Shown here: positions 1 through 33,405 of the stretch, in pieces
How the letters are laid out: each line of letters starts with the position of its first letter
How positions within the stretch are numbered: the stretch's first letter is position 1
Source: Methanothrix sp.
Lineage (GTDB): Archaea > Halobacteriota > Methanosarcinia > Methanotrichales > Methanotrichaceae
DNA: 33,405 nt
Direction of reading: 5' to 3'
Assembly (NCBI GenBank): GCA_029907715.1
Contig: JARYLI010000018.1
Location: 1 to 33,405 of the forward strand
Program-made: the position numbers and the translations under genes
Notes under the pieces: model-generated
Databases searched by the model: none
What the model was told of the DNA's origin: nothing
The model's input: the letters and a program-made list of their open reading frames with translations, nothing else

Positions 1-750
1 AGTCTGGTTGCATCACCGGAATCGCCACAGGTCGCGGGTGTGGTGGTTGCATGGACAGCGAATGCATCAGATCCTGATGGGGATGCGCTCGAGTACCAGT
101 TCATGGTGGATGGTAACGTTGTGAGGGACTGGTCTGCTGACAACACATGGACTTGGTCGACGACAGATGGAGATGTTGGATCTCACACTGTGACAGTTGC
201 TGTGAGGGATGGAAGGAACGAGCCTGTTTCCGCGTCATCCCAGTACACTGTAGAGGCCAGGGTAGTACCGAACAATCCGCCTGTGATCGATAGTCTGGTT
301 GCATCACCGGAATCGCCACAGGTCGCGGGTGTGGTGGTTGCATGGACAGCGAATGCATCAGATCCTGATGGGGATGCGCTCGAGTACCAGTTCATGGTGG
401 ATGGTAGCGTTGTGAGGGACTGGTCTGCTGAAAACACATGGACGTGGTCGACGACAGATGGAGATGTTGGATCTCACACTGTGACGGTTGCTGTGAGAGA
501 TGGAAGGAACGAGCCTGTTTCCGCGTCATCCCAGTACACTGTAGAGGCCAGGGTAGTACCGAACAATCCGCCTGTGATCGATAGTCTGGTTGCATCACCG
601 GAATCGCCACAGGTCGCGGGTGTGGTGGTTGCATGGACAGCGAATGCATCAGATCCTGACGGGGATGCGCTCGAGTACCAGTTCATGGTGGATGGTAACG
701 TTGTGAGGGACTGGTCTGCTGACAACACATGGACTTGGTCGACGACAGAG
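1..750 (+). repeat. Near-identical 291-bp tandem coding repeats
   Basis: Units begin at 1, 292 and 583 with the same sequence (agtctggttgcatcaccgg). The first two are complete and differ at only a few positions; the third diverges after about 748. The period of 291 bp equals 97 codons, so copy number can change without breaking the frame. DNA-level identity implies recent duplication or gene conversion. Confidence 0.95.
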
Positions 751-3700
751 CAGGATATCGGGGTGCACACGATAACCGCAGGCGTCAGGGACAACAGGCA
801 TGCCACAGATGGATCCGCTGACAGCACGGTCGCTGAGGAGTACGAGGTTCTCAGAGCTACTGCCCCAGAGAACGTCACTGTGGCTGCCAATGTCACAGAG
901 AACGTAACAGCGCCTGTGAACGTGACAGTTCCGATAAATGTGACGCCTCCGGTCTCAGAAGAGAACGTGGTTCTGCCGGTGATGAGCATATCCGGCTACA
1001 AGTTCAATGATCTGAATGGGAACGGCGTTATGGATTCCGGCGAGGCTGGCCTGGACGGGTGGACGATCGTTCTCACGATGCCAAACCAGACTGAAGTTCA
1101 GACAACAACCGGATTCGACGGATACTACCGGTTTGATGGTCTATCGCCAGGTCTGTACACTGTGAGAGAGCAGGCGAAAGCTGGCTGGGATCCGACAGCA
1201 TCTGAGAGCCAGCAGGTGAACCTGACAGATTCAGATGTGACGGGAATCAACTTCGGGAACATGGCCAGGACATACTACATAAGCGGCAGGCTGTTCGAGG
1301 ATGCGAATAACAACGGCGTCAACGACGGCGAGCCTGGCGTGAAGGGCTGGGAGGTACGCCTGACGAGGCCTGATGCCACTGAAATTGTTGCGACGACGGG
1401 AGACGATGGCTCTTACAGATTCGGGAATCTGACGCCTGGAGTATACACACTTAGAGTGGTTCTGCAGGCCGGCTGGAACGCGAGCGTTCCCTCCAGAGAG
1501 GTGAGCATCACAGACTCGGATCAGAGTGGTGTGGACTTTGGAGTCCAGATGATCGGTTTCACGGTATCAGGCAGGGTCTTCAGCGACCTCGATGCGAACG
1601 GCGTCAACGATGGCGAGCCCGGGCTTCCCGGGTGGACGGTTAAGCTGACGATGTCTGATGGGGAGGAGCGGACTGCAGTCACATCTGATGACGGCTTCTA
1701 CTCCTTCGATCATCTCAGGCCTGGCAGCTACAAAGTCGAGGCCGTGAAGCAGGACGGCTGGAGCCAGACCGCGCCTAAGACCGGCGTGCACACCGTGGAG
1801 GTCAGGGACTCAAGCTTGCCAAACGTCGACTTCGGGTATGCAGGTTTGAGATCGATATCAGGAGTTGTATTCAACGACATCAACGCCAACGGTGTCAGGG
1901 ACGAGGGCGAGCCTGGAGTCAGGGGCTGGAGCGTGACCCTCGAGCAGGGCGGAAACGTCACCTCCATGACTGAGACAGGAGCTGATGGATCATACAAATT
2001 CGAGGGTCTGTCCCCGGGCACCTACAGGGTGAAGCTGATCCCGCAGGACGGCTGGAAGGCGACAACTGAGAGCAGAGATCTGCAGCTCGGAACCGCTGAC
2101 TTGAGCTTCGATATCGGCGTTGCTGGAAGCCTGTCGATAAAGGGCATGAAGTACTACGATCTGAACGCAAACAAGGTCAGGGACGAGGGCGAGCCTGGGA
2201 TACCGGGAAGCGATGTGAACCTGATCGAGAACGGAAAGGTCGTGAGGAGCACAAAGACATCTGAGGACGGCTCGTACACATTCGATAACGTCGCGCCTGG
2301 AACTTACACGATCAGCGATCCTCTGCCTGAGGGCTATGTGGTTGTGACATCATCGACTATAACTGTGACCGTGACCACGAGCACAGTCCTTGATGCGAGC
2401 TTCGGTATAGCAGGCGTTTACACAATCTCAGGAAAGAAGTTCAACGATCTGAATGGCGATGGAAATGATGCTGGAGATCCAGGTATCCCCGGATGGGGAG
2501 TGGTACTTGACGGCACCACAACTCTGGGTGTGCACATAACGGAAACGCAGTACACAGGCTCTGACGGGTCATACACCTTCAGCAACATAGCACCGGGCAC
2601 ATACAAGATCAGCGAGCTCTCCAGACCTGGCTGGACGCAGACATACCCTGGAGGGGATGGATCACACACGGTCACAGTCACCAGCTCAAGCGTATCAGGA
2701 AAGAACTTCGGGAACAGGTATCTCTCGACGAAGGCATCCGTATGGGGAACAAAGTTCAACGATAAGAACAACAACGGTGTCAGGGATGCAGGGGAGCAGG
2801 GACTTCCAGGATGGGAGATAAAGATAAGCAACAGCACCTACACCAGGACAGCGATCACAGACAGCGACGGATGGTACAACTTCACAGGACTTGATGCAGG
2901 AACATACACAGTCACAGAGACCCTGAAGTCGGGCTGGAGCGTCACGAAACCGGCCGGTGGATCCTATTCGATAACGCTCAGCTCAGGCGAGACAAAGACC
3001 GGCGTAGACTTCGGCAATTACAAGTCTCTCCCGACAGGCGCGACGCTGACATCGGACAAAACAAGCCCGCAGAACGTCGGCACGACGGTGGTGTGGACAG
3101 CTAGCGCCACATCCACGGTCCCGCTGGAATACAGCTTCTGGCTCAAGGGTCCATCCACATCAGGACTCTGGCAGGAGAGGAGGAGCTGGTCCTCTGATAA
3201 CACATGGTCCTGGAACACCGCTGGGCTCCAGCCGGGCACCTATGATATCCGTGTATGGATCAGAGACAACTACCACAGCGATACCGGTGATGTGCAGGTC
3301 ACGAAGAGCTTCACTCTCAGGGAGACCAACAGGCCTCCGGAGCTGAGTCTGATAATGGTCGACAGGCCGAGCCCACAGTACCCTGGCGCCTGGGTCAGCT
3401 TCCGGGCTGTGGCACGCGATCCGGAGAGGGATCCGCTGCAGTACAAGTTCCTGCTTAAAGGACCTTCGACAGGATACACCTGGAGAGAGATGACATCCTG
3501 GACATCCAGGAACATATGGACATGGAGGACATCGTTCTTTGACATCGGTTTCAATGAGATAATGGTATACGTGAAGGATGGCAAGCACTCTCCAGATTAT
3601 GATGACAGGAAGACCTGCGGATACACGATCCTGGGATTCATACCGCGCCCGAACCTGCCGCCGGTGATAACGAGCTTCGGCTCGAGCCTCCCGAGCCCGC

Positions 3701-5472
3701 AGTACGCAGGGAGCACGGTGACATGGAGTGCTACGGCGATTGATCCTGAGGGATACCAGGTCTACTACAGGTTCATGCTGAACGGCCCGTCCACAGGCTA
3801 CACATGGAGGGTCGTGCAGGACTGGTCGCTCTCGAACACATGGACATGGAGGACATCCGATATTGACATCGGCAGGTCTCAGGTGGTGGTCCAGATCAGG
3901 GATGGTCTGCATGCACCACCCACGGGCTGGGATGACCAGGCCAGCGCGGCCTTCAGCATCGTGGCAAAGCCGAATCTTCCGCCTGTGATAACCTCGCTCA
4001 CGCCTGACAAACCAAGCCCACAGTCCAGCGGGACGGCGATCAAATGGACTGCAATGGCTACAGATCCTGATAGAGATCCGATCTACTACAGGTTCTGGCT
4101 TAAGGGCCCATCGACGGGGAACACGTGGCAGATAGTCAGGGACTGGTCGACCTCGAACACATGGACGTGGAGTTCGGATCTTGGAGATGCTGGCGATTAC
4201 ACGGTCTTCGTCTATGCCAGGGATGGAAAGCATGCGTCAGCGAACGCCTACGACAGCGCCAGGGGCCAGGTCTACAGGCTGCTCCAGCCGAGGATGGACA
4301 TCGTGACTGGCGCCCAGCTCAGGGGCCAGATCAAGGACTCACCCAGGCTGATATCCACGGACAGAGGGTTTGCGCTTGTCTGTCAGTCGTGGGAGCGTGG
4401 CAGGAGCAGCAACGGCGACATCAGGATACAGACGTATGATGCGTCTATGAAACCTCTGAGCAGCAAGCTTCTGACCAGCGACACTGCATACCAGGACAGG
4501 CCCTCAGTCGTCTATGACGGAAAGAACTACTATGTTGTGTACGTCTCCAACGAGAAGGGCAACATGGACATCTTCATGAAGAAGCTCGATCCGGGCCTGA
4601 ATGTGCTGGAGACGAGGCAGCTCACAACATCTGCGAGCGATCAGGACTCTCCGGCTCTGCTGAAGGTGGGGGATGATTTCTACCTGGCCTACCAGTCATG
4701 GGAGGGCGGCAAGAGCAGCAACGGTGACATCTACCTGACACGCTTCGACTCGACCTGGAAGCCTCTCAGGAGCGTGAGGCTCACAGCCGACAGTTACTAT
4801 CAGGACATCCCCTCCCTAGTGCTGGCCAGCGGCTACATCTACGTATCTTATGTGTCAGAGGATCGCGGGAATCTCGATGTGGTCGTCAAGAAGCTCGACA
4901 CGAACCTCAACCTGCTGGACACCAGGAGGCTGACAGGAGGATCCACAGATGAGGATCAGCCGTACCTGCTGTGGAGCAATGGTGAGTTCATGCTGGTGTA
5001 CAGGAGTGAAGATGGGATAGCGCTGGAGAGGTACAGGCGCGACTGGAGCAGCATCGATAAGAGCCTCGTGCTGAGCGGAGATCTCAGCTGGCCATCAATC
5101 GCCTGTGGCAATGGACGTTACTGGCTGTCATACGTAGATGGCAACAGCATTTACGCCACGCCTCTGAAGATAACAAGCGCGCTGCCGCCGTGCGATGTAA
5201 GGGCGAGCTTCAGCTCCAGGAGAGCAAACAGGGACTACCTGATGACTCTGAGGTTCTACAACAACTACGGCGAACTCACAGACCCGACGTTCCTGAAGAT
5301 GACCTGGAGCCCGCAGGATGCAGCCACGCAGGGAAGCACTCTCAAGAGGGTTGCAACAGGCATGTACAGGATGCGCTCGACATTTGGCGCTCCAGGGGAG
5401 AAGAGCTTCAGGGTGACAGCAACCGTTGATGGAAGCCAGCTCGACAAGACCATCAGGGTCAGAGTGAGATGA
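1..5472 (+). CDS. Giant modular surface protein (Ig-like, SdrD B-like and propeller-like repeats), 5' end outside window
   Basis: The reading frame is open from base 1, and the first residues repeat a sequence found again 97 residues later, so the gene starts upstream of the window. Order of parts: three 97-residue Ig/PKD-like repeats (about 1-840), a linker rich in NVT glycosylation sequons (about 860-960), seven SdrD/Cna B-like domains each opening with a motif like FNDLNGNG and closing near TxTGxDGxYxF (about 985-3020), four Ig-like repeats carrying KGPSTG and a TWTWRT-type strand (about 3030-4290), a region of recurring strands such as QSWERGRSSNGDI that suggests a beta-propeller (about 4300-5180), and a C-terminal beta domain. 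No transmembrane anchor is visible at the C-terminus. Asp/Asn-rich loops in the SdrD domains resemble calcium sites of that family. A cell-surface, sheath or adhesion role is inferred; the exact function is unknown. A terminator follows directly. Confidence 0.9.
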   Translation, partial: SLVASPESPQVAGVVVAWTANASDPDGDALEYQFMVDGNVVRDWSADNTWTWSTTDGDVGSHTVTVAVRDGRNEPVSASSQYTVEARVVPNNPPVIDSLVASPESPQVAGVVVAWTANASDPDGDALEYQFMVDGSVVRDWSAENTWTWSTTDGDVGSHTVTVAVRDGRNEPVSASSQYTVEARVVPNNPPVIDSLVASPESPQVAGVVVAWTANASDPDGDALEYQFMVDGNVVRDWSADNTWTWSTTEQDIGVHTITAGVRDNRHATDGSADSTVAEEYEVLRATAPENVTVAANVTENVTAPVNVTVPINVTPPVSEENVVLPVMSISGYKFNDLNGNGVMDSGEAGLDGWTIVLTMPNQTEVQTTTGFDGYYRFDGLSPGLYTVREQAKAGWDPTASESQQVNLTDSDVTGINFGNMARTYYISGRLFEDANNNGVNDGEPGVKGWEVRLTRPDATEIVATTGDDGSYRFGNLTPGVYTLRVVLQAGWNASVPSREVSITDSDQSGVDFGVQMIGFTVSGRVFSDLDANGVNDGEPGLPGWTVKLTMSDGEERTAVTSDDGFYSFDHLRPGSYKVEAVKQDGWSQTAPKTGVHTVEVRDSSLPNVDFGYAGLRSISGVVFNDINANGVRDEGEPGVRGWSVTLEQGGNVTSMTETGADGSYKFEGLSPGTYRVKLIPQDGWKATTESRDLQLGTADLSFDIGVAGSLSIKGMKYYDLNANKVRDEGEPGIPGSDVNLIENGKVVRSTKTSEDGSYTFDNVAPGTYTISDPLPEGYVVVTSSTITVTVTTSTVLDASFGIAGVYTISGKKFNDLNGDGNDAGDPGIPGWGVVLDGTTTLGVHITETQYTGSDGSYTFSNIAPGTYKISELSRPGWTQTYPGGDGSHTVTVTSSSVSGKNFGNRYLSTKASVWGTKFNDKNNNGVRDAGEQGLPGWEIKISNSTYTRTAITDSDGWYNFTGLDAGTYTVTETLKSGWSVTKPAGGSYSITLSSGETKTGVDFGNYKSLPTGATLTSDKTSPQNVGTTVVWTASATSTVPLEYSFWLKGPSTSGLWQERRSWSSDNTWSWNTAGLQPGTYDIRVWIRDNYHSDTGDVQVTKSFTLRETNRPPELSLIMVDRPSPQYPGAWVSFRAVARDPERDPLQYKFLLKGPSTGYTWREMTSWTSRNIWTWRTSFFDIGFNEIMVYVKDGKHSPDYDDRKTCGYTILGFIPRPNLPPVITSFGSSLPSPQYAGSTVTWSATAIDPEGYQVYYRFMLNGPSTGYTWRVVQDWSLSNTWTWRTSDIDIGRSQVVVQIRDGLHAPPTGWDDQASAAFSIVAKPNLPPVITSLTPDKPSPQSSGTAIKWTAMATDPDRDPIYYRFWLKGPSTGNTWQIVRDWSTSNTWTWSSDLGDAGDYTVFVYARDGKHASANAYDSARGQVYRLLQPRMDIVTGAQLRGQIKDSPRLISTDRGFALVCQSWERGRSSNGDIRIQTYDASMKPLSSKLLTSDTAYQDRPSVVYDGKNYYVVYVSNEKGNMDIFMKKLDPGLNVLETRQLTTSASDQDSPALLKVGDDFYLAYQSWEGGKSSNGDIYLTRFDSTWKPLRSVRLTADSYYQDIPSLVLASGYIYVSYVSEDRGNLDVVVKKLDTNLNLLDTRRLTGGSTDEDQPYLLWSNGEFMLVYRSEDGIALERYRRDWSSIDKSLVLSGDLSWPSIACGNGRYWLSYVDGNSIYATPLKITSALPPCDVRASFSSRRANRDYLMTLRFYNNYGELTDPTFLKMTWSPQDAATQGSTLKRVATGMYRMRSTFGAPGEKSFRVTATVDGSQLDKTIRVRVR

Positions 5473-5475
5473 GAT

Positions 5476-5507
5476 GCCCGGGGCAGCATCCCGGGCTTTT
5501 TATTTTT
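5476..5507 (+). terminator. Hairpin plus T-tract terminator after the surface protein gene
   Basis: A GC-rich inverted repeat (gcccggg / cccgggc) sits four bases after the stop codon and is followed by an 11-base tract of T with one A. This is the clearest terminator in the window. Confidence 0.85.
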
Positions 5508-5570
5508 GTGAATTTTTGAACCTGCGACAGACTCTGAATCTTCGGGATTCTGCGGCGCACGTTCGATGCG

Positions 5571-5584
5571 GAAACCTCTTTATC
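5571..5584 (+). promoter_or_regulatory. TATA box of larB
   Basis: The sequence aaacctctttatcc resembles an archaeal BRE/TATA element. Its centre lies about 28 nt before the GTG at 5608, which would make the larB transcript leaderless. It overlaps the codons that an upstream ATG at 5566 would use. Confidence 0.5.
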
Positions 5585-5607
5585 CATTCCATCCATACCA
5601 TTCCCAC

Positions 5608-6396
5608 GTGACCGGGCTTCGTGATATCCTTGAGAGGTTCTCGCGGGGAGAGATTGATTTAGAGGAGGCACTGAGCGGTATACGGCTTCTCAGCTACAGA
5701 GAGGTTGGATCGATCGCAAAGATAGATCACAGAAGGGAGGACAGGATAGATGTGCCTGAGGCGGTTCTCGCTGAGGGGAAAAGGCCAGAGGATCTTGCAA
5801 GGATTGCACTGGCGCATCTCGAGTCCGCGGGTAAGGTCATAGTGACAAGAGTCTCAGCTGATCATCTCAGTGCGCTTAGATCAATGGATCTCCCTGAAGG
5901 CGCTGAGATAGTGTGGTATGAGCATGCGAGGGCGGTTCTTCTGAGAGCAGTTCAGGTCGAGAGGACAGGTGGTAGAGTGGGAGTGCTCAGCGCTGGAACC
6001 GCTGACATACCGGTCGCGGAGGAGGCCAGGGTCACAGCAGAGGCAATGGGCTGCGAGGTCGTGACAGAATATGATGTCGGCGTCGCAGGCATACACCGTC
6101 TCTTTCCAGCGATGGAGCGGATGGCAGGTGTGGATGCGGTGGTCGTAGCTGCTGGCCGTGAGGGGACGCTACCGGCCGTTGTCGCAGGCCTGACAGACGC
6201 TCCGGTCATAGGCCTTCCAGTCTCAACAGGATATGGGGCTGGGGGAAACGGGATCGCTGCGCTTCTATCGATGCTCCAGTCCTGCTCAGTGCTGGCGGTG
6301 GTTAACATAGATGCTGGCTTTGTCGCAGGCGCGTTTGCAGCCAGGATAGCAAACAGGATCGCCAGGAGAAAACTTTCCGAAGCCAGGCAGCATTGA
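5608..6396 (+). CDS. larB: LarB-family protein (pyridinium-3,5-biscarboxylate mononucleotide synthase)
   Basis: About 262 residues. The C-terminal half is PurE-like, with the LarB-typical run VLSAGTADIPVAEEA, the segment YDVGVAGIHRLF and a glycine-rich GYGAGGNGIAAL motif. Characterised LarB carboxylates and hydrolyses nicotinic acid adenine dinucleotide in the first step of nickel-pincer cofactor synthesis. The N-terminal part (RDILERFSRGEI) also matches the family. I chose the GTG at 5608 because LarB proteins usually begin just before LRDIL and a TATA box sits at the right distance; an in-frame ATG at 5566 would add 14 unconserved residues. No larA, larC or larE is visible nearby. Family assignment is firm; the substrate role in this organism is inferred. 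Confidence 0.88.
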   Translation: MTGLRDILERFSRGEIDLEEALSGIRLLSYREVGSIAKIDHRREDRIDVPEAVLAEGKRPEDLARIALAHLESAGKVIVTRVSADHLSALRSMDLPEGAEIVWYEHARAVLLRAVQVERTGGRVGVLSAGTADIPVAEEARVTAEAMGCEVVTEYDVGVAGIHRLFPAMERMAGVDAVVVAAGREGTLPAVVAGLTDAPVIGLPVSTGYGAGGNGIAALLSMLQSCSVLAVVNIDAGFVAGAFAARIANRIARRKLSEARQH

Positions 6397-6399
6397 GAA

Positions 6400-6484
6400 A
6401 AGTTATTTATACTATCAATGCTCTGAAGCACCGCTGAGCGGGTATATTTATTGTTGTAAATAACCCCCACTCCCCTACCCGCTC
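6400..6484 (+). promoter_or_regulatory. TATA-like element and stem-loop downstream of larB
   Basis: A TATA-like gttatttatact lies at about 6402-6413 with no ORF behind it. At 6438-6482 gcgggta pairs with tacccgc, enclosing a second small stem (attta / taaat). This may be a promoter for a non-coding transcript running into the inverted-repeat element, or the transcript end of larB. Both readings are speculative. Confidence 0.3.
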
Positions 6485-6508
6485 CATGTCTTTCATTTTA
6501 CAGCGCTT

Positions 6509-6760
6509 CGTTCTTATCCATCTGATAACTTGCCCAAAGAGGCACTGGTACTGCTATGCGTTCATGGCAGATGAATGAATGCTTACAGCCAAACCACACA
6601 GCCTCCAAGTTGCCAACCACATAAGAGAGCAGCGCTCGCTCTTATGTGCGTAGCAACTTGCAGAGCATGCAATGTGGTTGATGAAAGCATTCATTTGTCG
6701 AAACGAACGCATAGCATGACCCCCTGCTCCTTCGGGCAAGTCATCAAACGGATAAGAGCG
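6509..6760. repeat. Long imperfect inverted repeat (about 125-bp arms)
   Basis: The left arm from 6509 (cgttcttatccatctgat) aligns along its length with the reverse complement of the right arm ending at 6760 (cgctcttatccgtttgat). Further matching blocks are acttgccc, gctatgcgttc, atgaatgctt, aaccaca and caagttg. The apex is a perfect stem cataagag (6620-6627) with ctcttatg (6639-6646). No credible ORF is present. It fills the gap between larB and ogt. It could be a MITE-like element, or encode a long hairpin RNA. Confidence 0.8.
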
Positions 6761-6782
6761 AGTCATCAAATGGATAAGAGCG
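6739..6782 (+). repeat. 22-bp tandem duplication at the edge of the inverted repeat
   Basis: The outer end of the right arm is present twice in direct tandem (6739-6760 and 6761-6782), with one mismatch (aaacgg versus aaatgg). This resembles a terminal duplication left by slippage or imprecise insertion. Confidence 0.75.
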
Positions 6783-6849
6783 TTCACGGTAAAAAATCCG
6801 TCTGGAAGTGGCATTAACGGCACACCTGAGTTGGAAGGAGCTGCATATC

Positions 6850-7311
6850 TCAGCTGATACGAGTGCGTGACATCTGGTCACTGGATATTTTTTCGTGCTC
6901 GATCGCGAGCAGCTGCAGCTTGATATCGATTCCCTGGGTGTATCCGCCGGGGCCATTCGATGCCACAACCCGGTGGCAGGGTATCATGATCGGAAAAGGA
7001 TTCCTGCGCAGAGCTGCACCGACGGCCCTTGCGGCCCCGGGCCTTCCTGCGATCTTCGCGACATCACTGTAGGTTGCGGTGGATCCGCGAGGGATGTTGA
7101 GTACTGCACGGTAAACGGCCATCTGAAAATCCGTACACCAGCTCAGATCAAGATCGAGATCCGGGCGCGGGCCTCCCATCATGTGGTCTGCTATCCGCGC
7201 TGCTCTCTCTGAGAACTCCAGGTCTGGGGCGGTTCTGGAGAGGATTATGCGTTTTACAGTTCCTCCTGACTCCTCGACGATCACATAAAGATCGATGTCA
7301 TCCAGATACAC
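6850..7311 (-). CDS. ogt: Methylated-DNA--protein-cysteine methyltransferase (O6-alkylguanine repair)
   Basis: About 153 residues. The family active-site motif is present as IPCHRVV, followed by the GGYTQGIDIKLQLL segment that ends the alkyltransferase fold; RGSTATYSDVA is the helix-turn-helix region. The protein transfers alkyl groups from O6-alkylguanine to its own cysteine and is consumed. I chose the GTG at 7311, which gives a start at YLDDIDLYVIVEE; the frame runs further upstream to 7446, but that part overlaps the preceding gene and is not alkyltransferase-like. It lies about 20 nt downstream of the phosphoesterase gene and is probably cotranscribed with it. Confidence 0.9.
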   Translation of the reverse strand: MYLDDIDLYVIVEESGGTVKRIILSRTAPDLEFSERAARIADHMMGGPRPDLDLDLSWCTDFQMAVYRAVLNIPRGSTATYSDVAKIAGRPGAARAVGAALRRNPFPIMIPCHRVVASNGPGGYTQGIDIKLQLLAIEHEKISSDQMSRTRIS

Positions 7312-7331
7312 GCCCCCTCTGCTGAGCTTTT

Positions 7332-7862
7332 TTACTTCTGCAGAATCTCCCTGAAAGTCTCGCACCTCCCCAGCTCGACGATCTCGACATCTCTCGTTGA
7401 AGTATCCAGTATCGCAACGCTCCGGATACCTGTCAGATGCCCCCATATCTCTCCAGGGTTCACCACCAGAGTTCTTCCCTCACGGCGGACCTCTGCCCTG
7501 TGTGTGTGCCCGCGAACGACGATGTCGTACAGACCGGATGCCACCACGGCCCTCACAAGAGCCTCCTCTGTTCCATGGAGCATGGCGATCCTCAATCCAT
7601 CCACCTCTAACTCGCCGAAATCTCCGAGATACTCGCCCCCGAACCTCTTGAAGTATCTGGAAAGACCGACGCGGTCGCCGTCGTTGTTTCCGTAGACGAG
7701 TCTCACAGGAATGCCGTAGCCATCGAATAGATACGCGTTCCCGGATCCGATCACGTCTCCGGCATGCAGCACCAGCTCCACATTTCTTTTAGAGAATACG
7801 CTCAGAGCTTCCTTGATGCCCCGAAAGTTATCGTGAGAGTCTGACATGATCCCTATGAGCAT
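7332..7862 (-). CDS. YfcE/MJ0936-type metallophosphoesterase
   Basis: About 176 residues. All calcineurin-like phosphoesterase motifs are visible in order: DSHDN near the N-terminus, HAGDVIGSG, YGNNDGD, LHGTEE and GHTHRAEV, followed by NPGEI. These bind two divalent metals in the family, which hydrolyses phosphodiesters; the natural substrate cannot be told. The start is the ATG at 7862 giving MLIGIMSDSHDN, preceded by a ribosome-binding sequence gggtgat; the longer frame to 7994 adds unrelated residues. A TATA-like ttaaatt lies about 35 nt upstream on the minus strand. It is first in a two-gene unit with ogt. Confidence 0.88.
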   Translation of the reverse strand: MLIGIMSDSHDNFRGIKEALSVFSKRNVELVLHAGDVIGSGNAYLFDGYGIPVRLVYGNNDGDRVGLSRYFKRFGGEYLGDFGELEVDGLRIAMLHGTEEALVRAVVASGLYDIVVRGHTHRAEVRREGRTLVVNPGEIWGHLTGIRSVAILDTSTRDVEIVELGRCETFREILQK

Positions 7863-8105
7863 ACTATCACCCTGGCATGGAGGAACCTGGCCGTACAAGA
7901 ATTTAACCTGTGGGGTGTGAGCTCGTGAAATCAGACGGCTGGATTCTGCAGCCCTGGCATGGAGATTCGCAGACCCAGCCGGCCTGAGCGCCACAGACCT
8001 CTGTGATGTGGTTAGGCGACCACCTCATGCAGATGAGATCGCAAAAATCAATGCGCTGCCTAGGAATAAAAACTGAAATAATATAACTTAAGGGATCTGC
8101 GCTTT

Positions 8106-8225
8106 CTATGTTGTCCTGATGCCACCGCTTCTTGAGTCAGCGAACCTGTTGAGCAGCCCGGGCAGGAGAGTCACCAGCAGGCCGAAGATGATCACCGCAA
8201 TCACCTGGCTTGTGAACGCATCCAT
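8106..8225 (-). CDS. 39-residue single-span membrane peptide, uncharacterised
   Basis: The reading frame starts MDAFTSQVIAVIIFG, continues as a hydrophobic helix (about residues 8-24, ending LLPGLL), then a polar, basic C-terminus (RFADSRSGGIRTT). A strong ribosome-binding site (ggaggtga) lies a few bases before the ATG, and an AT-rich TATA-like stretch (attattaattattat) lies 45-60 nt upstream. The lone helix, the good Shine-Dalgarno and the lack of any other gene in this gap support a real small protein. I do not recognise the family. It may be a regulatory or accessory subunit of a membrane complex, but nothing nearby identifies the partner. Confidence 0.6.
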   Translation of the reverse strand: MDAFTSQVIAVIIFGLLVTLLPGLLNRFADSRSGGIRTT

Positions 8226-8439
8226 TACCTTCACCTCCACACCTGTTTTTACATGTTAATGTAGCGCAATAATAATTAATAATCATTACGGTGTTGCAGG
8301 CACGCCAGAGCATGCAATAAGTTCCTGGTTGTGCTGTGGTGAATGATGTTTGCGAATCCGATAGAATATGACTAATTCATACAAATTGTATTTATAGTAA
8401 AAACAGATAGCGTTCGACCATATAGGCTTTAATTATTCC
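8226..8439. other. Intergenic region, AT-rich, with a near-palindrome
   Basis: This stretch holds the putative promoter of the leftward 39-aa gene and, at 8379-8391, the near-palindrome atacaaattgtat followed by a TATA-like tttatagtaaaa on the plus strand. No ORF follows that TATA before the repeat element at 8440. I see no tRNA or other gene. Confidence 0.4.
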
Positions 8440-8560
8440 GCTCTTATGTATTCAGCAACTTGAAGGATATGCAGGCCGGTTGCTGAATGCACTCATTCGC
8501 TCGCCACGAGCGCACAGCGTGACTGGTGCTTCTTCGGGCAAGTTATCAGATGGATATTGG
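8440..8560 (+). repeat. Half copy of the 6509-6760 inverted-repeat element
   Basis: The segment aligns over its whole length with the right arm of the long inverted repeat. Shared blocks are gctcttatgt, agcaactt, atgca, ggttg, cattc, cgcacagcgtgac and cttcgggcaagt, ending atcagatggat. No complementary left arm is present. A single arm without its partner suggests a decayed copy or deletion at the symmetry centre. Confidence 0.75.
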
Positions 8561-8610
8561 ACTTGAGTCCTGATAGCAGTACTGAGGCGAGATAAGACTA
8601 CTAAGTCCAA
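8557..8610. repeat. Short inverted repeat upstream of thrC
   Basis: ttggactt (8557-8564) is complementary to aagtccaa (8603-8610) across a 38-base interval. It overlaps the edge of the half element and lies about 85 nt before the thrC TATA box. It may be a hairpin or a chance match. Confidence 0.35.
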
Positions 8611-8694
8611 TTCTACACATGTCGATCTTAACCGATGACGCATGGAGGTCTGTCAGCCCCATGGACTCTGTTCGGGTCGCACCGAAGCCGCACA

Positions 8695-8704
8695 GGTTTT
8701 AATA
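8695..8704 (+). promoter_or_regulatory. TATA box of thrC
   Basis: ggttttaata is centred about 29 nt before the ATG at 8729. No Shine-Dalgarno sequence is seen, so the transcript is probably leaderless. Confidence 0.5.
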
Positions 8705-8728
8705 GTTCCCGTGCAACTCTCATCCAGC

Positions 8729-10075
8729 ATGACCAACCTTATGTTTTACAGCACAAATGGCTCGCCCGAGCGCGTCGACTTCAGGCAGGCCCTGCTGTCA
8801 GGCCAGGCTCCGGATATGGGTCTTTACATGCCCGAGCACATCCCGAGGATCGGTCCAGAGGAGATCTCGCGCTTCTCAAAAATGAGGTATCCTCAGATTG
8901 CGTACAGGGTTGTGGGACCTTACATCGGCGATCTCATCCCGGAAGGGGATCTGATATCAATGCTGGAGGATGCATACAGCTTCGATGTCCCGATAGAGAG
9001 GGTCTTCGATCGAGCGCATGTGATGCGTCTGGATCGTGGGCCCACCTGCTCCTTCAAGGATTTTGCTGCCAGGCTGATGGGCAGGCTCGTTCAGTACTTC
9101 CTGGAAAGGGAGGGGCGGAGCATAATCATACTCACCGCTACATCAGGAGACACGGGCAGCGCTGTGGCCCATGCATTCTACGGTCTGGGAAACGTTATGG
9201 TTGTCGTTCTCTACCCTAGGGAGGAGGTCACCGAGCGGCAGAGAAAGCAGATGACAACGCTCGGCGGAAATGTGCATGCTCTGGCGGTTGATGGCAAGTT
9301 CGATGACTGCCAGGCTCTCGTCAAGAGAGCATTTGCGGATCCGGAGCTGAGAGACCTCAACCTCTCCTCAGCGAACTCGATAAACGTCGGGAGGCTTCTG
9401 CCTCAGGCAGTCTACTACTTCTACGCATACTCCAGGATCTCTGAAGGAGAGGAGATCGTCATATCTGTGCCGAGTGGCAACTTCGGCAACCTGATGGGTG
9501 GGCTCATCGCGATGCGGATGGGGCTGCCTGTGAGGCGGTTTGTGGTCGCGACGAACGAGAACGATGAGTTTCCGGTGTTCATGCGCACAGGCATCTACAA
9601 GCCTATAAGACCCAGCAGGAACTGCATCTCAAACGCAATGAACGTGGGCCATCCTAGCAACCTCGCCAGGGTGTTCGCGCTTTACGGCGGCTGGATGGAT
9701 GAAAAAGGAGTTGTGAGAAGAGAGCCGGATCTGGATGCGATGCGAAGGGATATGTTCGCGGTCTCTGTGAGCGATGATGAGACGAGAAAAACCATAAAGG
9801 AGGTCTACGAGCGCCACGGGGTGCTCCTGGAGCCACACGGAGCGGTCGGATGGGCGGGTCTCATGAGATACTTCGAGGAGGTCGAGCGCTGGGAGCCGTC
9901 AGTCTCGCTGGAGACCGCGGATCCCGCGAAGTTCCCTGAGGAGATCATCCGCGTTCTTGGAGTGACGCCTCCGCTCCCGCGGGCGATGGCAGAGCTCGAC
10001 AGCCTGGAGGAGCACATAGAGAAGATCGATGGATCCTATGAGTCCCTGAAGTCATACCTCAGAGGTCTGCGATGA
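8729..10075 (+). CDS. thrC: Threonine synthase
   Basis: About 448 residues. This pyridoxal-phosphate enzyme converts O-phosphohomoserine to threonine. The PLP lysine is K110 within GPTCSFKDFAARL, the phosphate-binding motif ATSGDTGSAVAHAF follows, and SANSINVGRLLPQ and PSGNFGNLMGG are typical of the long form of threonine synthase. The N-terminus (FYSTNG, later APDMGLYMPE) also fits. I chose the ATG at 8729 because it follows a TATA box at leaderless spacing; the frame extends to 8642, but those residues are not family-like. Its stop overlaps the start of the next gene (ATGA), so the two are translationally coupled. Confidence 0.95.
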   Translation: MTNLMFYSTNGSPERVDFRQALLSGQAPDMGLYMPEHIPRIGPEEISRFSKMRYPQIAYRVVGPYIGDLIPEGDLISMLEDAYSFDVPIERVFDRAHVMRLDRGPTCSFKDFAARLMGRLVQYFLEREGRSIIILTATSGDTGSAVAHAFYGLGNVMVVVLYPREEVTERQRKQMTTLGGNVHALAVDGKFDDCQALVKRAFADPELRDLNLSSANSINVGRLLPQAVYYFYAYSRISEGEEIVISVPSGNFGNLMGGLIAMRMGLPVRRFVVATNENDEFPVFMRTGIYKPIRPSRNCISNAMNVGHPSNLARVFALYGGWMDEKGVVRREPDLDAMRRDMFAVSVSDDETRKTIKEVYERHGVLLEPHGAVGWAGLMRYFEEVERWEPSVSLETADPAKFPEEIIRVLGVTPPLPRAMAELDSLEEHIEKIDGSYESLKSYLRGLR

Positions 10076-11040
10076 GATTCGATGATATAGGTAGCTTTCC
10101 GCATGGAAGAATCGAGGGGATGAGAAGAGAGGAGTACCTCTCTCTTGTGAGGAGCATAATGGAGATGAAGATCTCTGCTGGGGTCCAGGTGCCGACATAC
10201 CCTCAGCTCAGGGACATGATAGGCATGTTCATGGACCCCATGAGATCCCCCGAGACCACGGATGGCCCGTATCTGATCCGCAGGGATGCAGCCGAGATAA
10301 TGGAGCTTGATGCTCTCAAATCCATCGGACGAAACATTCGCGTCTGCGTCACAGGCCCTCTCGAGCTTTACGTATCAGAATTCGGATCGACGAACTACGA
10401 GGATCTGCTCATCAACATGGCAGAGAGCGTCTCTCGCTTCATAGAGAGGGCCATCGAGAAAGCGCGGCAGCTTGGCATTGATGTGGCTGTCATCTCGATC
10501 GACGAGCCGAGCCTGGGGATCAGCTCCAGCATAGTCTTCTCAGAGGATGTGATCATCGAGGCGCTAGAGGTGGCGATCAGGGGATGCGCAGGAAGGGTCG
10601 ATGTCCAGGTTCACCTACACTCTCCGGTTCACGCGGAGCTCTGCGCCCGCGTTTCCGGCATAAATGTCATAGGCGTTGAGTCAGCGTCACATCCCGATTA
10701 TCTCGATATCATCGACCGGAAGGCGCTTGCCGAGAACGATACGTTCATAAGAGCCGGGATAGCCAGGACAGACATCCTCTCGATGGTTGCGAGGCTCAAT
10801 GAGCAGCTCAACACAAACCTCTGGGAGCAGCCGGATAGGCTCGAGGCCGAGATCCTCAGGATGGAGTCTCCAGAGGTCATCAGGAGGAGACTCGAACGGG
10901 CTGTGCGGATCTTCGGGGATCTCGTCAGATACGCAGGCCCGGACTGCGGCCTGGGCTCATGGCCGTCGCAGCACCTCGCAGCAGAGCTCCTGAGGAACTG
11001 CGCTAGGGCGATCGAGACGTTCAGAGGAGAGACAAGCTGA
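10072..11040 (+). CDS. MetE C-terminal-like (cobalamin-independent methionine synthase family) protein
   Basis: About 322 residues, the length of the catalytic C-terminal half of MetE, as in the folate-independent core methionine synthases of methanogens. Family features are the N-terminal DIGSFPH, ISIDEPSLG in the barrel core, VIGVESASHPD and GPDCGLGSWP near the C-terminus. In MetE, zinc is bound by His-X-Cys, a Glu and a late Cys. The Glu (VES) and late Cys (PDCG) are visible, but the His-X-Cys site reads VHLHSPVH, so the first Cys is absent; a Cys six residues after VH (HAELC) might substitute. It overlaps thrC by four bases. A methyl transfer to a thiol is likely, but the acceptor and donor are uncertain. 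Confidence 0.8.
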   Translation: MRFDDIGSFPHGRIEGMRREEYLSLVRSIMEMKISAGVQVPTYPQLRDMIGMFMDPMRSPETTDGPYLIRRDAAEIMELDALKSIGRNIRVCVTGPLELYVSEFGSTNYEDLLINMAESVSRFIERAIEKARQLGIDVAVISIDEPSLGISSSIVFSEDVIIEALEVAIRGCAGRVDVQVHLHSPVHAELCARVSGINVIGVESASHPDYLDIIDRKALAENDTFIRAGIARTDILSMVARLNEQLNTNLWEQPDRLEAEILRMESPEVIRRRLERAVRIFGDLVRYAGPDCGLGSWPSQHLAAELLRNCARAIETFRGETS

Positions 11041-11139
11041 AGGGACGGGCCCGTCAGGAGATCCACTTGTGCAGGCCAGCTACGACGGCATATCTCAGCC
11101 ACAGCGAGTGGATTGGAGGAGATGCATTTGTCTCCCGGG

Positions 11140-11703
11140 TCAAATCACTCCCTTCGTGCTCAGAACCCCGGGCGATCCCGGCTCCACGGCGTTGCGGATC
11201 GCGAGCCCCAGCGCCTTGAACATGCTCTCCGCTATGTGGTGGTCGTTCTCTCCCTCGAACCTGACGTGCAGCGTCAGCCTTCCGCGGTCGGTGATCCCCT
11301 TCAGCACCGACTTTATCTCGAAGGTGTTCAGATCCCCGATCCTCTCCCCATGAAACGATCCCCTCATCACGAGGTATGCCCTCCCGCCCAGATCCAGGGC
11401 CACCTCGGCAAGCGCATCATCCATCGGGATGGCCGCGAACCCGTATCTTCTTATTCCGCTCCTCTCGCCCAGCGCCTGATCGAGCGAGGCTCCGATCACC
11501 GATCCCAGGAGTGAATACCTGTAAAGAGAGTTCCCGCCAGCGGATGCTCTGATGTCGATCGATCCCAGCTTCGCCATCGAATTGAGCATGTGATCCATGA
11601 ACCCAGAGCCTGTGGAGGCGGTCGCGGCTCCGCTGCCATCGAGGTTCACCTCCGCGGTCGCAAACGCGCCCATCTCTCTGAGCTCAGATCTGCCTGTGCG
11701 CAT
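11140..11703 (-). CDS. hisB: Imidazoleglycerol-phosphate dehydratase homologue lacking one metal motif
   Basis: About 187 residues, the normal length of monofunctional HisB. Conserved parts are GSGFMDHML, GIRRYGFAAIPMDDAL, ALDLGGRAYLV, the second metal motif GENDHHIAESMFKALG and the C-terminal STKG. HisB normally carries two DHHxxE motifs that bind manganese and dehydrate imidazoleglycerol phosphate in histidine synthesis. Where the first should be, the sequence reads GGNSLYRYSLLGS, with no His or Glu. The reading frame is intact, so this is substitution and not a frameshift. It may be a divergent enzyme, an inactive paralogue, or one with a changed reaction. The ATG at 11703 is the only reasonable start. 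Confidence 0.85.
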   Translation of the reverse strand: MRTGRSELREMGAFATAEVNLDGSGAATASTGSGFMDHMLNSMAKLGSIDIRASAGGNSLYRYSLLGSVIGASLDQALGERSGIRRYGFAAIPMDDALAEVALDLGGRAYLVMRGSFHGERIGDLNTFEIKSVLKGITDRGRLTLHVRFEGENDHHIAESMFKALGLAIRNAVEPGSPGVLSTKGVI

Positions 11704-11784
11704 GGTATCTGTCCCTGACCCGGATGTTAATTCCCCTTAAAGGATAATGATCTCACTGGTGGTCTCATATATGCCGGGCAATCC

Positions 11785-12447
11785 TCAGAGCCATCCCTTG
11801 CTCTTCCAGTGCTCGTACTCGTGCGTCCATACGTCCTTGTTCATGCTCACGAGAGCTTTAAATCTGGATTTCATCTCCTCGTGAACCTTATCCTGCTCAG
11901 GGTAGCGTCTCCCCTCTGAGATCGCGCGCACCAGATCCGCTCCGAGATCGCGCGCCTTTTTCTCAGCCTCCTCCATCGATCCCGGGATGGCCGGCGCCCC
12001 ACCTGCGCCACCGACGTAGGACGCGCCGAATCCCACTATTATCCTGCTCAGGTAATCCAGAACCTCATCGTAAGCCTGGCCGCCGGCGGTGGCCACAGCG
12101 CATCCGTACTTGCCAAGGAGAAGCTGGCAGTGGACCGCATCCGCCATTCTGTCTATGAGCGTCTTGAGTTGGGCTGTCACGCTCCTGAAGTAGTTCGGCG
12201 AGCCGATGATGAAACCGTCGCACTCGAGGAGCTTTTTGTATACCTCCTGGAAATCATCCTTGTGCGTGCACTCGCCCTTTGCATAGCAGACTCCGCATGC
12301 GTTGCAGTACTCTATTCGCAGCTTGCAGACATCCACAAGCTCGACCTCAGCTCCCTCTGATCTGGCGCCATCAAGCGCCGCCCTGACGAGCCTCAGGGTC
12401 TGGCTCCTCTCCCCTCTGGGGCTGGAGTTTATGCCGAGTATCTTCAT
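11785..12447 (-). CDS. Iron-sulfur flavoprotein (Isf-like, NADPH-dependent FMN reductase fold)
   Basis: About 220 residues. The N-terminal KILGINSSPRGERSQT is the FMN-phosphate loop of flavodoxin-like reductases. A compact cysteine motif C48-x2-C51-x2-C54-x5-C60 matches the 4Fe-4S site of the archaeal iron-sulfur flavoprotein Isf. GSPNYFRSVTAQLKTLIDR and the ATAGGQ loop complete the FMN site. Isf of Methanosarcina is a homodimer that takes electrons from ferredoxin and has been linked to reduction of O2 and peroxide; the same role here is inferred. I chose the ATG at 12447 because aggtgg precedes it by five bases; a GTG nine bases upstream is less likely. No partner gene adjoins it. Confidence 0.88.
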   Translation of the reverse strand: MKILGINSSPRGERSQTLRLVRAALDGARSEGAEVELVDVCKLRIEYCNACGVCYAKGECTHKDDFQEVYKKLLECDGFIIGSPNYFRSVTAQLKTLIDRMADAVHCQLLLGKYGCAVATAGGQAYDEVLDYLSRIIVGFGASYVGGAGGAPAIPGSMEEAEKKARDLGADLVRAISEGRRYPEQDKVHEEMKSRFKALVSMNKDVWTHEYEHWKSKGWL

Positions 12448-12661
12448 TCCCACCACCTGAGATACAGGCAGAGATCCGTATCATGGACAAATGTGACCGA
12501 CAGGCATATCAACTTTTGGCATGATCAGCAAGAGCTGAAGATCTCCGCCGTACGCAGTTGCGCCAGCTTCGTGAGGCGGAAGCAATCTCTGTGATCCGCA
12601 TCTGAAAGAATGCAGCTAAAAATTGCCGCTGCGCTTTGCACGCGCCGGCTCTGAGGATGAG

Positions 12662-13375
12662 ATGTTCGCACTCCTGCTGCTCTGGATCGGGCTTGTGAGC
12701 TCATTCACGATCCTGGGATCGTGTTACGCCCGCAGGTCTGGCCGCTCTGATATGCTCATGGGCATCTATGTGGCATTCGGCATATTCTCAAACATAGCAG
12801 CAGCCAAGACAGCTGAATTCGATCTCATTGTGGGGACATTCTACGCCCCTGCAGTGGTGATAGTGTTCAGCGTGACGTTCCTGCTCACAGACGTTGTGAA
12901 CGAGAGGTTCGGGCTCCAGGAGACCAGAAGGATGATCAGCATAGCGTTCATCTCCCAGATAATGATCTCCCTCTTCTCATGGCTCGTGGTGGAGCTTCCG
13001 CCAGCGCCTTTCTTTCACCAGCAGGATGCGATCGAGGTTCTTCTGGAACAGGTGCCCAGGATCGTCCTTGCATCGTGGATCGCCTTCTTTGTGAGCGAGA
13101 ACCTCGACGCAGTTGTCTTTGCGTGGTTCAAGTCCAGGACGAAAGGACGCCACCTCTGGGCGAGGAATGCGCTGAGTTCGATACCGGCGATGCTGATCGA
13201 CTCAGCGCTCTTCATAACAATCGCATTCTACGGGGTCATGCCAGTGGTTCCTCTCATCATAGGCATCACGATAACAAAATGGCTCGTGGCCCTGATCGAT
13301 ATACCTTTCATGTACCTGAACAGATGGATTCTTTACAGGAACCAGTCAGCAGATGTTTTCTCCACATCCTCATAA
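12662..13375 (+). CDS. YhhQ-family (DUF165) queuosine-precursor-type transporter
   Basis: About 237 residues with six or more hydrophobic segments and a cytoplasmic loop rich in charges. The family signature is seen in FGIFSNIAAAK, FLLTDVVNERFG and, later, SIPAMLIDSALF and ITKWLVALIDIPFMYL. The bacterial homologue imports deazaguanine precursors of queuosine. In archaea, which make archaeosine, the substrate may be preQ0 or a related base; that is inference. The ATG at 12662 follows a gagga ribosome-binding site; a TTG at 12623 would add a poor N-terminus. The next gene begins 20 nt downstream, so cotranscription is likely, although the functions do not obviously connect. Confidence 0.85.
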   Translation: MFALLLLWIGLVSSFTILGSCYARRSGRSDMLMGIYVAFGIFSNIAAAKTAEFDLIVGTFYAPAVVIVFSVTFLLTDVVNERFGLQETRRMISIAFISQIMISLFSWLVVELPPAPFFHQQDAIEVLLEQVPRIVLASWIAFFVSENLDAVVFAWFKSRTKGRHLWARNALSSIPAMLIDSALFITIAFYGVMPVVPLIIGITITKWLVALIDIPFMYLNRWILYRNQSADVFSTSS

Positions 13376-13395
13376 AATAAACAGCATCGATCTGC

Positions 13396-14259
13396 ATGTC
13401 GGAAAAAGCTGATAGGTGCGCAGGCACCAGGAGTCTGAGGGAGACGATACAGTTTTACATGATAGACTTCCAGACGCCTCTGGGCAGGGCCATAGACATC
13501 GCCATCATCGCTCTGAACATCCTTGTTGTGGTGCTATTCGTCATCGAGACGTATCCGCTCCCCTCTCACGTCTCATTGATGCTCTGGAGGCTTGAGGTTG
13601 CAATCATATTCATCTTCGTGATCGAGTACCTCCTCAGGTTCTACGGCGCGCCCGATCGCTTGAGTTACATCAAGGACACATACAGCATGATAGACCTCAT
13701 CGCCATAATGCCAACTCTGATACTGCTGGTGCTTCCGATATTCGGAGTATACGCCGATCTGCGTTTCATTCAAATTATAAGAATCATGACGGTCTTCAGG
13801 ATATTCAGGTTCCTCAGGTTCATAGCCGAGGACCACCTCCTCTTCGGCATAATCAGCCTGAGGATGCTGAACGTGGCAAGACTTGTTTTCACTGTAATAA
13901 CGATATTTTTCATATCCTCTGGCCTCTTCTACTTCGCAGAGAGTCCAGTAAACCCTGAGGTCAATAACTTCGGCGATGCGTTCTACTTCACGGTTGTGGC
14001 GGTCTCAACCGTCGGATTCGGTGATATCGTCCCTGTGTCGGGAGCCGGCCGGCTCGTCACGCTGATGATGATCATATCCGGCATAATTCTGATACCGATA
14101 CAGGTGAGCAGGATCTTCAGAGAGTGGATCTCTGCCCCGCGGAAGAGGCGTATCTGCAGTGGATGCGGTCAGGAGTGGCACGAGGAGGATGCGAGGTACT
14201 GCAGGATGTGCGGCAGCCCTCTTGAGGAATCAACCGAATCTCAGGAAACCGCTCAATAG
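13396..14259 (+). CDS. Voltage-gated-type potassium channel with C-terminal zinc ribbon
   Basis: About 287 residues with six membrane segments. The S4-like helix carries arginines at about 123, 129, 135, 138 and 141 (RIMTVFRIFRFLRF). The pore loop has the K+ selectivity filter TVGFGD at 205-210, after FYFTVVAVS, and is followed by the S6 helix. The cytoplasmic tail has paired CxxC motifs (C254/C257 and C269/C272; CSGCG and CRMCG) that form a zinc ribbon. Potassium flux across the cell membrane is well supported; voltage gating is inferred from S4. The zinc ribbon replaces the RCK/TrkA-N domain often seen in prokaryotic K+ channels, and its role is unknown. It lies 20 nt after the transporter gene. 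Confidence 0.88.
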   Translation: MSEKADRCAGTRSLRETIQFYMIDFQTPLGRAIDIAIIALNILVVVLFVIETYPLPSHVSLMLWRLEVAIIFIFVIEYLLRFYGAPDRLSYIKDTYSMIDLIAIMPTLILLVLPIFGVYADLRFIQIIRIMTVFRIFRFLRFIAEDHLLFGIISLRMLNVARLVFTVITIFFISSGLFYFAESPVNPEVNNFGDAFYFTVVAVSTVGFGDIVPVSGAGRLVTLMMIISGIILIPIQVSRIFREWISAPRKRRICSGCGQEWHEEDARYCRMCGSPLEESTESQETAQ

Positions 14260-14377
14260 GATGTGAGCGTTCACACTGTCATTATTATGGGACATCGATC
14301 CGAATGGTAGCAGTGAGGGTCCGGATGCTGTTGAATCAAATGATGTGAATACTCCACATACACGACTCCATATGGTG

Positions 14378-15094
14378 TCACACTCTCGGCCTCAGCAGAT
14401 ACAGGTGCTCGACTGTGCCCCTGTTCTTCGGTCCTCCCCTTATCGGAGAGGGGCACGAATGAATCACCTCGAAATCCGGCACCAGCCATCGCTCGAAGCT
14501 GTTCCTCGCCCTCTCAGCGTCCTCCTCTCTGTGACCGCCATCGATCTCATATGGCGGCTTGAAGAGAGCCACGATACTCCCGCTGCTCCTCAGAAACCTC
14601 CTTAGGTTCGGCAGCACCTCTCTCAGGGAGACATTGCTCACATCCACCGAGATCAGATCGAACCGCTCATCCCCGAGATGCTTCACAAGCTCCTCGGAGG
14701 ATCTTGCATCGACCCCACCGATGAACCTGAACCTGGGGTCGCTGAGCATTGCGGCATTCACACACCCCTCTGCGATATCGATCCCCACAACCCTGGCCGC
14801 ACCGTGCTGAAGGAAGAAGTCGGAGAAGCCGCCTGCGGAGCACCCCACATCAAGGACGCTCAGGCCCCTGATATCATCAGATCTACCCTGGAAGAGAGAC
14901 TCTATCTTGTAGCCGCCCCTGCTGACATACCTGAAGCCCTCCACGATCTCGATTCTGTCAGAGGGCTTCACCCTGTATGATTGCTTTCTGCAGACAGCTC
15001 CGTTCACCAGAACCTTACCGCTCTTGATCAGGTGCACAGCCTTGGATCTGGATCCGGCGATCTCCACAAGATAGATATCGAGCCGCATCATCAT
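14378..15094 (-). CDS. TlyA/FtsJ-family rRNA methyltransferase with S4 domain
   Basis: About 238 residues. An N-terminal S4 RNA-binding domain (RLDIYLVE, SRSKAVHLIKSGKVLVNG) is followed by the linker YVSRGGYKIES typical of TlyA proteins, then an SAM-binding Rossmann fold with VLDVGCSAGGFSDFFL and a second acidic strand (VVGIDIAEG). The FtsJ catalytic set appears as K in GGYK, D in SVDVS, K in LFKPPYE and E in VEHLYL. Bacterial TlyA 2'-O-methylates rRNA; an rRNA target here is inferred. Three consecutive ATG codons (15094, 15091, 15088) follow aggtggaggca, so the exact start is uncertain within six bases. It diverges from the ITPase gene. Confidence 0.87.
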   Translation of the reverse strand: MMMRLDIYLVEIAGSRSKAVHLIKSGKVLVNGAVCRKQSYRVKPSDRIEIVEGFRYVSRGGYKIESLFQGRSDDIRGLSVLDVGCSAGGFSDFFLQHGAARVVGIDIAEGCVNAAMLSDPRFRFIGGVDARSSEELVKHLGDERFDLISVDVSNVSLREVLPNLRRFLRSSGSIVALFKPPYEIDGGHREEDAERARNSFERWLVPDFEVIHSCPSPIRGGPKNRGTVEHLYLLRPRV

Positions 15095-15135
15095 TGCCTC
15101 CACCTGTGAGATAAAAATACTGATGGATGGTAGCC

Positions 15136-15669
15136 ATGATCCGTTTTGTCACCAGCAACAGGGGAAAGTTCATTGAGGCGCAGAGACTGATAGAGGATCT
15201 CGTCCAGGCTGATGTGGGCTACACGGAGATCCAGGCTGATACGCTTGAGGAGGTTGTGCTTTTTGGGATGAAGGAGCTGTCTTCCAGGCTTGACTCTCCG
15301 TTCATCATAGAGGATGCAGGGCTGTTCATAGATGCTCTGAATGGGTTTCCCGGAGTGTATTCCGCTTACGTCCAGAGGACGATAGGGAACAGTGGCATCC
15401 TTAAACTCATGGATGGGGTCGAGAATCGCGCAGCATCCTTCAGATCCGTCGTGGGATACTCGGCTCCGGGAATGGAGCCGGTCCTGTTTAAAGGAGAGCT
15501 TCAAGGGAGAATAGGTTTCGAGGCGCGTGGCTCCGGAGGGTTCGGCTACGATCCGATATTCGAGGTCGATGGAAGAACCCTTGCGGAGATGGACCTCGAG
15601 GAGAAGAACATGATCTCGCACAGAGGCAGGTCCATTAAAGCGCTGAAGGGCTGGCTCGAGAGTCGCTGA
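15136..15669 (+). CDS. XTP/dITP diphosphatase (Ham1/RdgB family)
   Basis: About 177 residues. The protein opens with IRFVTSNRGKFIEAQ, the nucleotide-binding SNxxK motif, followed by the metal/substrate signature EDAGLFIDALNGFPGVYSAYV and the C-terminal GGFGYDPIFEVDG and SHRGRSIKAL motifs. The family hydrolyses ITP, dITP and XTP to monophosphates and so keeps deaminated purines out of nucleic acids. The ATG at 15136 is preceded by ggatgg at five bases; an ATG at 15127 would add three residues. The gene stands alone, divergent from the tlyA-like gene across about 40 nt. Confidence 0.93.
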   Translation: MIRFVTSNRGKFIEAQRLIEDLVQADVGYTEIQADTLEEVVLFGMKELSSRLDSPFIIEDAGLFIDALNGFPGVYSAYVQRTIGNSGILKLMDGVENRAASFRSVVGYSAPGMEPVLFKGELQGRIGFEARGSGGFGYDPIFEVDGRTLAEMDLEEKNMISHRGRSIKALKGWLESR

Positions 15670-15711
15670 TCGAAGATAGCGATAGCTGCTGATCCTCACA
15701 TCAATCAGAGG

Positions 15712-15960
15712 CTATCTTCTCTCGAGAGCGCAGCGCGGGAGCATCCTCCTGTCTATCGATTTTATCAGCGGTGCCTGGATCGCTGAGATGTAGATCTTCT
15801 TCCCCTCTACCTCCATGTAGAAATCCGTATCCTTCGGGGGGCTTGTTTTGATGGAGAAGATCAGGGGGCCCTCGCAGGTCGTTGCTATCCGCAGATCCGT
15901 CTTTTTGGATCTTATGTACTCCAGCATCTCCGGCTCTATCCGTACAGAGACTCGCTTCAT
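15712..15960 (-). CDS. Small conserved protein, function unknown (possibly HesB-like fold)
   Basis: About 82 residues. The sequence starts KRVSVRIEPEMLEYI, has a single Cys in TTCEGPLIFSI, and an alternating beta pattern in FYMEVEGKKIYIS. The pattern loosely recalls HesB/IscA-type scaffold proteins but lacks their three-cysteine set, so I do not assign that function. The ATG at 15960 lies about 27 nt from a TATA box on this strand, giving a leaderless transcript. It is divergent from the RNase P component gene and shares the promoter region with it. Confidence 0.65.
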   Translation of the reverse strand: MKRVSVRIEPEMLEYIRSKKTDLRIATTCEGPLIFSIKTSPPKDTDFYMEVEGKKIYISAIQAPLIKSIDRRMLPRCALERR

Positions 15961-15980
15961 CACGATCTTCACTGGAAATA

Positions 15981-15994
15981 GCTTTTATATCAAA
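15981..15994. promoter_or_regulatory. Shared bidirectional TATA element
   Basis: gcttttatatcaaa reads as a TATA-like box on both strands. Its centre is about 27 nt from the ATG at 15960 (leftward) and about 25 nt from the GTG at 16012 (rightward), so one element could serve two leaderless divergent genes. Confidence 0.5.
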
Positions 15995-16011
15995 TCATCC
16001 CCTGGTCGGAT

Positions 16012-16311
16012 GTGAAGAGGCGGCAGGTTCATGTACTGAAGGATATCGCACGCCAGCGCATGGAGAGGCTCTTCGGGCTGGCCAGAGCCTGTGCAGGGAC
16101 ACATCCGGAGAGGAGCGACAGGTATGTCGAGCTGGCTCTGAGAATCGGGATGCGCCTCAGGGTCAGACCGACGAGAGAGATGAAACGCATGTTCTGCAGG
16201 AGCTGCAGGGGATATCTTTCGCCCTCCCAGCGGATGGTCAGGCTGAGGGATGGCGTTCTTGTGATAAAATGCATGCGATGCGGTCACATCTCAAGAATGA
16301 GATACAGGTAG
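16012..16311 (+). CDS. rnp4: Ribonuclease P protein component 4 (Rpp21/Rpr2 homologue)
   Basis: About 99 residues. The helical N-terminus (IARQRMERLFGLA) and the zinc ribbon made by C62/C65 (FCRSCRGYL) and C87/C90 (IKCMRCGHI) match archaeal RNase P component 4. In the family, this protein pairs with component 1 and aids the RNase P RNA in processing the 5' ends of tRNA precursors. The start is the GTG at 16012, which fits both the usual length and a TATA box 25 nt upstream. It is divergent from the small conserved gene. Confidence 0.9.
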   Translation: MKRRQVHVLKDIARQRMERLFGLARACAGTHPERSDRYVELALRIGMRLRVRPTREMKRMFCRSCRGYLSPSQRMVRLRDGVLVIKCMRCGHISRMRYR

Positions 16312-16467
16312 GTTCTGTTGTGAGACTGACGATATGTGGATCTGCGGAGATCTTAGCCGATTACAGCTCTCCTTACAGGAGATCACAGGCTGCATGTATG
16401 ATCTGGAGTGGATGCAGGGCATAAGCATTTGTGGCAGCAGATCTGAATGATTTAAAGAGGGTATATC

Positions 16468-16968
16468 ATGCTCAGGGCCGGCGATCAGTTCATATCCGGC
16501 AGATCTGGTGGGGTGGTCTCGGCATTTTACCCCTACCGCGGGGGCTACCTGGGGGTGGTGCCGGCCCACATATTTCGATACTCTGGTACGGATGTCCTGA
16601 GGATAGGCGCTCACCGCTCCAGGGTTGTTCATTACTGCAGCGACGCGGACATTGCCTTCTTTCTCGTTCCCGGTCCATGCGAGCCCACGAGGATCGCCAG
16701 ACCCAGGCTGGGCGACGCTGAGCTGATCAACAGCGCCAGGCGCATGGGCTGCAGGATAACTGATACCTCCTGGAGCATAGCGTATGTCGTGCTCCAGCCT
16801 GGAAACCTGCCTGGCCCTGGAGACAGCGGCACTCCTGTATTTCAGGATGGCGCGGTCGTGGGCATGCTCATCAACATAAATCTCGGCACATGCAGGGGGA
16901 CTGTGATAACAGGCGAGTTCATCCTCTCAAAGCTCAGCGAGTATGCGCAGTCTTCTCCCGGAGCATGA
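16468..16968 (+). CDS. Chymotrypsin-fold serine protease-like protein, apparently cytosolic
   Basis: About 166 residues. The most telling motif is PGDSGTPVF around S120, the Gly-Asp-Ser-Gly site of trypsin-like proteases, followed by a strand VVGMLI. H34 in VVPAHIF sits where the family's TAAH histidine would be, and D61 in DADIAFF fits the catalytic aspartate before the hydrophobic strand. The triad order His-Asp-Ser is kept. There is no signal peptide or membrane segment, and the protein is shorter than a typical protease domain. A gaggg ribosome-binding site lies six bases before the ATG. A protease or inactive peptide-binding protein are both possible; the substrate is unknown. Confidence 0.65.
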   Translation: MLRAGDQFISGRSGGVVSAFYPYRGGYLGVVPAHIFRYSGTDVLRIGAHRSRVVHYCSDADIAFFLVPGPCEPTRIARPRLGDAELINSARRMGCRITDTSWSIAYVVLQPGNLPGPGDSGTPVFQDGAVVGMLININLGTCRGTVITGEFILSKLSEYAQSSPGA

Positions 16969-16997
16969 TTTCTGTGTCTCTGTGAGATGCACCGCTA

Positions 16998-17006
16998 GCT
17001 ATATGT
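16998..17006 (+). promoter_or_regulatory. Possible TATA box of the hdr operon
   Basis: gctatatgt lies about 29 nt before the ATG at 17031. The match is weak, but the spacing fits a leaderless start. Confidence 0.3.
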
Positions 17007-17030
17007 TGGATCAGGTGAACGCAGGGATCG

Positions 17031-19412
17031 ATGGATCCATCTGAAAGGCCCATGCGCATTGGAGTTTACATCTGCCACTGCGGGCTGAATATAGCGGCGA
17101 CACTAGATGTGGAGGAGCTGAGGAGGTTTGCAGAGACGCTTCCGAATGTGGTCGTGGCCCGCGACATACAGTTCACATGCTCTGACGCCGGCCAGAACAC
17201 GATCAAGAGCGATATAGCAGAGTTCAAGCTCGATGCAGTTGTCGTCGCGGCATGCTCCCCGCGGCTTCATGAGCCAACCTTCCGCAGAACCATAACCGAG
17301 GCCGGGCTCAACCAGTACATGCTGGAGATGGCAAACATCAGGGAGCAGTGCTCCTGGGTCCACATGGACTCGCCGGCGCTGGCGACCCAGAAGGCGAAGG
17401 ACCTCATAGCGATGGCTGTCGCCAAGGCATCTCTTCTCCACCCGCTCGAGACGGAGAGCGTGCCTGTGAGCAGGGACGTGCTTGTGATCGGCGGGGGCGT
17501 TGCTGGGATCTCTGCTGCGCTTGATCTTGCGAACGCGGGCCTGAGGGTGTACCTGGTTGAGCGCAGGCCCACCATCGGCGGCTACATGGCTCTTCTAACA
17601 GATGTGTTCCCGACAAACGACTGCTCTATCTGTGTCCTCGCGCCAAAGATGGCCGAGGTCTACGCAAATCCCATGATAAAGCTCATGACATACTCTGAGA
17701 TTCTCGCGATCGAGGGCACAGTGGGACACTTCAGGGTGACGGGGGTCACGAAGCCGCGTTATGTCGATCCGACGCTCTGCAAGGGCTGCATAAACGAGTG
17801 CTCCAGTGTGTGCCCTGTAGAGGTTCCGAACGACTACGATTTTAATCTGGGAAAGAGGAAGGCGATTTACATGGCGATCCCGCAGTCTGTGCCGCTTGTG
17901 GCATGCATAGACACAAACGCATGCATAGGCTGCGGTCTCTGCGCAGAGGCGTGCCCAGCTGACGCGGTGAAGTACGATCAGCAATCCGAGGAATTCAAGC
18001 TTGACGTCGGCGCGATAATAGTCGCCACCGGATGGCAGCCATTCGATGCATCCAGGAAGGAGGAGTACGGCTTCGGAAGGTACAGGGACGTCGTGACCAC
18101 GCTCCAGATAGAGAGGATGTTGAATGCTGCGGGCCCCACAAGAGGCGATATTGTAAGGCCTTCCACAGGAGAGATCGCGAGATCAGTTGCATTCATACAG
18201 TGTGTGGGGTCAAGAGACCAGACTGTGGGGAACCCCTACTGCTCCAGGATATGCTGCATGGCATCCCTGAAGAACGCGCAGCTCATCAAGGAGAGGTACC
18301 CGGACGCAGATGTAGCGATACACTACATAGACATAAGGGCCGGGGGCGAGGGGTACGAGGAGTTCTACCTCAGGGCGCAGAGGCTCGGCATAAACTTCAT
18401 TCGCGGGCGCGTCTCCTCTGTGGAGGAGGGCGATGATGGCCTCTACGTCCACTACGAGGACACTCTTCTGGGAAAGACCCTCATGAAGAGATATGATCTC
18501 GTTGTGCTCTCCATCGGGCTCGAGGCGAACAGGGATGCCGAGGTCGTGGGCAATCTCCTCGGATTATCGAGAAGGCCTGACAGGTTCTTCGAGATCGCTC
18601 ATCCGAAGATGCGCCCTGTGGAGGCTCACATAGATGGCGTTTTCATAGCAGGATGCGCGTCTGGGCCGAAGGAGATACAGGTCTCTATAGCCCAGGGGAG
18701 CGCTGCAGCATCGAAGGCGATGCAGCTGCTCTTCAAAGGTGAAATTGAGCTGGATCCAACTGTCGCGTTCGTCGACCGGGACAAATGCATAGGCTGCAGG
18801 CTCTGTGTCGATACCTGCCCGAGCAGGGCGATAAGCGTGAAGGACACAGCCTTCGTTGATGAGGCAAGATGCAAGGGGTGCGGCACTTGTGCTGCAGCAT
18901 GCCCTGTAGACGCGATAGAGATGCGCCTCTTCTCAGATGAGCAGATTCTGGCCCAGATCAGGGCTGCCACCGCTGTGAAGGGTGAGTATCCATTCATCGT
19001 CGGCTTCCTGTGCAACTGGTGCAGCTACGCCGGAGCGGATCTCGCAGGCACCTCCAGAATCCAGTACCCGACGAACATCCGCATAATAAGAGTGATGTGT
19101 GCGGGCAGGGTCGATCCAAGCTTTGTTCTCGAGGCGCTCAGGCGCGGCGCTGATGGCGTTCTCATAGCAGGATGCCGCATAGGGGAATGCCATTACGTGA
19201 GCGGAAATCTTCACGCGCTCCAGCGCGCGGAGGTCCTCAGGGGTCTTCTTAAGGAAATAGGAATCGATCCAAGGCGGCTCAAGGTGGCGTGGTGCGCGGC
19301 GAGCGAGGGAGATATACTTGCGAGGAAGATAGAGGAGTTCGTCGATGAGCTCAGGGATCTCGGTCCGGTCGGAACAGAGCTTGCGGCCGCGCTGCCATCA
19401 GGGAAGGTCTGA
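17031..19412 (+). CDS. hdrA: CoB-CoM heterodisulfide reductase subunit A fused to an MvhD domain
   Basis: About 793 residues. The N-terminal domain has the HdrA cysteine motif (ICHCGLN, later AACSPRLHEPTF). A thioredoxin-reductase-like domain binds FAD through VIGGGVAGISAALDLA (about 152-167), with the conserved DCSICVLAPKM. Ferredoxin motifs are seen as CKGCINEC..CP, CIGCGLCAEACP, CIGCRLCVDTCP and CKGCGTCAAACP. From about residue 655 an MvhD-type 2Fe-2S domain follows (CNWCSYAGAD, MCAGRVD, AGCRIGECHY). HdrA carries the bifurcating flavin in the family, and the MvhD fusion resembles HdrA2 of Methanosarcina. The start at 17031 is favoured by position; an ATG at 17052 is also possible. First gene of the operon. 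Confidence 0.93.
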   Translation: MDPSERPMRIGVYICHCGLNIAATLDVEELRRFAETLPNVVVARDIQFTCSDAGQNTIKSDIAEFKLDAVVVAACSPRLHEPTFRRTITEAGLNQYMLEMANIREQCSWVHMDSPALATQKAKDLIAMAVAKASLLHPLETESVPVSRDVLVIGGGVAGISAALDLANAGLRVYLVERRPTIGGYMALLTDVFPTNDCSICVLAPKMAEVYANPMIKLMTYSEILAIEGTVGHFRVTGVTKPRYVDPTLCKGCINECSSVCPVEVPNDYDFNLGKRKAIYMAIPQSVPLVACIDTNACIGCGLCAEACPADAVKYDQQSEEFKLDVGAIIVATGWQPFDASRKEEYGFGRYRDVVTTLQIERMLNAAGPTRGDIVRPSTGEIARSVAFIQCVGSRDQTVGNPYCSRICCMASLKNAQLIKERYPDADVAIHYIDIRAGGEGYEEFYLRAQRLGINFIRGRVSSVEEGDDGLYVHYEDTLLGKTLMKRYDLVVLSIGLEANRDAEVVGNLLGLSRRPDRFFEIAHPKMRPVEAHIDGVFIAGCASGPKEIQVSIAQGSAAASKAMQLLFKGEIELDPTVAFVDRDKCIGCRLCVDTCPSRAISVKDTAFVDEARCKGCGTCAAACPVDAIEMRLFSDEQILAQIRAATAVKGEYPFIVGFLCNWCSYAGADLAGTSRIQYPTNIRIIRVMCAGRVDPSFVLEALRRGADGVLIAGCRIGECHYVSGNLHALQRAEVLRGLLKEIGIDPRRLKVAWCAASEGDILARKIEEFVDELRDLGPVGTELAAALPSGKV

Positions 19413-19414
19413 GC

Positions 19415-20704
19415 ATGCTGGAGATAGAGAAGGATATGGATGTTGAGGGCTCTCATGTGATCTGCAGACAGAGGAGCGGGGATATCACCAAGATCCTGGA
19501 CTATGATTACAAAACGTGCAACGGTTGCGGTATATGCATCTCCCTCTGCCCGACCAAGGCCCTCCAGCCTGGCCCCATCCTGGAGATAGCAACAGGCCTG
19601 GATGCCCCGCCAGTGCTCATAGATCTGGATGCATGCGTCTTCTGCGGGATGTGTGCGAACTTCTGTCCGGTGAACGCGTACAGGTTCACTGTAAACGATG
19701 TGGATATAAAGACCGACGACCGGTACCCGCGGCTTCTCAGGAAGGCAGAGCCGAACGAGAGGTGTCTGCCATGCACATTATGCGAGCCTGTCTGCCCTAC
19801 AGAGGCGATAACCGTTGTGTTTAACAAAACCAGAGAGGACTTCGGGCCGCTAAGGGAGGGGATTGAGGGGGAGATCTCCGTCGATAGAGAGAAATGCAAC
19901 CTCTGCGGGATATGCGCAAGGTTCTGCAAGGCATTTGTGCTTCTTGAAAAGGAGAAGGATCCGAGGGATCTCAGGCCGTATGAGCAGCTTCTCGTGGATG
20001 AAGATCTCTGCGACTACTGCGGGCTGTGCGTGGGCATATGCCCTGAGGAGGCGATATCAGTGAGGGGAGCGCCCCTTGATGCGACCCTCGATCTCAAAGG
20101 GAGCATAGATGTTGATCAGGAGAGATGCATCGGATGCGGCAGATGCGCTATAGTCTGCCCGTACGAGGCGATGGATGTCATCAAGCCCTTCGAGGGAGAG
20201 ATAAGACTCGTGAGCGATCGCCTGGTGAAATGCGATCCGGTTGGGTGCCACGGCTGCTTCAACGTCTGTCCGGCAGATTGCTGGTATGTCGATGATCAGG
20301 GCAGGATTGGGGTTGTAGAGGATCAGTGTATACTCTGCGGAGCCTGCTCAAGGGCATGCCACCTCTTCGGCATAGATGTCACCAGGACGAAGGTCTCTCA
20401 CACCCCGATAAAGGAGACGCCATGGGCTTCAGAGTGGCGGGATGCGATAAACGCGATACTAACAGGCGAGAAGAGGAGATATGATGTCTCAGGAACGCTG
20501 GCGCCTCCGGCGGTCGAGAGACCACCGCCGCCGAAGATCAAAGCTCCAGAGCGCGATCCGGAGCTTCTCAGGCGGATCGATGAATCGCTCCGGCGAATAG
20601 ATGAGGCGATGAGGAAGCCGAAGGTCAGATACCTCTGGGAGAGGGCGCCTGTTGAGGAGGCGCGGAGAAAGATCTCTGCCAGGATAGCTCAGGAGGGGTC
20701 CTGA
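19415..20704 (+). CDS. FwdF-like polyferredoxin with eight 4Fe-4S motifs
   Basis: About 429 residues. Eight cysteine clusters are visible: C35 (CNGCGIC), C74 (CVFCGMC), C117 (CLPCTLC), C161 (CNLCGIC), C199 (CDYCGLC), C238 (CIGCGRC), the spaced form CDPVGCHGC at 273, and C305 (CILCGAC, ending without the usual Pro). FwdF of formylmethanofuran dehydrogenase has a comparable number and forms an electron wire. The C-terminal 90 residues are proline- and charge-rich, with no cysteines, and may dock a partner. It starts two bases after hdrA stops and its stop overlaps the next start, so coupling is tight. It probably shuttles electrons between HdrA and an unknown donor or acceptor. Confidence 0.9.
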   Translation: MLEIEKDMDVEGSHVICRQRSGDITKILDYDYKTCNGCGICISLCPTKALQPGPILEIATGLDAPPVLIDLDACVFCGMCANFCPVNAYRFTVNDVDIKTDDRYPRLLRKAEPNERCLPCTLCEPVCPTEAITVVFNKTREDFGPLREGIEGEISVDREKCNLCGICARFCKAFVLLEKEKDPRDLRPYEQLLVDEDLCDYCGLCVGICPEEAISVRGAPLDATLDLKGSIDVDQERCIGCGRCAIVCPYEAMDVIKPFEGEIRLVSDRLVKCDPVGCHGCFNVCPADCWYVDDQGRIGVVEDQCILCGACSRACHLFGIDVTRTKVSHTPIKETPWASEWRDAINAILTGEKRRYDVSGTLAPPAVERPPPPKIKAPERDPELLRRIDESLRRIDEAMRKPKVRYLWERAPVEEARRKISARIAQEGS

Positions 20705-21228
20705 TGGGCGGAGAGGGGTTCACAGAGGAGGTAATCAGGCTCGCGGGCGAGGAGATCAGGACCTGCATCCAGTGCGGCACATGCTCATCGAGCTGCTCCA
20801 CAGCCCATCTGATGGACAACAGCATAAGAAAGCTGATCAGGCTGGTTCTTGAGGGAAGAAAGAGAGAGGCGCTTGCCAGCGATTCCATATGGCTCTGCAC
20901 CTCATGTCTTTTATGTACGGTCAGATGTCCCAGGGGGATAAGGCCGAAGGCGGTTGTCTCTGCATTGAGGCAGATCTGCGAGCGCGAGGGAATCCGGAGC
21001 AAAGATGCATCCTTTGAGAGGATCTTCATGGATCAGATCAGGAGCAGTGGCAGGATCTCTGAGGTTCTGCTCTCGGCTGCATACGCTCTCAGGAATCCGG
21101 ACGCAGCGGTTCCGATAATGGAGATGGGAATAGAGCTTCTCAGCAGGGGCAAGGTATCGCTGGATCCGGGCTCTGTTAGTGGCATGGATGAGATCCAGCG
21201 CATCTTCAGGGAGTTTGAGAATGAGTGA
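20704..21228 (+). CDS. hdrC: CoB-CoM heterodisulfide reductase subunit C
   Basis: About 174 residues, the usual HdrC length. Two 4Fe-4S motifs are seen: C21/C24/C27/C31 (CIQCGTCSSSC) and C65/C68/C71/C75 (CTSCLLCTVRC). The helical remainder matches HdrC. The subunit passes electrons from HdrA to the non-cubane clusters in HdrB. It is soluble, with no membrane segment, so this is the cytoplasmic HdrABC type and not HdrDE. The ATG overlaps the stop of the polyferredoxin gene by one base, and its end overlaps hdrB by eight bases. Confidence 0.93.
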   Translation: MGGEGFTEEVIRLAGEEIRTCIQCGTCSSSCSTAHLMDNSIRKLIRLVLEGRKREALASDSIWLCTSCLLCTVRCPRGIRPKAVVSALRQICEREGIRSKDASFERIFMDQIRSSGRISEVLLSAAYALRNPDAAVPIMEMGIELLSRGKVSLDPGSVSGMDEIQRIFREFENE

Positions 21229-22066
21229 GATCGCATACTACCCTGGCTGCGTATCGAAGGCGACAGGGCGTGAGTACGATATCTCCACCAGATCGGTCGC
21301 AAGGGCGCTTGGAATCGAGCTGATCGAGCTGGATGACTGGAGCTGCTGTGGAGCAACTCACGTGCCGAATGAGGTGCTTTCTGTTGGCCTGGCTGCCAGA
21401 AACCTGACGCAGAGCTCGCTTCCGATAATGACGACGTGCTCCATATGCTACAGCAACCTCCGCAACGCGATTCGCCGCCTCGAGGATAACGGCCTGCGCG
21501 CACGCGTGAACTCGGTTCTGGAGAGGAAATACAGTGGCGCGAGGGTGATGCATGTCGTTGAGATGCTCTCTGAGTCTCTCAGGAACAGAGATCTCCCCAT
21601 AAAGCTCAGCGGCCTGAGGATCTCGCCCTACTACGGCTGTCTTCTCACCAGACCCGGCAACGGTATTGACAGCCCGGAGCATCCGAAGGTGCTTGAGGAT
21701 CTGGTGAGAACGCTAGGTGCTGAGCCTGTTGAGTCGCCGCTCAAGATGCTCTGCTGTGGCGGTCCTATATTCATGCCCAGAGAGGAGGCAGCACTGGAGA
21801 GCGCATATCACGTACTCATGAGCGCGAAGCGGGCTGGCGCTGATGCGATCATGGCAGTGTGCCCGCTCTGTCATCTAATGCTGGATGCGAAGCAGGGCGC
21901 GATCGAGCGGCGATACGGCGTTGATCTCAGGATTCCCGTGCTCTACGTCACACAGCTTGCCGGCATCGCCCTCGGGCTGGGTCCTGACGAGCTGGCCCTG
22001 GAGATGAACAGCATCTCTCCCCTACCACTGGTGGAACGGGTGTATCAGAGCATGACGGCAGACTGA
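21221..22066 (+). CDS. hdrB: CoB-CoM heterodisulfide reductase subunit B
   Basis: About 281 residues with two CCG domains that hold non-cubane 4Fe-4S clusters in the family: C10, C42-C43, C73 and C76 (PGC, SCCGATH, CSIC), then C140, C178-C179, C214 and C217 (YYGC, LCCGGP, CPLC). HdrB is the site where the CoM-S-S-CoB heterodisulfide is reduced to the two thiols. The ATG at 21221 gives the standard start MSEIAYYPGC and follows a gggag ribosome-binding site; a longer in-frame start at 21179 lies inside hdrC. Last gene of the operon. All cysteines needed for activity are present. Confidence 0.94.
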   Translation: MSEIAYYPGCVSKATGREYDISTRSVARALGIELIELDDWSCCGATHVPNEVLSVGLAARNLTQSSLPIMTTCSICYSNLRNAIRRLEDNGLRARVNSVLERKYSGARVMHVVEMLSESLRNRDLPIKLSGLRISPYYGCLLTRPGNGIDSPEHPKVLEDLVRTLGAEPVESPLKMLCCGGPIFMPREEAALESAYHVLMSAKRAGADAIMAVCPLCHLMLDAKQGAIERRYGVDLRIPVLYVTQLAGIALGLGPDELALEMNSISPLPLVERVYQSMTAD

Positions 22067-22239
22067 AGTTTTATCTCAGAAGAGCCCATCTGCCCGGCGA
22101 TTCATGTCTTCGCTCGCAGCCCGGTTGCGTCTTCCTGATGGAGTTTCGCTACCCACGCACCCCGCAGGTTCTGTGAACCCGGGCCGGCTTGCTTTGATTG
22201 AGCGCAAATGCCCATCCGGAGAAGCCCAGCGGCCTACGG

Positions 22240-22253
22240 AAAAAGCATTTATA
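22240..22253 (+). promoter_or_regulatory. TATA box of the rps19e operon
   Basis: aaaagcatttatac followed by a T-rich stretch is a good archaeal promoter. It predicts a start near 22278 and a leader of about 33 nt, which contains the ggagg ribosome-binding site at about 22297. The preceding bases from 22067 hold no gene that I can see. Confidence 0.6.
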
Positions 22254-22311
22254 CTTGTTTTGTTTTTAAGTTCCCTGGTCCGTTCCTTATCATCGTGGAG
22301 GATTGAAGGAT

Positions 22312-22761
22312 TTGACAACTGTTTATGATGTGCCTCCAGCTGATCTGATAAATGCGGTCGCTGAGGAGCTGAAGGCGAGCGGCAAGATCACGCCGCCTGC
22401 ATGGGCCGCGTACGTGAAGACTGGAGTGCATACGGAGATGCCACCCAGCAATGCTGACTGGTGGTACGTGAGATGCGCATCGGTACTCCGCCATGTCTAT
22501 GTCGACGGGCCAGTGGGCGTGTCCAGGCTCAGGACGCACTACGGAGGGAAGACCAAGAACCGGGTGGCCACAGGCAGGTCGGTCAAGGGAAGCGGCTCTG
22601 TTATAAGAGAGGCGCTTCAGCAGCTAGAAAAGGCCGGATACGTCAAGAAGCAGAAGGATGGAAGACATATCACACCCGAGGGCCGGGCCCTTCTGGACGA
22701 TATAGCCCACAGGGTCAAGATGAGACTGGTGGAGAAGATCCCCGAACTGGCGAGGTATTGA
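22312..22761 (+). CDS. rps19e: Small ribosomal subunit protein S19e
   Basis: About 149 residues. The sequence starts TTVYDVPPADLI, as archaeal S19e does, and contains PPAWAAYVKTG, DWWYVRCASVLRHVY, the GSGSVIREALQQLEKAGYV winged-helix segment and DGRHITPEGRALLD. It binds the head of the 30S subunit. I chose the TTG at 22312, which restores the usual N-terminus; a TTG at 22303 would add three residues and lie too close to the ggagg site. It heads a conserved archaeal translation operon, with the next gene three bases downstream. Confidence 0.95.
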   Translation: MTTVYDVPPADLINAVAEELKASGKITPPAWAAYVKTGVHTEMPPSNADWWYVRCASVLRHVYVDGPVGVSRLRTHYGGKTKNRVATGRSVKGSGSVIREALQQLEKAGYVKKQKDGRHITPEGRALLDDIAHRVKMRLVEKIPELARY

Positions 22762-22764
22762 GAT

Positions 22765-23103
22765 ATGGACGATGAGCTGGCAGATCTGAGACGCAAGAGG
22801 CTTGAGGAGCTGCAGAGACGGCAGCTGGAGTCCCAGCTGTATGCAGCGCAGCAGGAGCAGATGCAGCAGGAGCTCGAGGCCAGGAAGCAGGCGATACTCA
22901 GGGCCATACTTACGCCCGAGGCCAGAGAGCGGCTGAGCAGCATCCGCATGACACGGCCTGAGTTTGTAGCTCAGATAGAGGCTCAGCTTATCATGCTCGC
23001 CCAGAGCGGACGCATAAGGTCAGCGATAACAGATGAGCAGCTGAAGGCCATACTGAAACAGGCCCAGCCGAAGAAGAGGGATATCAACATCCGGCGGATC
23101 TGA
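22765..23103 (+). CDS. PDCD5/TFAR19-family DNA-binding protein
   Basis: About 112 residues. The N-terminus is highly charged and helical ([19 protein letters not shown]), followed by [19 protein letters not shown], the core of the PDCD5 three-helix bundle, and an acidic/basic tail with KKRDINIRR. Archaeal homologues bind DNA non-specifically and are regularly found next to rps19e, as here; the precise cellular role is unsettled. It is tightly packed between S19e and the PP-loop gene (three and two bases). Confidence 0.92.
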
Positions 23104-23105
23104 GG

Positions 23106-23705
23106 ATGAAGGTCACCACTCTGTTCAGCGGCGGGAAGGATAGCGGGCTGACTGCGATACTGCTTGAGCCGTTCTTCGACGAGATCGAGCTTGTGACGTT
23201 CAGCTTCGGGCATGATAGCGCATGGGAGGTGGCTGCAAGGGCAGCTAGGGCCATAGGCCATCCCCATCGGGTTGAGATCCTGGACAGGGAGGTTCTGGAG
23301 ACGGGCCTCGAGATGCTCAGGCGGGATGGGTACCCGAACAACGCCCTGAACTACGTCCACATGTGCGCTGTCGAAGTCCTGGCGGAGAGCTGCGAGTATG
23401 TCGCAGACGGCACACGCAGGGATGACAGAGCTCCGGTCATGACCGCAAGCTCCATAAGGAGTCTGGAGGACAGGCACAGGATGCATTATCTGAGACCGCT
23501 TGCGGGCTGGGGCTGGAGGGCGATAAACGAGATGGCCAGCAAATACCTCGAGTTTGAGGTGCTGCCAAGCGACAGGTATCCGGCCTCTGATTTTGAGGTC
23601 GGCCTGAGATATGCGCTCGCAGAGCGGTATGGCCAGAGCGAGGTCGACAGGATATTTCCCGCGAATCACACGCATTCCAGAGTTGTTCGGAGGAAGTTGT
23701 TTTGA
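23106..23705 (+). CDS. PP-loop ATPase (N-type ATP pyrophosphatase superfamily)
   Basis: About 199 residues. The P-loop [13 protein letters not shown] near the N-terminus defines the PP-loop family, in which ATP activates a substrate by adenylation. A conserved segment [14 protein letters not shown] follows. This is an archaeal family that regularly accompanies the S19e/L39e genes; a tRNA-modification or sulfur-transfer role is plausible but not shown. There is no thiouridine-synthase THUMP domain. Its TGA stop overlaps the TTG start of rpl39e (TTGA), giving translational coupling. Confidence 0.85.
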
Positions 23706-23851
23706 GCAAGAAGATGAAGCCGAAGAAGATACGGCTTGCCAAGGCACTTAGGCAGAACCAGAGGGTGCCTCTCTGGGTCATAATGAAGACGAAGCGCAGG
23801 GTTGTATCACACCCGAAGAGGCGCCACTGGAGAAGGAGCTCGTTGGAGTGA
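23702..23851 (+). CDS. rpl39e: Large ribosomal subunit protein L39e
   Basis: About 49 residues, very basic. The sequence contains [16 protein letters not shown] and ends [13 protein letters not shown], which is nearly the universal L39e pattern. It lines the ribosomal exit tunnel. The start is the TTG at 23702, overlapping the previous stop; this choice yields the family N-terminus MSKK. The gene is easily missed because of its size and start codon. Confidence 0.93.
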
Positions 23852-23857
23852 ACATTT

Positions 23858-24121
23858 ATGGAGGTTGAGCAGGTATATACAGTTCCACTGAGGCATGTCA
23901 AGCGAGTGCCGAGGTGGAGAAGGGCGAAAAGGGCGGTTTCAGAGCTGAAAAGCTATCTCTCCAGGCACATGAAGGCCCCGCTGGATAAGATCAGCATAGA
24001 TAACACCCTGAATGAGATGATCTGGGCCAGGAGCAATGAGAAACCCCCATGCAGGATCAGGGTGAAGGCGGTAAGGTTCGACGATGGCAGAGTTGAGGCG
24101 GAGTTCGCAGGTGGCAGATAG
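23858..24121 (+). CDS. rpl31e: Large ribosomal subunit protein L31e
   Basis: About 87 residues. [22 protein letters not shown] and [22 protein letters not shown] match archaeal L31e, a protein near the tunnel exit where targeting factors bind. The ATG at 23858 is six bases after rpl39e. The 3' end overlaps the start of the aIF6 gene. Confidence 0.95.
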
Positions 24122-24776
24122 ACGCACACAGGTCGCTGGGAGCTCCCTCCTGGGGGTATTTGCCAGGTGCACCGAGTCGCTCGTGCTGGTGCCTCCGGAG
24201 GCGAGCAAGCGGAGCGTGGAGATGCTCAGCGCAGGCCTGGATGTGGAGCCGGTGATCACCGTCATCGGCTGCAGTTCTGTGCTCGGCTCTCTGATATGCG
24301 CGAACTCTGAGGGCTTCGTGGTGACCAGGTACGCTACAGACGATGAGATCAGGGTGCTTGAGGAGCACGGCAGGGTTGCAAGGCTGCCGGGGAAGATAAC
24401 CGCTGCGGGGAATGTCATACTTGCAAATGACAATGCGGCACTCGTCCATCCGGGTCTCAGCGACAGCGCATGTGAGGTCATCTCCGAAACGCTCGGAGTC
24501 GTTGTGCGCAGGGGCACCATAGGCGGGCTGAAGACCGTCGGGATGACGGCCGTGGCAACGAACAGGGGCATACTGGCACATCCCAGGATATCTGCAGAGG
24601 AGATAAGCGTGCTCGAGGATCTCTTCGGGCTTCCGGTCGATGTCGGCACGGTAAACTTCGGCTCTCCGCTCGTCGGCTCCGGGCTGCTGGCGAACAGCCG
24701 GGGGTATATGGCAGGTCTCGAGACCACAGGCCCAGAGCTCGGCAGGATTGAGGATGCTCTCGGATTTCTGGAGTGA
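24111..24776 (+). CDS. eif6: Translation initiation factor aIF6 (ribosome anti-association factor)
   Basis: About 221 residues. The five-fold repeat of the eIF6 propeller is evident: [71 protein letters not shown] and [18 protein letters not shown]. aIF6 binds the 50S subunit and prevents its premature joining with 30S. I chose the GTG at 24111 because a ggag site lies seven bases upstream and the length matches the family; the ATG at 24084 would add nine residues. It overlaps rpl31e by 11 bases. Confidence 0.93.
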
Positions 24777-24781
24777 TTGAT

Positions 24782-24973
24782 ATGGGTAAGTATATCGTAA
24801 CCGGTCGTTACAAGGCCAGCTTCATCGGCAATGTCTGGCAGAAGTTCACCAAGCTTCTGGATTGCCCGAATGAGAGGGTCGCCATCGAGTGGACATACTC
24901 TCTGATGGGGAGCAAGCATGGTCTGAAGCGCAACCTGATAAAAATCGATGAGGTGAGGGCTGGTGAGTGGTAA
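24782..24973 (+). CDS. rplX: Large ribosomal subunit protein LX (L18a-related)
   Basis: About 63 residues. The sequence begins GKYIVTGRYKASF and contains VAIEWTYSLMGSKHGLKRNLIKI, which matches the archaeal LX/L20a protein. The ATG at 24782 follows a ggagtga site. It starts five bases after aIF6 stops and overlaps the prefoldin gene by 11 bases, continuing the coupled operon. The symbol follows the archaeal LX name and is not bacterial L24. Confidence 0.9.
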   Translation: MGKYIVTGRYKASFIGNVWQKFTKLLDCPNERVAIEWTYSLMGSKHGLKRNLIKIDEVRAGEW

Positions 24974-25424
24974 GCCACAGTCGCCTGAAAACCAGGCGCG
25001 CCAGCTCATAGTCGCATACCAGCAGTACCAGGCGGAGGCAGAATCTCTCGTGAGAGAGCTGGGCCTCATACAGATGACCGCAGAGGGTCTGGACAGGGCA
25101 ATAAGTGCCATAGGAGCTTTATCTAAAGCAGCTGAAGGGCAGGAGATGCTCGTTCCGATCGGCTCCGGATCGTTCGCCTATGCGAAGCTCTCCTCAAAAG
25201 ACAAGGTCGTGGTGAATGTGGGAGGGGGCGTCTCCATGGAGAAGCCTGCTGGAGAGGCGATGGAGATGCTCAGGGCCAGGAGGAACGCCATATCTGAGAG
25301 CTCGAAGAAGATAAACGAGGCGCTGGCGAAGATCGAGCAGGAGATGGCCAGAATCCAGGCCGCGCTTGAGCGGCTGGAGAGAGAGCTGCAGAAGCAGGGT
25401 GGGAGCGAAGGGTTTGTTCAATAA
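24963..25424 (+). CDS. pfdA: Prefoldin alpha subunit
   Basis: About 153 residues forming two long coiled-coil helices (about 1-55 and 105-150) with a beta-hairpin core between (EMLVPIGSGSFAYAKL, KVVVNVGGGVSMEKP). This is the alpha-class prefoldin pattern; two alpha and four beta subunits form a jellyfish-shaped chaperone holding unfolded proteins. The start is a GTG at 24963, overlapping rplX, with a gagg site four bases before it. Its 3' end overlaps the start of ftsY, as in many archaea. Confidence 0.93.
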   Translation: MSGKPQSPENQARQLIVAYQQYQAEAESLVRELGLIQMTAEGLDRAISAIGALSKAAEGQEMLVPIGSGSFAYAKLSSKDKVVVNVGGGVSMEKPAGEAMEMLRARRNAISESSKKINEALAKIEQEMARIQAALERLERELQKQGGSEGFVQ

Positions 25425-26529
25425 GCTCAAGGAGAAGCTCTCGGGCTTCAAGGAATCAATAACAAACAGGATCCTGGAGAAGGCCGCGGGAAGCATACCC
25501 GTAATAGGCAACAGATCAGAGCCGGCTGCAGCTCAGCAGGAGATGAGACCTGCGCCGTCGGAACTTCCTGTAAAAACGCCCTCTGAGAACAGATCAGGTG
25601 TCTCACAGGCGACACAGGTGGAGGCGGTCCAGCCTTCAAGGGTATCGATTGTGGATAAGGCCAGATCACTGATCTTCGAGAGGGAGGTCATTCTCGATGA
25701 GAAGGATCTCGAGGAACCTCTGTGGGGTCTGGAGATGGCGCTCCTCGAGAGCGATGTGGCGCTGCCTGTCGCAGAGGAGATCGTGAGCTCCGTGAAGAGC
25801 TCGCTGGTGGGAAGCAGAAAGAAGATCGGCTCTGATACAGGTGATCTGGTTGAGAGCGCGCTGCGGTCAGCACTTATCAAGGTCCTGTCAAAGAATGTCT
25901 TCGACTTCGATGAGTTCATAAAAAACGCCCCGAAGCCCGTTAAGATCCTTTTCGTGGGGGTCAACGGCACAGGCAAGACCACCAGCATAGCGAAGGTCGC
26001 CAGATACCTCAGGGATCGCGGCTACTCTGTGGTTCTTGCGGCCGGCGATACCTTCAGGGCAGGGGCAATAGAGCAGCTCGAGACCCACGGGCAGCGTTTG
26101 GATCTGAAGGTCATAAAGCACAAGACCGGTGGGGATCCAGCGGCTGTCATATTCGATGCCATCGAGTATGCGAAGGCCCATAAGAAGGATGTTGTGCTTG
26201 CAGATACAGCCGGCAGGCTTCACACAAACATAAACCTCATGGACCAGATGAAGAAGATCGTGAGGGTTACAAAGCCTGATATGCTCATATTCGTGGACGA
26301 GGCGATCGCTGGGAATGACGCGGTAGAGAGGGCCAGGCTCTTCAACGAGTCCGTCCCGATCACGGGCACGATACTGACAAAGACAGATGCGGATGCGAAA
26401 GGCGGGTCTGCAATATCGATCGCACATGTCACAGGAAAGCCGATCATCTTCCTGGGAGTGGGCCAGGACTATCCGGACCTGGTGAAGTTCGATCCGGAGT
26501 GGCTCGTTGAGCGGCTGCTGGGCGATTGA
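25414..26529 (+). CDS. ftsY: Signal recognition particle receptor FtsY
   Basis: About 371 residues. A charged, variable N-terminal region (FNKLKEKLSGFKESI, then a Pro/Ser/Glu-rich linker) precedes the NG domain. GTPase motifs are VNGTGKTTSIAKVA (G1), DTFRAGAIEQL (I-box), DTAGRLHTN (G3), TKTDADAKGG (G4) and GVGQDYPDL (G5-like). FtsY docks the SRP at the membrane. I favour the TTG at 25414, eight bases after a ggag site and giving the standard short N-terminus; a GTG at 25399 is a real alternative. It is last in the translation/secretion operon. Confidence 0.94.
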   Translation: MFNKLKEKLSGFKESITNRILEKAAGSIPVIGNRSEPAAAQQEMRPAPSELPVKTPSENRSGVSQATQVEAVQPSRVSIVDKARSLIFEREVILDEKDLEEPLWGLEMALLESDVALPVAEEIVSSVKSSLVGSRKKIGSDTGDLVESALRSALIKVLSKNVFDFDEFIKNAPKPVKILFVGVNGTGKTTSIAKVARYLRDRGYSVVLAAGDTFRAGAIEQLETHGQRLDLKVIKHKTGGDPAAVIFDAIEYAKAHKKDVVLADTAGRLHTNINLMDQMKKIVRVTKPDMLIFVDEAIAGNDAVERARLFNESVPITGTILTKTDADAKGGSAISIAHVTGKPIIFLGVGQDYPDLVKFDPEWLVERLLGD

Positions 26530-26582
26530 GGAGAGAGGACCCGCTTCCTCCAGCAGCTGGACACATCACTTTTATCCTCTTC

Positions 26583-26590
26583 CTTAAATA
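26583..26590 (+). promoter_or_regulatory. TATA box of the SWIM-domain gene
   Basis: cttaaata is centred about 27 nt before the ATG at 26614, giving a nearly leaderless start. A second candidate, tttat, lies at about 26570. Confidence 0.45.
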
Positions 26591-26592
26591 CC

Positions 26593-26610
26593 ATCGTCTC
26601 AAGAGACGAT
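26593..26610. promoter_or_regulatory. Perfect inverted repeat between TATA box and start (candidate operator)
   Basis: atcgtctc and gagacgat are exact reverse complements with a two-base gap. The palindrome sits directly after the TATA box and stops three bases before the ATG, where a bound repressor would block the transcription machinery. Confidence 0.5.
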
Positions 26611-26613
26611 ATC

Positions 26614-28347
26614 ATGCTTCCCTATCTGAGCGAGGATGATGTTCGCGTTCTGGTGGGCTCCAGGAGCTTCGAGCGCGGCTACCGCTATTTCCTTGAAGGC
26701 GCTGTATTCGATGCCCGTCTCCAGGGAATGACGATCAGGGCGTGCTGCGAGGGCTCGCAGCCAGAGCCGTACAGGGTTCGTGTCACATTTGATTCTGATG
26801 GGATTGGAGAGTCGCACTGCTCCTGTCCGGTTGGCGAGGATGGCGACTGCAAGCACATCGCCGCATTGCTCCTCACATGGATTCATCGCCCGGAAGAATT
26901 CAGAGAGGTCGAGGATCTGGATGTGGTCCTGGGGCGGATGAGCAGAGAGGAGCTCATTGCGCTTGTCAGGCGAATGCTGGCCCAGCGGCCGGAGCTGGAG
27001 GTGCTGCTGATATCTCCTTCAGAAGGCGGGCGCCACATGCCTGTGAAGCCGGAGGTGTATCGCAGCCGCGCAGCAGCGGTATTCCGGCACGCCGATTATG
27101 GCTGGGGTGTCGAGGAAGCTATCGCCAGTGGGCTGGAGGGTATCCTCGAGGCAGGATCCGGATTCCTGAGCCAGGAGGATACTGCCAGCGCGGCTGCTGT
27201 TTACACCGGGGTGGTAATGGAGATCCTCTCCAGGTACGAGGAGTTCCAGGATGCTGAAGGGCTGCTATGCGAGGTGGTGCAGGAGTGTGCTGAGGGGCTG
27301 GGACTCTGTCTGGATGGCTCTGATGATACAGCACTCAGGGAAGAGATTCTGCGGACGCTCTTCGAGATCATAAGCTTGGACACAGATCTCGGCAGGGTCT
27401 GGCTGAGCGATGATGTGGTCGAGATCGTCTTAAAGCATGCATCTCCTGAGGAGCGGCGTGTCTTCGCATCCTGGGTTCGGGAAGCATCCGCTGGCGATGC
27501 AATGGGTGACTGGCAGCGCCGCAAATGCGGAGAGCTTCTGCTCAAGCTGGAGGGCGAGGATCTGGATGATGAGAAATTCCTTGAGCTCTGCCGGAAGATG
27601 GGGCTTCTGGAGCATCTGGTGGATCGACTGCTTTCGCTCGGGCGGCTGGATGAGGCAGTCGCCGAGACGAAAGGAGGGGATAACAAGAGGCTGCTCAGGC
27701 TGGCGGATATCTTCGTGGCCCGTGGGCATGGTGGCATCGCAGAGCGACTTGTTGCGGAGCAGGTTGAGGCCACCGGCAGCTGGAGCATGATGGACTGGCT
27801 CAAAAACCGGTGCCTGGAGACTGGCGATCTCTCTCGAGCTTTGGAGCTGGGCAGGCGGCTCTTTCTGGTTCAACCTACGTTTTCAAGGTATCAGGATGTG
27901 CGGGACATCGCCCTGAAGCTCGGTGCATGGGAGCATCTGAGAGCGCAGCTGCTTGATCCTCTGATCTCCAGCGGCAGAGATGATCTGCTCCTCAGGATCT
28001 ATCTGGACGATGGGGAGATGGAGAGGGCGATAGAATCTGCAAAGATGCTTTTAGGCAGACATGCTCTCAAGACATGGGATGCAGATCTCATCGAGAATGT
28101 TGCACGGGCAGCGGAGGACGAGCGCATGGGTGCTGCTCTGGAGATCTACCGTGGCCTGGCGGAGAAGCTGATCAGCATGCGCGGACGGGACAACTACCAG
28201 CGGGCATGTGTAAATCTGATACGCATGCGTGATCTCTGCCAGCGCTCGGGGAAGAGCGAGGAATGGGACGGATACATACTAGATCTCCGCGAGCGCAACC
28301 GGAGACTCCCTGCGCTGAGGGAGGAGATGGAGAGGGCTGGGCTGTAG
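26614..28347 (+). CDS. SWIM zinc-finger protein with helical repeats
   Basis: About 577 residues. The N-terminal SWIM zinc site is C69-x-C71-x7-C79-x-H81 (CSCPVGEDGDCKH), embedded in the family's usual setting with SFERGYRYF upstream. The rest is almost wholly alpha-helical, with TPR-like pairs of helices from about 180 to 560. SWIM domains bind DNA or proteins; related proteins sit beside SNF2 helicases or act in recombination, but no helicase gene adjoins here. Function is unknown. The ATG at 26614 follows a TATA box and a palindrome, so the gene is probably controlled on its own. Confidence 0.85.
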   Translation: MLPYLSEDDVRVLVGSRSFERGYRYFLEGAVFDARLQGMTIRACCEGSQPEPYRVRVTFDSDGIGESHCSCPVGEDGDCKHIAALLLTWIHRPEEFREVEDLDVVLGRMSREELIALVRRMLAQRPELEVLLISPSEGGRHMPVKPEVYRSRAAAVFRHADYGWGVEEAIASGLEGILEAGSGFLSQEDTASAAAVYTGVVMEILSRYEEFQDAEGLLCEVVQECAEGLGLCLDGSDDTALREEILRTLFEIISLDTDLGRVWLSDDVVEIVLKHASPEERRVFASWVREASAGDAMGDWQRRKCGELLLKLEGEDLDDEKFLELCRKMGLLEHLVDRLLSLGRLDEAVAETKGGDNKRLLRLADIFVARGHGGIAERLVAEQVEATGSWSMMDWLKNRCLETGDLSRALELGRRLFLVQPTFSRYQDVRDIALKLGAWEHLRAQLLDPLISSGRDDLLLRIYLDDGEMERAIESAKMLLGRHALKTWDADLIENVARAAEDERMGAALEIYRGLAEKLISMRGRDNYQRACVNLIRMRDLCQRSGKSEEWDGYILDLRERNRRLPALREEMERAGL

Positions 28348-28437
28348 GTTCTTATGGTTCACAGCCTGGCTGACTGTCATCGATTTTATACCCCTCTCTC
28401 TCTGAATCATAATACTGAAATGGCTTTTGAAGAGACA

Positions 28438-28586
28438 TTTATAGTATTCCTCATAAGTTGCTATAATATAGTATGTTGCATAAAATCGTCTATGAAGTAT
28501 GACATATCCAATAGCTTTTATAGTATTCCGCATAAGTTGATATAATATTATGTTACAAAAAATAATCTATGAAGTGCGACATATCC
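28438..28586 (+). repeat. Two AT-rich direct repeats of about 70 bp
   Basis: Units 28438-28509 and 28517-28586 share the blocks tttatagtattcc, cataagttg, tataatat, tctatgaagt and gacatatcc in the same order, with a period of 79 bases. Each carries TATA-like sequence. This fills the 300-base gap between the SWIM gene and csa1; no ORF is present. They could be tandem promoters, a replication or binding site, or remnants of a duplicated small RNA gene. Confidence 0.75.
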
Positions 28587-28614
28587 GCCTAGATTTTAAA
28601 TGGATTTACATGAA

Positions 28615-28652
28615 GTGACGCAGAGGACTATAGTGTAATAGTCTGATGTCAC
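28615..28652. terminator. Nested hairpin after csa1
   Basis: gtgac (28615-28619) pairs with gtcac (28648-28652), and inside it gactat pairs with atagtc. It lies just beyond the csa1 stop codon on the transcript side. It could end the cas transcript, although a strong U-tract is lacking. Confidence 0.35.
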
Positions 28653-28663
28653 TGCTGTGAATG

Positions 28664-29596
28664 CTACTGACAGTACTCCCTGTATCTGCATTCCTCCCGT
28701 TCAGAGCATTTTCCAGGTTCCCTCTCGTAGAATATCATGTCCTGTATACCGTCCCTCTCCTCCACAAACCACTGCCTGAGCTCGTCGCTCAGGATAAAGA
28801 AGTCCCTCTCGATGTGCGGAGTCGGGTGACCTTTGGGGAAACTCAGGTAAACCGTGCAGCCGATGTTTATTGGCACCTCGTAGAGGCTCTCATAGACCAG
28901 CGCATATCCAGTTGCGGAGAGCCTGTGGAAGTCCATTCTCTGGCCGGTCTTCAGGTCGCAGACCATCATCCCTCCCATGTTTATCGCATCTGCGCTCAGG
29001 TTGCTGCTCAGCCCGAGGTACCTGCCATCCAGCTTGTGCTCCACGACAAATGGAAGAGCATGGTTTACAAGCGAGTCCTCGCTTATATACCGGTACTTTC
29101 CGAGGTAGGTGTATATCGCAGAGACTATTCTCGAGACCTCGAAAGACCAGAGCTTTCTGAGGTTATCGATGATCTCCCTGGGAGCATCTGATAAGCCAGA
29201 AGCCAGCATCTGCTTCTCTGCTTCCTTAATCGCATCTGGCATTCGTTCCATGAGTATCTGGGCGAGAGACGTACAGACATCAAGTCCCTGCGAATAGATC
29301 AGCCTTTTCGCAAGGGGAAAAAGCCTGGCGATCGCCTGATGGTATATCCGCCCGGCGACCATCTCCACGCTTGGAGGGACATCAACTCTCATAACATGTC
29401 TCAGGAAAGCATCTCTCCTAGTCTCGCAGTACTTATCTGCGATCTCCCAGACCGGCAGAGTTATATCATGAGGCGGTGAGAGTTCTGACCTGTACCAGTT
29501 CCAGCCTCTCAGCTCCTCAGCTATACCTCTATCCCGGGCTGCAGGTATGAGCTTTTTCAGAAGGTACTTCCTCTCCTCCTCTGAAAAGAAATACAT
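28664..29596 (-). CDS. csa1: CRISPR-associated Csa1 (Cas4-like exonuclease family)
   Basis: About 310 residues. The protein resembles the Csa1 branch of Cas4: an early Cys in YCETRRDAF, a RecB-type nuclease core (DGRYLGLSSNLSADAI, MVCDLKTGQRMDFHRL with the D-x-K motif) and a C-terminal cysteine set CSEREECRYREYC that would complete a 4Fe-4S cluster. Csa1 and Cas4 are thought to trim prespacers and set the PAM and orientation during spacer capture. The ATG at 29596 follows a strong gggaggga site; an ATG at 29611 is possible. Last gene of the adaptation operon. Confidence 0.82.
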   Translation of the reverse strand: MYFFSEEERKYLLKKLIPAARDRGIAEELRGWNWYRSELSPPHDITLPVWEIADKYCETRRDAFLRHVMRVDVPPSVEMVAGRIYHQAIARLFPLAKRLIYSQGLDVCTSLAQILMERMPDAIKEAEKQMLASGLSDAPREIIDNLRKLWSFEVSRIVSAIYTYLGKYRYISEDSLVNHALPFVVEHKLDGRYLGLSSNLSADAINMGGMMVCDLKTGQRMDFHRLSATGYALVYESLYEVPINIGCTVYLSFPKGHPTPHIERDFFILSDELRQWFVEERDGIQDMIFYEREPGKCSEREECRYREYCQ

Positions 29597-29617
29597 TTGA
29601 CTCCCTCCCATGCACCT

Positions 29618-30202
29618 TTAAATACATTCGCAGTAGCGCCTGTACTCGCAGTCTGTGCATCTGGCAGGATTTCTGGAGTGGGTTGGTTCTGTTTCGTCCT
29701 CAACAATCCTCCTGATTTCCATGATCGTCTTCATGGTCCTGCGTCGCAGCTCGTCTGTGATATCTATCCGGACGTTCAGGCGCTCCCTGCTGTAGTGGAT
29801 GAATCCCCGGCGGACTGTGGCCCTGAAGCAGTCCTCGACGAGAAGCGCGTATGCAACCAGCTGATACTTATGGTTCAGATATGCTGCGCCGTTATTTGAG
29901 TATCCAAATTTGTAGTCCACAGGTATAAGCTCCTTCTCGGTCTTAACAAGATAATCGAGAACACCGCGCAGACCGAGAGACTGACTCATCAGCTCCACAC
30001 GGAAGAGCTTCTCCGCGCTGTCCAGCTCCGGATCGTAGAATACCGCGCCCTTTCTCCTTTTCTCTCTGGCCGTGATGGACTCGTGTGCCTCCTTGCCTGA
30101 GTCCAGCTTTTGATCGGGCGGCTTCGGCACATGAAGTACATGATCGAAGTATATTATCTTCGGGCAGTAGAGGTACTGCTTTACATCGCTCACGCTTATC
30201 AT
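29618..30202 (-). CDS. cas4: CRISPR-associated exonuclease Cas4
   Basis: About 194 residues. C13 (YLYCP) plus the C-terminal set RCTDCEYRRYC give the four cysteines of the Cas4 iron-sulfur cluster. The RecB nuclease motifs are RGVLDYLV and IPVDYKFG (D-x-K), followed by HKYQLVAYALLVE, the QxxxY motif. Cas4 processes prespacer ends for Cas1-Cas2. It starts 10 nt after cas2 ends and is followed about 20 nt later by csa1. Confidence 0.92.
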   Translation of the reverse strand: MISVSDVKQYLYCPKIIYFDHVLHVPKPPDQKLDSGKEAHESITAREKRRKGAVFYDPELDSAEKLFRVELMSQSLGLRGVLDYLVKTEKELIPVDYKFGYSNNGAAYLNHKYQLVAYALLVEDCFRATVRRGFIHYSRERLNVRIDITDELRRRTMKTIMEIRRIVEDETEPTHSRNPARCTDCEYRRYCECI

Positions 30203-30212
30203 ATGGATGCTG

Positions 30213-30491
30213 CTAAATAACTCTCACATTCTCCTCCTCGATCTCGTACAGCTCTCCGATGCTCTCTCTCATGCCGAAGCACCTGGAGCACATCGGATAG
30301 AGCTGGATGTTTCCCTCCTCTCCCTGCATCAACCTCTCAAGGCGGAGGCGAAGCTTATCTCTTGTGTTGTGGTTGAGAAAGCCATAGAAAGCACTCTTCT
30401 GGATGCGCATGCAGCCGTACTCCATGAGAACCCTGGCCACTCTTGCTCTAAGGAGGTCATCGCTGATATCGTAAATTATGATTGTGTCCAT
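30213..30491 (-). CDS. cas2: CRISPR-associated endoribonuclease-fold protein Cas2
   Basis: About 92 residues. It starts DTIIIYDISDDLLRARVARVL with the conserved Asp after the first beta strand (D8), followed by the RIQKSAFYGFL strand typical of Cas2, and ends in a short beta strand. A Cas2 dimer bridges two Cas1 dimers in the integrase. The ATG at 30491 follows the cas1 stop directly; an ATG at 30500 would overlap cas1 and add three residues. Confidence 0.92.
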   Translation of the reverse strand: MDTIIIYDISDDLLRARVARVLMEYGCMRIQKSAFYGFLNHNTRDKLRLRLERLMQGEEGNIQLYPMCSRCFGMRESIGELYEIEEENVRVI

Positions 30492-30493
30492 GA

Positions 30494-31510
30494 TCACCAT
30501 CTCGGTGTGAATGGTTCATAGCGCGGACGCTCTCCTCTCAGGAATGTGGCCACAGAAGATGCCTGCGAACGGATTATATTCCTGAGAAGCTGGCTCCTCT
30601 CCTGGTACTGGATCCGCTCATCCAGGCGGTTGTAGAATGCGGATGATGCGATCCTCATGCCCTCCCTTGTCATCCTGCAGTTATCCTGGAAATGGGCCTG
30701 AGACATCGTGCGGGAAAGGGAGACGACGACGCGATCCACAACCAGTGGTCTGAACTCCTCCATCATATCATACACGAGCTTCTCCTGTCCGGAGCGATCT
30801 GCGTGCAGGTATCCGGCATACGGATCGAGGCCTGCATAGAGAACTGCTGCCCACACCTCCTGCTCCAGGACGTAGTAGCCGAAGTTGAGGAGAGAGTTTA
30901 TCGGGTCACCGGCTGCTGGATACTTCCTGCCAGGAAAGCTCCAGAACTCGGGTATGAGCTTGGACCAGGTGCGCCAGTAGATCTCGCTTGCGTTGCCCTC
31001 CAGCCCCATTATCAGATCACGTGCATCATCGAGCCTGCCCTTCACAGCATCAAGCTCCGGTATGATAGATTCGATCTCGCTGGAGCTGTCACGGAACTCC
31101 TGCCACAGATCCCTCCTCTCAGCCTTCCACTTCTTGGCAAAGCTCTTCAGCAGCGATGCCTGGTTCTTCAGCTTTCCGCGTATGAATGCCTTGGCGAGCT
31201 CAATTCCCCTCTCGTCGTCATATGCATGGTACTGCTCCCGTCTCGTCCTGACCGTGCCGCCGAGGGTTGCAGGTATCAGTCTGGCAAGGGGTTTTCCGTA
31301 GTAGCTGGCGAATACGATCTCCACTCCAAGCTCATTGGCCATCTCTATGGCATCTGATGAGACTGATATTCCAGATCCGAGCACGAGGATCTGATCCACC
31401 TTGCGTGCAGGTATCAGGATTTCAGGCCTGTCCCTGCGGAGCACCCGGAACTGCTCGCCGGTCTTCCCCAGGAATGTGCCACGATCCGAGAGGATTATAC
31501 GGGGCATCAT
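30494..31510 (-). CDS. cas1: CRISPR-associated integrase Cas1
   Basis: About 338 residues. The beta-sheet N-terminal domain (IILSDRGTFLGK, VDQILVLGSGISVSSDAI) precedes the helical catalytic domain. Metal ligands of the family can be placed at E171 (GLEGNASEIYW), H236 (GYLHADRSG) and D248 or E251 (LVYDMMEEFRPLVVD). Cas1 inserts new spacers at the leader end of the array. The ATG at 31510 lies about 25 nt from a TATA-like tataattaat on this strand, so the operon cas1-cas2-cas4-csa1 likely begins here and runs away from the array. Confidence 0.95.
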   Translation of the reverse strand: MMPRIILSDRGTFLGKTGEQFRVLRRDRPEILIPARKVDQILVLGSGISVSSDAIEMANELGVEIVFASYYGKPLARLIPATLGGTVRTRREQYHAYDDERGIELAKAFIRGKLKNQASLLKSFAKKWKAERRDLWQEFRDSSSEIESIIPELDAVKGRLDDARDLIMGLEGNASEIYWRTWSKLIPEFWSFPGRKYPAAGDPINSLLNFGYYVLEQEVWAAVLYAGLDPYAGYLHADRSGQEKLVYDMMEEFRPLVVDRVVVSLSRTMSQAHFQDNCRMTREGMRIASSAFYNRLDERIQYQERSQLLRNIIRSQASSVATFLRGERPRYEPFTPRW

Positions 31511-31530
31511 TGATAAATTGGTGATACTAT

Positions 31531-31540
31531 TATAATTAAT
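31531..31540 (-). promoter_or_regulatory. TATA box of the cas operon
   Basis: The minus strand reads attaattata about 25 nt before the cas1 ATG, in an AT-rich stretch that stands out from the surrounding GC-rich sequence. Confidence 0.5.
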
Positions 31541-31550
31541 TTTCGTTTAA

Positions 31551-31749
31551 TTGATGAAGTCTCTAGGCAATCCCGAATGGTCATGGGCTTACAGATGCTC
31601 CAGAAGCTTCTAAGGATACGCCTGTACTCACATGGCAGCCTTCGCCAGGGTTTATATACCCGCTTACATCCTGGTACCTGGCGAAAATCCACCACAATTC
31701 AGACCTGTCCGGCAAAAGATTTATGTAAAATAGACCCCTCATATGGGCT
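31551..31749 (+). promoter_or_regulatory. CRISPR leader with hairpin-enclosed TATA box
   Basis: This region joins the cas1 promoter to the first repeat. ttcgccagg (31641-31649) is the exact reverse complement of cctggcgaa (31677-31685), and between them lies tttatatacc, a strong TATA box. A second TATA-like stretch, gatttatgtaaaa, lies 20-32 nt before the first repeat. The orientation agrees with the repeat end ACTGAAAG, which is the usual archaeal crRNA 5' handle, so the array is transcribed rightward from here. Confidence 0.65.
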
Positions 31750-33405
31750 GTTGCAAGGCGAATCCCGATGAAAAGGGAACTGAAAGCCGTACTGATCGAG
31801 CTTTACCTCTTCCTCATACCTGAGTTGCAAGGCGAATCCCGATGAAAAGGGAACTGAAAGCTGTCTGAGCGCTTCGGTGTGTGTTTTCTCGTCCTCGTGT
31901 TGCAAGGCGAATCCCGATGAAAAGGGAACTGAAAGTGTAGCATACTCGATCTTGTTGAACAGCGAAAACGCTTGTTGCAAGGCGAATCCCGATGAAAAGG
32001 GAACTGAAAGTCGACACCAGCTGGAACCGCTTCTCAAGTGCGATCAGCGTTGCAAGGCGAATCCCGATGAAAAGGGAACTGAAAGGTCCAATCGATACCC
32101 CACACACCCTCCTTGAAGTAGGCGTGTTGCAAGGCGAATCCCGATGAAAAGGGAACTGAAAGACACGATCACCTGACATATCGTCCGGACGTCCACCGTG
32201 CGTTGCAAGGCGAATCCCGATGAAAAGGGAACTGAAAGATGTCGAGCGGTTGTATCGTGACGCGTGGTGTTGAGATACGTTGCAAGGCGAATCCCGATGA
32301 AAAGGGAACTGAAAGCTGAGCAGCCTGGTACGTCCACGCCTTCGCCTTCTGATAGTTGCAAGGCGAATCCCGATGAAAAGGGAACTGAAAGCTCGACATT
32401 GTCTGCGCAGGATGGGTGCCGGTCGATGAGTTGCAAGGCGAATCCCGATGAAAAGGGAACTGAAAGTGATGTCTGCCCGACAACCATCACCGCAACATAG
32501 TCAGAGTTGCAAGGCGAATCCCGATGAAAAGGGAACTGAAAGAGTAAAGTGTACGACCATCATCTAACCTCTCAGGAGGTTGCAAGGCGAATCCCGATGA
32601 AAAGGGAACTGAAAGCTCTCCATCCCACGCACGATAGCCAGGGACTCGATGTGTTGCAAGGCGAATCCCGATGAAAAGGGAACTGAAAGGGATATACAAC
32701 TCAGCAGATCCTCCAGTGTTCACTTTGTTGCAAGGCGAATCCCGATGAAAAGGGAACTGAAAGCGCACTCAATCCGTCCCGCCCTCCATGCGGTCGCCGA
32801 TCGTTGCAAGGCGAATCCCGATGAAAAGGGAACTGAAAGAGGCGGGAGAGGCCAGGACGGATCATGAGTACTACATCCTAGGTTGCAAGGCGAATCCCGA
32901 TGAAAAGGGAACTGAAAGTCGAAGAAGCCGCGCGGATGGTTCGGGCTACGATCGAGTTGCAAGGCGAATCCCGATGAAAAGGGAACTGAAAGCTCGGTAC
33001 CCCGCTACCGATCAGACTCGACCCGTGTGTTGCAAGGCGAATCCCGATGAAAAGGGAACTGAAAGTCTGGCTCTGGAGTGGAGGAGTGTGAATGAATCTT
33101 CCGCGTTGCAAGGCGAATCCCGATGAAAAGGGAACTGAAAGGAGACACCTTCAGACTAGACCCAGTCACTTTTTGCTTGTGTTGCAAGGCGAATCCCGAT
33201 GAAAAGGGAACTGAAAGCAGACCAGGTAGGCAAGGTGATTTGAATTGGCAGAAGAGTTGCAAGGCGAATCCCGATGAAAAGGGAACTGAAAGCAATCTCT
33301 TTCCAGTCTATCATACGCCTTCACGCTCGTTGCAAGGCGAATCCCGATGAAAAGGGAACTGAAAGTGATCTGTGCTGGGCAGTGAGGGTGGGCGGGTTGC
33401 AAGTT
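31750..33405 (+). CRISPR. CRISPR array: 22 intact 37-nt repeats, 21 spacers of 36-42 nt, continuing to window edge
   Basis: The repeat begins gttgcaaggcgaatcccg and ends gggaactgaaag. All 22 complete copies look identical. They start at 31750, 31824, 31899, 31974, 32049, 32126, 32202, 32279, 32355, 32430, 32506, 32579, 32653, 32727, 32803, 32882, 32956, 33029, 33105, 33181, 33256 and 33329. Spacers are all different and I saw no match between them and the rest of the window. At 33396 gttgcaag is followed by tt instead of gc, after only 30 bases of spacer, so the last repeat may be degenerate, marking the distal end. The repeat 3' end resembles type I and III archaeal repeats; the type cannot be fixed without effector genes. 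Confidence 0.98.

Follow-up and report, generated by a model that had tools for sequence, protein, structure and literature searches.

A long inverted repeat in a Methanothrix genome consists of two opposite copies of a MITE, most likely mobilised by an IS1595-family transposase

The inverted repeat and its surroundings

The stretch of DNA analysed here, called the window (33,405 nucleotides), is contig C18 of the host genome G000, an assembly of 2.0 Mb in 55 contigs. The LarB-like protein encoded in it is 93% identical to a counterpart from Methanothrix sp. (L094). The gene for this protein, larB, is convergent with ogt, and a long inverted repeat at 6509-6760 lies between the two (Table 1). 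Positions 40-5472 are occupied by an ORF of 1,810 aa with many SdrD_B-like, Ig-like and carboxypeptidase-regulatory-like domains, the product of which is probably a large surface protein. No match to Rfam was obtained for the window, and a search for tRNA and tmRNA genes found none.

The inverted repeat had been described in an earlier note as a hairpin element of about 250 bp with no ORF, a 22-bp tandem duplication at its outer end, and a related arm near 8440-8560. The matches between the arms were confirmed, and the predicted fold of 6480-6790 (-138.5 kcal/mol) was far more stable than expected by chance (shuffled mean -81.5; z = -11.6), with none of 100 shuffles equal to it. The tandem duplication was found as described, at 6739-6760 and 6761-6782. 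The related arm is also present, at 8439-8556, but its right end lacks the last 6 bases. As to coding sequence, the element is in fact overlapped by two mechanically called ORFs (80 and 89 aa), although neither shows any sign of being a gene. The element itself is real; the mobile unit, however, is not the whole hairpin but the single arm of ~124 bp, which has terminal inverted repeats of its own. The inverted repeat is two adjacent, opposite copies (units A and B) of one MITE, a small non-autonomous mobile element, and the big hairpin is formed because these two related copies, 75% identical, stand in opposite orientation. Both MITE end motifs were found at three sites each in the window (at most 3 mismatches), compared with 0.01 and 0.00 expected.

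Table 1. Features of the window at and around the inverted repeat
Feature	Position	Strand or orientation	Remarks
larB	5566-6396	convergent with 6850-7446	AIR carboxylase domain, LarB-like
Target-site duplication of unit A, left copy (CAGCGCTT)	6501-6508	.	flanks agree 7/8
Unit A, MITE copy, subfamily V	6509-6629	-	93.5% identical to subfamily consensus
Target-site duplication of unit A, right copy (CAGCGCTC)	6630-6637	.	flanks agree 7/8
Unit B, MITE copy, subfamily II	6637-6760	+	96% identical to subfamily consensus
Extra 22 bp repeating the MITE right end	6761-6782	+	tandem spacing 22, right-end motif match
ogt	6850-7446	convergent with 5566-6396	O6-methylguanine methyltransferase domain
Unit C, MITE copy, subfamily I	8439-8556	+	92.7% to subfamily consensus; right end without last 6 bases

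Units A, B and C were 71-75% identical to one another and 93-96% identical to the consensus of their own subfamilies. Base 6637 is both the last base of the right duplication copy of unit A and the first base of unit B. No target-site duplication was found for unit B itself or for unit C. The extra 22 bp could be explained either as the remnant of a further copy or by a plain terminal tandem duplication of 22 bp. In the first case, a deletion or recombination event involving unit B and the further copy would later have removed the duplication of unit B. Units A and B were both absent after the aligned end of larB in four other species (G005, G003, G001 and G002; G003 is identical to L094 at the larB site), and the ogt stretch was not found in G004. 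The sequence after larB differs among the species, so the empty window site could not be read base by base. Unit C is flanked by two other dispersed repeats, 8340-8438 and 8557-8660. With BLAST, the former had 12 hits and the latter 22 in 336 kb of host-genome stretches, and MITE copies elsewhere sit inside repeats like these.

Copies, subfamilies and insertion sites of the MITE

A search of the host genome with 6509-6782 gave 93 matches, and most of the strong ones spanned only ~124 bases. These also matched the second arm in reverse orientation, and each arm is therefore an imperfect palindrome. The MITE is without evident coding capacity, and its ends are imperfect inverted repeats: CGCTCTTATGTnnnnnGCAACTTG at the left and, as the reverse complement, CGCTCTTATCCATnTGATnACTTG at the right. 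The exact 13-mer of the right end, ATGGATAAGAGCG, was present at 114 sites in the 2.0 Mb of the host genome, where the reversed control was found at none, so the further copies that the earlier note had proposed to look for do exist. In the other five genomes of the genus the 13-mer was present at 82, 46, 40, 11 and 1 sites (control, 0); the count of 46 is that of G002, which is assembled as one contig of 1,879,471 bases. The 124-bp unit was detected in 6 of the 21 genomes searched, namely in all 6 of the genus and in none of the 15 outside it, with G003 giving a single match (E = 7.9e-6). Among the genomes searched, the MITE family is thus confined to a single methanogen genus, identified from named relatives as Methanothrix. 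Among viral contigs, five had the right-end motif but none of the five had a left end, and these matches were judged to be due to chance for that reason.

The census in the host genome covered 336 kb of stretches around copies, the sites being those among the matches listed (100 of 114). With one strand kept for each palindromic double call, 121 pairs of left and right ends were called, 117 shorter than 500 bp and 78 measuring 123-125 bp; none of the pairs above 500 bp had a target duplication. Longer variants of the MITE carry inserts, one of them another repeat. The standard-length set consisted of 86 copies of 114-128 nt and does not include unit C because its right end is cut. Clustering of the copies at 85% produced groups of 38, 23, 12, 6 and 3 members and 4 singletons. 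The mean identity of 95% in the second group, subfamily II, suggests that it stems from a younger burst.

Some other repeated sequences were seen in the same stretches and in related genomes. An apparent second MITE family, a 117-bp repeat (ACTATAGTCCTTTGCG...GCGGAATACTATA) with 24 hits in the fetched stretches, was seen at L066 and at C2:93939-94202 of the host genome, among others, and is nested in some copies of the present MITE and in an IS1595 derivative, L239. Three MITE copies in G002:C1, at 1641513, 1648398 and 1655283, are spaced by exactly 6,885 bases, apparently as a tandem triplication of a 6.9-kb stretch. The locus L037 (G005:C105:14157-17278) and 73-76 kb of contig C2 of G000 were 97.4% alike over 3.1 kb, two MITE copies included, and the remaining G005 stretches compared with G000 were mostly at 85-95%. 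Recent exchange or shared insertions are possible reasons for the likeness at L037.

An 8-bp target-site duplication, which the earlier note had also proposed to look for, was perfect in 48 of the 86 copies, agreed at 7/8 in 15 and fell below 7/8 in 23. When flanks of different copies were paired as a control, agreement of at least 7/8 was reached in 22 of 7,310 pairs. Perfect duplications were found as well in G005 (6 of 11 loci examined), G002 (14 of 31), G001 (4 of 6) and G004 (4 of 8). In the target consensus (n = 73), the first two positions from either edge are A or T and the third is C or G. For an empty-site test, the flanks were joined with a single copy of the target, and only BLAST alignments spanning the junction were used. 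Joined flanks matched relatives or other repeats with no gap near the junction: those of C5:73750 were 90% identical to L037 across 180 columns, and the junctions of C1:8260 (to L263) and C12:170 were also free of gaps. In the alignments of C3:24546, C4:51091 and C2:144760, gaps fell on the junction or close to it, and these cases are not clean.

The position of the copies relative to genes was assessed by removing the element with one target copy and scoring an ORF of at least 150 aa that spanned the restored site. The test took 49 of the 73 copies with a duplication, the other 24 being dropped as their flanks were too short. A spanning ORF was found in 10 of the 49; for random sites the share with such an ORF was 0.90 within the window and 0.85 within the fetched stretches. 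The MITE family is mainly intergenic. Selection would be expected to leave this pattern, and the pattern is no proof of function.

The IS1595-family insertion sequence

An IS1595-family transposase was identified in the host genome (PF12760, PF12762; NF033547). Its Zn-ribbon and DDE domains are in two different frames, and the gene is therefore broken. Among the transposase matches in the genus, L070 is split between two frames and the rest are fragments. Across six genomes of the genus, the sole match to PF12762, the IS1595 DDE domain, was C10:890-1264 of the host genome. Searches with both parts of the transposase detected pieces in G000, G005, G001 and G004 and a weak match in G009, and nothing in the other 45 of 50 genomes of the family; the second part had matches in 5 of 237 genomes of the class. 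No IS1595 match was found in G002 despite the abundance of exact MITE right ends there, and no intact IS1595 transposase gene with MITE-like ends was seen in the genus, possibly due to loss of an intact copy at contig breaks. An intact partner IS in the same genome is usual for a MITE but not required. We also used the ends to look for an autonomous element, in 336 kb of G000 (pairs up to 3.2 kb) and, by eye, among 100 of the 120 end matches in G002, and no candidate with matching duplications was found in either.

The left end of the IS, from three copies, reads CGCTC(T/A)TATTGAT(T/C)TAGCGA, and the right end CGCTCATCACCTCATAACAACTTA. The left end of L070 has decayed, and the likeness to the MITE ends is visible in the other copies. 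The IS left end and the left end of subfamily I were identical at 19 of 24 positions, in register with the terminus; this score was reached by 1 of 616,358 unmasked 24-mers, and 5 reached 18 or more, one of them being an IS end. At the right end, only 15 of 24 positions agreed with the MITE ends. A 611-bp IS1595 derivative of G005, L239, starts with CGCTCTTAT; its 8-bp duplication, AGCACTTA, is perfect. The scan gave no recognisable target duplication for the L070 copy, and IS1595 relatives outside the genus (L271, L272 and L274) had no convincing ends or duplications. One literature search aimed at 8-bp duplications in IS1595 gave nothing; a duplication of this length is listed in PMC3852290 for an IS1595-associated MITE. 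The link between the MITE and IS1595 is rated likely but unproved because of this mixed record, with 19 of 24 positions shared at the left end and only 15 at the right, and a duplication at L239 but none at L070.

The earlier proposal of a small non-autonomous mobile element was borne out by the presence of more than 100 copies, the 8-bp duplications, the empty sites and the related insertion sequence. The MITE was most likely moved in trans by an IS1595-family transposase, which would bind the ends common to IS and MITE, the insertion duplicating 8 target bases. The IS1595-family IS would have been the source of this transposase, which appears to have decayed since. Taken together, we are confident that 6509-6782 consists of two opposite copies of the ~124-bp MITE and a 22-bp end fragment, and that the family was most likely moved by a transposase of the IS1595 family.

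Alternative explanations and related elements

The lack of an intact IS1595 partner, the poorer agreement of the right ends and the richness of G002 in MITE copies without any IS1595 match could be explained by mobilisation through another IS family, lost or unrecognised, with the likeness to the IS1595 ends being convergent or historical. The close match of the left ends in register with the terminus and the same duplication length in the IS1595 derivative argue against this, and ISL3, another family with an 8-bp duplication, had no match in any of the 6 genomes of the genus. We consider such a mobiliser unlikely. A one-off local inverted duplication might be suggested by the adjoining of two related arms, and the earlier note had held that absence of other copies and of a transcript would indicate such an event. 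It is practically refuted by the more than 100 copies elsewhere, and the two arms belong to different subfamilies, being much closer to their own consensus sequences (93.5% and 96%) than to each other (75%).

The earlier note had also offered a long hairpin RNA gene, in which case the fold would be conserved. The inverted repeat does have a very stable predicted fold. A joint RNAalifold fold of the 86 copies contained hardly any pairs, and the subfamilies were therefore folded separately. The inner pairs of the subfamily-I fold were kept in 83% of cells across the 86 copies, compared with 22-42% when the pairs were slid; cells with double changes numbered 42 against a shuffled mean of 26, and the paired share was slightly above all 200 shuffles (0.83 vs 0.82). 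However, 17 of the 31 inner pairs had a nonstandard majority pair in one subfamily or more, the pairs with double changes were not above shuffles (8 vs a mean of 10.6), and the subfamilies have different folds of their own, so that inner pairing varies among them with no coherent compensatory change. Shared ancestry can account for most of the pairing, and the outer pairs, kept in 98% of cells (86-copy alignment with unit B as reference), are the conserved transposon ends. With the lack of an Rfam match and the absence of the units from this site in relatives, an RNA gene is very improbable, although there may be a weak constraint on the inner fold. It is also improbable that a former MITE has been co-opted for a host function such as bidirectional termination of transcription between larB and ogt. 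The placement of the unit pair between convergent genes, its strong hairpin and the avoidance of genes by the copies would fit this role; against it, the units are missing from the site in four related species, and selection alone would produce the same avoidance.

The preferred reading of a MITE family with an IS1595-family partner allows a wider scenario, in which the family outlived its sole transposase, the partner having decayed throughout the genus. As the MITE persists in more than a hundred copies and subfamily II looks young, there would then be a hidden intact source or a substitute enzyme, with some copies perhaps serving as hairpin terminators between convergent genes. We regard this combination as unlikely. 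What can be said is that a conspicuous hairpin is explained as two copies of a mini-transposon, and that this methanogen genus gains an abundant MITE family, one whose likely partner was found only as broken or partial copies. In annotation, such pieces are best labelled mobile elements and not RNA genes. The presence or absence of copies can serve as a marker for distinguishing Methanothrix species.

No MITE family of Methanothrix or Methanosaeta was found in the literature searched, an ISfinder entry being possible, and Methanosaeta is unmentioned in the main text of PMC3852290. Table 4 of that paper gives an IS1595-associated MITE of Haloquadratum walsbyi (partner ISHwa6) with 165 bp, 7 copies, IR 25 and DR 8. 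From this description, it resembles the present family in being archaeal, associated with IS1595 and geneless, with inverted ends and an 8-bp duplication, and is set apart by its host lineage, its size and its far lower copy number. The bacterial MITEs ERIC, Correia/NEMIS and RUP, of 100-200 bp as outlined in PMC2229807, share the size, palindromic fold, intergenic scatter, terminal inverted repeats and target duplications; according to the same review these elements mostly have TA at their ends, whereas the Methanothrix family has CG ends and an 8-bp duplication. The IS1595 elements of the same genus (L070, L235, L239 and L275) share with the MITE the ACTT register and a terminal CGCTC, which reads CGCTCTTAT at several of their left ends, and one derivative also shares the 8-bp duplication; they differ in their length of ~1 kb with a broken transposase gene, and no internal similarity to the MITE was seen. 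The Methanothrix elements make up a new family within a well-known class of mobile DNA, an ordinary case that is well supported.

Follow-up and report, generated by a model that had tools for sequence, protein, structure and literature searches.

Reciprocal loss of half-sites in two HisB paralogues points to a two-gene IGP dehydratase in Methanotrichaceae

A HisB-type gene and its counterpart elsewhere in the genome

Methanothrix is a major acetoclastic methanogen. HisB, a target of herbicides, is a textbook example of an enzyme that forms homo-oligomers. The window analysed here, a stretch of 33,405 nucleotides from Methanothrix sp. (GCA_029907715.1, contig JARYLI010000018.1), carries on its minus strand an intact open reading frame of 187 codons (11140-11703) encoding a full-length HisB homologue, hereafter B, that matched the Pfam IGP dehydratase (IGPD) family over its full length (PF00475; 1.1e-42, 146 bits, gathering cut-off 27) and, in a sequence search, 18 PDB IGPD sequences. 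These results confirm the sequence-only reading, which had described a full-length HisB homologue without its first metal-binding motif that nevertheless retained FMDHML, DHHIAE and STKG; the three motifs were located at residues 35-40, 154-159 and 182-185 of B, respectively. At the motif-1 position LYRYSLLG replaces HHxxE, and B additionally lacks His145, which belongs to the same half-site as motif 1, and the TxET motif with Glu21. Conserved positions are numbered as in Arabidopsis, anchored on FLDHML; the Arabidopsis reference row agrees over most of its length with an IGPD chain from the PDB search. The features of the two genes are as follows.

11140-11703 (-): HisB-type B subunit, 187 aa, IGPD homologue; FLDH, motif-2, phosphate and C-loop residues kept, motif-1 half-site gone
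11668-11670 (-): Gly12 in place of the catalytic Glu21, TxET lost (alignment)
11590-11592 (-): His38, equivalent to Mn1 ligand His47 (FMDHML), retained (36/36 B, 0/35 A; invariant-column check)
11503-11526 (-): LYRYSLLG at motif 1 (HHxxE, that is His73, His74 and Glu77), lost (both His 0/36 in B, 35/35 in A)
11446-11448 (-): Arg86, equivalent to Arg99, phosphate ligand from the third chain, retained (alignment; chain role from PMC6029752)
11419-11421 (-): Asp95, equivalent to Asp108, chain A residue holding the Mn2 water, retained (alignment; chain role from PMC6029752)
11380-11382 (-): Arg108, equivalent to Arg121, phosphate ligand from the third chain, retained (alignment; chain role from PMC6029752)
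11308-11310 (-): Ser132 in place of His145, an Mn2 ligand, which is lost (His 0/36 in B, 35/35 in A)
11227-11244 (-): DHHIAE, motif 2 (His169, His170, Glu173), retained (36/36 B, invariant columns)
11215-11217 (-): Lys163, equivalent to Lys177, phosphate ligand, chain A residue, retained (alignment)
11149-11160 (-): STKG C-loop (Ser199, Lys201), from the third chain, retained (alignment; chain role from PMC6029752)
G000:C1 158642-159163 (+), which is L002:1414-1935: A subunit, 173 aa (PF00475 search)

Convergent with the B gene lies a 322-aa open reading frame (10072-11040) that matched no Pfam family at E<0.001. Further off in the window, a repetitive 1810-aa open reading frame with near-identical N-terminal repeats (40-5472) probably encodes a surface protein, and in a CRISPR array (31748-33387) a repeat of about 37 nt (GTTGCAAGGCGAATCCCGATGAAAAGGGAACTGAAAG) occurs 22 times at a spacing of 73-79 nt; the array is adjoined by open reading frames (28664-31510, minus strand) that by eye resemble cas4/cas1/cas2.

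A PF00475 search of the window's own assembly (G000; 2.0 Mb, 55 contigs, 99.89% complete) returned exactly two IGPD genes, B and a second one, hereafter A (107.6 bits, cut-off 27), and no canonical or third gene. A has an intact motif 1 (GDHHLVED) and an LEHF segment carrying the equivalent of His145, while LLDDML stands in place of FLDHML, DDREKI replaces motif 2 and the STKG tail is absent. An intact second HisB with two DHHxxE motifs is thereby ruled out, since the sole other IGPD gene is itself devoid of the motif-2 histidines. Just upstream of A, a 179-aa open reading frame without a Pfam match (L002:878-1417) has a stop codon that overlaps the A start codon, and could be an operon partner. 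Both proteins scored above the PF00475 gathering threshold and were modelled by AlphaFold2 at high pLDDT (91.7 for B, 95.2 for A); for each of them all 29 PDB matches found by Foldseek at E<0.001 are IGPDs, with a TM-score of about 0.9 for B, and on these models A and B share the IGPD fold.

Partition of active-site residues between A and B

In the Acanthamoeba IGPD the active sites adjoin two-fold axes, with Mn1 bound by H67A', H40A, H162A and E166A, Mn2 by H66A', E70A', H138A' and H163A, the Mn2 water held by D101A, and the phosphate bound by K170A, R92C, R114C and the C-loop residues S191C and K193C (PMC6029752). The Medicago and Arabidopsis enzymes likewise build the metal site from two subunits and bind the phosphate through a third (PMC10978614, PMC4509728), and HHxxE was reported in all 535 IGPDs surveyed (PMC7284861).

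To this arrangement we compared an alignment of 35 A, 36 B and 61 canonical sequences, in which 46 positions were invariant (kept in at least 95% of the 61 canonical sequences). Twelve of these positions are retained in A only, 19 in B only, 11 in both and 4 in neither; the 11 common positions are Gly, Pro, Ala and one Asp, and are presumably structural. Glu21, a Glu in 61/61 canonical sequences, is present together with His73, His74, Glu77 and His145 in 35/35 A sequences, which have lost His47 and His170 (both 0/35), His169 (1/35), Arg99, Ser199 and Lys201 (each 0/35) and Arg121 (2/35). B shows the opposite pattern: His47, His169, His170, Glu173, Lys177, Arg99, Arg121, Ser199, Lys201 and Asp108 are present in all 36 sequences, His73, His74 and His145 in none, and Glu21 in three (8%). 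A therefore keeps precisely the four A' ligands of the Acanthamoeba site (35/35), and B precisely the four chain-A ligands, along with Lys177, Asp108 and the whole chain-C set of four residues (36/36). If A takes the place of chain A' and B the places of chains A and C, the resulting site is complete but for His55, a chain-A water-mediated phosphate contact that is gone from both proteins; the reverse site is empty.

Residues of one motif were lost together, so losses within a motif are not independent events; the agreement with chain origin extends to His145, His47, Lys177, Asp108, the arginines and the C-loop, all distant in sequence. The full set of eight Mn ligands and both HHxxE motifs is found in neither A nor B and in the pair only, and the residues lost from each protein are those that the other subunit would contribute, with the chain of Glu21 uncertain. 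Defined by its motifs, HisB would correspond to the pair and to neither protein alone. Replacement ligands from nearby positions in the B chain itself, the finding that would have spoken against a missing metal half-site, were looked for among the 36 B sequences and are ruled out: no conserved His or Glu substitutes occur in B, and it is the partner that conserves the ligands.

One legend labels the catalytic glutamate Glu21A, that is, on the chain of Glu173 (PMC4509728), and this would place Glu21 in B, against a partition in which A keeps it and B has lost it. When the two halves of canonical IGPD are aligned as profiles, however, the Glu21 turn falls on the Asp108-Glu109 turn; since Asp108 extends from chain A to the A' metal, the pseudo-symmetry predicts that Glu21 extends from chain A' to the A metal. 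By this alignment, Glu21 is probably supplied by the motif-1 chain, and hence by the A protein.

Occurrence, ancestry and selection

The family survey covered 61 genomes (37 Methanotrichaceae and 24 outgroup). Both A and B are present in 34/37 family genomes and no canonical HisB was found among the 37, whereas each of the 24 outgroup genomes has one canonical copy. The four family genomes assembled into one or two contigs (G002, G018, G019 and G030) contain exactly the A and B pair. A single partner, again with no canonical copy, was seen in three family genomes, all drafts (G010, 85% complete; G014 and G036, 99%). Outside the family, no genome of a 393-genome phylum sample has more than one IGPD copy (in G383, one canonical gene lies on two contigs), and ten genomes of that sample have no IGPD match. 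A scan of named genomes found the A type almost exclusively in Methanothrix, Methanosaeta, Methanocrinis and Methanotrichaceae records and a few loosely named metagenome bins. The more distant matches, in Halorutilus, Acidobacteria, Actinomycetota and Methanomethylicia, all keep both HHxxE motifs and were rejected as split systems.

In the tree A and B are each monophyletic (100/100 for both) on long stems, and the pair is therefore older than the radiation of the family. An AU test rejected neither A and B as sisters (p-AU 0.19) nor B with canonical Methanosarcinales (p-AU 0.38). Within the genus, dN/dS ranges from 0.08 to 0.19 for B and from 0.12 to 0.37 for A, and both genes are under purifying selection. 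Because motif 1 is missing from 36/36 B orthologues, all of the same family, and dN/dS is this low, B is not a decaying copy; a pseudogene or sequencing error is ruled out on the same grounds, and the sequence-only reading was right to take the intact frame as a sign of a selected change.

In one outgroup family, canonical hisB of two genomes (L025 and L026, in G039 and G037) contains a single in-frame TAG at the same place (PMDDSCA*VAID) in an otherwise intact frame, which is possibly read through as pyrrolysine.

A composite IGP dehydratase and its alternatives

The presence of hisG, hisD and several hisA/hisF-type genes in the genome means that the pathway requires an IGP dehydratase step. 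The proposed division of HisB between A and B rests on the reciprocal chain-by-chain partition, its conservation throughout the family, the co-occurrence of the two genes, the lack of a canonical HisB, the IGPD fold of both proteins and the purifying selection on them. We consider it very likely that A and B together form an obligate hetero-oligomeric IGP dehydratase whose composite active sites are built by two gene products. As a homo-oligomer, either protein would be left with an incomplete active site. At a two-fold interface, A would give motif 1 (His73, His74, Glu77), His145 and probably Glu21, and B would give His47, motif 2 (His169, His170, Glu173), Lys177 and Asp108, while a second B of the same trimer would give the C-loop (Ser199/Lys201) together with Arg99 and Arg121. 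The opposite site at that two-fold would be dead. The metal site is probably conventional, as each protein conserves the ligands that the other lacks, and does so on the chain that already contributes them in trans in ordinary IGPD. The idea of a sole HisB with a different metal arrangement, raised in the sequence-only reading, is accordingly not borne out; its other suggestion, a repurposed second copy, was right in that a second copy exists, and not in its repurposing, the partner being the reciprocal half.

Physical assembly of A with B, conventional di-Mn chemistry and the stoichiometry of the enzyme are inferences, as is IGPD activity, for which the pathway genes and the absence of another IGPD gene speak. 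Metal-free IGPD of other species dissociates to trimers (PMC10978614), which places the metal-bound contact of chains A and A' between trimers and that of chains A and C presumably within one. B must then occupy both the A and the C places, so that each trimer should be of one kind, A3 or B3. With eight of them at the corners of a cube, four A3 alternating with four B3, the particle would have 12 working sites as against 24. This alternation and the A12B12 stoichiometry, though probable, are the least certain part of the model. On balance we favour a change at the base of the family from a homo-24-mer to an obligate tetrahedral A12B12 particle, with 12 sites live and 12 dead, by complete reciprocal half-site loss. 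Counted against a split HisB are the unlinked positions of the A and B genes, the persistence of Glu173 in 66% of A sequences, the loss of His55 from both proteins and the three one-gene family genomes, though these are all draft assemblies.

B retains three of the four Mn1 ligands (His47, His169 and Glu173) and the phosphate residues except His55, and might accordingly act as the dehydratase with a simplified one-metal site, A and B each forming homo-oligomers and A being an accessory or a spare. That is very unlikely: Glu21 is gone in 92% of B sequences and its substitution (E21Q) renders Arabidopsis IGPD2 inactive (PMC4509728), both metals are used in mechanistic work, and the invariant retention by A of precisely the ligands that B has lost would go unexplained. 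Highly improbable, too, is that one or both paralogues were repurposed, for another substrate, metal storage or regulation, and that an unrelated enzyme dehydrates IGP. The long stem branches would suit such a history, as would the scores of both proteins below every listed NCBIfam HisB equivalog cut-off (best 163.8 of 231 for B and 120.6 of 231 for A); yet the losses follow the chains to which solved structures assign the residues, every substrate-binding and metal residue apart from His55 survives in one partner or the other, the neighbouring pathway genes are present and there is no third IGPD gene. Activation by a dead paralogue is established (PMC5201418, PMC3663545), and one copy could in principle be active with the other as a structural or allosteric partner that shares no active-site residues, in the manner of the trypanosome AdoMetDC prozyme. 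This we find scarcely credible, for essential ligands are missing from both copies, each of which invariantly keeps a full half-site, and a purely allosteric partner would have no need of HHxxE, His145 and Glu21.

A composite A and B enzyme would share with canonical HisB (PF00475; structures from Arabidopsis, Medicago, Acanthamoeba, M. tuberculosis and P. furiosus) the fold, the intersubunit sites and, once both proteins are counted together, an identical set of residues for the metals, the phosphate and the C-loop, His55 excepted. It differs in that canonical HisB is a homo-24-mer with both HHxxE motifs in each chain, whereas A and B carry one half-site each. In T. brucei S-adenosylmethionine decarboxylase one partner retains its own active site. 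There, a catalytically dead paralogue reportedly activates the enzyme (PMC5201418), a likeness that ends with neither A nor B having a complete active site of its own. Closer is trypanosomatid deoxyhypusine synthase, reported as a pair of degenerate paralogues of a homo-oligomeric enzyme, both needed and active as a hetero-oligomer only (PMC3663545), a behaviour that is here predicted from sequence. Papers on that enzyme use 'active-site complementation' with 'pseudoenzyme' and 'paralogs'. It is a different enzyme with a different fold, and the A/B partition is archaeal and spans a whole di-metal site along chain lines. No earlier account of a split HisB was found among the open-licence PMC papers searched. 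The IGPD family and enzymes of degenerate paralogues are already known; a HisB divided over two genes would be new.

The two metal motifs of HisB had been regarded as universal. If true, the division would mean that two paralogues of a core biosynthetic enzyme have fully subfunctionalised a single active site, and the two-gene lineage would offer a natural test of the passage from homomer to obligate heteromer and of the subunit from which each catalytic residue comes. For annotation, A and B are both likely to be labelled HisB, and either alone would mimic an intact or an oddly broken pathway step in Methanothrix. Elsewhere in the pathway, four HisA/HisF-family genes scored above the Pfam cut-off (G000:C2 and C3, L197-L200), three of them strongly, where hisA and hisF were expected.
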